From Oscillospiraceae bacterium (GTDB lineage Bacteria; Bacillota; Clostridia; Oscillospirales; CAG-272): a DNA stretch of 43,337 nt. This document shows positions 1-43,337 of the stretch, piece after piece. The number at the start of each line of letters is the position of its first letter. Within the stretch, counting starts at the first letter, position 1. The stretch spans positions 1-43,337 of the forward strand of contig SVQL01000004.1 of the NCBI GenBank assembly GCA_015065365.1, in the 5' to 3' direction. The notes under the pieces are model-generated. The model was given only the letters and a program-made list of their open reading frames with translations, did not search any database and was not told where the DNA came from. The position numbers and the translations under genes were made by a program.

Positions 1-63
1 GTTTCCCGGCGTAAGCTCAATACCGGTAATGTCCATGATCTTTTCTTGAATGTTCTTGTTCAT
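1..63 (-). CDS. 5' end of a truncated CDS, N-terminus MNKNIQEKIMDITGIELTPGN, function unknown
   Basis: ATG at 63 on minus strand preceded by a GGGGG Shine-Dalgarno-like stretch; frame open to the window edge. Confidence 0.55.
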   Translation of the reverse strand, partial: MNKNIQEKIMDITGIELTPGN

Positions 64-82
64 ATATCCCCCATCAGCATAT

Positions 83-111
83 AAAAAGGTGCGCAACCGA
101 AGCTACGCACC
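83..111 (-). terminator. Rho-independent terminator with UUCG loop
   Basis: Minus strand GGTGCGTAGC-TTCG-GTTGCGCACC followed by TTTTT. Confidence 0.8.
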
Positions 112-293
112 GAAAAACGCCAACTCCAATTGTCGCCAAACAAAACCAACTTCACGGATAAACACCACATGCAAGTCAGCGGAGCAAGCGTTTTTGCCTG
201 ATTTCATCTGACTCACAAAAATAGGTGTAGGAACAAGACCCCCTACAAAAATAGGGCGTTTATCCTTGAAAGTTATTTGGTTTTGTTTGGCAC
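83..293 (-). ncRNA. structured RNA (standalone ncRNA or terminator-controlled leader), class not identified
   Basis: Closing stem 128-149 / 277-297 (21 bp, one-nt bulge), inner stem around 155-165 / 253-266 (ggataaacgcc/ggtgtttatcc), internal hairpins, own promoter, Rho-independent terminator at the 3' end. Confidence 0.7.
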
Positions 294-297
294 AATT

Positions 298-326
298 ATT
301 ATATCACATTTTTTGCAATTTGTAAA
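298..326 (-). promoter_or_regulatory. sigma-A type promoter for the structured RNA
   Basis: Minus strand TTTACA (321-326), 17-nt spacer, TATAAT (298-303); predicted start near 291-293, at the start of the closing stem. Confidence 0.75.
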
Positions 327-372
327 TATATTTGGTGAAATTTATAGAAATTACCTTCCGGGTGGTAGAAAA

Positions 373-498
373 AGCCTCCCTTGTGTAAAGGGAGGTGGCA
401 CGGCTTGCCGTGACGGAGGGATTGTAAAAGATTAGATTTTTCATTGGAACAATCCCTCAGCCGCCTGCGGCGTCAGCTCCCTTTACACAAGGGAGCCT
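373..498. repeat. palindromic intergenic repeat element (MITE-like)
   Basis: Long imperfect inverted repeat: gcctcccttgtgtaaagggagg...cggagggattgt / acaatccctcag...ctccctttacacaagggagcc. Confidence 0.65.
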
Positions 499-565
499 TA
501 TTTGTTGTTCACCTATGGCTCATCAATTTTCCTGACAAGCACTGCATTTGTGTCCACAAACGCAA

Positions 566-599
566 AATACGGCATACCTCTTTTGAGATATACCGTATT
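566..599 (-). terminator. probable terminator of the ABC transporter operon
   Basis: 15-nt arms aatacggcatacctc / gagatataccgtatt around TTTT, followed on minus strand by a T-rich stretch. Confidence 0.5.
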
Positions 600-670
600 C
601 CGCAAAACTGTCCTTTAGAGCAACGCCCTAAAGGCTGATTTTTTCGCCTTCGTGTCGGGAGCTTTTGATA

Positions 671-1267
671 TTAAATATTATTGTTTATCGCGGAAAGCTC
701 GCTTACGGGGGAGCCATCCATTTTGAGGATTACATCACAAAACTCAAGCTCGCTTTTATCATGTGAAATCATAATAGCACTTCGTTCCTTCAGAAAATCA
801 AGAACGGTTTGGACTGTATGTCGCTTGTTTTCATCATCAAGCCCTTTAAACGGCTCATCAAGCAAGAGTAAATCAGGCTCGTACGCTAATGCTCTTGCTA
901 TGGAAACGCGTTGCTTCATACCGCCCGATAGCTCATTTGGATATTTATCTTCACTTCCTGTAAGAAACAAGTTAAGGTAATATAAGGCTTTGTGCTTGTC
1001 ACGGCAGGTGCACATTACGTTTTCAAGTGAATTCAGCCACGGAAAAAGTCGAGGCTCTTGAAAAATATAGCCTATTTTTTTTGTATCTGATATAATATTG
1101 CCTTCTTTTAATTGAACTGTTCCTGCAATAACATTTATAAGCGTCGTTTTACCTATTCCTGAGCTACCGGTAATACCGTAAATCTTTCCTTTTTCAAACT
1201 CAAATGAAAGATTTTTTATAACCGTTTGCTTGTCGAATGCAACCGTAATATTTTCAAGCTTTATCAT
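671..1267 (-). CDS. ABC transporter ATP-binding protein (SsuB/TauB type)
   Basis: Walker A GSSGIGKTT, signature LSGGMKQR, Walker B LLLLDEP; overlaps permease ORF. Confidence 0.9.
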   Translation of the reverse strand: MIKLENITVAFDKQTVIKNLSFEFEKGKIYGITGSSGIGKTTLINVIAGTVQLKEGNIISDTKKIGYIFQEPRLFPWLNSLENVMCTCRDKHKALYYLNLFLTGSEDKYPNELSGGMKQRVSIARALAYEPDLLLLDEPFKGLDDENKRHTVQTVLDFLKERSAIMISHDKSELEFCDVILKMDGSPVSELSAINNNI

Positions 1268-2039
1268 TGCTACCGCCTTTCGGAAGTATTCTTAACTTAC
1301 TTCCAATTTTTTCAATGCCCGTAATAAATAGCTTTTCAAATACCATGCTCAAAATAATGACAACTAAAGTCCATGCAAAGAGTGTTGGAAGCTCTAAATA
1401 AGTTTTGGACAAATATAATTCAGTACCTATGGCGCGCCGTGGTGTTGTAAGAACCTCGGCAGAAATCCCCGCCTTCCATGCAAGACCGAGAGCAGACTTA
1501 CATGCTGCCATGAAAAAGGGAGCAACTGACGGTAGATAAAGTCTGTAAAGCTTTTGGTAAGTACTGAATTTGTATACCTTTGTAACCTCAAGAAGGGAAT
1601 TATCAACAGAACGTATACCTTCACAAACGTTAGACCAAACAATTGGAATAACGATAAGCGAGGTAATGAAGATAGGTAGCGTGACGCTATTTATCCATAA
1701 CCAAGCAAGTATTATAAACGAGGCGACGGGAGTTGCTTTTACAACACTCAGCAAAGGGGATAACAGAGTGTCAAGTATACGGATGTTTACTGTCAACACC
1801 GCTAATAAAATTCCAATAACAATGGAAAAAAGTATTCCTAAAAATACACGTACAAGAGATATGCCGGTAGATAACCAAAAATCAGCTGTCGTAACGAGAG
1901 AAGTGAGCGCTTTTACAACGGATATAGGTGTTGGAAAGAGGATTTCATTATTAACAGTTAAGGAGATCAACGACCATATAGCGATCCAAAAAACGGATAC
2001 GCCAATAATTTTTATTGCTTTAAAAATTATTTTCTTCAC
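1254..2039 (-). CDS. ABC transporter permease (SsuC/TauC type)
   Basis: Hydrophobic multi-TM ORF; EVTKVYKFSTYQKLYRLYLPSVAPFFMAACKSALGLAWKAGISAEVL resembles the EAA loop of nitrate/sulfonate-type permeases. Confidence 0.88.
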   Translation of the reverse strand: MKKIIFKAIKIIGVSVFWIAIWSLISLTVNNEILFPTPISVVKALTSLVTTADFWLSTGISLVRVFLGILFSIVIGILLAVLTVNIRILDTLLSPLLSVVKATPVASFIILAWLWINSVTLPIFITSLIVIPIVWSNVCEGIRSVDNSLLEVTKVYKFSTYQKLYRLYLPSVAPFFMAACKSALGLAWKAGISAEVLTTPRRAIGTELYLSKTYLELPTLFAWTLVVIILSMVFEKLFITGIEKIGSKLRILPKGGSNDKA

Positions 2040-2069
2040 GGTAATTGATCTCCTTGCATAATTTTTTAG

Positions 2070-3050
2070 TTATTTAGCAACGTAATAGAAGCTGTCCGTC
2101 GGCATCGCGCCGCCGATTGATGTTTTGTCATAAGCAAAAATCTTTTCGCAGAAGGTGTTCATAACGGGTTTCATATCCTCGCCTGCGATATAGCAGATGT
2201 TGCAGTTGGGAAGTGCCTTCTTTGCAATAGCGGCTTTGGGAAGAATGGTAGCGTTTACTATCATTTCGATTGCCTCATCCGAGCCACCGCTTATAAATTC
2301 AACGGAAGCCTTGTAATCCTCAAGGAACTTTTTGATTTCTGCGGGATGTTCTTCTGCAAAAGCCGTGTTTACAACAAGACAACCCTGGACAAGAGTGTTT
2401 TCTCCGTTGATCTTTTCCCACTCGTCAGTAAGATTCAATGCAACTTTTACATTGGGGTTTCCGCTTGTGGTTACGCTTACCTTAGGCTCGGGAAGAACAG
2501 CAATGGATGCTTTTCCTGCTACTACTGCAGTCTGAAGCGCATCGGGACTGTTATAGGTGGTTGTGTCTATGGTTACGTTTTTTACACCTGCGGAATTTAA
2601 AAGAGCCGCGGTAATATATTCGGGATTGGAGCCTGCACCGGGAACGTAAACTGTCTTACCTTCAAGGTCAGACAGAGAGGTTATATTTTCTCCGTTTTGC
2701 AAAAGATAAAGAACGCCGAGAGTATTGAGCGCGAGAAGCTGGATCTTGCCTTCTGATTTGTTGAACAGCTTGACGGCAACGTTCGTGGGAAGCGCCGCAA
2801 TCGCGCATTCGCCGTTGATGATAGCACCCGTAATGGCGTCTGCCGACGTATAAAGAGATATGTTATAATTCATCTCGTCTGTGCCGTTGCTCGCTGAATC
2901 AATCATTTGAGCCATACCGAGAGCAGTAGTACCGTTGAGCGCGTAAACTTTAATTTCGAGCTCCTTATCTGCCTTGGCACAAGATGCGAAGGGAAGAAGG
3001 AGAGCAAGTGTAAGAGTAAGAATGATAATACGAATAAGCTTTTTTTTCAT
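2070..3050 (-). CDS. ABC transporter substrate-binding lipoprotein (NMT1/SsuA-like)
   Basis: Lipobox LLLPFASC; NMT1-like periplasmic binding protein architecture; in operon with permease and ATPase. Confidence 0.85.
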   Translation of the reverse strand: MKKKLIRIIILTLTLALLLPFASCAKADKELEIKVYALNGTTALGMAQMIDSASNGTDEMNYNISLYTSADAITGAIINGECAIAALPTNVAVKLFNKSEGKIQLLALNTLGVLYLLQNGENITSLSDLEGKTVYVPGAGSNPEYITAALLNSAGVKNVTIDTTTYNSPDALQTAVVAGKASIAVLPEPKVSVTTSGNPNVKVALNLTDEWEKINGENTLVQGCLVVNTAFAEEHPAEIKKFLEDYKASVEFISGGSDEAIEMIVNATILPKAAIAKKALPNCNICYIAGEDMKPVMNTFCEKIFAYDKTSIGGAMPTDSFYYVAK

Positions 3051-3091
3051 GTTTTTTATCCTTTCATGAGTAAATTTGTTTTATAAAAATC

Positions 3092-3763
3092 TCATTTGCA
3101 ATATTGCAAAAGAGCATATTTATCAGGAATTATTATTTTTTTCCCGGTCCTTATGATCAAACCATTGTCTGAAAGTGCATCAAGTGCTCGATAAAGTGAA
3201 GCTCTGCCAATATTCAGCATTTCTGAAAGCGAGGACATTGAGACGTTTGAGTCAAAAACTCCGTCATGCTCATTTTCGGCAAGAAAAACACATAGCTTTT
3301 TTTCTGTGCTGCCTGCAGTGAGTGTCGATATTTTTTTGTTAAGATATACTATCTTGTTGCTCAAAAGGGAAAGATACGCAGTAAGTAGTTTTTTGTCATT
3401 TTCAAGAAGCCGTTTAAAAGCGTTTTCACATATCAAAATAACGGTGGTATCACCCTTGGCTGTTATAATACTTGGGAAATTTTCATTGTCGGAATAAAGA
3501 TTTGCAATGCCGAACATTTCGTTTTCCTTTATTACCTTTAGAAGCGTATTCTCAGGTGAAGCAGAGGTGGCAACAATGGCGCTTCCTGAAGAAATTATAC
3601 CTACGTATTTTTCTTTAAATTCCGGCGAAAAAATAGTTTCTCCCGAACGGAATTTCTTTACATGGACTGTGTCATCGTTTAAAAAAAGCTCTATATTCTC
3701 AGGACTGGAATGTTTAAAAATAGAATTGTTTGCAAGATATTCTCGGATTGTTTCATTATGCAT
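3092..3763 (-). CDS. Crp/Fnr family transcriptional regulator
   Basis: Start reassigned to MHNETIREYLANNS (ORF track 3092..4018 is extended); cyclic-nucleotide-binding-like domain and C-terminal HTH (MSSLSEMLNIGRASLYRALDALSDNGLI). Confidence 0.85.
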   Translation of the reverse strand: MHNETIREYLANNSIFKHSSPENIELFLNDDTVHVKKFRSGETIFSPEFKEKYVGIISSGSAIVATSASPENTLLKVIKENEMFGIANLYSDNENFPSIITAKGDTTVILICENAFKRLLENDKKLLTAYLSLLSNKIVYLNKKISTLTAGSTEKKLCVFLAENEHDGVFDSNVSMSSLSEMLNIGRASLYRALDALSDNGLIIRTGKKIIIPDKYALLQYCK

Positions 3764-3784
3764 AACAGACTCCTTAAAGAATAC

Positions 3785-3834
3785 TGTCTCAAATGAGACA
3801 ATATAATTATACAATGATTTTATGTGATTGTCAA
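3785..3834 (-). promoter_or_regulatory. consensus sigma-A promoter with a 16-bp palindromic operator at the start site
   Basis: Minus strand TTGACA (3829-3834), 17 nt, TATAAT (3806-3811); palindrome TGTCTCAAATGAGACA at 3785-3800. Confidence 0.8.
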
Positions 3835-3951
3835 TAGGATAGTTGTAGTTATATGTAAATAAAATGTTAATTATACGGTAAATATGTTCTATTATGTGCA
3901 AAAAAGTAGTATAATTACTTGATGTATATTTAACGGATAGAGGGGGAGAAA

Positions 3952-4851
3952 ATGACACTTTTAATACTTGCGGCAGGAATGGGCTCGCGCTACGGTGGAC
4001 TAAAGCAGCTCGATCCAATAACGGATAACGGAGAATTTATAATAGATTTTTCCGTTTACGATGCAATGGTAAGCGGATTTGATAAAATAGTTTTTGTTAT
4101 CAAAGAAGAAAACCTTGAGCTGTTTAGAGAAACTATCGGTAAAAGATTTGAGGACAAGGTAAAGGTAGAATACGCGTTCCAAAAGCTTGACGACCTACCC
4201 GCAGGGTACAGTGTTCCCGAAGGCAGAGCAAAGCCTTGGGGCACGGCGCAGGCAATGCTTGCGGCACGCCATATAGTCAAGGAACCGTTTGCGGTTATTA
4301 ACGCAGACGATTTTTACGGAAGAAGCGCCTACATATCCTTGGCGACGCATTTGAAGAATGCTTATGATACTCAGTACTGTATGGTTGGGTATATACTTGA
4401 AAACACGCTTACGGAAAACGGAACTGTTTCAAGAGGGGTGTGCGAGGTTGAAGACGGATATCTTGTAGACGTTGTGGAAAGAACTAAGATATGTCGTGAT
4501 GGTGAGCGTGCATTCTTTGCAGAAGGAGAGGAGCAATTTGATGTTTCTCTTAACGCCGTAGTTTCTATGAACTGCTGGGGCTTTACTCCCGATATTTTTG
4601 ACAAGGTAAGTCTTGGTTTTGAGAAATTCTTGGCAGAAAACAATGGCGACGTGAAGCGCGAATATTATCTGCCTTTCGCAGTTAAGGAGATAATGGACAA
4701 GGACGAGTGCTCCGTGAGAGTATATTCTTCTGCGGATTCTTGGTACGGTGTTACTTACAAGGAGGATAAGGAGCACGTTTACAATAGCCTCGCTGCTCTT
4801 AAGGCTAACGGCACTTATCCCCAAAAGCTTAATGAAAAAAAGGAGAAATAA
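3952..4851 (+). CDS. sugar-phosphate nucleotidyltransferase family protein
   Basis: [14 protein letters not shown] nucleotide-binding signature, VINADDFYG metal-binding region; immediately upstream of galE. Confidence 0.85.
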
Positions 4852-4852
4852 A

Positions 4853-5866
4853 ATGGCAATACTTATTACGGGTGGTGCGGGATATATAGGCTCGCATACG
4901 ATGGTTGAACTGCTTGAGGCAGGTAGAGAGCTTGTAGTCGTAGATAATTTTTATAACAGCAAGCCCGAGGCGCTCGAAAGAGTAAAAAAAATAACGGGCA
5001 AGGATTTCAAATTCTATAAGGTTGATTTGCTTGATTACGATGCGCTCGATAAGGTGTTTTGCGAAAACGATATAGATAGCTGTATTCATTTTGCAGGACT
5101 CAAGGCAGTTGGCGAATCCTGCACGAAGCCCTTGTTCTATTATCACAACAATATAACGGGTACACTTAACCTTTGCGATATTATGCAGAAGCATGGTGCA
5201 AAGCGAATAGTATTCAGCTCATCCGCAACCGTTTACGGAAAGCCCGCATACGTTCCGATAACCGAGGATTTTCCGTTGTCTACGACCAATCCTTACGGTG
5301 AAACAAAGCTTATGATTGAGAGAATTCTTAAGGACCTCCATGCGGCTGACAACGAGTGGAGTGTTTCCGTTCTTCGTTACTTCAATCCCATAGGTGCTCA
5401 TAAGAGCGGACTTATCGGAGAGGATCCGCAGGGAATACCGAATAATCTTCTGCCTTATATTACGCAGGTCGCATCAGGAAAGCGTGAGTGCCTTTCTATT
5501 TTTGGAAATGACTATAATACTCCCGACGGTACGGGCGTTCGTGATTATATTCACGTGGTTGACCTAGCAAAGGCGCATCTTAAAGCAATTGAGCGTGCGG
5601 AAACCGTTACGGGAATTGAATACTTTAACGTAGGTACGGGAATCGGTTATTCCGTTCTTGATATTGTAAACGCTTATGAAAAGGCAACGGGAATAAAGAT
5701 TAACTATAAGATAGTTGACCGTCGTCCCGGCGACATCGACGAATGTTATGCAAATCCCAAGAAGGCATATGAGATATTGGGGTGGAAGGCAGAAAACAAT
5801 ATTGAGGATATGTGCCGTGACTCATTTAATTGGCAGCTAAAAAATCCCAATGGATATGGAGATTGA
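4853..5866 (+). CDS. galE: UDP-glucose 4-epimerase
   Basis: [14 protein letters not shown] Rossmann motif, [17 protein letters not shown] (YxxxK); start reassigned to 4853. Confidence 0.95.
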
Positions 5867-5868
5867 AT

Positions 5869-6930
5869 ATGAGTATTAAGAAGAAATTATTTGGTGTTCT
5901 TGCCGATGGTAGGGAGGTATATTCGTATACGTTAAAGAACGCCAACGGAATGTCGGTTAAAATATTGAACTATGGCGGAACTATCGTAAAGCTTAAGGTA
6001 GCAGACAGAAACGGTTGCTTTACGGACGTTGTCGGCGGATACGATTGCCTTGACTCATACGTTGGCGCAGACGGATACCAAGGAGCTTTGATAGGAAGAT
6101 TCGGAAACCGTATAAATAAGGGTAAATTTACTCTTGAAGGAGTTGATTATACTCTATTTATCAACAACAACGATAATCATCTTCACGGCGGTGAATTCGG
6201 TTTTGATAAGAAGCTTTGGGATGCGGAGACTTTTGACGGTGATGAGCCTGTTCTCAAGCTTCATATCGTATCTCCCGACGGTGACGAGGGATATCCCGGA
6301 AATCTTGATTTGACGGTAACCTATAAGCTGACAAGTGAGAACGGACTGTCTATACGCTACGAGGCAACTACTGATAAATCCACTCCCTTGAATCTTACTA
6401 ATCATACCTATTTTAATCTTGGTGGATATGCGTCGGGCAGTATACATTCGCTTGAGCTTATGATAGATGCAGATACTTATTTGCCAACGGACGAGCGTCT
6501 TATCCCCACCGGAGAGATGAGAAGCGTTTCGGGAACTCCGTTTGACTTCCGCACCCCAAAGAAGATAGGTACGGATATAAACTCAGAGTGCTTGGATATT
6601 AAGCTTGCGGGCGGATACGACCATTGCTTCAATTTCACAGGCGGTAAAACGGCAGAGCCCATAAAGAGATGCGAGCTTTACGATGAAAAGAGCGGAAGAG
6701 TAATGTCGGTATATACCAATCAGCCTTGCGTTCAGTTCTATTCGGGTAATTTCCTTACTAACGAAAAATATCCCTTTAAGGGCGGATATCCTCAAAGAGT
6801 TCAGACTCTTCTTTGCCTCGAAACACAGCATATGCCCGATTCAATAAATCAGGACGGCTTTACCGATTGTGTTCTTCGTCCCGGCGAGAAATATGATTTT
6901 ACTACCGAGTACCGCTTTTCAGTGAAATAA
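5869..6930 (+). CDS. galM: aldose 1-epimerase (galactose mutarotase)
   Basis: LNYGGTIVKLKV, GRFGNRINKGKF, NNDNHLHGG, LTNHTYFNLGG; start reassigned to 5869. Confidence 0.95.
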   Translation: MSIKKKLFGVLADGREVYSYTLKNANGMSVKILNYGGTIVKLKVADRNGCFTDVVGGYDCLDSYVGADGYQGALIGRFGNRINKGKFTLEGVDYTLFINNNDNHLHGGEFGFDKKLWDAETFDGDEPVLKLHIVSPDGDEGYPGNLDLTVTYKLTSENGLSIRYEATTDKSTPLNLTNHTYFNLGGYASGSIHSLELMIDADTYLPTDERLIPTGEMRSVSGTPFDFRTPKKIGTDINSECLDIKLAGGYDHCFNFTGGKTAEPIKRCELYDEKSGRVMSVYTNQPCVQFYSGNFLTNEKYPFKGGYPQRVQTLLCLETQHMPDSINQDGFTDCVLRPGEKYDFTTEYRFSVK

Positions 6931-6954
6931 ATAAATTTCTCGGTGTAGTATATT

Positions 6955-8718
6955 ATGAAACTGACGAGTGAAAAAAAAAGTGTAAATTTTGACAAGGTTA
7001 GCTTAGCTGACGGCTATGCCTGCTACGTAAGCGGTACGGGCGAGCTTTCGTATAGCCTTGACGTTGCAGATACCTCCGAGTATATGGCGATAGAAAATCA
7101 CTCGCCGTTCTGGTGCCGTCCGTTTTGGGGGAACTCTTTGTCTGAACTCCCTCAAAAGGTACAAGCACTGCTTATAAAAAACGGTGATAAATACACCTAC
7201 TATCTCCCCGTATGCGACAGCATTTTTAAAACTGTAATACGTGGAAAAGAGAACGGCTTTGAGTTTTATACTTACTCGAACTGCAATACTGTAACGGAGT
7301 GTAAGCATCAGCTTACTTTCGTTTGCCTTGTGGGAAAAGAGCCTCTTGCGCTTATGAAACAGGGAGCGAGAGCCGTATGTAAATTACTTGACAACGGACT
7401 TAAGCTCCGCGAGGAAAAGTCCGTCCCCGATGTATTTAACTATCTCGGCTGGTGTTCTTGGGATTCTATGCAGATAAGAGTCAATCACGAGGGACTTCTC
7501 GAAAAGGCAAGAGAGCTTAAGGAAAAGAACGTTCCCGTTCATTTCGCAATTATTGACGATATGTGGGCAGATGTGCCTCGTCTTAACGAAGTTCCTGCGG
7601 ATATTGAATTTGGAAAAATGGTAGGCATTATGCACGCAAGCAAGATGCGCTCCTTTGAGGGGGATCCAAAGAGATTTCCAAAGGGAATGAGCGCGGCTAT
7701 CGAGGACTTGAAAAAAGAGGGAATACCCGCCGTTGGCGTATGGTTTCCGACCACGGGCTATTGGGCGGGACTTATGCCGAACGAGAGCGAATCGGAACGC
7801 CAAAAGGATAACACCGTAACGCTCCAAAACGGACAGATAATCGTCGCTCCCGAGAAAGAGAAAGCCGAACGCTACTTTGACGACCTATGCTCACGTGTCA
7901 AAGAGTGGGGCGGAGATTTCGTAAAGATAGACAATCAGGGATTCCATCAAAGATATGAGAACGTAGCTCCCATAGGCGAGAGCGCAAGAGCGATACAGAG
8001 AGCTATCGACAAGGCAGCAGACAAGCACTTTGACGGCGCGCTTATCAACTGCATGGGAATGCCCTCGGAGTGTATGTTCAACAGAACGAGTGCTGTAAGC
8101 CGTTGCTCCGACGACTTTATCCCCGAGAGCAGAGAGTGGTTTGCAAAGAACATTCTCCAATGCTCCTTCAACGGTCTGCTTCAAGGACAGTTTTACGTCA
8201 ACGACTGGGATATGTGGTGGACGGACGACGAACAGGCGGTAAAGAACAGCCTTTGCCGTGCTATCAGCGGCGGACCTATCTACGTGTCCGACAAGATAGG
8301 CAGAACGAATCCCGAAATACTAAAGCCCCTTTGTCTTGAGGACGGCAGAATAATCCGCCCCGACGAGAGTGCAACGCCCACGGCAGACTGTCTTATGCAA
8401 AATCCCACGACGACGGATAAGATATTCAAGATACGCAACCGCATAGGTGAAAACGGAGTTTGCGCGGTGTTCAATATCAACGCCGAGAATAAGCCCGTAA
8501 GCGGCACGCTGACTCCAACTGAGCTTGGAATTTCCGACGGTGACTACGTTTATTACGAATACTTCACGGGGCAAACGGGCGTACTTAAAATGGGTGAAAA
8601 ACTGAATATAACTCTCACGAACAACGACGATTTTCGTCTGTATTCATTCGCACTCAAAAAGGGAGACAGTGATGAATATACGGGAAGAAAAGATTTGTTT
8701 ATGGGCGTTGGTTATTAA
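6955..8718 (+). CDS. glycoside hydrolase family 36-type protein, raffinose synthase/Sip1-related alpha-galactosidase
   Basis: LGWCSWDS, IIDDMWAD, GGDFVKIDNQ (nucleophile region), VNDWDMWW, AISGGPIYVSDK. Confidence 0.85.
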   Translation: MKLTSEKKSVNFDKVSLADGYACYVSGTGELSYSLDVADTSEYMAIENHSPFWCRPFWGNSLSELPQKVQALLIKNGDKYTYYLPVCDSIFKTVIRGKENGFEFYTYSNCNTVTECKHQLTFVCLVGKEPLALMKQGARAVCKLLDNGLKLREEKSVPDVFNYLGWCSWDSMQIRVNHEGLLEKARELKEKNVPVHFAIIDDMWADVPRLNEVPADIEFGKMVGIMHASKMRSFEGDPKRFPKGMSAAIEDLKKEGIPAVGVWFPTTGYWAGLMPNESESERQKDNTVTLQNGQIIVAPEKEKAERYFDDLCSRVKEWGGDFVKIDNQGFHQRYENVAPIGESARAIQRAIDKAADKHFDGALINCMGMPSECMFNRTSAVSRCSDDFIPESREWFAKNILQCSFNGLLQGQFYVNDWDMWWTDDEQAVKNSLCRAISGGPIYVSDKIGRTNPEILKPLCLEDGRIIRPDESATPTADCLMQNPTTTDKIFKIRNRIGENGVCAVFNINAENKPVSGTLTPTELGISDGDYVYYEYFTGQTGVLKMGEKLNITLTNNDDFRLYSFALKKGDSDEYTGRKDLFMGVGY

Positions 8719-8740
8719 ATTTATTAATACAAAAAATATA

Positions 8741-8786
8741 GCTGTCTCAAATGCTTTGAATTTCGCATTTGAGACAGCCTATTTTT
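8741..8786. terminator. bidirectional terminator hairpin between convergent genes
   Basis: gctgtctcaaatgc...gcatttgagacagc followed by ctattttta; A-rich on the other side. Confidence 0.8.
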
Positions 8787-8792
8787 ATTGGT

Positions 8793-10154
8793 TTAAAACT
8801 TAAAATACTCTTTTGCATTGGTATAGCAAATGCCCGTAACGATTTCCTTAAGAGTATCGTAATCCTCGGGATATTCGCCGTCTGTTACCCAAGTACCGAT
8901 AATGTCGCAGAGAATTCGTCTGAAATACTCATGACGGGGATAGGAAACGAAGCTTCTGCTATCGGTAAGCATTCCGATAAAGCAGGAGAGCGTACCGAGA
9001 TTTGCAAGCGTCTTCATTTGCTCAACCATTCCGTCGCGCTGATCGTTGAACCACCAGCCGCTTCCAAATTGCATTTTGCCTACCGACGGGCCCTTTTGGA
9101 AGTTTCCTATCATAGTTCCGAGAACGTAGTTGTCTTTGGGGTTAAGGGTATAGAGAATGGTTTTGGGAAGGTATCCATTAGTTTCAAGGTTGTTAAGAAA
9201 CGCGGAAAGCTTTTCTGCGATGCACAGGTCGTTTATAGAGTCAAAGCCCGTATCGGGACCAAGCCTTTTGAACATAGGAGTGTTGTTATTGCGAAGTGCT
9301 CCGATATGAAGCTGCATAGCCCAATCAAGGCGAGCGTATTCCTTAGCGCATACCTCAAGCATTGCGGTTTTGAACACGTCTATTTGCTCTTGCGTAAGCT
9401 CCGCACCGGACATACGAAGCTCAAATACCTTTGCGGCGTCTCCCTGAGCAAAAGGAATATATTCGAGTGCATGGTCGGAAAGTCGGCAGCCGTAACTGTT
9501 AAAGAATTCAATTCTGTCCTTTATCCAAGCAACAAGCTCAGCGTAGCTGTTAACACCGATATTTTTTATATAAGGTATAAACGTGTCCTTACCTATTTCG
9601 ACAGCCTTGTCGGGACGGAAGGTAGGAAGAACCTTAACTTTAAAATTCTTTAGCTGCTTGTGGTATTCAAGAGTATCGGCAGGGTCGTCTGTTGTACACA
9701 CGACTTCAACGTTTGAACGCTTAATAAGCTCCTGCGCTCTGTAATCCTCACGCGCAAGCTTTTCGTTACAGATGTTCCAAATTTCCTCGCAAGTGTTCTC
9801 GTCAAGTGCAACGTCAATATCAAAATATCTCTTAAGCTCAAGGTGTGTCCAGTGATAAATGGGGTTACCTATAAGGCGGGGCATGGTCTTTGCAAACTGC
9901 TTGAATTTTTCGTAATCATCGGCATTACCGGTTATGTATTCCTCGTCAATGCCGTTTGTACGAAGCTGACGCCATTTGTAGTGATCTCCGCCAAGGAACA
10001 GATCAAATGCATTACGAAATTGATAATTCTGTGCTATCTGCGCGGGAGAAAGGTGACAGTGATAGTCGATTATCGGCAAATCCTTTACGTAGCCGTAAAG
10101 CTTTTTAGCCGCATCTGTCTTTAACATAAAATTATCATTGACGATGTTTTTCAT
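8793..10154 (-). CDS. uxaC: glucuronate (uronate) isomerase
   Basis: LPIIDYHCHLSPAQIAQN, DPADTLEYHK, GSGWWFNDQRDGM, FIGMLTDSRSFVSYPRHEYFRRILC. Confidence 0.95.
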   Translation of the reverse strand: MKNIVNDNFMLKTDAAKKLYGYVKDLPIIDYHCHLSPAQIAQNYQFRNAFDLFLGGDHYKWRQLRTNGIDEEYITGNADDYEKFKQFAKTMPRLIGNPIYHWTHLELKRYFDIDVALDENTCEEIWNICNEKLAREDYRAQELIKRSNVEVVCTTDDPADTLEYHKQLKNFKVKVLPTFRPDKAVEIGKDTFIPYIKNIGVNSYAELVAWIKDRIEFFNSYGCRLSDHALEYIPFAQGDAAKVFELRMSGAELTQEQIDVFKTAMLEVCAKEYARLDWAMQLHIGALRNNNTPMFKRLGPDTGFDSINDLCIAEKLSAFLNNLETNGYLPKTILYTLNPKDNYVLGTMIGNFQKGPSVGKMQFGSGWWFNDQRDGMVEQMKTLANLGTLSCFIGMLTDSRSFVSYPRHEYFRRILCDIIGTWVTDGEYPEDYDTLKEIVTGICYTNAKEYFKF

Positions 10155-10340
10155 AAAATTACCTCTTTATTTGAAATTTACAGATATATTATATACCAAA
10201 AGTGCAAAATTTTCAAGAGGTTTGATAAAATAGATATGTCAAAAAAATAATTACTTAAAAATTTGATAACGTATTGAAAATTACGAAAAATAATGATATA
10301 ATAATATGGTATAGTTTTAGACATATTTGAGGTACATGGA

Positions 10341-11267
10341 ATGATTTGTAATTCAATACTTGATGCACTTGGGAACACACCTATTATAAGACTTTCACAT
10401 ATGTGTGAGGAAGACAGCGCGGAGGTCCTCGTTAAATTTGAGGGACTGAACGTTGGCGGCTCGATAAAGACGCGAACTGCTTATAATATGATATTGGATG
10501 CTGAAAAACGCAGTCTTATCAATTCCGATACTGTAATCGTTGAGCCGACCAGCGGAAATCAGGGAATAGGTCTTGCCTTGGTTGGTGCGGTAAGAGGTTA
10601 TAAGACAATAATAATCATGCCTGATTCGGTAAGTGAGGAGCGCAAAAAGCTCGTTGAGCATTACGGTGCAGAGGTCATACTTATTCACGACTCGGGAAAT
10701 ATAGGCGCGTGCATTGAGGAATGTATGCAAACGGCTTTGCGTATGCAAAGAGAAAACCCTAACGTGTTCGTTCCTCAGCAGTTTGAAAATCCCGCGAACC
10801 CCTCTATTCAAAGAGAGCAGACTGCCGTAGAAATACTCGAGCAGGTTGGAAAGCCGATACACGGATTTTGCTCGGGGATAGGAACGGGCGGAACTATTAC
10901 GGGAATCGGAGAAACCTTGAAGGCGTCAAATCCCGATATTGAGATTTGGGCAGTAGAGCCCGAGCACGCCGCGATCCTTTCGGGCGGATCTATCGGAACA
11001 CATATACAAATGGGTATCGGTGACGGACTTATACCTAAGATACTTAACGTAAATATTTACGACGATATTTGTATCGTCAAGGACGAGGAAGCGATAAGAA
11101 CGTCTAAGGAGCTTGCATCTAAAGAGGGCATTATGTGCGGAATATCGAGCGGCACCAACGTTGCCGCCGCGCTTCGCCTTGCAAAGAAGCTCGGACGCGG
11201 AAAGACGGTCGTTACTGTTCTTCCCGATACTGCCGAAAGATATTTTTCAACTCCTTTGTTTGAATAA
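10341..11267 (+). CDS. cysK: cysteine synthase family PLP-dependent protein
   Basis: LGNTPIIRL, EPTSGNQGIGLA, GIGTGGTITGIG; PLP lysine in GGSIKTRTA. Confidence 0.88.
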   Translation: MICNSILDALGNTPIIRLSHMCEEDSAEVLVKFEGLNVGGSIKTRTAYNMILDAEKRSLINSDTVIVEPTSGNQGIGLALVGAVRGYKTIIIMPDSVSEERKKLVEHYGAEVILIHDSGNIGACIEECMQTALRMQRENPNVFVPQQFENPANPSIQREQTAVEILEQVGKPIHGFCSGIGTGGTITGIGETLKASNPDIEIWAVEPEHAAILSGGSIGTHIQMGIGDGLIPKILNVNIYDDICIVKDEEAIRTSKELASKEGIMCGISSGTNVAAALRLAKKLGRGKTVVTVLPDTAERYFSTPLFE

Positions 11268-11269
11268 TC

Positions 11270-11299
11270 AAAAAGTGCCGGAAGTGTCCGGCACTTTTT
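11270..11299. terminator. bidirectional terminator between cysK and trxB
   Basis: aaaaagtgccgga-agtg-tccggcacttttt. Confidence 0.9.
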
Positions 11300-11302
11300 G
11301 AT

Positions 11303-12211
11303 TTAAAGTGAGTCAATATATCTGCAAGCGGCAAGCGCGGCAACGGCGCCGTCTGCGGTCGCAGTGGTGATCTGGCGAATTGATTTCGTGCGGCAGTCAC
11401 CGGCAACGAAAACACCTTCCGTATCGGTAAGGCACGCCTCGTCCGAAACGATATATCCGTATTCGTTAAGAGCGGTCAAATTCTTGAAAGCCTCGTTTTC
11501 GGGCGCATGACCGATAGCAACGAAAAGACCGTCAACGGGGAGAGTATAACGCTCGCCCGTCTTGGTATTGTGAAGCTTGACTCCGGTAAGAGCAGCGTCT
11601 TTTTCGAAGCCTTCAACAACGGTGTCGAATATCATTTTAACGTTTTCCTTCTTTTCAAGCGCGCGGACCATTTTAACCTCGCCCGTGAGCATGGAAAGAT
11701 TCTGAATTATAATTACCTCGCTCGACGTTTCGCTGAGCATCATTGCCTCGACCAATGCGGAGTTTCCGCCGCCAACGACTCCGACTCTGCGTCCCGAATA
11801 AAACGCTCCGTCGCATACAGCGCAGAAGGAAATTCCTTCGCCGATAAGCTCATCCTCGCCCTCAACACCGAGGTGTCTGTGGCGCGCACCGGTAGCGATG
11901 ATCACAGCGCGGGCTTCAAATTCGCCGAAGTCCGTAATTACGGTCTTGGTCGCTCCGTTATCCTTAACGCCGGTAACCTCCGCAAGCTCAATATCAGCGC
12001 CGTGAGCGGTGACCTGCTCAAGAAGTCTGTCGGCAAATTCATTTCCGCTTATCTCGGAAAATCCGGGGTAATTTTCAACCTTAGGAGAAAAGGTTATCTG
12101 TCCTCCAAACGTTTCTTTTTCTATAAGAAGAACCTTTTTCTCGGCGCGGAGCGCGTAAAGCGCCGCGGTAAGTCCCGCAGGACCTGCGCCGATAATGATT
12201 ATATCATGCAT
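11303..12211 (-). CDS. trxB: thioredoxin-disulfide reductase
   Basis: IIGAGPAGLTAALYALRA, CAVCDGAFYSG redox motif, GVFVAGDCRTKSIRQITTATADGAVAA. Confidence 0.95.
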   Translation of the reverse strand: MHDIIIIGAGPAGLTAALYALRAEKKVLLIEKETFGGQITFSPKVENYPGFSEISGNEFADRLLEQVTAHGADIELAEVTGVKDNGATKTVITDFGEFEARAVIIATGARHRHLGVEGEDELIGEGISFCAVCDGAFYSGRRVGVVGGGNSALVEAMMLSETSSEVIIIQNLSMLTGEVKMVRALEKKENVKMIFDTVVEGFEKDAALTGVKLHNTKTGERYTLPVDGLFVAIGHAPENEAFKNLTALNEYGYIVSDEACLTDTEGVFVAGDCRTKSIRQITTATADGAVAALAACRYIDSL

Positions 12212-12222
12212 ACTTGTACCTC

Positions 12223-12257
12223 CAAAAATCTGGGGTGTTGCGATTTCGCAACACCCC
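12223..12257 (-). terminator. intercistronic terminator/attenuator-like hairpin between nrdD and trxB
   Basis: Minus strand ggggtgttgcg-aaat-cgcaacacccc followed by agattttt, then directly by the trxB ribosome binding site ggagg. Confidence 0.75.
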
Positions 12258-12264
12258 GTTTTGA

Positions 12265-14640
12265 TTATGCCTTTACAGAGTCAATAAATTTGCGAATATT
12301 GGAAACGTTAACTATTTTCTCTGCTTTGCCGTCCTTGATAACTACAAGAGTGGGAGCCTGCATGATTCCGAACTGCTTTGCAGCATCAAGATCCTTGTTT
12401 GCGTATACCTTTTCGTAAACGATGCCCGCGTCGTCAAGGAACTTTTCTGCCATCTTGCAGTTAGGGCAGGTCTCGGTCTTGAAAAGGATGATCTTGTTCT
12501 CACCCTCACACTCGCAAGCAGCCTCTTCCTTTACTGTCGCGGTAGTTCTTTTCTGGAACTTCTCAACAGAAGCGGAAATATTGTAAAGCTTACGGTTCTT
12601 ATATTCCTCGGACTTACCGTCGTTCCAGTTTTGTACGGGACGGTAGTAGCCGGTAATACGGCTGTAAACCTCGGTCTTTTCTCCGCAGAGCGGGCAGGTG
12701 AACTTCTCACCGGGGATATATCCGTGTGCCTTACATACGGAGTACGTGGGCGACAGGGTGTAGTAGGGAAGCTTGTAGTTTTCAGCGATCTTGCGAACAA
12801 GATTTGCTGCGGAATCCCAAGAGGGAAGCTTTTCACCGAGGAATGCGTGGAATACGGTTCCGGAGGTGTAAAGCGTCTGAAGCTCGTCCTGAATATCAAG
12901 TGCCTCAAATATATCGTCAGTGTAACCAACGGGAAGGTGAGAGGAGTTGGTGTAGTATGGAGTCTTTCCGTTCTCGGAAGCCGTGATGATCTCGGGGAAT
13001 CTCTTAACGTCATGCTTTGCAAGACGGTAGGAGGTGGATTCAGCGGGAGTAGCTTCGAGATTGTAAAGGTCGCCGTACTTTTCCTGATAGTCAGAGAGTC
13101 TCTCTCTCATATGGTTGAGAACGTCCTTTGTAAAGTCCTGAGCCTCGGTGGTGGTAAGATCCTTTCTTATCCACTTAGCGTTAAGGCAAGCCTCGTTCAT
13201 ACCGACAAGACCGATAGTAGAGAAGTGGTTGTTGAACGTTCCAAGATATCTCTTGGTGTAGGGATACAGACCCTCGTCAAGAAGCTTGGTTATAACAGTT
13301 CTCTTTATCTTAAGGCTTCGAGCTGCAATGTCCATCTGACGGTCAAGACGCTTGTAGAAGTCTTCCTCGTTCTCAGCAAGATACGCAATTCTCGGAATAT
13401 TGATGGTAACAACACCGACAGAACCCGTGCTCTCGCCACTTCCAAAGAATCCGCCGGACTTCTTGCGAAGCTCACGGAGGTCAAGACGCAGACGGCAGCA
13501 CATACTTCTTACGTCACTGGGCTCCATATCACTGTTGATATAGTTGGAGAAGTAAGGAGTACCGTATTTAGCGGTCATTTCAAAGAGAAGCTTGTTGTTC
13601 TCGGTCTCGGACCAGTCAAAGTTAGAGGTAATGGAGTAGGTGGGGATAGGATACTGGAAGCCGCGTCCGTTAGCGTCACCCTCGATCATGGTTTCGATAA
13701 ACGCCTTGTTTATCATATCCATTTCCTTCTTACAATCCTTGTACTTGAAGTCCATTTCCTTGCCGCCAACGATAGCGTTAAGCTCAGCAAGGTCTGCAGG
13801 AACGGTCCAGTCAAGAGTGATATTGGAGAAGGGAGCCTGAGTACCCCAACGGGAGGGAGTATTTACACCGAAAATAAAGGATTCGATGCACTTCTTAACC
13901 TGATCATAGGAGAGATTGTCAACCTTAACGAACGGTGCAAGATATGTGTCAAAGGACGAGAACGCCTGCGCGCCTGCCCACTCATTCTGCATTATTCCGA
14001 GGAAGTTTACCATCTGGTTGCAAAGAGTTGCGAGGTGGCTTGCGGGAGCAGAGGTGATCTTACCCGTAACGCCGCCAAGACCCTCCTGAATGAGCTGCTT
14101 GAGCGACCAACCTGCGCAGTAGCCGGTAAGCATGGAGAGGTCGTGAATGTGAAGATCTGCGTTTCTGTGAGCGTTTGCGATCTCGTCATCGTAGATCTCG
14201 GAGAGCCAGTAGTTTGCGGTGATAGCACCGGAGTTGCTGAGGATAAGACCGCCGACGGAATACGTTACGGTGGAGTTCTCCTTAACACGCCAGTCTATGT
14301 TCTTTACGTAGCTGTCAACGATATCCTTGTAGTCAAGAATAGTTGACTTCATATTACGCATCTTTTCTCTCTGCTTACGGTAGAGAATATACGCCTTTGC
14401 AACGTCAGCATATCCTGCTTGAACGAGAGTAGACTCAACGCTGTCCTGAATATCCTCGACAGCAATCAAGCCTTCCTTTATTTTGGGCTCGAAATCAGCC
14501 GTTACCTTAAGCGCGAGGAAATCAATTATTGAGGGGTGATACTGCTTTTCTTGAGCTTCGAATGCAAGCTTGATAGCTTCGCTGATTTTCTCAAGACTAA
14601 AATCAGCGACCTTGCCGTCACGTTTTAAAACCTGATACAT
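12265..14640 (-). CDS. nrdD: anaerobic ribonucleoside-triphosphate reductase with C-terminal thioredoxin/glutaredoxin-like domain
   Basis: ATP-cone N-terminus MYQVLKRDGKVADFSLEKI, glycyl-radical region SRITGYYRPVQNWNDGK, CPLC zinc site, C-terminal KIILFKTETCPNCKMAEKFLDD; start reassigned to 14640. Confidence 0.95.
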   Translation of the reverse strand: MYQVLKRDGKVADFSLEKISEAIKLAFEAQEKQYHPSIIDFLALKVTADFEPKIKEGLIAVEDIQDSVESTLVQAGYADVAKAYILYRKQREKMRNMKSTILDYKDIVDSYVKNIDWRVKENSTVTYSVGGLILSNSGAITANYWLSEIYDDEIANAHRNADLHIHDLSMLTGYCAGWSLKQLIQEGLGGVTGKITSAPASHLATLCNQMVNFLGIMQNEWAGAQAFSSFDTYLAPFVKVDNLSYDQVKKCIESFIFGVNTPSRWGTQAPFSNITLDWTVPADLAELNAIVGGKEMDFKYKDCKKEMDMINKAFIETMIEGDANGRGFQYPIPTYSITSNFDWSETENNKLLFEMTAKYGTPYFSNYINSDMEPSDVRSMCCRLRLDLRELRKKSGGFFGSGESTGSVGVVTINIPRIAYLAENEEDFYKRLDRQMDIAARSLKIKRTVITKLLDEGLYPYTKRYLGTFNNHFSTIGLVGMNEACLNAKWIRKDLTTTEAQDFTKDVLNHMRERLSDYQEKYGDLYNLEATPAESTSYRLAKHDVKRFPEIITASENGKTPYYTNSSHLPVGYTDDIFEALDIQDELQTLYTSGTVFHAFLGEKLPSWDSAANLVRKIAENYKLPYYTLSPTYSVCKAHGYIPGEKFTCPLCGEKTEVYSRITGYYRPVQNWNDGKSEEYKNRKLYNISASVEKFQKRTTATVKEEAACECEGENKIILFKTETCPNCKMAEKFLDDAGIVYEKVYANKDLDAAKQFGIMQAPTLVVIKDGKAEKIVNVSNIRKFIDSVKA

Positions 14641-14683
14641 TTTTATTCTCCTTTTTTTCGTTATAAATTTTTCGTGCATATAT

Positions 14684-14712
14684 ATTATATGACAAAATTC
14701 CTCATTTGTCAA
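14684..14712 (-). promoter_or_regulatory. consensus sigma-A promoter of nrdD
   Basis: Minus strand TTGACA (14707-14712), 17 nt, TATAAT (14684-14689). Confidence 0.85.
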
Positions 14713-14722
14713 TTGTGAGAAA

Positions 14723-14738
14723 TCACAATATATTGTGT
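14723..14738. promoter_or_regulatory. NrdR-like box 1
   Basis: tcacaatatattgtgt, matches ACACwATATATwGTGT-type consensus. Confidence 0.8.
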
Positions 14739-14754
14739 CTCGTATTGGTTGTTA

Positions 14755-14770
14755 TCACAATATCTTGTAT
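14755..14770. promoter_or_regulatory. NrdR-like box 2
   Basis: tcacaatatcttgtat, exactly 32 bp from box 1. Confidence 0.75.
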
Positions 14771-14786
14771 ATATTTTGGAATTTTG

Positions 14787-14802
14787 GCACTATATGTAGT
14801 GG
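14787..14802. promoter_or_regulatory. NrdR-like box 3
   Basis: gcactatatgtagtgg, exactly 32 bp from box 2. Confidence 0.75.
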
Positions 14803-14826
14803 TGTGCGCGTTGATTTTCTATAAGT

Positions 14827-14874
14827 AAAAGCACAGCAGGTGATGTCAACTGCTGTGCTTTTTGTATTGCCAAA
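14827..14874 (-). terminator. terminator downstream of the O-antigen-ligase-like gene
   Basis: aaaagcacagca...tgctgtgcttttt stem. Confidence 0.8.
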
Positions 14875-14879
14875 TATAT

Positions 14880-16298
14880 TTAAGATTTTTTTCGTGCAAA
14901 ATTTCCAAAACAGGTGTCCGTATCAATAAGAGAGAACATAATTACCGTTATGAGGGAATATGGTAACGGACAGAAAAGTCCGGGATTTACAAGTGACATA
15001 AGCAATATTCCTATGTAGATCATAGCAACGGTACATGCGATAAGCTTGTCATCTCTCATAAATTGAATCGTAATAGCGTGACCGCGAAGGAAAAGCTGAT
15101 ACGTATACGCGAGTATTCCAACAATACCCATACTTCCAAATATCTGAGGTATAAGCATGTGATACCATGGCATAGCTCCTTTTACGGGACTATATAGATC
15201 GGTATTTCCGGTATGACCGAGACCGTGACCGAATATGGGATTTTGCTTAAATCCGTCAATTGCTCTGCCAATAAGCCCACTGCGAGCCTCGTCTGTTGAG
15301 ATCAAATTATCAAACGTATGATTTGTTGCAAATAAAAGTATTTTTTCACCCCAAATCACCGCAACGATAATTACGGCAACAGTAAATCCAACGTAAAACC
15401 AACGGCGTTTTTTGTCAAAAACTGAAAAAATAATTAGGCAAATGAAAAATTCAATGATTCCAAATACGAATCCTCCGCGCGAGCCTGTCATTACTATTGT
15501 TGTAGGAATTAAAAGTGCGGCGAGCACGTGAATGATTTTAAAACGTTTTTTAGCAATGAAATAGAAGGGGCAGGGCATAGCAAACATAAGAATAGTGCTG
15601 AGGTTGTTTGATGATTGAAAGTCCGGCAGAGTCTTTTTTTCAAGCATTACGGCACGCTCCTTGTACAGTATGACCGCAACCATAACTACCGCAAGCATTC
15701 CCATTATGTAAAGCATGGTGATGAATTTCTCGCGCACATCGTAGTCTCGCGGAGCGCACATTTGTGATTTTAAGAGGATGTATGCAACTACCATTCCTAA
15801 GCCGAGAAAGATCATATAATATAATGTAACTCCGCGGAAGTAGTCAGCCTTAGATATAGTTCCTATACCGCCAACCAAAACAGCGACTGATACTGCAATA
15901 AGCCCGGGAAAGGTGGAACCGATACGGATTTTTTTGTGATATACAATGAAATGAAATAATAAGCCAAAAATAGCGGGAGCCGCCATCCATGCAAATTTTA
16001 TAAACGTATCAAACGAGTTATAGCATTTTGTTACGAATACGCAAAGAAGCAAAAACGGTAAGGTGGTTGCGAGAATATCTTCGCAAAAAACGAGAGCTAT
16101 CGAAATAATGCCTACGAAAATTATTGCTCCTTTTACCTCCCAATCACATATTGTGATCACGGCGGATACGCAAAAGAGAAACGCAAAAAAATATGGAGAG
16201 AGGAATATTTTATTTCCCATACGCCCCATTCTATTCAAAAACGTATCGCGTTCACTTATTGTATTCGAGTTATTAGATAAAGACATATTGTTCTCCAA
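14880..16298 (-). CDS. O-antigen ligase (WaaL/RfaL) family multi-pass membrane protein
   Basis: About ten hydrophobic segments; MTGSRGGFVFGIIEF and DGFKQNPIFGHGLGHTGN motifs typical of the O-antigen ligase family. Confidence 0.8.
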   Translation of the reverse strand: MENNMSLSNNSNTISERDTFLNRMGRMGNKIFLSPYFFAFLFCVSAVITICDWEVKGAIIFVGIISIALVFCEDILATTLPFLLLCVFVTKCYNSFDTFIKFAWMAAPAIFGLLFHFIVYHKKIRIGSTFPGLIAVSVAVLVGGIGTISKADYFRGVTLYYMIFLGLGMVVAYILLKSQMCAPRDYDVREKFITMLYIMGMLAVVMVAVILYKERAVMLEKKTLPDFQSSNNLSTILMFAMPCPFYFIAKKRFKIIHVLAALLIPTTIVMTGSRGGFVFGIIEFFICLIIFSVFDKKRRWFYVGFTVAVIIVAVIWGEKILLFATNHTFDNLISTDEARSGLIGRAIDGFKQNPIFGHGLGHTGNTDLYSPVKGAMPWYHMLIPQIFGSMGIVGILAYTYQLFLRGHAITIQFMRDDKLIACTVAMIYIGILLMSLVNPGLFCPLPYSLITVIMFSLIDTDTCFGNFARKKS

Positions 16299-16363
16299 GA
16301 TGAATTTATTGAAAGATATGCGTCCTTAATAGTATATCATAAACCGACGTGTATTTCAAGTTA

Positions 16364-16410
16364 ATTTAAAATTATTTATATCCGCGATTTAAAATTATTT
16401 ATATTCCGCG
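16364..16410. repeat. short tandem duplication, 2 copies of atttaaaattatttatat(t)ccgcg
   Basis: Copy 1 16364-16386, copy 2 16387-16410; one inserted t. Confidence 0.9.
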
Positions 16411-17088
16411 AAGCTCTGCGTTCTTTACGTAGGGTTTTACTGCACTAAGCATATCGTGCATTGTTTCTTCGGAATGCGCGGAATACTCGGGGCATATAAG
16501 ATCTCCCGAATCCTTGAAGGACTGTAAATAGTAATTTTGTGCGCCAGAAATAAGCCTTCCGATTGAAGCCATATCGTCGAGCGAATGTAGCTCCTTGACA
16601 ACTGTGGTTCGGAATTCGTACGATACACCGCAATTCATAATAAAGTCAATACTTTTCTTAATTGTATCAAAATCAAGATCTGTGCCTGCGGTAAGTGGAT
16701 ATTTTTCGGGGGCGTTTTTAATATCCATGGCGATGTGATCGACGAGCCCAAGCTCTACGATCTCGCGAAGAAGCTTGGGGCGTGAGCCGTTAGTATCAAG
16801 CTTTATTGCAAATCCCAGTGCATGGATTTTTTCCATGAAGGGAATAATATCATGTTGAAGCAACGGCTCACCGCCTGTTATGCACACACCGTCTAAAACG
16901 CCTACGCGCTTTTCTAAAAACTTGAAAAACTCCTCCTCTGATATATCGGTTACATCATTGGGCGAAAGGACGAGAGATGCGTTGTGACAGAAGGGACAGC
17001 GAAAGTTACATCCACCCGTGAAAAGCGTGCATGCGACCTTGCCGGGATAGTCAAGCAGAGTTGTTTTTTGAAGTCCTTTGATTTGCAT
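16399..17088 (-). CDS. nrdG: anaerobic ribonucleoside-triphosphate reductase activating protein (radical SAM)
   Basis: KTTLLDYPGKVACTLFTGGCNFRCPFCHN (CxxxCxxC), GVCITGGEPLLQ, HIAMDIKNAPEKY. Confidence 0.9.
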   Translation of the reverse strand: MQIKGLQKTTLLDYPGKVACTLFTGGCNFRCPFCHNASLVLSPNDVTDISEEEFFKFLEKRVGVLDGVCITGGEPLLQHDIIPFMEKIHALGFAIKLDTNGSRPKLLREIVELGLVDHIAMDIKNAPEKYPLTAGTDLDFDTIKKSIDFIMNCGVSYEFRTTVVKELHSLDDMASIGRLISGAQNYYLQSFKDSGDLICPEYSAHSEETMHDMLSAVKPYVKNAELRGI

Positions 17089-17191
17089 ATAACACTCCTT
17101 AAAAGGAAATTTTTTGTCAAAAAGTTAACGTGATTGTCACTTTTTGCTTTACTGTAGAAAAAAGATAAAAGAATTTCGTTGATTGAGTCAA

Positions 17192-17220
17192 TTGAAATAA
17201 AATTTTAAAAATGTTAAAAT
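17192..17220 (+). promoter_or_regulatory. sigma-A type promoter for the Na/Pi cotransporter gene
   Basis: TTGAAA (17192-17197), 17 nt, TAAAAT (17215-17220). Confidence 0.55.
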
Positions 17221-17253
17221 AAATTAGGATACTTAACAGCAAAGGAGAAGAAA

Positions 17254-19011
17254 ATGACAATTTTTGATATATTTACGTTAGTATTCGGTATTTCGCTGTT
17301 TCTGTTCGGAATGAATTTGATGGGCGAAACCTTGAAGAAAAGCGCCGGTCGCAGACTAAAGGTGATACTTGGTAAGCTTGTGGGAAACCCTCTTAAGGGA
17401 TTTGCTCTTGGCTTTGGAGTAACTGCTATTATACAGTCATCGTCTGCTGCTACCGTAATGGTCGTTGGCTTTGTAAATTCCGGCACAATGCTTCTCTCAC
17501 AAGCCGTTGGAGTTATAATGGGCGCGAACGTAGGAACTACGGTAACCTCATGGATAACCGCTTTGGCGGGGCTTGAGGGCGGAAACTCGGTAAACTCAAT
17601 AATGCAGTGGTTTAAGCCGTCTACCTTTACGCCTATAATCGCGCTTATCGGTTTGCTGTTTTATTTGAGTACTAAGAGTGATAAGCGAAAAAACTTAGGT
17701 CTTATACTTTTAGGCTTTTCCGTGCTTATGATAGGAATGGAAACCATGTCAGACGCCGTATCTGGGCTTGCCGGAAATCCCACGTTCCGCTCAATTTTGT
17801 TGGCTTTTGAAAATCCGCTTCTAGGCTTGCTTGCGGGTATGGCGCTTACTGCAATCATGCAAAGCTCATCGGCATCTATCGGAATATTGCAGTCCTTTAC
17901 GGCGACGGGCGCTATTACCTTTGGAAATGCCGTTCCAATTATTATGGGACAAAATATAGGCACGTGTATAACCACTCTTATTTCCTCGGCAGGAGCAAGC
18001 AAAAACGCTAAAAGAGCGGCGGTTGTGCATCTTTTGTTCAATGTTTTCGGCTCGATTATAGGACTTATAATTTTCTATATTTTAAAGCTTGCATTTAATC
18101 TCGCGTTTCTTGACGGAAGCATCGATATGTGGGGAATTGCAATAGTTCATACCATTTTTAATATCGTTTCGTTTCTTGTGCTTTTCCCACTGTCAAAGCA
18201 AATTGAAAAGCTTGCCGTTGCACTCGTTCGCGACAAAAAGGAAAGTGATGAATTCAGCATATTTGACGAAAGACTCCTCGGAATTCCGTCTGTTGCCATT
18301 GAGCGCAGCCGCGAGGGGGCTTTAAAAATGGCAAGTACTTCAATCAAAGCCTTTGAAAATAGCTGCTTGTTGCTTGAAGCATACGACGAAAAGACAGCGC
18401 AGAAGGTACGAAAATACGAAAGCATTTCCGACGAGTATGAAGACAGACTTGGCACGTATCTTTTGAGAATATCCGAGGAAAGTATACTCGAATCCGAGAA
18501 GAACGAGGCAACCAAGCTTTTGCACATGATTGGCGATTTTGAACGCATTTCCGACCATGCGGTAAATATTGTCGAATCGGCAGAGGAAATTGACGATAAG
18601 AGGTTATCATTTTCAGACAATGCTGAAAAGGAAATATCTGTCCTTATAAGTGCCGTGCGTGAGATAACTAAGCTTACGTACGATGCAATAAACGAAAATA
18701 ATATTGAGAAAGCAAAACGCGTTGAGTCACTCGAACAGGTAATTGACGGGCTTCGCGACGAAATAAAGAAACGCCATATAGTACGGCTTCAATGTGGAGA
18801 ATGTACTATGGAGCACGGATTTATTCTGTCTGACATTCTTAACAATCTTGAGCGAATAGCCGACCATTGCTCCAATATAGCGGGCTGCTATATAGAAATG
18901 TCTGAGCATAAGTCGCTTGAGCTTCATAAGTATCTCAAAAAATACAGAAATGAAAATGAAATATTTGAAGCTCAGTTTAAGGAATATTCAGAAAAATACG
19001 TTATCGAATAA
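17254..19011 (+). CDS. Na/Pi cotransporter family protein with C-terminal PhoU-like domain
   Basis: Duplicated QSSSAAT / QSSSAS motifs in two transmembrane halves, helical PhoU-like C-terminus. Confidence 0.92.
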   Translation: MTIFDIFTLVFGISLFLFGMNLMGETLKKSAGRRLKVILGKLVGNPLKGFALGFGVTAIIQSSSAATVMVVGFVNSGTMLLSQAVGVIMGANVGTTVTSWITALAGLEGGNSVNSIMQWFKPSTFTPIIALIGLLFYLSTKSDKRKNLGLILLGFSVLMIGMETMSDAVSGLAGNPTFRSILLAFENPLLGLLAGMALTAIMQSSSASIGILQSFTATGAITFGNAVPIIMGQNIGTCITTLISSAGASKNAKRAAVVHLLFNVFGSIIGLIIFYILKLAFNLAFLDGSIDMWGIAIVHTIFNIVSFLVLFPLSKQIEKLAVALVRDKKESDEFSIFDERLLGIPSVAIERSREGALKMASTSIKAFENSCLLLEAYDEKTAQKVRKYESISDEYEDRLGTYLLRISEESILESEKNEATKLLHMIGDFERISDHAVNIVESAEEIDDKRLSFSDNAEKEISVLISAVREITKLTYDAINENNIEKAKRVESLEQVIDGLRDEIKKRHIVRLQCGECTMEHGFILSDILNNLERIADHCSNIAGCYIEMSEHKSLELHKYLKKYRNENEIFEAQFKEYSEKYVIE

Positions 19012-19019
19012 ATAATTGT

Positions 19020-19052
19020 AGGGGGGACTGAAAAGTACCCCTTGCTTTTTTT
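19020..19052 (+). terminator. Rho-independent terminator
   Basis: gggg-act-gaaa-agt-a-cccc followed by ttgcttttttt. Confidence 0.65.
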
Positions 19053-19102
19053 AAAAAATTGTGCTATAATTGTGGTAATTTAAATTTACCCAAGGAGCAA
19101 AT

Positions 19103-19978
19103 ATGGAATTAGGTGAGAAAATAAAAGCTTTGAGAAATGCAAAGCTTATGACGCAATCCGAGCTTGCAGGAAATGAAATTACACGAAATATGCTCAGTAG
19201 AATAGAAAATGGGGCGGCACAACCCTCCCTCGATACATTGAAATATATTGCGACAAAGCTCAATGTATCTGCGGGGTATTTACTTGCCGAGGCAAGCGAT
19301 GAGCAGATGTATATGAAGTACAATGATATAAACAGTATAAAAACTGCGTATCTTACGGGAGATTTTCACATCTGTCGAGATATATGCTTAAAATCTGCGA
19401 GCATAGCAGACGATGAGGTACAGCTTATATTAGCCGAGTGTACTAAAGAAATAGCAATCGAGGAGTTCAACCGTGGAAATCTGCATCGTGCTTGCGAATA
19501 TTTTGATTTAGCGCTTGAGTCATGTGCGGGTACGATTTATAATACCACGTATCTATCATCTATTTGTGCTATGTATTTTAAGTATATGAGATATATTTCC
19601 GCAACTCTTTCATCTAACTGTATCGACGAAACGGACGTTCCGACATACGCCGCTATGAACGATGCTTTCTGCCAGTATGCAGGTGCTTTTCTTGAATGGA
19701 AAAGCGAGAGTCGGGAAGGGGAGCTATTCGTTTTCGAGGATAAGAAGAGTCAGTACAGAACGCATCTGCTTGCACTTGATCATATGGAGCAGGGAGATTA
19801 CCGTGGCGCATACGATTATCTTCATTCTATTCTCGTAAGCGAGGAACAGATCCCGGAGCCTATGATGTATTTTATATTCTGTGATCTTGAGGTGTGCTGC
19901 AAGGAAATATCCGATTTTAAGGGCGCGTACGAATATTCAATAGATAAGATTGAGCTTCTGCAAAAAATGCTTTCTTAA
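19103..19978 (+). CDS. XRE-family helix-turn-helix regulator with TPR-like C-terminus
   Basis: LGEKIKALRNAKLMTQSELAGNEITRNMLSRIENGAAQPSLDTLKYIATKLNVSAGYLL. Confidence 0.88.
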   Translation: MELGEKIKALRNAKLMTQSELAGNEITRNMLSRIENGAAQPSLDTLKYIATKLNVSAGYLLAEASDEQMYMKYNDINSIKTAYLTGDFHICRDICLKSASIADDEVQLILAECTKEIAIEEFNRGNLHRACEYFDLALESCAGTIYNTTYLSSICAMYFKYMRYISATLSSNCIDETDVPTYAAMNDAFCQYAGAFLEWKSESREGELFVFEDKKSQYRTHLLALDHMEQGDYRGAYDYLHSILVSEEQIPEPMMYFIFCDLEVCCKEISDFKGAYEYSIDKIELLQKMLS

Positions 19979-20772
19979 TTTGTACGGCGAATGGAGTTAT
20001 CCTTTTGAGTAAAAATTTTTAATATAAGCCATGATACTGCGTAGACAAGAACGCAAACCAAAACATCTGAAAGATAGTAAGCAGCCATGAGTATTATTTC
20101 GGATACGCCTTCGGGCGCTCCGTGAACCATAGTATAAGTTATATCAGAGCCAATTCTCATTCCTACGTTTATAACAGACAGCATAATTCCCGATATAAGC
20201 GCACAAACCTGAAGCGGATTTTGCGTTGAAAAAACAGAATTGAATTCGAGAGAATCTTCTAAGTAAAGACTGCCCATTCTTATGGCGGCTTTTTGCTTTG
20301 ATTCTACTGCTTCTTGGTGTGACTTTCCAATGGATACGGATATAAGTGCTACGAGGAGCATTTGTATAGCTTCAATAGCAAGATAAATGAGGGGATTGAT
20401 CCAGTCAAATTCTCTGAATGTAATATACGTCAGTAAAACCAAAGCGGTTCTGCGAAGAAGCGAGAAGCCCAGATAAATTCCGCATACAGCTATTAACTTT
20501 TTTGTTGAGTAGACTACTGCACAGTAGGCAATTACAGAATAGAATAGAGCGAAGGCAATATTCTCAAGAATACCCGTATTTATTACGTCGACCGTAAAAA
20601 GAATAATGTCGTTTCTCGTTACAATATTAGAGTCAAGAATAACGTAAAGCTGTGAAAGCAGTGTCATTACGGTAAACATCACAATGCAAAAAAATGTCAT
20701 TATGGACTTTAGCGGCAGATGTTTATTTTTATTGCCGGTATTTGCTGACGAATTTATATTTTTCTTTATCAT
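19975..20772 (-). CDS. uncharacterised multi-pass membrane protein
   Basis: Several hydrophobic segments; start reassigned to MIKKNINSS at 20772; convergent overlap with XRE gene. Confidence 0.7.
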   Translation of the reverse strand: MIKKNINSSANTGNKNKHLPLKSIMTFFCIVMFTVMTLLSQLYVILDSNIVTRNDIILFTVDVINTGILENIAFALFYSVIAYCAVVYSTKKLIAVCGIYLGFSLLRRTALVLLTYITFREFDWINPLIYLAIEAIQMLLVALISVSIGKSHQEAVESKQKAAIRMGSLYLEDSLEFNSVFSTQNPLQVCALISGIMLSVINVGMRIGSDITYTMVHGAPEGVSEIILMAAYYLSDVLVCVLVYAVSWLILKIFTQKDNSIRRTN

Positions 20773-20971
20773 AAAGCCTCCGAAAAAGTTACATAAGGAT
20801 ATTTTACCATACTGTAAGACAAAATTGGTTATATAATTGTAAATATTTTTAATATTGTTAAAAAAAGAAAATAAAGCAGAGGGTTTTCTTATGAAATATA
20901 TTGACAAAGATACGGTTTGGTTGTATAATAAGCGAGCTGTGAAAAATTAAAGCTAAGAGGATAAATCCAAA

Positions 20972-22261
20972 ATGATATCTACGATAATAATAGCTGTGGT
21001 TACCGTTGCTTTGTTTATGACAAGTGTGCTTTTTTTGCCAAGCATCGGTAAGGATGGTAAGTTCAAAATATACCCGCTGATTCCTTTTATCGGCGGTATT
21101 TTAATGATATTTTTCGGAGATCTTTCTTTGAAGCAGGTGTTAGCTTCATTTACCGAAAATACATCTGTAAACCCAATAAAAATACTCGTTTTATTTCTAT
21201 CAATGACGGTGTATTCCCTGATACTCGACCGTACCGGATTTTTCGGATATATCTCTGGGGTTGTACTGAAGCATACTGGACACAGTCAGTACGCGGTGTT
21301 TTTTTCACTGTATGCTGTAATTGCTGTTCTGACCGTCTTTACGTCAAACGATATTGTTATTCTTACATTTACTCCCTTTATTTGCAATTTTTGCCGTTCT
21401 GCCAAAATTGACGTTATTCCGTATCTTATAATGGAATTTGTCGTGGCAAATACGTGGAGCATATTGTTGCTTATCGGAAACCCGACAAACATATATATTT
21501 CCGGAGCTTTTGATATAAGCTTTGGAGAATATTTTGTTCACATGGTGCTTCCGACCGTGGCGGCTGGAGTCGTATCGCTTTTGGTTATGCTTTTGGTGTT
21601 CGGAAGACGTTTGAAAAAGCCGATAAATACACAGGCAGAGATACATACGATAAACGATAAGCCACTTATGACAGTGGCATTGTCACACCTAATTGCTTGC
21701 ATAGTATTGCTTGCAATTTCACAATATACGGGAATCGAAATGTGGCTTGTTTCCTTGGGGGTAGCGATCTCGGCGGTATTGAGCAGTATAGTGATTTTGG
21801 CAGTGAGAAAGAAAAAGCTTACTCCGTTGTCTTTGGCGATAAAAGGAATGCCCTTTGAAATTGTTCCTTTTGTAATAGGAATGTTTGTTATAGTAATGGC
21901 GCTGGATAATGCCGGAATAACCGCATTTTTGGCAGAGCATATAAAGCTTGGTGACGGGATCTTTTCGTATGGCTTTGCATCTCTGTTCTCCTCAAATCTG
22001 CTTAACAACATTCCAATGAGCGTGCTGTTTAGTAAAATACTTTCGGTTTCTCCGTCAATGCCGGATGTTTACGCTACCATAATCGGATCGAATATAGGCG
22101 CATTTTTAACACCAATCGGGGCGCTTGCGGGAATAATGTGGTCAAATCTCATAAAGGAAAATGACGTTAAATTTTCTGTGGGAAAGTTCGTGGTTTACGG
22201 TGCCGAGATCGCCGTGCCTACGATGATGGCGTCGCTTTTGGTAGTCAGTGCGCTCGGATAA
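20972..22261 (+). CDS. ArsB/NhaD/SLC13 ion-transporter superfamily permease
   Basis: TSNDIVILTFTPFICNF and LLIGNPTNIYISGAF motifs, multi-TM. Confidence 0.85.
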   Translation: MISTIIIAVVTVALFMTSVLFLPSIGKDGKFKIYPLIPFIGGILMIFFGDLSLKQVLASFTENTSVNPIKILVLFLSMTVYSLILDRTGFFGYISGVVLKHTGHSQYAVFFSLYAVIAVLTVFTSNDIVILTFTPFICNFCRSAKIDVIPYLIMEFVVANTWSILLLIGNPTNIYISGAFDISFGEYFVHMVLPTVAAGVVSLLVMLLVFGRRLKKPINTQAEIHTINDKPLMTVALSHLIACIVLLAISQYTGIEMWLVSLGVAISAVLSSIVILAVRKKKLTPLSLAIKGMPFEIVPFVIGMFVIVMALDNAGITAFLAEHIKLGDGIFSYGFASLFSSNLLNNIPMSVLFSKILSVSPSMPDVYATIIGSNIGAFLTPIGALAGIMWSNLIKENDVKFSVGKFVVYGAEIAVPTMMASLLVVSALG

Positions 22262-22304
22262 TATATATAATTATTATATAAATGTAAATTTATTTAAATA
22301 ACTG

Positions 22305-22333
22305 TTTACAAAAACGGAAAAATGTAGTAGAAT
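22305..22333 (+). promoter_or_regulatory. sigma-A type promoter of the pyrH operon
   Basis: TTTACA (22305-22310), 17 nt, TAGAAT (22328-22333). Confidence 0.65.
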
Positions 22334-22369
22334 ATATACGTATATTTATTACTGTGAGGTTGTACTGAT

Positions 22370-23083
22370 ATGGCGAATACACCCAAATACAAAAGAGTGC
22401 TCCTGAAGCTTTCGGGCGAAGCATTGGCAGACGGAGCTGACGGCATTCTTAATTTTGATTTTATTGCTTCCGTTGCACAAACTCTTAAAAAGTGCGTTGA
22501 TGCAGGAGTTCAAATTGGCGTTATAGTCGGAGCGGGCAATATCTGGCGCGGCAGACAGGGAGGAAGCATGGACAGAGTCCGCGCTGACAGCATGGGAATG
22601 CTGGCAACTGCGATAAATGCTCTTGCGCTTCAGGATACATTTATTCAGGCAGGACTTGATACTAAGGTTATGACGGCTGTCGAAATGGAAGCGTTTGCTG
22701 ATAAGTACGTAACCCGTGATGCTGTAAAGGCGCTTGAAGAGGGAAAGGTCGTTATCTTCGGATGCGGTCTCGGCGCCCCGTATTTTTCAACCGATACGGC
22801 GGCGGTGCTTCGCGCTGCTGAAATCGGGGCAGATGCCGTGTTGATGGCAAAAAATATTGACGGCGTGTATTCGGCGGACCCAAGAATTGATCCCGGTGCC
22901 GTACGATACGATGAAATAACCTACAAGGACGTACTCAAAAAAGAACTTAAGGCTCTCGATCTTACCGCTACTACATTCTGTATGGATAACGATATCAGAT
23001 GCTATGCATTTGAGCTTAAGGATCCTATGAACATATACAGAGTAATAATGGGCGAGAAAATCGGAACAGAGCTTCACAGATAA
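22370..23083 (+). CDS. pyrH: UMP kinase
   Basis: YKRVLLKLSGEAL, VGAGNIWRG, DTAAVLRAAEIGADAVLMAKNIDGVYSADP. Confidence 0.97.
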   Translation: MANTPKYKRVLLKLSGEALADGADGILNFDFIASVAQTLKKCVDAGVQIGVIVGAGNIWRGRQGGSMDRVRADSMGMLATAINALALQDTFIQAGLDTKVMTAVEMEAFADKYVTRDAVKALEEGKVVIFGCGLGAPYFSTDTAAVLRAAEIGADAVLMAKNIDGVYSADPRIDPGAVRYDEITYKDVLKKELKALDLTATTFCMDNDIRCYAFELKDPMNIYRVIMGEKIGTELHR

Positions 23084-23106
23084 AATTATAACGGAGGATA
23101 AAAATT

Positions 23107-23661
23107 ATGAAACTTGACACAAAGGCTTATGAAGCAAAAATGGTAAAGGCTATTTCCAACTATGAGGAAAATCTTTCCTCAATACGTGCCGGACAGGCAA
23201 ATTCCGCAATACTTAACAAGGTGAACTTTGAATATTGGGGTGCTCCCACTCCTATTACCTCTATGGCAGATATCAGAGTTGCCGATGCCAAGACGCTTAC
23301 GATTACTCCTTACGATGCTACCACGCTCAAGGAAATGGAAAAAGCTATCCTTGCGTCTGATATAGGTATCACGCCTACTAACGACGGTAAGGTCATCCGT
23401 CTTATTTTCCCTCAGCCTACCGAGGAGCGCCGTCGCGAGCTCGTAAAGCAAATTCAGAAATTCGGCGAGGAAGCAAAGGTTGCTATCCGTAACATAAGAA
23501 GAGATGCTAACGATGCATGCAAGAAGATGAAGAAGGATGGCGAAATGACCGAGGACGAGCAGAAGGCGTCCGAAAAGTCCATACAGGACCTTACCGATAA
23601 GTACATTAAAGAGGTTGACTCTGTTACTTCCAAAAAAGAAAGCGAGATCATGAAGATCTGA
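23107..23661 (+). CDS. frr: ribosome recycling factor
   Basis: LSSIRAGQANSAILNKVNFEYWGAPTPI, FPQPTEERRRELVKQ, NIRRDANDACKK. Confidence 0.97.
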   Translation: MKLDTKAYEAKMVKAISNYEENLSSIRAGQANSAILNKVNFEYWGAPTPITSMADIRVADAKTLTITPYDATTLKEMEKAILASDIGITPTNDGKVIRLIFPQPTEERRRELVKQIQKFGEEAKVAIRNIRRDANDACKKMKKDGEMTEDEQKASEKSIQDLTDKYIKEVDSVTSKKESEIMKI

Positions 23662-23679
23662 CCGCTTTATGCGATGATA

Positions 23680-23703
23680 CAGGGCGGGTTTTTGCCCGTC
23701 CTG
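23680..23703 (+). other. intercistronic hairpin between frr and uppS
   Basis: cagg-g-cggg-tttttg-cccg-t-cctg, no T-tract directly following. Confidence 0.6.
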
Positions 23704-23733
23704 ATTCTCTTTATATGGAAAAGGTGAATTTGT

Positions 23734-24444
23734 ATGAAAAAAGAAGCCGTAGTCCTGAAGGATTCGAACAAAGCAATTAGGCATATTGCCTTTATAATGG
23801 ACGGAAACGGGAGATGGGCAAAGCGCAGAGGAATGCCTCGTGAGTTTGGACATAAGAATGGCGCGGAGACTTTTAAACGAATAATGCGCCGTTGCTGTGA
23901 GCTTGGAATTGAAGCATCTACGTTTTATGTTTTTTCTACGGAGAATTGGAAAAGACCTCAAAGAGAGATAGATGCGATACTTAGCTTGCTTGACCGTTAT
24001 CTTGATGATTGCGAGCAGGAAATAAAGACAAACGACGTACGCTTTATCTTTATTGGAGATCTTTCTGTGTTTTCTGTTCCTGTGCAGGAGAAGATGAAAA
24101 GGATTGAAGAATTTTCAAAAAACAACAGTCATATAGTCAATCTTGCACTCAATTATGGCGGTAGAAATGAAATAGCAACCGCGGTTAATTCTCTTATAAA
24201 AGCGGGGATGACAGTGATTGATGAAGATGATATTACAGGGGCTTTATATACAAAGGAGTCACCGCCCCTCGACCTTATAGTAAGAACGGGAGGAGATTTG
24301 AGAATATCAAATTTTCTTTTGTGGCAGGCAGCATATGCCGAGTTTTACTTTACAGACAAGCTTTGGCCTGAGCTTGTTCCCGATGACGTCAATGAAATAA
24401 TTGATAATTTTACAAATAGAAGCCGTAGATTTGGCGGAGTTTAA
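23734..24444 (+). CDS. uppS: isoprenyl (undecaprenyl diphosphate) synthase
   Basis: HIAFIMDGNGRWAKRRGMPREFGHKNGA, YVFSTENWKRP, IVRTGGDLRISNFLLWQAAYAEFYF. Confidence 0.97.
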   Translation: MKKEAVVLKDSNKAIRHIAFIMDGNGRWAKRRGMPREFGHKNGAETFKRIMRRCCELGIEASTFYVFSTENWKRPQREIDAILSLLDRYLDDCEQEIKTNDVRFIFIGDLSVFSVPVQEKMKRIEEFSKNNSHIVNLALNYGGRNEIATAVNSLIKAGMTVIDEDDITGALYTKESPPLDLIVRTGGDLRISNFLLWQAAYAEFYFTDKLWPELVPDDVNEIIDNFTNRSRRFGGV

Positions 24445-24459
24445 TTTCTGGAGAAGAAA

Positions 24460-25299
24460 ATGATAAAGAGAATTATAACGGGATTGATCGCACTGGCGAT
24501 ACTTATACCGTTGCTTGTATTTTCGGGAACGTTTGTTTTTCCTGTCTTGCTTGCAATTGTTACCGTGATATGTTTATTTGAAATGTTCAGGTGCATGGGG
24601 ATTCATAAAAAATATGATATAACCATGTCCGCGTATACTGTTGCCGTAATTGTTCCGTTCTTTATGCGATATATTGACAATAAGGTGAGCGTAGCGAAGC
24701 TGTGCTTTGTTGTCGGAATTATGTATCTGATAACGGTATTTGCGTCAATGATATGGTCTCACGGAAGAATCCAATTTAACGACAGTATGACGATATTCGT
24801 GATTACCGCTTATATAATAGGATCTATAAACTCTATAATATTTGTAAGAGATTTTGAGGACGTAGGACAGTACGTTTACATGCTTATTTTCTTTGGCGCG
24901 TGGATGACGGATACGTTTGCCTATTTTGCCGGATATTTCTTTGGTAAGCATAAGCTTATTGCGGACGTTAGTCCGAAGAAGACTGTGGAGGGAAGCGTCG
25001 GAGGTATTCTCGGTTGTATTCTTTCGTTTATCGCTTACGGGCTCATAGTTGATATTGCTTTTGAAAGAACTGCGAACATTTGGTTTTTGGCGCTAATGGG
25101 CTTTATTGCCTCGGTAGTTGCCCAGATAGGAGATCTTTTGATGTCTGTAATCAAGCGACACTACGGTGTTAAGGATTACGGTACGCTTTTCCCGGGACAC
25201 GGCGGTATGCTTGACAGATTGGATTCTGTGCTTACTGTTGCATTGGGAATGGCGGCTGTATGTATGGTAGCAGACGTGTTTGAAATTCAGTTGTTCTAG
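24460..25299 (+). CDS. cdsA: phosphatidate cytidylyltransferase
   Basis: WMTDTFAYFAGYFFGKHKL, SPKKTVEGSVGG, KDYGTLFPGHGGMLDRLDS. Confidence 0.96.
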   Translation: MIKRIITGLIALAILIPLLVFSGTFVFPVLLAIVTVICLFEMFRCMGIHKKYDITMSAYTVAVIVPFFMRYIDNKVSVAKLCFVVGIMYLITVFASMIWSHGRIQFNDSMTIFVITAYIIGSINSIIFVRDFEDVGQYVYMLIFFGAWMTDTFAYFAGYFFGKHKLIADVSPKKTVEGSVGGILGCILSFIAYGLIVDIAFERTANIWFLALMGFIASVVAQIGDLLMSVIKRHYGVKDYGTLFPGHGGMLDRLDSVLTVALGMAAVCMVADVFEIQLF

Positions 25300-25300
25300 G

Positions 25301-26467
25301 ATGGATTGCGGTATGCATAACAAAAATATTGCTGTGCTTGGTTCAACCGGCTCTGTTGGTGAGCAGGCGCTTGACGTCGCCGATAAATTCGGTATGACGG
25401 TCAGCGCAATCAGCGCAAACCGAAGCTTTAAACGAGTTGAAGAACAGGCAAGAAAATTCAAGGTTCGCGCCGTTGCCATGGCAGATGCAGAAGCGGCGGC
25501 AGAATTAAAGATAAGACTTGCTGATACAAGTGCTAAAATTTATGCCGGAGAAACGGGAATTTGTGAGATGATATCCTCACAAAAGCGTGATTGCGTTGTC
25601 AATTCAATAATAGGAGAGGCGGGGCTATTGCCTACGCTTTCGGTTATTGATTCGGGTGCGCGTCTTGCTCTTGCCAATAAAGAATCTCTTGTTGTTGCGG
25701 GAGAGATAGTAATGGCGGCGGCAAAGAATAAAAAAGTAGAAGTTTTACCCGTTGACAGCGAACATTGTGCGATATATCAGTGTCTTAAAGCCGGAAGGCA
25801 GTCCGAGATAAAGCGTATTTTACTTACGGCGTCGGGTGGCCCGTTTTTTGGAAAAAAGGCCGGTGAGCTTAAAGATATAAAGGTTGCAGAGGCGCTTGCA
25901 CATCCTACGTGGAAAATGGGAGCAAAAATCACTATCGATTCCGCAACACTTATGAACAAGGGCTTTGAGGTTATCGAAGCGGCACATCTGTTTGGTGTTA
26001 CCGCCGACAAAATAAAGGTAGTTGTGCATCGTGAGAGTATAATACATTCAATGGTTGAATATATTGATAACAGCATTATAGCCCAGTTGTCCGTACCCGA
26101 TATGCGACTTTGTGCGCAATATGCGATAACGTATCCCGACAGATGCAATGCTGTTATAGAGGAGCTGGATTTGATAAAGGCTTCGAAGCTTACGTTTGCA
26201 GAGCCTGATACGGATACCTTCTCGCTTTTGTCCTGCGCTGTTGACTGCATTAGGAAAGGCGGTGCTTTGCCTGCGGTGCTTAACGCTGCAAACGAAATAG
26301 CTGTCGCAGAATTTCTCAAGGGAAAAATCGGATTTTACGCTATCACAGAAACAGTTTACTCGGTTGTTGACTCTATGCAAGCAGCAAGTGAAGTTCATAC
26401 ACTCGAAGGTATTATTTCGTGTGACAGAGAGGCAAGACAGGCGGCGTTCAAATTGCTAAGCAAGTAA
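25301..26467 (+). CDS. dxr: 1-deoxy-D-xylulose-5-phosphate reductoisomerase
   Basis: IAVLGSTGSVGEQALDV, ALANKESLVVAGEIV, PVDSEHCAIYQCL; start could also be ATG 25313. Confidence 0.95.
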   Translation: MDCGMHNKNIAVLGSTGSVGEQALDVADKFGMTVSAISANRSFKRVEEQARKFKVRAVAMADAEAAAELKIRLADTSAKIYAGETGICEMISSQKRDCVVNSIIGEAGLLPTLSVIDSGARLALANKESLVVAGEIVMAAAKNKKVEVLPVDSEHCAIYQCLKAGRQSEIKRILLTASGGPFFGKKAGELKDIKVAEALAHPTWKMGAKITIDSATLMNKGFEVIEAAHLFGVTADKIKVVVHRESIIHSMVEYIDNSIIAQLSVPDMRLCAQYAITYPDRCNAVIEELDLIKASKLTFAEPDTDTFSLLSCAVDCIRKGGALPAVLNAANEIAVAEFLKGKIGFYAITETVYSVVDSMQAASEVHTLEGIISCDREARQAAFKLLSK

Positions 26468-26511
26468 GTGCCTGACAGCGGTGTTATTAAAATTAACAAG
26501 GGAGTTTATTG

Positions 26512-27564
26512 ATGTTAAGCTTTATCGGATATTTTTTGATAATATTGCTGATTTTCGGCGTTTTGATTTTTATTCACGAGCTTGGACATTTTTTAGTCGC
26601 AAGAGCTTGCGGTGTAACCGTTAAGGAGTTTGCTATTGGAATGGGACCGAAGCTTGTTTCCAAAAGCTCCAAGAAAAGCGGAACGGTGTATTCTTTACGC
26701 GTATTTCCTATTGGTGGATACGTGAGTATGCAAAACGAGGACGGACTTGACGAAAGTGTTGCACCTGACGACGAAAATGCGTTTTGCAACAAAAGTGTTC
26801 CCAAGAGGATGCTTATTACCGTCGCCGGCGCGGTTATGAATTTGTTGCTCGGCTTTATACTCATGACGGTGCTCGTTTTTGCATCACCAAATCTCGGTTC
26901 AACCGTTATTGCCAAATTTGACGATAATGCAATTTCCGAGGGACAGCTTATGATTGATGATGAAATTGTCAAGGTTGACAATGTAAGAGTGCATACTTGG
27001 AATGAATTGGCTTATGAGATAATGAATTCGGGATACGAGCCCGTTGATATTACCGTTCGTCGAGGCGGAGAGATTATAATTGTGGATGACGTTAGCTTCG
27101 GTAAATTCGATGAGAGCGGAGCAACCTTTGGCGAGGTGGATTTTGTACCTTACGCCGAAGCCAAAAACTTTCCCAATTTGATGAAGCACTCATTCTTCAG
27201 ATCGATATCTACTGTTAAAATGGTTATCGATTCTGTTGTTGGGATGATAACAGGGCGATTCGGTATTGAAGCTGTTTCAGGACCGGTTGGAGTCGTAGGA
27301 GTTGTAGAAAATGCCGCAAAGCAGGGCTTTATGAGCTTTATTTATATAGTTTCTGTTTTAACTATCAATTTAGGTGTGTTTAATCTTCTTCCATTTCCCG
27401 TGCTTGACGGCGGTCAGCTACTGTTTTTGGCAATTGAAGGAATTATAGGACGTCCCGTGAATAGAAAAATACAGTCGTATATCAATTTCGTGGGGGTCAT
27501 TATTCTGTTTGGCTTTATGATATTTATAACTTGTAAGGACGTATTGAATTTAATATTTAAATAA
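26512..27564 (+). CDS. rseP: site-2 (M50) zinc metalloprotease
   Basis: HELGHFLVAR active site, PDZ-like middle, LNLGVFNLLPFPVLDGGQ. Confidence 0.95.
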   Translation: MLSFIGYFLIILLIFGVLIFIHELGHFLVARACGVTVKEFAIGMGPKLVSKSSKKSGTVYSLRVFPIGGYVSMQNEDGLDESVAPDDENAFCNKSVPKRMLITVAGAVMNLLLGFILMTVLVFASPNLGSTVIAKFDDNAISEGQLMIDDEIVKVDNVRVHTWNELAYEIMNSGYEPVDITVRRGGEIIIVDDVSFGKFDESGATFGEVDFVPYAEAKNFPNLMKHSFFRSISTVKMVIDSVVGMITGRFGIEAVSGPVGVVGVVENAAKQGFMSFIYIVSVLTINLGVFNLLPFPVLDGGQLLFLAIEGIIGRPVNRKIQSYINFVGVIILFGFMIFITCKDVLNLIFK

Positions 27565-27569
27565 GAAAA

Positions 27570-28649
27570 ATGAAGTATAACGACATAAGAAGAAAAACAA
27601 GAGCTGTAAAAATCGGAAATACCGTTATTGGTGGAAACGCACCGATTGCAATACAGTCAATGACAAATACAGATACGCATAATGCAAAAGCAACGTACGA
27701 GCAGATACTTGCCTTGCAAATGGCGGGCTGTGATATTGTAAGAATTACCGTTCCCGACATAGATGCGGCAGACACAATTACGTATATCAAGGAGCAGGGA
27801 ATCGTTATTCCCATTGTTGCGGATATACATTTTGACTATCGCGTTGCGCTACGGTGTGCCGAGCTTGGATTTGACAAAATACGCATAAATCCGGGCAATA
27901 TCGGGGATGACGACAGAGTCAAGGCGGTGTGCGACGCATGCAAGGCGAGAAATATACCGATACGTATCGGCGTGAATGGCGGCTCGCTTGAAAAGGAAAT
28001 ATTGGCAAGATACGGCGCGCCGACTCCGGAAGCTCTCGTGGCAAGCGCTATGTATCACGTTTCCTTGCTCGAAAAATTTGATTTTTACGATACCGTGGTT
28101 TCAATGAAGGTGTCTGATCCGTATAAAATGATACTTGCTAATAAGATGCTTGCCGAGAGATGTGATTATCCGTTACACCTTGGTGTGACGGAGGCGGGAG
28201 GAAAGGAGCGCGGCTCAATTAAGAGCGCCGTCGGTATCGGTGCACTTCTTTGTGATGGTATAGGCGATACTATAAGAGTTTCTCTTACTGACAATCCTAC
28301 CGAGGAGATAAAGGCGGCAAAGCAGATATTGCAGGCTATTGATATCGAGGGGCAGACGGGAATGGATATAGTAAGCTGTCCTACCTGCGGAAGAACAAAA
28401 ATAGACCTTATTCCGATAGTTGCTGAGTTTGAAAACGCAGCAAAATGCGAAGGACTTATTGACGTTCCGATTAAGGTCGCTATTATGGGATGTGTTGTAA
28501 ACGGACCGGGCGAGGCGAAAGAAGCAGACATAGGAATTGCAGGCGGCAAAGGAGAAGCAGTTCTTATTAAAAAGGGAGAAATAATCAGAAAAATACCGGA
28601 GGCAGATATTGTTTCGTGCCTTATAAAAGAAATTAAGGAAATGATATAA
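27570..28649 (+). CDS. ispG: 4-hydroxy-3-methylbut-2-enyl diphosphate synthase
   Basis: IAIQSMTNTDT, NPGNIGDD, SCPTCGRTKID, MGCVVNGPGEAKEADIGIAGG. Confidence 0.97.
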   Translation: MKYNDIRRKTRAVKIGNTVIGGNAPIAIQSMTNTDTHNAKATYEQILALQMAGCDIVRITVPDIDAADTITYIKEQGIVIPIVADIHFDYRVALRCAELGFDKIRINPGNIGDDDRVKAVCDACKARNIPIRIGVNGGSLEKEILARYGAPTPEALVASAMYHVSLLEKFDFYDTVVSMKVSDPYKMILANKMLAERCDYPLHLGVTEAGGKERGSIKSAVGIGALLCDGIGDTIRVSLTDNPTEEIKAAKQILQAIDIEGQTGMDIVSCPTCGRTKIDLIPIVAEFENAAKCEGLIDVPIKVAIMGCVVNGPGEAKEADIGIAGGKGEAVLIKKGEIIRKIPEADIVSCLIKEIKEMI

Positions 28650-28665
28650 AATTCAGGAGCTTAAA

Positions 28666-31600
28666 ATGGCCCAAAAAACTTTAAAAGAGCTTTTAAATAA
28701 ATATCTTCCACCTCCACAATACGAGTCTATATTAGAGTCGGGAATTGTCATGCGTTCCCGAGTTGATAAAGGAAAGCGTATTCTTGAGGTGTATGCGGAT
28801 TTTGATAATATAGTACCAAAGACCGAGCTCTACGATATTGAGGCGCAGGTTACGGAAGCGTACAAGCTATCCTTTTTCAGACTTTTTCCTCATTATCCAA
28901 GCTCTCTCTTTAACTACGACTACATAACAGAGGTGCTTCGTCAAACAGAACGTGTAGGCTGCGTTGCCAAAGGGTTCTTTGATGACTGTACTTACGTTTT
29001 AGACAGTGATACTCTAAAAATAAAAATTGCTTTTCCCGAAAACGGAGTGTTTCTTCTTGAAAGAGCAGAAACTCCGAGAATTATTGAGGGGATAATTAGA
29101 AGTGAGTTTGACGTTGCTGTTCGTGTTGTAATTGAGCACGATCAGTTTAGCTCCCTTGAGCTTTCCGATTCGCAAAAGCAACGCCTTGAAGCCTACGACA
29201 GACAAATACTTGAAGCTGAAAAAAACTATGGAAGTCATAGTTTTGATTCGCTCGCTAATTCATCAAACAATGAGCAGGAGTCGGTACAAAAGCTTCCGCG
29301 AATAAGCTCTGTTTTCAGTGAGAAAAACGCAAGTGTAAGAAAGGAAAACGGTATTGTTACTATTGGTTGCCGTTCCTTTGATATTTCTGCGCCCGAATAC
29401 GTTTTGGGTACGCGCTTTGAGATAAATCCCGTCCCGATTTCAACGGTAAACAGACCCGTAAGAAACGTTACCTTTGTCGGCGAGATATTTCAGTTTACCA
29501 AGGAAGCCAACAGAGCCGGTGATAAATTTAATATTACTTTTGCTATTTTTGACGGCGATTCATCAATATTCGTAAAAAGATATTCTGTAAGTACCGAAGA
29601 TGCTGGAGAGATATGCGCAGTTATTGCTAAAGGAAAATCGGTAGCAATACGCGGATATACCAAGTCTGAGCGCAACGACCCCGACGAGCTTTATATGAGT
29701 TTTTCCGACGTTGCTATTATTTCTTCTGTAAAACGCACGGATACGGCAGAGAAGAAAAGAGTCGAGCTTCATTTACATACGAATATGTCGAGTATGGATG
29801 CTCTCATACCGCCCGACGTAATAGTAAAAACTGCGCAAAAGTGGGGGCACACCGCAGTCGCGATAACAGACCACGGAAACGTTCAGGGATTTCCCGAGGC
29901 AATGCTTGCGGCGGATAAGTGCGGAATGAAGGTTATTTACGGTATGGAAGCGTACTTCGTAAATAATACCGCAAGTGCGGTATTCGGTAAGTATGAGGGC
30001 GAATTTACCGATGAGATGGTAGTATTCGATATTGAAACCACCGGACTTTCCAAAAAAGACTGTAAGATAACGGAAATAGGCGCCGTAAAGATTAAGGGCG
30101 GACAGATTATTGATAAATACAATACGTTCGTCAACCCAATGTGCCATATTCCCGAGGAGATACAGGAGCTTACCTCTATAACCGATGAAATGGTGACGGA
30201 CGCTCCAACGATAGATATAGTTCTCCCCGAATTTTTGAAATTTGTCGGAGAAGGCTTGCTCGTTGCTCATAACGCAGATTTTGATACGGGCTTTATACGT
30301 GTTGCGGCAGACGAGTGCGGTATAGAATTTAACAATCCATATCTTGATACGCTTGCCCTCTCGAAGTACATAAATCCCGATATGAAATCCCATAAGCTTA
30401 ATATTTTGGCAAAGCACTACGAGCTTGAAGATTTTCACCATCACAGAGCGTGTGATGACGCGGAAATACTCGCCAAAATATATTTTGCTATGACTGCGCA
30501 AATGCACGAAATGGATATCACCAACTTTAATGACCTTGGTAACGAGATGCGTACCAAGGCTGATCCGCTAAATTTGCGCACGTATCATCAGATAATTCTC
30601 GTTAAGAATCAAACCGGGCTTAAAAATCTCTATAAGCTGATATCTTCAAGCTATATCAAATATTTTCACCGTTTTCCAAGAATACCCAAAACGGAGCTTG
30701 AGGAGCACCGAGAGGGACTTATAATCGGTTCTGCATGCGAAGCCGGAGAGCTTTTCAGGGCGATACTTGACAACAAGCCTGAAAAGGAAATCGAGGACAT
30801 AGTTAATTTCTACGACTATCTTGAAATACAGCCAATATGTAATAACAGATTTCTTATAAACGAGGGCGTCGTTGCGGATGAGGAAGGACTGAAGGCGCTC
30901 AACCGACGCATAGTTGAACTTGGTGAAAAATACGGAAAACCTGTTGTTGCAACGTGCGACGCGCATTTTCTCAATAAGGAAGATGAGATATTCAGAAAGA
31001 TACTTCAGGCAGGTCTGAAATTCAAGGATTTTGACAGAGATATTCATTTGTATTTCAGAACTACCGAGGAGATGCTTGAGGAATTTTCGTATCTTGGTGA
31101 AGATAAGGCTCGCGAGGTTGTAATTGATAATACAAACTTGATTGCAGATATGATAGGAGAGGTACGTCCTATTCCCAAGGGTTCGTATACTCCTCATATG
31201 GAAGGTGCCGAAGAGGAGCTGCAAGATCTTTGTTGGACGAAGGCACGTTCAATGTACGGTGAGGACCTACCGGATATAGTAAAAAACAGACTTGATAAGG
31301 AGCTTACCTCTATTATCAAAAATGGCTTTGCTGTTCTGTATATGATTGCGCAGAAGCTTGTGTGGTATAGCGAAAGTCAAGGGTATCTTGTCGGTTCGCG
31401 TGGATCGGTAGGCTCGTCCTTCGTTGCTACTATGTCGGGAATTTCCGAAGTGAATCCGTTACCCCCGCACTACTATTGTCCCAATTGTCAACATTCGGAG
31501 TTCTTTACAGACGGAACGGTAGGCTCGGGATTTGATCTTCCCGACGCTAACTGTCCAAAGTGCGGAACTAAGTATTGCGCTGACGGACACGACATTCCGT

Positions 31601-33057
31601 TTGAAACTTTCCTTGGCTTCTACGGTGATAAATCCCCCGATATTGACCTCAACTTTTCGGGTGACGTTCAGGGCAAGGTACATAAGTATACAGAGGAACT
31701 TTTTGGTGCTGAAAACGTGTTTCGTGCGGGAACGCTTGGAACGCTTGCGGATAAGACTGCTTACGGATTTATTGCAAAATACTTTGAGCAGAAGGGCGTG
31801 AGCATTGGTAGAGCCGAAATGGAGCGAATGATACAGAACTGTGTCGGAGTAAAACGTACCACGGGACAGCATCCCGGCGGAATAATAGTTGTTCCCAGAG
31901 AATACGAGGTATATGATTTTACCCCTGTACAGCATCCTGCAGATGATCCACATTCGGATACGATAACAACACACTTCGCATTTTCTTATCTGCATGATAC
32001 GATACTTAAGCTTGACGAGCTTGGACACGATATTCCGACCAAATATAAGTATCTCGAACGCTTTTCAAATACGAGTGTTATGGACGTTCCTATGAACGAT
32101 CCCGAGGTGTACGAGCTGTTTGCTTCTACAAGACCTCTCGGTGTATCTCCTGAGGATATTGATGCACAAATAGGTACGTTCGGCTTGCCCGAATTCGGTA
32201 CGCGATTTTTGCAGCAGGTGCTTATTGAAGCAAAGCCAAAGAACTTTGCGGACCTTTTGCAGATATCGGGACTTACACACGGAACTGACGTTTGGCTCGG
32301 TAACGCGCAGGACTTGATTAAGGAAGGAATATGTGACATTTCGCAGGTTATTGGAACGCGTGACGGTATTATGCTCGACCTTATCAGATACGGTCTTGAA
32401 AATGCGCTTGCATTCAAGATAATGGAGAGTGTAAGAAAGGGAAGAGGCTTGACTCCCGAATGGGAGGCGGAAATGCGCGCTCATAACGTTCCCGAATGGT
32501 ATATAGGCTCATGTAAAAAGATAAAATACATGTTCCCGAAGGCACATGCAGCAGCTTACGTTATGTCTGCTATACGTCTTGGTTGGTATAAGGTTCATAT
32601 ACCGATAGCGTTTTACTGTTCAATGTTTACAGTTGCCCCCGGCGCGTTTGACGCAGAGGTGGTTATGCGCGGAAGAAGCGGAGTTATGGCAACCATTAAG
32701 GACATAGAAAAGCGCGGAAAGGAAGCGTCTCCCAAGGAGCAAAGCTCTATTCCCGTGCTTCAGCTTATAAACGAGTGTATGGCGCGAGGAATAAGATTTT
32801 TGCCGATCGATATTGAAAAATCCGATTCATACATATTTTTACCCGAGAACGGAGCTATACGTATGCCGTTCTCAGCACTTCCCGGACTTGGTGAAAACGC
32901 AGCTATAAATATTATTGCAGCAAGGAATGAGGAGAAATTTTTCTCAGTGGACGATTTAAGAATACGAGCTAAGCTTACTAAGAGCGTAATTGAAATATTG
33001 CGTAAGAACCACGTTTTGGACAACCTTAATGAAACAGATCAATTATCATTTTTCTAA
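28666..33057 (+). CDS. polC: DNA polymerase III PolC-type alpha subunit
   Basis: PHP domain VELHLHTNMSSMD interrupted by exonuclease MVVFDIETTGLS, SRGSVGSSFVA, DIDLNFSGD. Confidence 0.97.
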   Translation: MAQKTLKELLNKYLPPPQYESILESGIVMRSRVDKGKRILEVYADFDNIVPKTELYDIEAQVTEAYKLSFFRLFPHYPSSLFNYDYITEVLRQTERVGCVAKGFFDDCTYVLDSDTLKIKIAFPENGVFLLERAETPRIIEGIIRSEFDVAVRVVIEHDQFSSLELSDSQKQRLEAYDRQILEAEKNYGSHSFDSLANSSNNEQESVQKLPRISSVFSEKNASVRKENGIVTIGCRSFDISAPEYVLGTRFEINPVPISTVNRPVRNVTFVGEIFQFTKEANRAGDKFNITFAIFDGDSSIFVKRYSVSTEDAGEICAVIAKGKSVAIRGYTKSERNDPDELYMSFSDVAIISSVKRTDTAEKKRVELHLHTNMSSMDALIPPDVIVKTAQKWGHTAVAITDHGNVQGFPEAMLAADKCGMKVIYGMEAYFVNNTASAVFGKYEGEFTDEMVVFDIETTGLSKKDCKITEIGAVKIKGGQIIDKYNTFVNPMCHIPEEIQELTSITDEMVTDAPTIDIVLPEFLKFVGEGLLVAHNADFDTGFIRVAADECGIEFNNPYLDTLALSKYINPDMKSHKLNILAKHYELEDFHHHRACDDAEILAKIYFAMTAQMHEMDITNFNDLGNEMRTKADPLNLRTYHQIILVKNQTGLKNLYKLISSSYIKYFHRFPRIPKTELEEHREGLIIGSACEAGELFRAILDNKPEKEIEDIVNFYDYLEIQPICNNRFLINEGVVADEEGLKALNRRIVELGEKYGKPVVATCDAHFLNKEDEIFRKILQAGLKFKDFDRDIHLYFRTTEEMLEEFSYLGEDKAREVVIDNTNLIADMIGEVRPIPKGSYTPHMEGAEEELQDLCWTKARSMYGEDLPDIVKNRLDKELTSIIKNGFAVLYMIAQKLVWYSESQGYLVGSRGSVGSSFVATMSGISEVNPLPPHYYCPNCQHSEFFTDGTVGSGFDLPDANCPKCGTKYCADGHDIPFETFLGFYGDKSPDIDLNFSGDVQGKVHKYTEELFGAENVFRAGTLGTLADKTAYGFIAKYFEQKGVSIGRAEMERMIQNCVGVKRTTGQHPGGIIVVPREYEVYDFTPVQHPADDPHSDTITTHFAFSYLHDTILKLDELGHDIPTKYKYLERFSNTSVMDVPMNDPEVYELFASTRPLGVSPEDIDAQIGTFGLPEFGTRFLQQVLIEAKPKNFADLLQISGLTHGTDVWLGNAQDLIKEGICDISQVIGTRDGIMLDLIRYGLENALAFKIMESVRKGRGLTPEWEAEMRAHNVPEWYIGSCKKIKYMFPKAHAAAYVMSAIRLGWYKVHIPIAFYCSMFTVAPGAFDAEVVMRGRSGVMATIKDIEKRGKEASPKEQSSIPVLQLINECMARGIRFLPIDIEKSDSYIFLPENGAIRMPFSALPGLGENAAINIIAARNEEKFFSVDDLRIRAKLTKSVIEILRKNHVLDNLNETDQLSFF

Positions 33058-33084
33058 TTAATGCATTTGAAGGGAGGGGATGAA

Positions 33085-35337
33085 ATGAAGAAAGTAATTT
33101 GCGTTATAATGTGTATAGTCTTTTGCTGGATGATTTTTGTCCCCTTCGTTTTTGCGGAAGATTCAACTGAATTTGCCGATTCACCAAAGACTGACGAGTA
33201 TATTTGGGCGGTTTCTTTTTCTTGTACTTATGACTCCGAAAAGTCTCAGGTTTTAATTGCAGGTACAGTTAGTCACGACTTTATGATAAGTCATCCTGAC
33301 TATGAGATTCACATATATTCGGCAGTACCTTCAAAGGATATTCAAGAAGCGATTACGGCTTCCGACGTGCTTCCTTTGGCAAAGTCCTCTATGTCGGTAA
33401 GATTTACGTTTTACGTTGAGGTGGAGAACATAATCGACAGATATTCTAATTATGCCGTTGTGCTATCATCTCCCGAAGGACAAAATTTTCTTGCGGCACG
33501 TCCACTTATGCCTGCCGTTAATTCAACGTATGAATACGATAAAGAAGACCGTACTCATTTTAAGGGATTGAATACCGATAGTGGAAATTCGATCGTTGAT
33601 GAAGGAATAGGTACTGCCATCATAGATATTGATCTTAATCTGTTAGAGGGAGATGCGGCTGACAGTATAATTTATACTGTAAAAAATACATCATTCAATA
33701 TAAGAAAATCCTATGTAGATAAGCTCGATAGATCTATATTGGCAGCTTCACTAAACAACTGTAACGTATATTTAAGATTTTTATATCACCCCAATGAAGA
33801 AACGTCAAAATACGGTATTCCGTCTGTGTATTCCGAAAATGCTCTTGAATATGTGTGTAACATATCTGAATTCCTTGTCAACAGATACAGTCAGGGAAAC
33901 GGAAGAATTGCGGGAATTATAATCGGAAGCTGCGCCGATGACGTTGAAACGGTTAATGACATTGGCGGTTTGGCCGCTGAGAACTACTGTGAACAATATT
34001 CATTTTATACCGCAGTAATCGCAAATGCCGTTCGTCAAATCAATTCAAACGTTGATATTGTTATTTCTGTTTCCGATAGAAACGATTATTCCTACGGTGG
34101 CTATAAGGACTGTCAGCTTACCCCGTCTGTTTTTTTAGATAGCGTCGCAAAATTTTTAGACGGCAGTTTTTCTCAAAAATTCAGCTATTCCGTTGTTGTT
34201 GAGTCAAAAGCATCGCCGCTTGGAATTGACGGTGAGAAAATTATAGATGGAATTGATACGAAGAATACAGACAATACTGTTATTGGTGCATACAACATAT
34301 CTGTCTTTTGCGAGTTTCTTGATGAATTGCGTACCAAATACGAAAGTGCGCCAAGTTCGGTAACGTATATGTGGCATGCGAGTTCTTCTCTTGATGGAGC
34401 GGCACTCTCCTGTGCATACGTCTATAGCTACCTCAAGCTATTACAAAACAAAGAAATATCGAGCTTTGTTCTTGACGTGAGCGATTCACAATACAAAGAA
34501 ATAAGTGCTTTGCTAAGTGTTATAGACACGCCAATGGCAAATACCCAAACAGAATATTTACTAAAATATTTTAAGGCTACGTCATGGGAAAAGATAATAG
34601 GAGACAACGTGACGTTTCCGTCTTTTTGTAGGCTTTGGACAAAGGCTTTTGCAGAACAAAGCTTACAACCGACAAAAGGAAGCTTTACTTATATGGATTT
34701 TTCCGTTGCCTCGGATTTTAACAGCATGAGAGCAGGAGAAAATTGTACGACTATTCTCTCGGACCAGGACACTGATGAAATAAGAGCTCTCCGTGCGATA
34801 TCAGCACCATTGAAGCGTGGAGATACGGTGCAGATAATCGGTAGCTTGCAATATCCTGAAAGCTACGCATATACCTCGGTAATTTCAATAACGGTTGAGG
34901 CGAACGATTTATCAGCGTCGGAAAATGCACTGTATGAAATTGCTTTAACTGTAGGAAATAATAAGAACAGGATCGTTGCAAAGGGAATTTTAAAAAACGG
35001 AGTGAGAACGGAGCTGTATTTTGACGTTTCGGAGTACGCCGCAGAAAATCTTGCAAATTATCTGACTTTTAGTGTCAAATCGTTAACTGAAGACTCCGAC
35101 TCTTTGTCGGTTTGGATACACGATGTAAAAGGATATAGCTCGGAATATTCCTCCGACGAGCTTCGAGTGCTTGTTGAAAATAAGCGTAACGAGATAAGAA
35201 ATTTTGCCGACACAGATGCAGTCGGATTTAATTATAAGATCGTAATAATAATTGTTGGTGTTACGTTTGCAGCGTTTTCACTTGGCATAGGTCTTATGAT
35301 ACTTTTCAGACGTGACGATACGTCAAAGAGAGAATAA
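33085..35337 (+). CDS. exported, C-terminally membrane-anchored protein, possibly DUF5722/glycosidase-like
   Basis: Signal peptide MKKVICVIMCIVFCWMIFVPFVFA, C-terminal TM IVIIIVGVTFAAFSLGIGLMILF + RRDD; start reassigned to 33085; family from pattern memory only. Confidence 0.7.
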   Translation: MKKVICVIMCIVFCWMIFVPFVFAEDSTEFADSPKTDEYIWAVSFSCTYDSEKSQVLIAGTVSHDFMISHPDYEIHIYSAVPSKDIQEAITASDVLPLAKSSMSVRFTFYVEVENIIDRYSNYAVVLSSPEGQNFLAARPLMPAVNSTYEYDKEDRTHFKGLNTDSGNSIVDEGIGTAIIDIDLNLLEGDAADSIIYTVKNTSFNIRKSYVDKLDRSILAASLNNCNVYLRFLYHPNEETSKYGIPSVYSENALEYVCNISEFLVNRYSQGNGRIAGIIIGSCADDVETVNDIGGLAAENYCEQYSFYTAVIANAVRQINSNVDIVISVSDRNDYSYGGYKDCQLTPSVFLDSVAKFLDGSFSQKFSYSVVVESKASPLGIDGEKIIDGIDTKNTDNTVIGAYNISVFCEFLDELRTKYESAPSSVTYMWHASSSLDGAALSCAYVYSYLKLLQNKEISSFVLDVSDSQYKEISALLSVIDTPMANTQTEYLLKYFKATSWEKIIGDNVTFPSFCRLWTKAFAEQSLQPTKGSFTYMDFSVASDFNSMRAGENCTTILSDQDTDEIRALRAISAPLKRGDTVQIIGSLQYPESYAYTSVISITVEANDLSASENALYEIALTVGNNKNRIVAKGILKNGVRTELYFDVSEYAAENLANYLTFSVKSLTEDSDSLSVWIHDVKGYSSEYSSDELRVLVENKRNEIRNFADTDAVGFNYKIVIIIVGVTFAAFSLGIGLMILFRRDDTSKRE

Positions 35338-35352
35338 TTTTTTGAGAGGGCG

Positions 35353-38300
35353 GTGACGGATTTGTCCGAATTTGTACATCTACATCTTCATAGTGAATAC
35401 AGCTTACTTGACGGTGCATGCAGAATAAGCGATATACCCGTCAAAGCCCGTGAGTGCGGTCATACCGCTGTCGCCTTAACAGATCACGGAGTTATGTACG
35501 GTGCGGTAAGCTTTTACAAGGCATGTATAAAGGAAGGGGTTAAGCCTATTATCGGGTGTGAGGTTTACGTCGCATCGGGTTCACGCTTTGATAAAACGGT
35601 ATATGCTGACGGTAACGGAAAGTATAACCATCTTGTTCTTTTGTGTAAAAATGAGGTGGGTTACCGGAATTTGATATATCTTGTATCAAAATCCTTTACT
35701 GAGGGCTTTTATTCAAAGCCTCGAGTAGATATTGAACTGTTGAGAAATCATTCTGAGGGATTGATTGCGTTATCAGCTTGTCTGGCGGGAAAAATCCCAT
35801 CGCTTTTGTCTGCCGGAGATTATAATGCCGCGGTCGAGTATGCCAAGGAGCTTTCGGCAATATTCGGAAAGGATAATTTTTATATCGAGCTTCAAAATCA
35901 CGGTATAAACGAGCAGCTTCAGATTTTACCTCAGCTCGTACGGCTTGCAGAGGAGTGCTCACTGCCGCTTGTTGCTACCAATGACTGTCATTATTTACGC
36001 CGTGAAAACGCCACCACGCAAGCAGTGCTTATGTGCATACAAACAAATACCGTCATAACCGACGGCAGACCGGTGGGCTTTGAGGTTGACGAGTTTTACT
36101 ATAAAACGACTGCCGAGATGAAGATGCTTTTCGGTAAGTATCAGGGCGCAATTGAAAACACAGTTAAAATTGCTGATATGTGTAATTTTGCGTTTTCATT
36201 TGATGAGCCCAAGCTTCCTACTTATAAAACTCCTAATGGACTTTCATCATCGGAGTATTTAAGTGCTTTGGTGAGGGAAGGAATTGAGCGCCGTTTGGCT
36301 GACGGCTCATTAGTATTCGAGCCACAAGGGAAACAGGCGTATCTTGACCGAGTTGAATATGAGCTTTCCGTTATTGCCGATATGGGATATGACGATTACT
36401 TTTTGATAGTTCAGGATTACGTTGCATTTGCTAAATCGAGAGATATACCGGTAGGTCCCGGAAGAGGCTCGGGCGCGGGCAGTCTTGTCGCCTTTTTGAT
36501 AGGTATTACCGACGTAGATTCAATAAAATTCGACTTGCTTTTTGAGCGGTTTCTTAATCCCGAAAGGGTAAGTATGCCCGATATTGATATTGACTTTTGC
36601 TATAACCGTCGAGATGAGGTCATACAATATATGTATGACAAATACGGAAGCGACCACGTCTCCCAGATCATAGCATACGGTACGCTTGCCGCACGTGCGG
36701 CAATACGTGACGTCGGAAGAGCACTTGGTATGTCTTATGCAGAGGTTGATCCCGTCGCAAGAGCTGTGCCACATGAGCTTGGAATGACGCTTAATGATGC
36801 GTTAAAGCTTCCCGAGCTTAAGGCTCAGTACGAAAGCTCAGAGTCAGTTAAAAGGCTAGTCGATACGGCAATGGAAATTGAGGGAATGCCGAGAAATATT
36901 ACGGTTCATGCGGCAGGTCTTGTGGTTACCGATGAACCGGTAGCGAAGTACGTACCTTTGGCGGTAAGTAACAGCGCAATAGTTACGCAGTTCGACATGG
37001 ACACGATAGCACAGCTCGGACTTCTGAAATTTGACTTTTTGGCGCTTCGTTATCTTACCATAATGAACGATGCTTGTTCTTTTGTTAGGGAAACGTGTCC
37101 CGATTTTAATATTTCTGCCGTACCGTATGACGACAAAAAGACGTATGAGCTTATCTCGTCGGGAGCGACCTTAGGGGTATTTCAGCTAGAATCCTCTGGA
37201 ATGAGACAGATGCTCTCCGAGCTTCGTCCGGAGCGCTTTGACGATATTATAGCGGCTATTGCGTTGTATAGACCGGGGCCTATGGATTCTATACCGAAAT
37301 ATATTGAGTCACGCCATAATTCAAATAAAATATCCTATGACCATCCTCTGCTTGAGCCGATACTAAAATCAACATACGGTTGTATCGTATATCAAGAGCA
37401 GGTAATGAGTATTTTCCGCGAAATGGCAGGATATACCTATGGACATGCAGACGTTGTGAGACGAGCAATGTCAAAGAAAAAGGCAGACGTTCTCAATTCG
37501 GAATACGAAAGCTTCATTGATGGGGCAAAGGCTCGCGGTGTTGACGGAGAGCTTGCGGGAAAGATATTTAACGATATTTCTTCCTTTGCAAATTATGCAT
37601 TTAACAAGAGTCATGCTGCCGCGTATGCTGTTATATCATACAGAACAGCGTATCTGAAGGCGCATTATCCGTGCGAATATATGGCGGCGCTTATGACGTC
37701 TGTTCTTGGAAATCTTACTAAGCTTGCGGAATATATTACGGAATGCGGCAGATTTGGAATAAAGGTTTTACCCCCGGACATAAATGAGAGCCGTATGTAT
37801 TTCCATCCTCACGGTGGTAATATCGTTTTTGGACTTCTTGCACTCAAAAACGTCGGAAAGCAGTTTATAGAAAACATCATAAGAGAGCGAACAGGAGCAC
37901 CGTTTGCTGATTTTGAGGATTTTGTCCAGCGAATGTCCGATTATGATATAAACAAACGCATGGTAGAAGGACTTATTAAATCGGGTGCATTTGACAAATT
38001 AGGAACGTACAGAAGCAGACTGCTTTCGTCCTATGAGCGACTTATTGATATTCGTACGGAGAAAAACAGAAGTAACATTTCAGGTCAGCTTGACATGTTC
38101 TCCTCCGCGTTTTCTGCGGGGAACGCGGAAATCGCACCTAAGTTCGAATATCCGAACGTTCCCGATTTTTCATTAAAGGAAAAGCTGATGCTTGAAAAAG
38201 AGAGCTCCGGAATGTATTTCTCTGGACACATGATCGACAGCTATTCTGCACATGTAGAAAGCCTCAAGGTGGCGGAGATCGCAGAGCTTTTAAATACTGA

Positions 38301-38865
38301 AGCTGTAAAAGAGAAGCAAGTAGTCAAGCTTTGCGGAATAATATCTTCAGTTACACTTAAAACTACCAGAAGCAATCAGAAAATGGCGTTTATAACAGTA
38401 GAAGACAGATACGGTGAAATTGAATGTCTTGTTTTTCCGAAGGTATATACGCAATTTTATCAGCACGTACGCATTGATTCGCCCGTTTATATTGAGGGAA
38501 GTATATCGTTGCGCGAGGACGAGCTGCCTAAGGTTATTGTAAATGTGATGGACGAGCTTATTGACAATTCCGCTTATAAGCTCCAAAAGAAAGCAACAGA
38601 TGTAAAATCGGCAGTTAAGCAGTACGAGCAAAGTACTCAGCCCAAAACGTACACGAAGATATATCTCCGTGTTCCGAATTTTAACTGTCGGGAGTATTTT
38701 AAGGCAAAAAATATCGTTGAGATTTTCGATGGAGATATCAAAGTTATTTTCTATGATTCATCAACGTCAAAGTACGTCAACTTTCCGATGGGAGTTAATG
38801 TTACGGAATATATACTTTCCGAGCTGCGTTCAATTTTGGGAAAAGAAAACGTCGTAATGAAATAG
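35353..38865 (+). CDS. dnaE: DNA polymerase III DnaE-type alpha subunit (GTG start)
   Basis: FVHLHLHSEYSLLDG, GPGRGSGAGSLVAFLIGITDVD, MPDIDIDFCYNRRDEVI, AALYRPGPMDSIP, C-terminal OB fold. Confidence 0.96.
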   Translation: MTDLSEFVHLHLHSEYSLLDGACRISDIPVKARECGHTAVALTDHGVMYGAVSFYKACIKEGVKPIIGCEVYVASGSRFDKTVYADGNGKYNHLVLLCKNEVGYRNLIYLVSKSFTEGFYSKPRVDIELLRNHSEGLIALSACLAGKIPSLLSAGDYNAAVEYAKELSAIFGKDNFYIELQNHGINEQLQILPQLVRLAEECSLPLVATNDCHYLRRENATTQAVLMCIQTNTVITDGRPVGFEVDEFYYKTTAEMKMLFGKYQGAIENTVKIADMCNFAFSFDEPKLPTYKTPNGLSSSEYLSALVREGIERRLADGSLVFEPQGKQAYLDRVEYELSVIADMGYDDYFLIVQDYVAFAKSRDIPVGPGRGSGAGSLVAFLIGITDVDSIKFDLLFERFLNPERVSMPDIDIDFCYNRRDEVIQYMYDKYGSDHVSQIIAYGTLAARAAIRDVGRALGMSYAEVDPVARAVPHELGMTLNDALKLPELKAQYESSESVKRLVDTAMEIEGMPRNITVHAAGLVVTDEPVAKYVPLAVSNSAIVTQFDMDTIAQLGLLKFDFLALRYLTIMNDACSFVRETCPDFNISAVPYDDKKTYELISSGATLGVFQLESSGMRQMLSELRPERFDDIIAAIALYRPGPMDSIPKYIESRHNSNKISYDHPLLEPILKSTYGCIVYQEQVMSIFREMAGYTYGHADVVRRAMSKKKADVLNSEYESFIDGAKARGVDGELAGKIFNDISSFANYAFNKSHAAAYAVISYRTAYLKAHYPCEYMAALMTSVLGNLTKLAEYITECGRFGIKVLPPDINESRMYFHPHGGNIVFGLLALKNVGKQFIENIIRERTGAPFADFEDFVQRMSDYDINKRMVEGLIKSGAFDKLGTYRSRLLSSYERLIDIRTEKNRSNISGQLDMFSSAFSAGNAEIAPKFEYPNVPDFSLKEKLMLEKESSGMYFSGHMIDSYSAHVESLKVAEIAELLNTEAVKEKQVVKLCGIISSVTLKTTRSNQKMAFITVEDRYGEIECLVFPKVYTQFYQHVRIDSPVYIEGSISLREDELPKVIVNVMDELIDNSAYKLQKKATDVKSAVKQYEQSTQPKTYTKIYLRVPNFNCREYFKAKNIVEIFDGDIKVIFYDSSTSKYVNFPMGVNVTEYILSELRSILGKENVVMK

Positions 38866-38874
38866 TTTTACACA

Positions 38875-38905
38875 AAAAGCACACGATTTCTGTTCGTGTG
38901 CTTTT
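38875..38905. terminator. bidirectional terminator between dnaE and LysR gene
   Basis: aaaagcacacga-tttctgt-tcgtgtgctttt. Confidence 0.85.
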
Positions 38906-38928
38906 GTATTATATAAGTGGCGAGTGCA

Positions 38929-39819
38929 TTATTTTTCGAGTATCATTTTTTCAAGCTCTCTCGCAGGAAGAGAATAGGCATGATTTTTCTTTTTAACAAG
39001 AGAAATTGCTCTGGATGGAAGTTGATTTGCCAGATGAATTCTGTATATCCCTTGTGCTTCTGATGTTTCACTAAAAAAATCCTCGGGAACAAAGCCAATA
39101 CCAAGATTATGTTTGATAAGCGGTATCAGTTGGTCTGCTGTTGCCGCTTCAATATCTGCAGAAAAAGAAAGGCCGTTTCGGGCAAAGTACTTCATGTAAT
39201 ACTCGTAAGTGGATGTTTTGCTGCCAAGAGAAACTATGGGATAGTTGCAAAGCTCGGATAATTCCAACGCGTTACCCTCGGACAGGGAACGAAAAGTCTC
39301 TCCGCAGACAGCTATCTCATTAAATTCCTTTAAGGTTTTTTCGGTAAGCTCAGGCGACGATTCCATAGGAGTTGTCAAAACACAAAGATCGACAAGCCCC
39401 CCTTTTAGCATAGTCAACGCTTGCGGTGTTGACACGTTGATTATTTTTATACGCACTCCGGGGTATTTTGTGCAGTAACGGTTAAGTATCGGTAACAAAA
39501 AGCAACGAAGCGCTATTTCAGTAGCGCCTATAGATACGAACCCTTTTTCCAGGGATTTGTTTGCGATTATTCTTTCCTCTCCTGCTGTGATTTGCTCAAT
39601 AGCCACAGAGATATTTTCATAAAGTTTTTCTCCTTCCTCGGTGAGTGTTACACCTTTTGTTGTTCGCTCAAGAAGAGTACAACCTAAACCGGCTTCCAGA
39701 GATTTTATTGCGCGTGTAAGATTAGGTTGACTGTTAATCAATATATTTGCTGCTTGTGTAAAGCTGCCGCACTTTGCGACGTAATAAAAAATTTTGTAAT
39801 AATCGTAGCTTATATTCAT
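38929..39819 (-). CDS. LysR-family transcriptional regulator
   Basis: YYKIFYYVAKCGSFTQAANILINSQPNLTRAIKSLEAGLGCTLLERTTKGVTLTEEG; start reassigned to 39819. Confidence 0.93.
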   Translation of the reverse strand: MNISYDYYKIFYYVAKCGSFTQAANILINSQPNLTRAIKSLEAGLGCTLLERTTKGVTLTEEGEKLYENISVAIEQITAGEERIIANKSLEKGFVSIGATEIALRCFLLPILNRYCTKYPGVRIKIINVSTPQALTMLKGGLVDLCVLTTPMESSPELTEKTLKEFNEIAVCGETFRSLSEGNALELSELCNYPIVSLGSKTSTYEYYMKYFARNGLSFSADIEAATADQLIPLIKHNLGIGFVPEDFFSETSEAQGIYRIHLANQLPSRAISLVKKKNHAYSLPARELEKMILEK

Positions 39820-39859
39820 TATTTTTCTCCATATCATTTTGATATAATGTTGATGAGTA

Positions 39860-39896
39860 ATATGTATTTTACATATACCTTGATTTGTATTATAAT
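39860..39896 (+). promoter_or_regulatory. promoter with overlapping palindrome in the LysR/membrane protein divergent region
   Basis: Palindrome ATATGTA-TTT-TACATAT (39860-39876); TTTACA (39868-39873), 17 nt, TATAAT (39891-39896). Confidence 0.7.
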
Positions 39897-39940
39897 ATAA
39901 TACGATGAATTTGTCAAGAAAAATTTTTAGGAGAATCTAT

Positions 39941-40297
39941 ATGGAATACTCAACACTTATAAACCTTTTTGAAGCATTTACTATTTTCTGCTTTGGTCTT
40001 TCATGGCCTATATCAATAAGAAAGTCTTACGTTAGCCGTACAGCTAAGGGAAAAAGTCTTTTTTTTGAAGTGTTTTTAATAATCGGATATGCATTTGGAA
40101 TAGCAAGAAAATTTATACAATTGTCTTTCCTTGGAGAAGACGGCTTGTTATTCTATCTTAGTTTTTTCTTCTATATCTTAAATTTCATAGAAATTGGTAT
40201 AGATATAGCGCTGTATTTTCGTAATAAGCGACTTGACAAGCTAGCGTCAATTTCCTCTACTGTATGCAAAACTAAATTTATGGCTACTTCATATTAA
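39941..40297 (+). CDS. small PQ-loop/SemiSWEET-like membrane protein
   Basis: SWPISIRKSYVSRTAKGKSLFFEVFLIIGYAFGIARKF resembles a PQ-loop repeat; hydrophobic helices; start reassigned to 39941. Confidence 0.6.
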   Translation: MEYSTLINLFEAFTIFCFGLSWPISIRKSYVSRTAKGKSLFFEVFLIIGYAFGIARKFIQLSFLGEDGLLFYLSFFFYILNFIEIGIDIALYFRNKRLDKLASISSTVCKTKFMATSY

Positions 40298-40302
40298 GAG
40301 CA

Positions 40303-40353
40303 AAACCTAAAAGCCGATACGGATTTAGAAATTCCGTATCGGCTTTTAGGTTT
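40303..40353. terminator. strong bidirectional terminator
   Basis: aaacctaaaagccgatacgga...tccgtatcggcttttaggttt, 21-bp stem. Confidence 0.85.
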
Positions 40354-40364
40354 GCGCAAATGTG

Positions 40365-40769
40365 CTATCCGTCATAATCCTCAATTATTGAATTCAATTG
40401 CTTTTCACCTACTACATCAAAGCCTTCTTCAAGTATTCGTTTATCCGCTTCGGGAAGTGTTTTTACGTATACTTCTAAAACCTTGATAAGTGTTCCGTTT
40501 TTATCGAAAATACCTATTTTACCCATATACTCATGTACAGTATATATTTTTTCTGTATCGGGTGCCTCCGTGTCGGATTCTTGCGGCTCGTCCTTTACCA
40601 CGTAAACGTATTCGGTCTGTATTAATTTTTCCTCAGTTACGATCTCGTCTGTATTTGAAGAATGAAATGTGAGCCACAAAGAAATAACAAGTATCGCAAG
40701 CATAAGTATAGCATATATTGCTGTTATTTTTAAAACAAAATTTATTTTATTACAGTTAGAGCTTTTCAT
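40365..40769 (-). CDS. membrane-anchored protein with BofC C-terminal-like domain
   Basis: N-terminal TM; YTVHEYMGKIGIFDKNGTLIKVLEVYVKTLPEADKRILEEGFDVVGEKQLNSIIEDYDG resembles BofC C-terminal domain. Confidence 0.65.
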   Translation of the reverse strand: MKSSNCNKINFVLKITAIYAILMLAILVISLWLTFHSSNTDEIVTEEKLIQTEYVYVVKDEPQESDTEAPDTEKIYTVHEYMGKIGIFDKNGTLIKVLEVYVKTLPEADKRILEEGFDVVGEKQLNSIIEDYDG

Positions 40770-40872
40770 ATTATCTCTCCGTATTTTTTATATTATTGTT
40801 TCAGTAAAAATCATAAATTATACCGATTTGTGCAATAATATACGAGGATATATTTTTTATTTGGGAGAAAAT

Positions 40873-43332
40873 ATGGTAAAAGTGGTATTTGTGAAAATAA
40901 TAAAAGTTTTATTGATAATACTTATTGTACTCGGTATTATGCTTACGGTTGTAGGCATTTCCTTTGCAATATACGTTGACAGATACGTTGAAAAGAGCAT
41001 TGATGAGAGCATGTTTTATATTGTCGGAGCTGATTCTCAAACAAAAATATATTATTATGAGTATGAGGACAGAGTAAACAGAGTGGGGGAAGCAGTTGAG
41101 CTTTCTGAGGCTTTGTACGGTGGGTACAGAAGCAAATACGTGTCTTACGGTCAAATTCCCGAAGATTTAAAAAATGCATTCGTCAGTATCGAAGACAAAA
41201 GATTTTATAAGCATAAGGGCGTTGACTGGTTTAGAACATTATCCGCAGGCGTAAATTACTATTTGAAATTCAGTGATAGCTACGGAGGCTCTACGATAAC
41301 TCAACAGCTAATTAAAAACGTTACGGATAAGGACGAATATTCATTTCAAAGAAAAATTCAGGAGATATTTTGGGCGCTCGATCTTGAAACAAAGATGGAT
41401 AAAAACGAAATACTTGAATTGTATTTGAATATCATAAATCTTTCGCAGGGGTGCTATGGGGTCGGAGCGGCATCGGAATATTATTTTTCAAAGGATGTTT
41501 CGGAGCTTACGCTCTCTGAATGTGCTTGTATCGCGGCAATTACAAACAGCCCTACCTACTACGATCCAATAAAAAATCCCGAAAATAACAATAGGAGAAG
41601 ATTGCTGATCCTCACTCAAATGTATGAGCTAGGATATATAAGTGAGGTAGAATACACGACCGCAAAAAACGAGCAAACGGTGCTAAACGTAAAGGAGAGC
41701 GGTGCAGAGACGGCAATTAACTCCTGGTACGTTGACATGGTCGTAGAGGACGTTATGAATGACCTTATGAGCACCTACGGATATAGCCGTCCTATGGCAA
41801 GTCTTGTAGTATATACGGGAGGGCTTAAAATATACACAGTTATGGATCCCGACGTACAAGAAACGCTTGAAGAATACTATAAAGATCTATCTAACTTTTC
41901 GGTTGGAAAAGCGGATGCGCCGCAGTCCTCAATGATAGTAATTGATCCAAAAACGGGAGATATACTCGGTGTTGCGGGAGCGGTTGGTGAAAAGAACGCG
42001 AACCGAATACAGAATTATGCGACGTATACGGTACGTCCCGCAGGCTCGGTAATAAAGCCGCTGTCCGTTTATGCACCGGCGATGGAGTCGGGAATAATTA
42101 CGTGGTCGAGCGTGTATGACGATACCCCTGTAAATTTTGGCAATTATAATCTTGACAAGGAAAAGGGAAATATCGTTCAACCCGTGGCGTGGCCGAAAAA
42201 TGCAAACGGAACGTATAGAGGGCTGACTAACGTAAACTACGCCATCGAGCATTCAATAAATACGGTTACGGTCAAGGTGCTCGAGGACCTTGGACTCGAG
42301 TCGTCTTTTGATTTTCTTTACGAAAAGCTTAAAATGAAAAGCCTGATAACTACGAAAACACTAGATAACGGAAGTGTTATTACGGATAAGGATTACGCGG
42401 CCTTGGCACTCGGACAATTCAACTACGGCGTTACCGTACGCGAAATAACTGCGGCATATTCAATTTTCGCAAATGACGGTATATATAACAACTACCGTTC
42501 GTATTACGTTGTTACAGATTCACACGACGAGCATGTCCTCGAAAATAAGTATCACGGAGAAGCGGTCATAAGCGAGGAAAACTCGGATATTATGACAATG
42601 ATGCTTCAAAACGTGGTCGCAAACGGAACGGCAACAGATATAACACTTGACAAAAGCGTCAGCTGCGCGGGGAAAACGGGAACGACACAAAACAAAAACG
42701 ATCTTTGGTATATAGGTTACACTCCATATTTTATTGGCGGTGTTTGGCTTGGATACGAATATCCAAAGCCACTTAGTGATTATTCGAGCAATATTTGCAT
42801 AAAGATATGGGATGATATAATGAAAGAGCTTCACTTCGAGTATATTTCAGAGGGAAATGTTCTTGATTTTTCGGTTAGTGATAATATAGTAGAGTGTGAG
42901 TATTGCGTAGATTCGGGGAAGCTTATGACAACAGCTTGCCGTCAAGACCCGAGAGGTGGGAGAAGTGAAAAGGGATATTTTGTAAAGGGAACAGTTCCTA
43001 CCGAGCCTTGCGACAGACATGTTTCTGTTTCTTACGATTCTTTAAGCGGCGGTGTGGTCGTCGGGGAATGTACGGATAACGTAATCAAAGTAGGACTTAT
43101 AAAGGTGGAAAGAAACTTTCCAATACAAATATACGTTACCGACGCGCAATATACTTGGCGTGATATCGGCAAGGATGTTCTTCCCGAAACAGCACCAACG
43201 CTTCCGTTTTATAATAATCTTTTGAAGAAGGACACGTTTTCGGGAATAAGTCGCACGGATAAACAATATAACAGAGCATGCAGGGAGCATTTTAACTATA
43301 TTGAATGGAAGAAAAAGCAAGAAAGCGGCTGA
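40873..43332 (+). CDS. class A penicillin-binding protein (transglycosylase/transpeptidase)
   Basis: GT51 SIEDKRFYKHKGVDW, GGSTITQQLIKN; transpeptidase SVIK, SIN, KTGTT motifs; start reassigned to 40873. Confidence 0.95.
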   Translation: MVKVVFVKIIKVLLIILIVLGIMLTVVGISFAIYVDRYVEKSIDESMFYIVGADSQTKIYYYEYEDRVNRVGEAVELSEALYGGYRSKYVSYGQIPEDLKNAFVSIEDKRFYKHKGVDWFRTLSAGVNYYLKFSDSYGGSTITQQLIKNVTDKDEYSFQRKIQEIFWALDLETKMDKNEILELYLNIINLSQGCYGVGAASEYYFSKDVSELTLSECACIAAITNSPTYYDPIKNPENNNRRRLLILTQMYELGYISEVEYTTAKNEQTVLNVKESGAETAINSWYVDMVVEDVMNDLMSTYGYSRPMASLVVYTGGLKIYTVMDPDVQETLEEYYKDLSNFSVGKADAPQSSMIVIDPKTGDILGVAGAVGEKNANRIQNYATYTVRPAGSVIKPLSVYAPAMESGIITWSSVYDDTPVNFGNYNLDKEKGNIVQPVAWPKNANGTYRGLTNVNYAIEHSINTVTVKVLEDLGLESSFDFLYEKLKMKSLITTKTLDNGSVITDKDYAALALGQFNYGVTVREITAAYSIFANDGIYNNYRSYYVVTDSHDEHVLENKYHGEAVISEENSDIMTMMLQNVVANGTATDITLDKSVSCAGKTGTTQNKNDLWYIGYTPYFIGGVWLGYEYPKPLSDYSSNICIKIWDDIMKELHFEYISEGNVLDFSVSDNIVECEYCVDSGKLMTTACRQDPRGGRSEKGYFVKGTVPTEPCDRHVSVSYDSLSGGVVVGECTDNVIKVGLIKVERNFPIQIYVTDAQYTWRDIGKDVLPETAPTLPFYNNLLKKDTFSGISRTDKQYNRACREHFNYIEWKKKQESG

Positions 43333-43337
43333 TTTCA

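Follow-up and report, generated by a model that had tools for sequence, protein, structure and literature searches.

The GEMM (c-di-GMP-I) and ydaO (c-di-AMP) riboswitches were both orphans once, because the genes they control did not reveal their ligands (PMC7266159). In the fluoride (crcB) and ZTP (pfl) riboswitches the terminator overlaps the aptamer (PMC2864571), and in the fluoride riboswitch a pseudoknotted aptamer is coupled to the folding of the terminator (PMC11077080). Guanidine-IV is likewise a transcriptional riboswitch that works via a terminator (PMC11611296, PMC7736828). The raiA motif (ModT RNA) has been reported to be an abundant trans-acting RNA (PMC11706538).

The RNA in this report lies on the minus strand near one end of a 43,337-nt stretch of an Oscillospiraceae bacterium genome (the window; positions 1 to 43,337 of contig SVQL01000004.1). 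It shares with the c-di-GMP-I and ydaO riboswitches a placement in the leaders of many unrelated genes and the presence of several copies per genome, but its fold is different: a 15-bp pseudoknot between loop and linker masks the antiterminator strand. The overlap of the putative aptamer with the terminator recalls the fluoride and ZTP riboswitches, and the coupling of a pseudoknot to the terminator recalls the former in particular. In those two classes, however, a bound ligand should impede the terminator and so increase expression, whereas the pseudoknot here takes up the antiterminator strand, which should favor the terminator. The likeness to guanidine-IV is one of terminator-based control, the gene set being different, and the likeness to the raiA motif is that both are structured RNAs of Bacillota; unlike raiA, the RNA described here is multi-copy and sits before gene starts. 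No Rfam model of any of these classes matches it. We read it as a cis-acting conditional transcription terminator, to which we give a probability of about 0.75 on the strength of the sequence comparisons below.

The minus strand from 297 to 83 folds at -92 kcal/mol (z -7.8), and none of 200 shuffled sequences equaled it. The plus strand of the leader region also folds well (z -6.1), as long stems should. The first-pass annotation had described a TTTACA-17-TATAAT promoter, a 21-bp closing stem, a UUCG-capped terminator, and a start codon with a good ribosome binding site just past the T tract, and we found the promoter, the terminator, and the translation start as it described them. The closing stem does reach 21 bp in the single-sequence fold, but only its inner ~13 bp (291-279 with 147-135) are kept in relatives; the outer part, AAUUGU/ACAAUU, shares bases with the antiterminator. 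P1 in the following list is supported by comparison, and P2 to P4 come from single-sequence folds.

298-326, minus strand: promoter, with TTTACA at 326-321, a 17-nt spacer, the extended -10 TGATATAAT (TGA), and TATAAT at 303-298 (11 of 12 matches)
83-297, minus strand: whole leader RNA, ~215 nt if terminated (fold z -7.8 and homologues)
279-291, minus strand: closing stem P1, 5' strand, GCCAAACAAAACC (compensatory changes)
135-147, minus strand: closing stem P1, 3' strand, GGTTTTGTTTGGC (compensatory changes)
257-265, minus strand: P2, 5' strand, GGATAAACG (single-sequence fold)
156-164, minus strand: P2, 3' strand, TGTTTATCC (single-sequence fold)
226-247, minus strand: P3 hairpin (single-sequence fold)
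208-216, minus strand: P4, 5' strand, of the arm bearing the apical loop (single-sequence fold)
171-179, minus strand: P4, 3' strand (single-sequence fold)
181-195, minus strand: apical pseudoknot strand, AAAAACGCTTGCTCC, predicted partner of the linker (95.1% of pairs formed, 87 copies)
113-127, minus strand: linker, GGAGTTGGCGTTTTT, predicted to form the pseudoknot with the apical loop or, by its 5' half, the antiterminator with the terminator (covariation)
122-132, minus strand: predicted antiterminator, 5' strand, CAATTGGAGTT (covariation)
94-104, minus strand: 3' strand of the predicted antiterminator, AGCTTCGGTTG, doubling as the terminator upper stem and loop (covariation)
88-111, minus strand: intrinsic terminator hairpin, GGTGCGTAGC-UUCG-GTTGCGCACC (-15.4 kcal/mol)
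83-87, minus strand: terminator U tract, U5 (sequence)
68-72, minus strand: ribosome binding site, GGGGG (sequence)
61-63, minus strand: start codon, ATG, 19 nt past the U tract (sequence)
1-63, minus strand: putatively controlled gene, encoding a small Cys-rich protein, MNKNIQEKIMDITGIELTPGN..., cut by the contig end (paralogue on contig C23)

Farther upstream, the window contains two inverted copies of CTCCCTTGTGTAAAGGGAG (376-394 on the plus strand and 477-495 on the minus strand), for which the chance expectation is none. The pair sits inside a palindromic dispersed repeat (window 360-500), and repeats like it adjoin copies of the RNA on contigs C23, C1, and C108.

Paralogues of the RNA were found in its own genome (1.75 Mb, 129 contigs) by DNA search, and a covariance model built on the 3' module (R1, with E-values that are to be taken as rough) found nine copies there. 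We collected 221 distinct copies in total, and this number, like the nine copies in one genome, places the RNA beyond chance. The RNA was found by BLAST in 42 of 59 near genomes. R1 matched 100 of the 295 genomes in an order-level sample, representing 62 of 149 genera, and 88 of 391 genomes in a class-level sample carry the RNA, with up to 13 copies per genome. A phylum-level draw of 399 genomes returned our own genome as the sole match and none outside the class, so R1 appears to give few false matches. The genomes are drafts, mostly metagenome-assembled. A pattern scan of named genomes gave at least 118 loci; those listed are all assigned to Clostridia, Clostridiales, Oscillospiraceae, Ruminococcus, Tyzzerella, or Firmicutes (uncultured), and, among the matches listed, most are from ruminant and rabbit gut. 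One copy (L259; MT835845.1, ~2070-2233) precedes a lipoprotein gene on a human faecal scaffold labeled "Bacteriophage sp." and unverified.

The copies are of two types, long (n=169) and short (n=40), and the left-hand hairpin, P3, is predicted in 160/169 of the long type and 4/40 of the short type. P3 of the long type, for instance in L105 and L029, often has the form GGGTAT...ATACC followed by a T run and resembles an intrinsic terminator or pause site. Tandem copies less than 600 nt apart make up 13 pairs (L141, L024, L203, L095, and others), with four copies in a row at L141. There is a clear -10 element in 203 of 213 copies, 176 of them with TGn ahead of it, and the distance from the end of the -10 to P1 is 4 to 6 nt in 187 of the 213. 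Given this near-fixed spacing, the RNA should begin at P1 or close to it. RNAalifold applied to all long or all short copies recovered little beyond P1, because the middle of the RNA does not align.

The RNA occupies the position of a leader, 5' of a gene and on the same strand. For 210 copies the downstream sequence was long enough to be judged, and 182 of these are followed by a ribosome binding site and open reading frame, at a median distance of 22.5 nt and in 151 cases no farther than 60 nt; most copies lie 10 to 40 nt ahead of the start codon. The other 28 copies have no open reading frame by the criteria used, and several of them hold short or broken ones. Gene starts were found no more than 60 nt downstream of 69/94 family terminators (73%), compared to 23/225 other terminators on the same contigs (10%). 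Window base 1 is also the end of the contig, which leaves only 21 codons of the window gene visible; its paralogue on contig C23 (L235) is a full 68-residue protein. The small Cys-rich family to which they belong, CLGNGEQGFECCCDECDYFLLCFPEFD, has 24 matches in 30 genomes of the genus; the RNA is upstream of 20, and the remaining 4 are partial or stop-bearing. A Cys-rich relative in L019 had no Pfam or NCBIfam match.

The proteins encoded downstream of the RNA form 110 clusters by BLAST. Among 100 of these proteins, mostly one per cluster, we found 60 Pfam families, none dominant, including zinc ribbons, SHOCT, AMP-binding ligases, BspA-type LRR, M23 peptidases, and DUF6809. Pfam and NCBIfam searches of the 100 showed no common pathway, and for that reason the ligand is not readable from the targets. 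By crude regular-expression and hydropathy criteria, lipobox-like N termini occur in 29% of the targets and in 9% of other open reading frames of related contigs (odds ratio 4.2, p ~1e-9), and hydrophobic segments occur in 56% and 31%, respectively. The nine copies in our own genome precede four Cys-rich genes, three lipoprotein genes, and one SLOG-like gene, with one copy lacking a gene. The best reading of these sequences is that the RNAs control genes that are unrelated to one another but include lipoproteins and secreted proteins more often than other genes do. Proteins that by eye resemble the nucleotide-binding SLOG fold recur among the targets (L260, L028, L036, L041).

Covariation in homologous regions, which the first-pass annotation had suggested looking for, was found for P1 by a tree-aware test, and changes on both sides were found in the pseudoknot and antiterminator. 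The tree-aware test used 140 copies, many of them chosen with a fixed linker, and three P1 pairs lie at its floor; one P1 pair is CG in 51 copies, TA in 46, AT in 30, and GC in 7, and another is CG in 79, TA in 31, and GC in 27. Significance in these 140 copies was confined to P1 pairs and did not extend to those of the pseudoknot or antiterminator.

The linker, which joins P1 to the terminator, is GGAGTTTGCGTTTTT in most copies and complements the apical loop, AAAAACGCAAATTCC. In 87 copies that were not pattern-chosen, 95.1% of the 15 pseudoknot pairs are formed, and 8 of the pairs show changes on both sides, as in L032 (AAAAAGTACAAGTTCC with GGGGCTTGTACTTTTT); none of 500 shuffles was as good, and slid versions were 33 to 59% paired. 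The same linker, with the CAAT that precedes it, also complements the upper half of the terminator, CTTCGGTTG. This antiterminator has 11 pairs, 93.7% formed and 8 with changes on both sides, against 0/500 shuffles as good and 17 to 55% pairing in slid versions; support of this kind, for both pairings, is from shuffles and slid controls and does not fully correct for relatedness. Examples are L037 (CAATTGGAG with CTTCAATTG) and L191 (CTATCGGAG with CTTCGGTAG), and in our own genome a G-to-A change in the linker is matched by a C-to-U change in the terminator on C83 (L015) and C73 (L260).

Because linker columns 112-117 serve in both, the pseudoknot and antiterminator are mutually exclusive. 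Two conserved folds that exclude each other, one of which would free the terminator, are what characterizes an attenuation leader. The median energies lie close together, at -14 kcal/mol for the terminator, -15.5 for the antiterminator, and -17 for the pseudoknot. The pairing of loop and linker is within one molecule: for seven copies of our own genome, the mean energy was -17.2 kcal/mol with loop and linker from the same copy and -12.6 with those from different copies. Swapping linkers among the whole copy set gave 28.7 for own linkers versus 27.2, a comparison of low power because the linkers are so alike.

These features suggest the following scheme. Transcription would start at or beside P1, and the body would fold into P1/P2, with P3 as a side hairpin and P4 as the arm that ends in the conserved apical loop. 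The emerging linker would pair with the apical loop to give the pseudoknot, leaving the terminator hairpin free to form, and transcription would stop after ~215 nt (OFF). If the pseudoknot were prevented, the linker would instead capture the terminator's upper half as it is being made, and the antiterminator so formed would let the gene be read (ON). The choice between pseudoknot and antiterminator would thus control read-through. The default state is probably OFF, since the pseudoknot has the chance to form before the antiterminator and is no less stable. The signal that biases the choice would most likely be a small molecule that reports on the state of the whole cell, for example a second messenger or an envelope-stress signal; we favor this over a pathway metabolite because the broad, envelope-weighted set of unrelated targets recalls, by analogy, the second-messenger riboswitches. 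The RNA may then work like a riboswitch or an attenuator, and since strict membership among riboswitches requires ligand binding, it is best labeled a candidate orphan riboswitch, to whose 5' end a promoter is fused.

For the conditional terminator we give a small-molecule ligand roughly even odds. The same terminator could respond instead to a protein or other trans-acting factor acting on the apical loop or linker, in the manner of BglG/LicT or HutP. A dedicated regulator would suit a signal shared by many unrelated targets, some positions of the apical strand are invariant, and the present results fit protein and metabolite alike. Most known protein-bound antiterminator hairpins, however, are simpler than a P1-P4 body with a pseudoknot, and the large body here makes a protein effector somewhat unlikely in our judgment. 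The standalone noncoding RNA of the first-pass annotation would be a discrete trans-acting small RNA gene, with its own promoter, a constitutive terminator, and a downstream gene that is a mere neighbor. Promoters at a fixed distance from P1 are more usual in small RNA genes than in riboswitches. The constant position of the -10 agrees with such a gene, as do the strength of the terminator, the presence of both elements, and the copies with no open reading frame behind them, such as that on contig C63 of our own genome. Yet an antiterminator conserved on the terminator's own bases has no evident role if termination is constitutive, the placement before gene starts far exceeds that of control terminators, and the Cys-rich gene is nearly always found behind the RNA, whereas a discrete gene should have no consistent downstream gene. 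We consider this explanation improbable, but the RNA may also have a role that is partly independent of the gene. The other reading put forward at first pass, in which the RNA is the leader of the gene at 1-63 and controls it through the terminator, is strongly supported by the placement before genes, the antiterminator, and the gene linkage.

A dispersed repeat or promoter-bearing mobile unit, spreading without regulatory function, might account for as many as 13 copies in a genome, for the tandem arrays, and for the repeats beside several copies. Such spread is contradicted by both-sided changes in three separate pairings; moreover, no link to a transposase was seen, the exact core pattern had no match in 2.9 million viral contigs, and the RNA was not found in a plasmid collection, so we think this very improbable. 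Least credible is that the RNA belongs, as a divergent form, to a class already in Rfam (the raiA motif, 6S RNA, T-box, or another), several of which it resembles in size, taxonomic range, and folded body. Rfam 15, searched at gathering and permissive thresholds over the window and ~30 homologous loci, gave nothing at the RNA: the window had no gathering match, 20 loci had no match at the RNA even with E-values of up to 1 allowed, and the scan of 12 homologous loci picked up nothing but tRNAs and a single L21 leader, all elsewhere than the RNA. The raiA motif, named at first pass as the class to try, went unmatched at the window RNA and the homologous copies scanned, as did 6S, ROOL, T-box, and the other classes, and so did the known c-di-GMP and c-di-AMP riboswitch models in the scans of the window and homologous loci. 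Weak matches to SNORD47, RAGATH-30, and EF0408_EF0409 were far below gathering scores and were rejected. The papers found on candidate structured RNAs, in the main text searched, do not describe the RNA, which may be an unnamed entry in the surveys' supplementary tables.

Returning to a cis-acting conditional terminator, we tentatively propose, at somewhat less than even odds, that a widespread, undescribed riboswitch class for a global signal, possibly a novel nucleotide second messenger, controls the lipoprotein and secreted repertoire of uncultured gut Clostridia. If this is right, the search for the ligand would be directly open to standard riboswitch assays. The RNA would then amount to a control system present in multiple copies across much of the gut and rumen Clostridia, missing both from Rfam 15 and from the papers searched. 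It would also define a regulon made up of secreted and small proteins that otherwise lack annotation, and so give a handle on their function.
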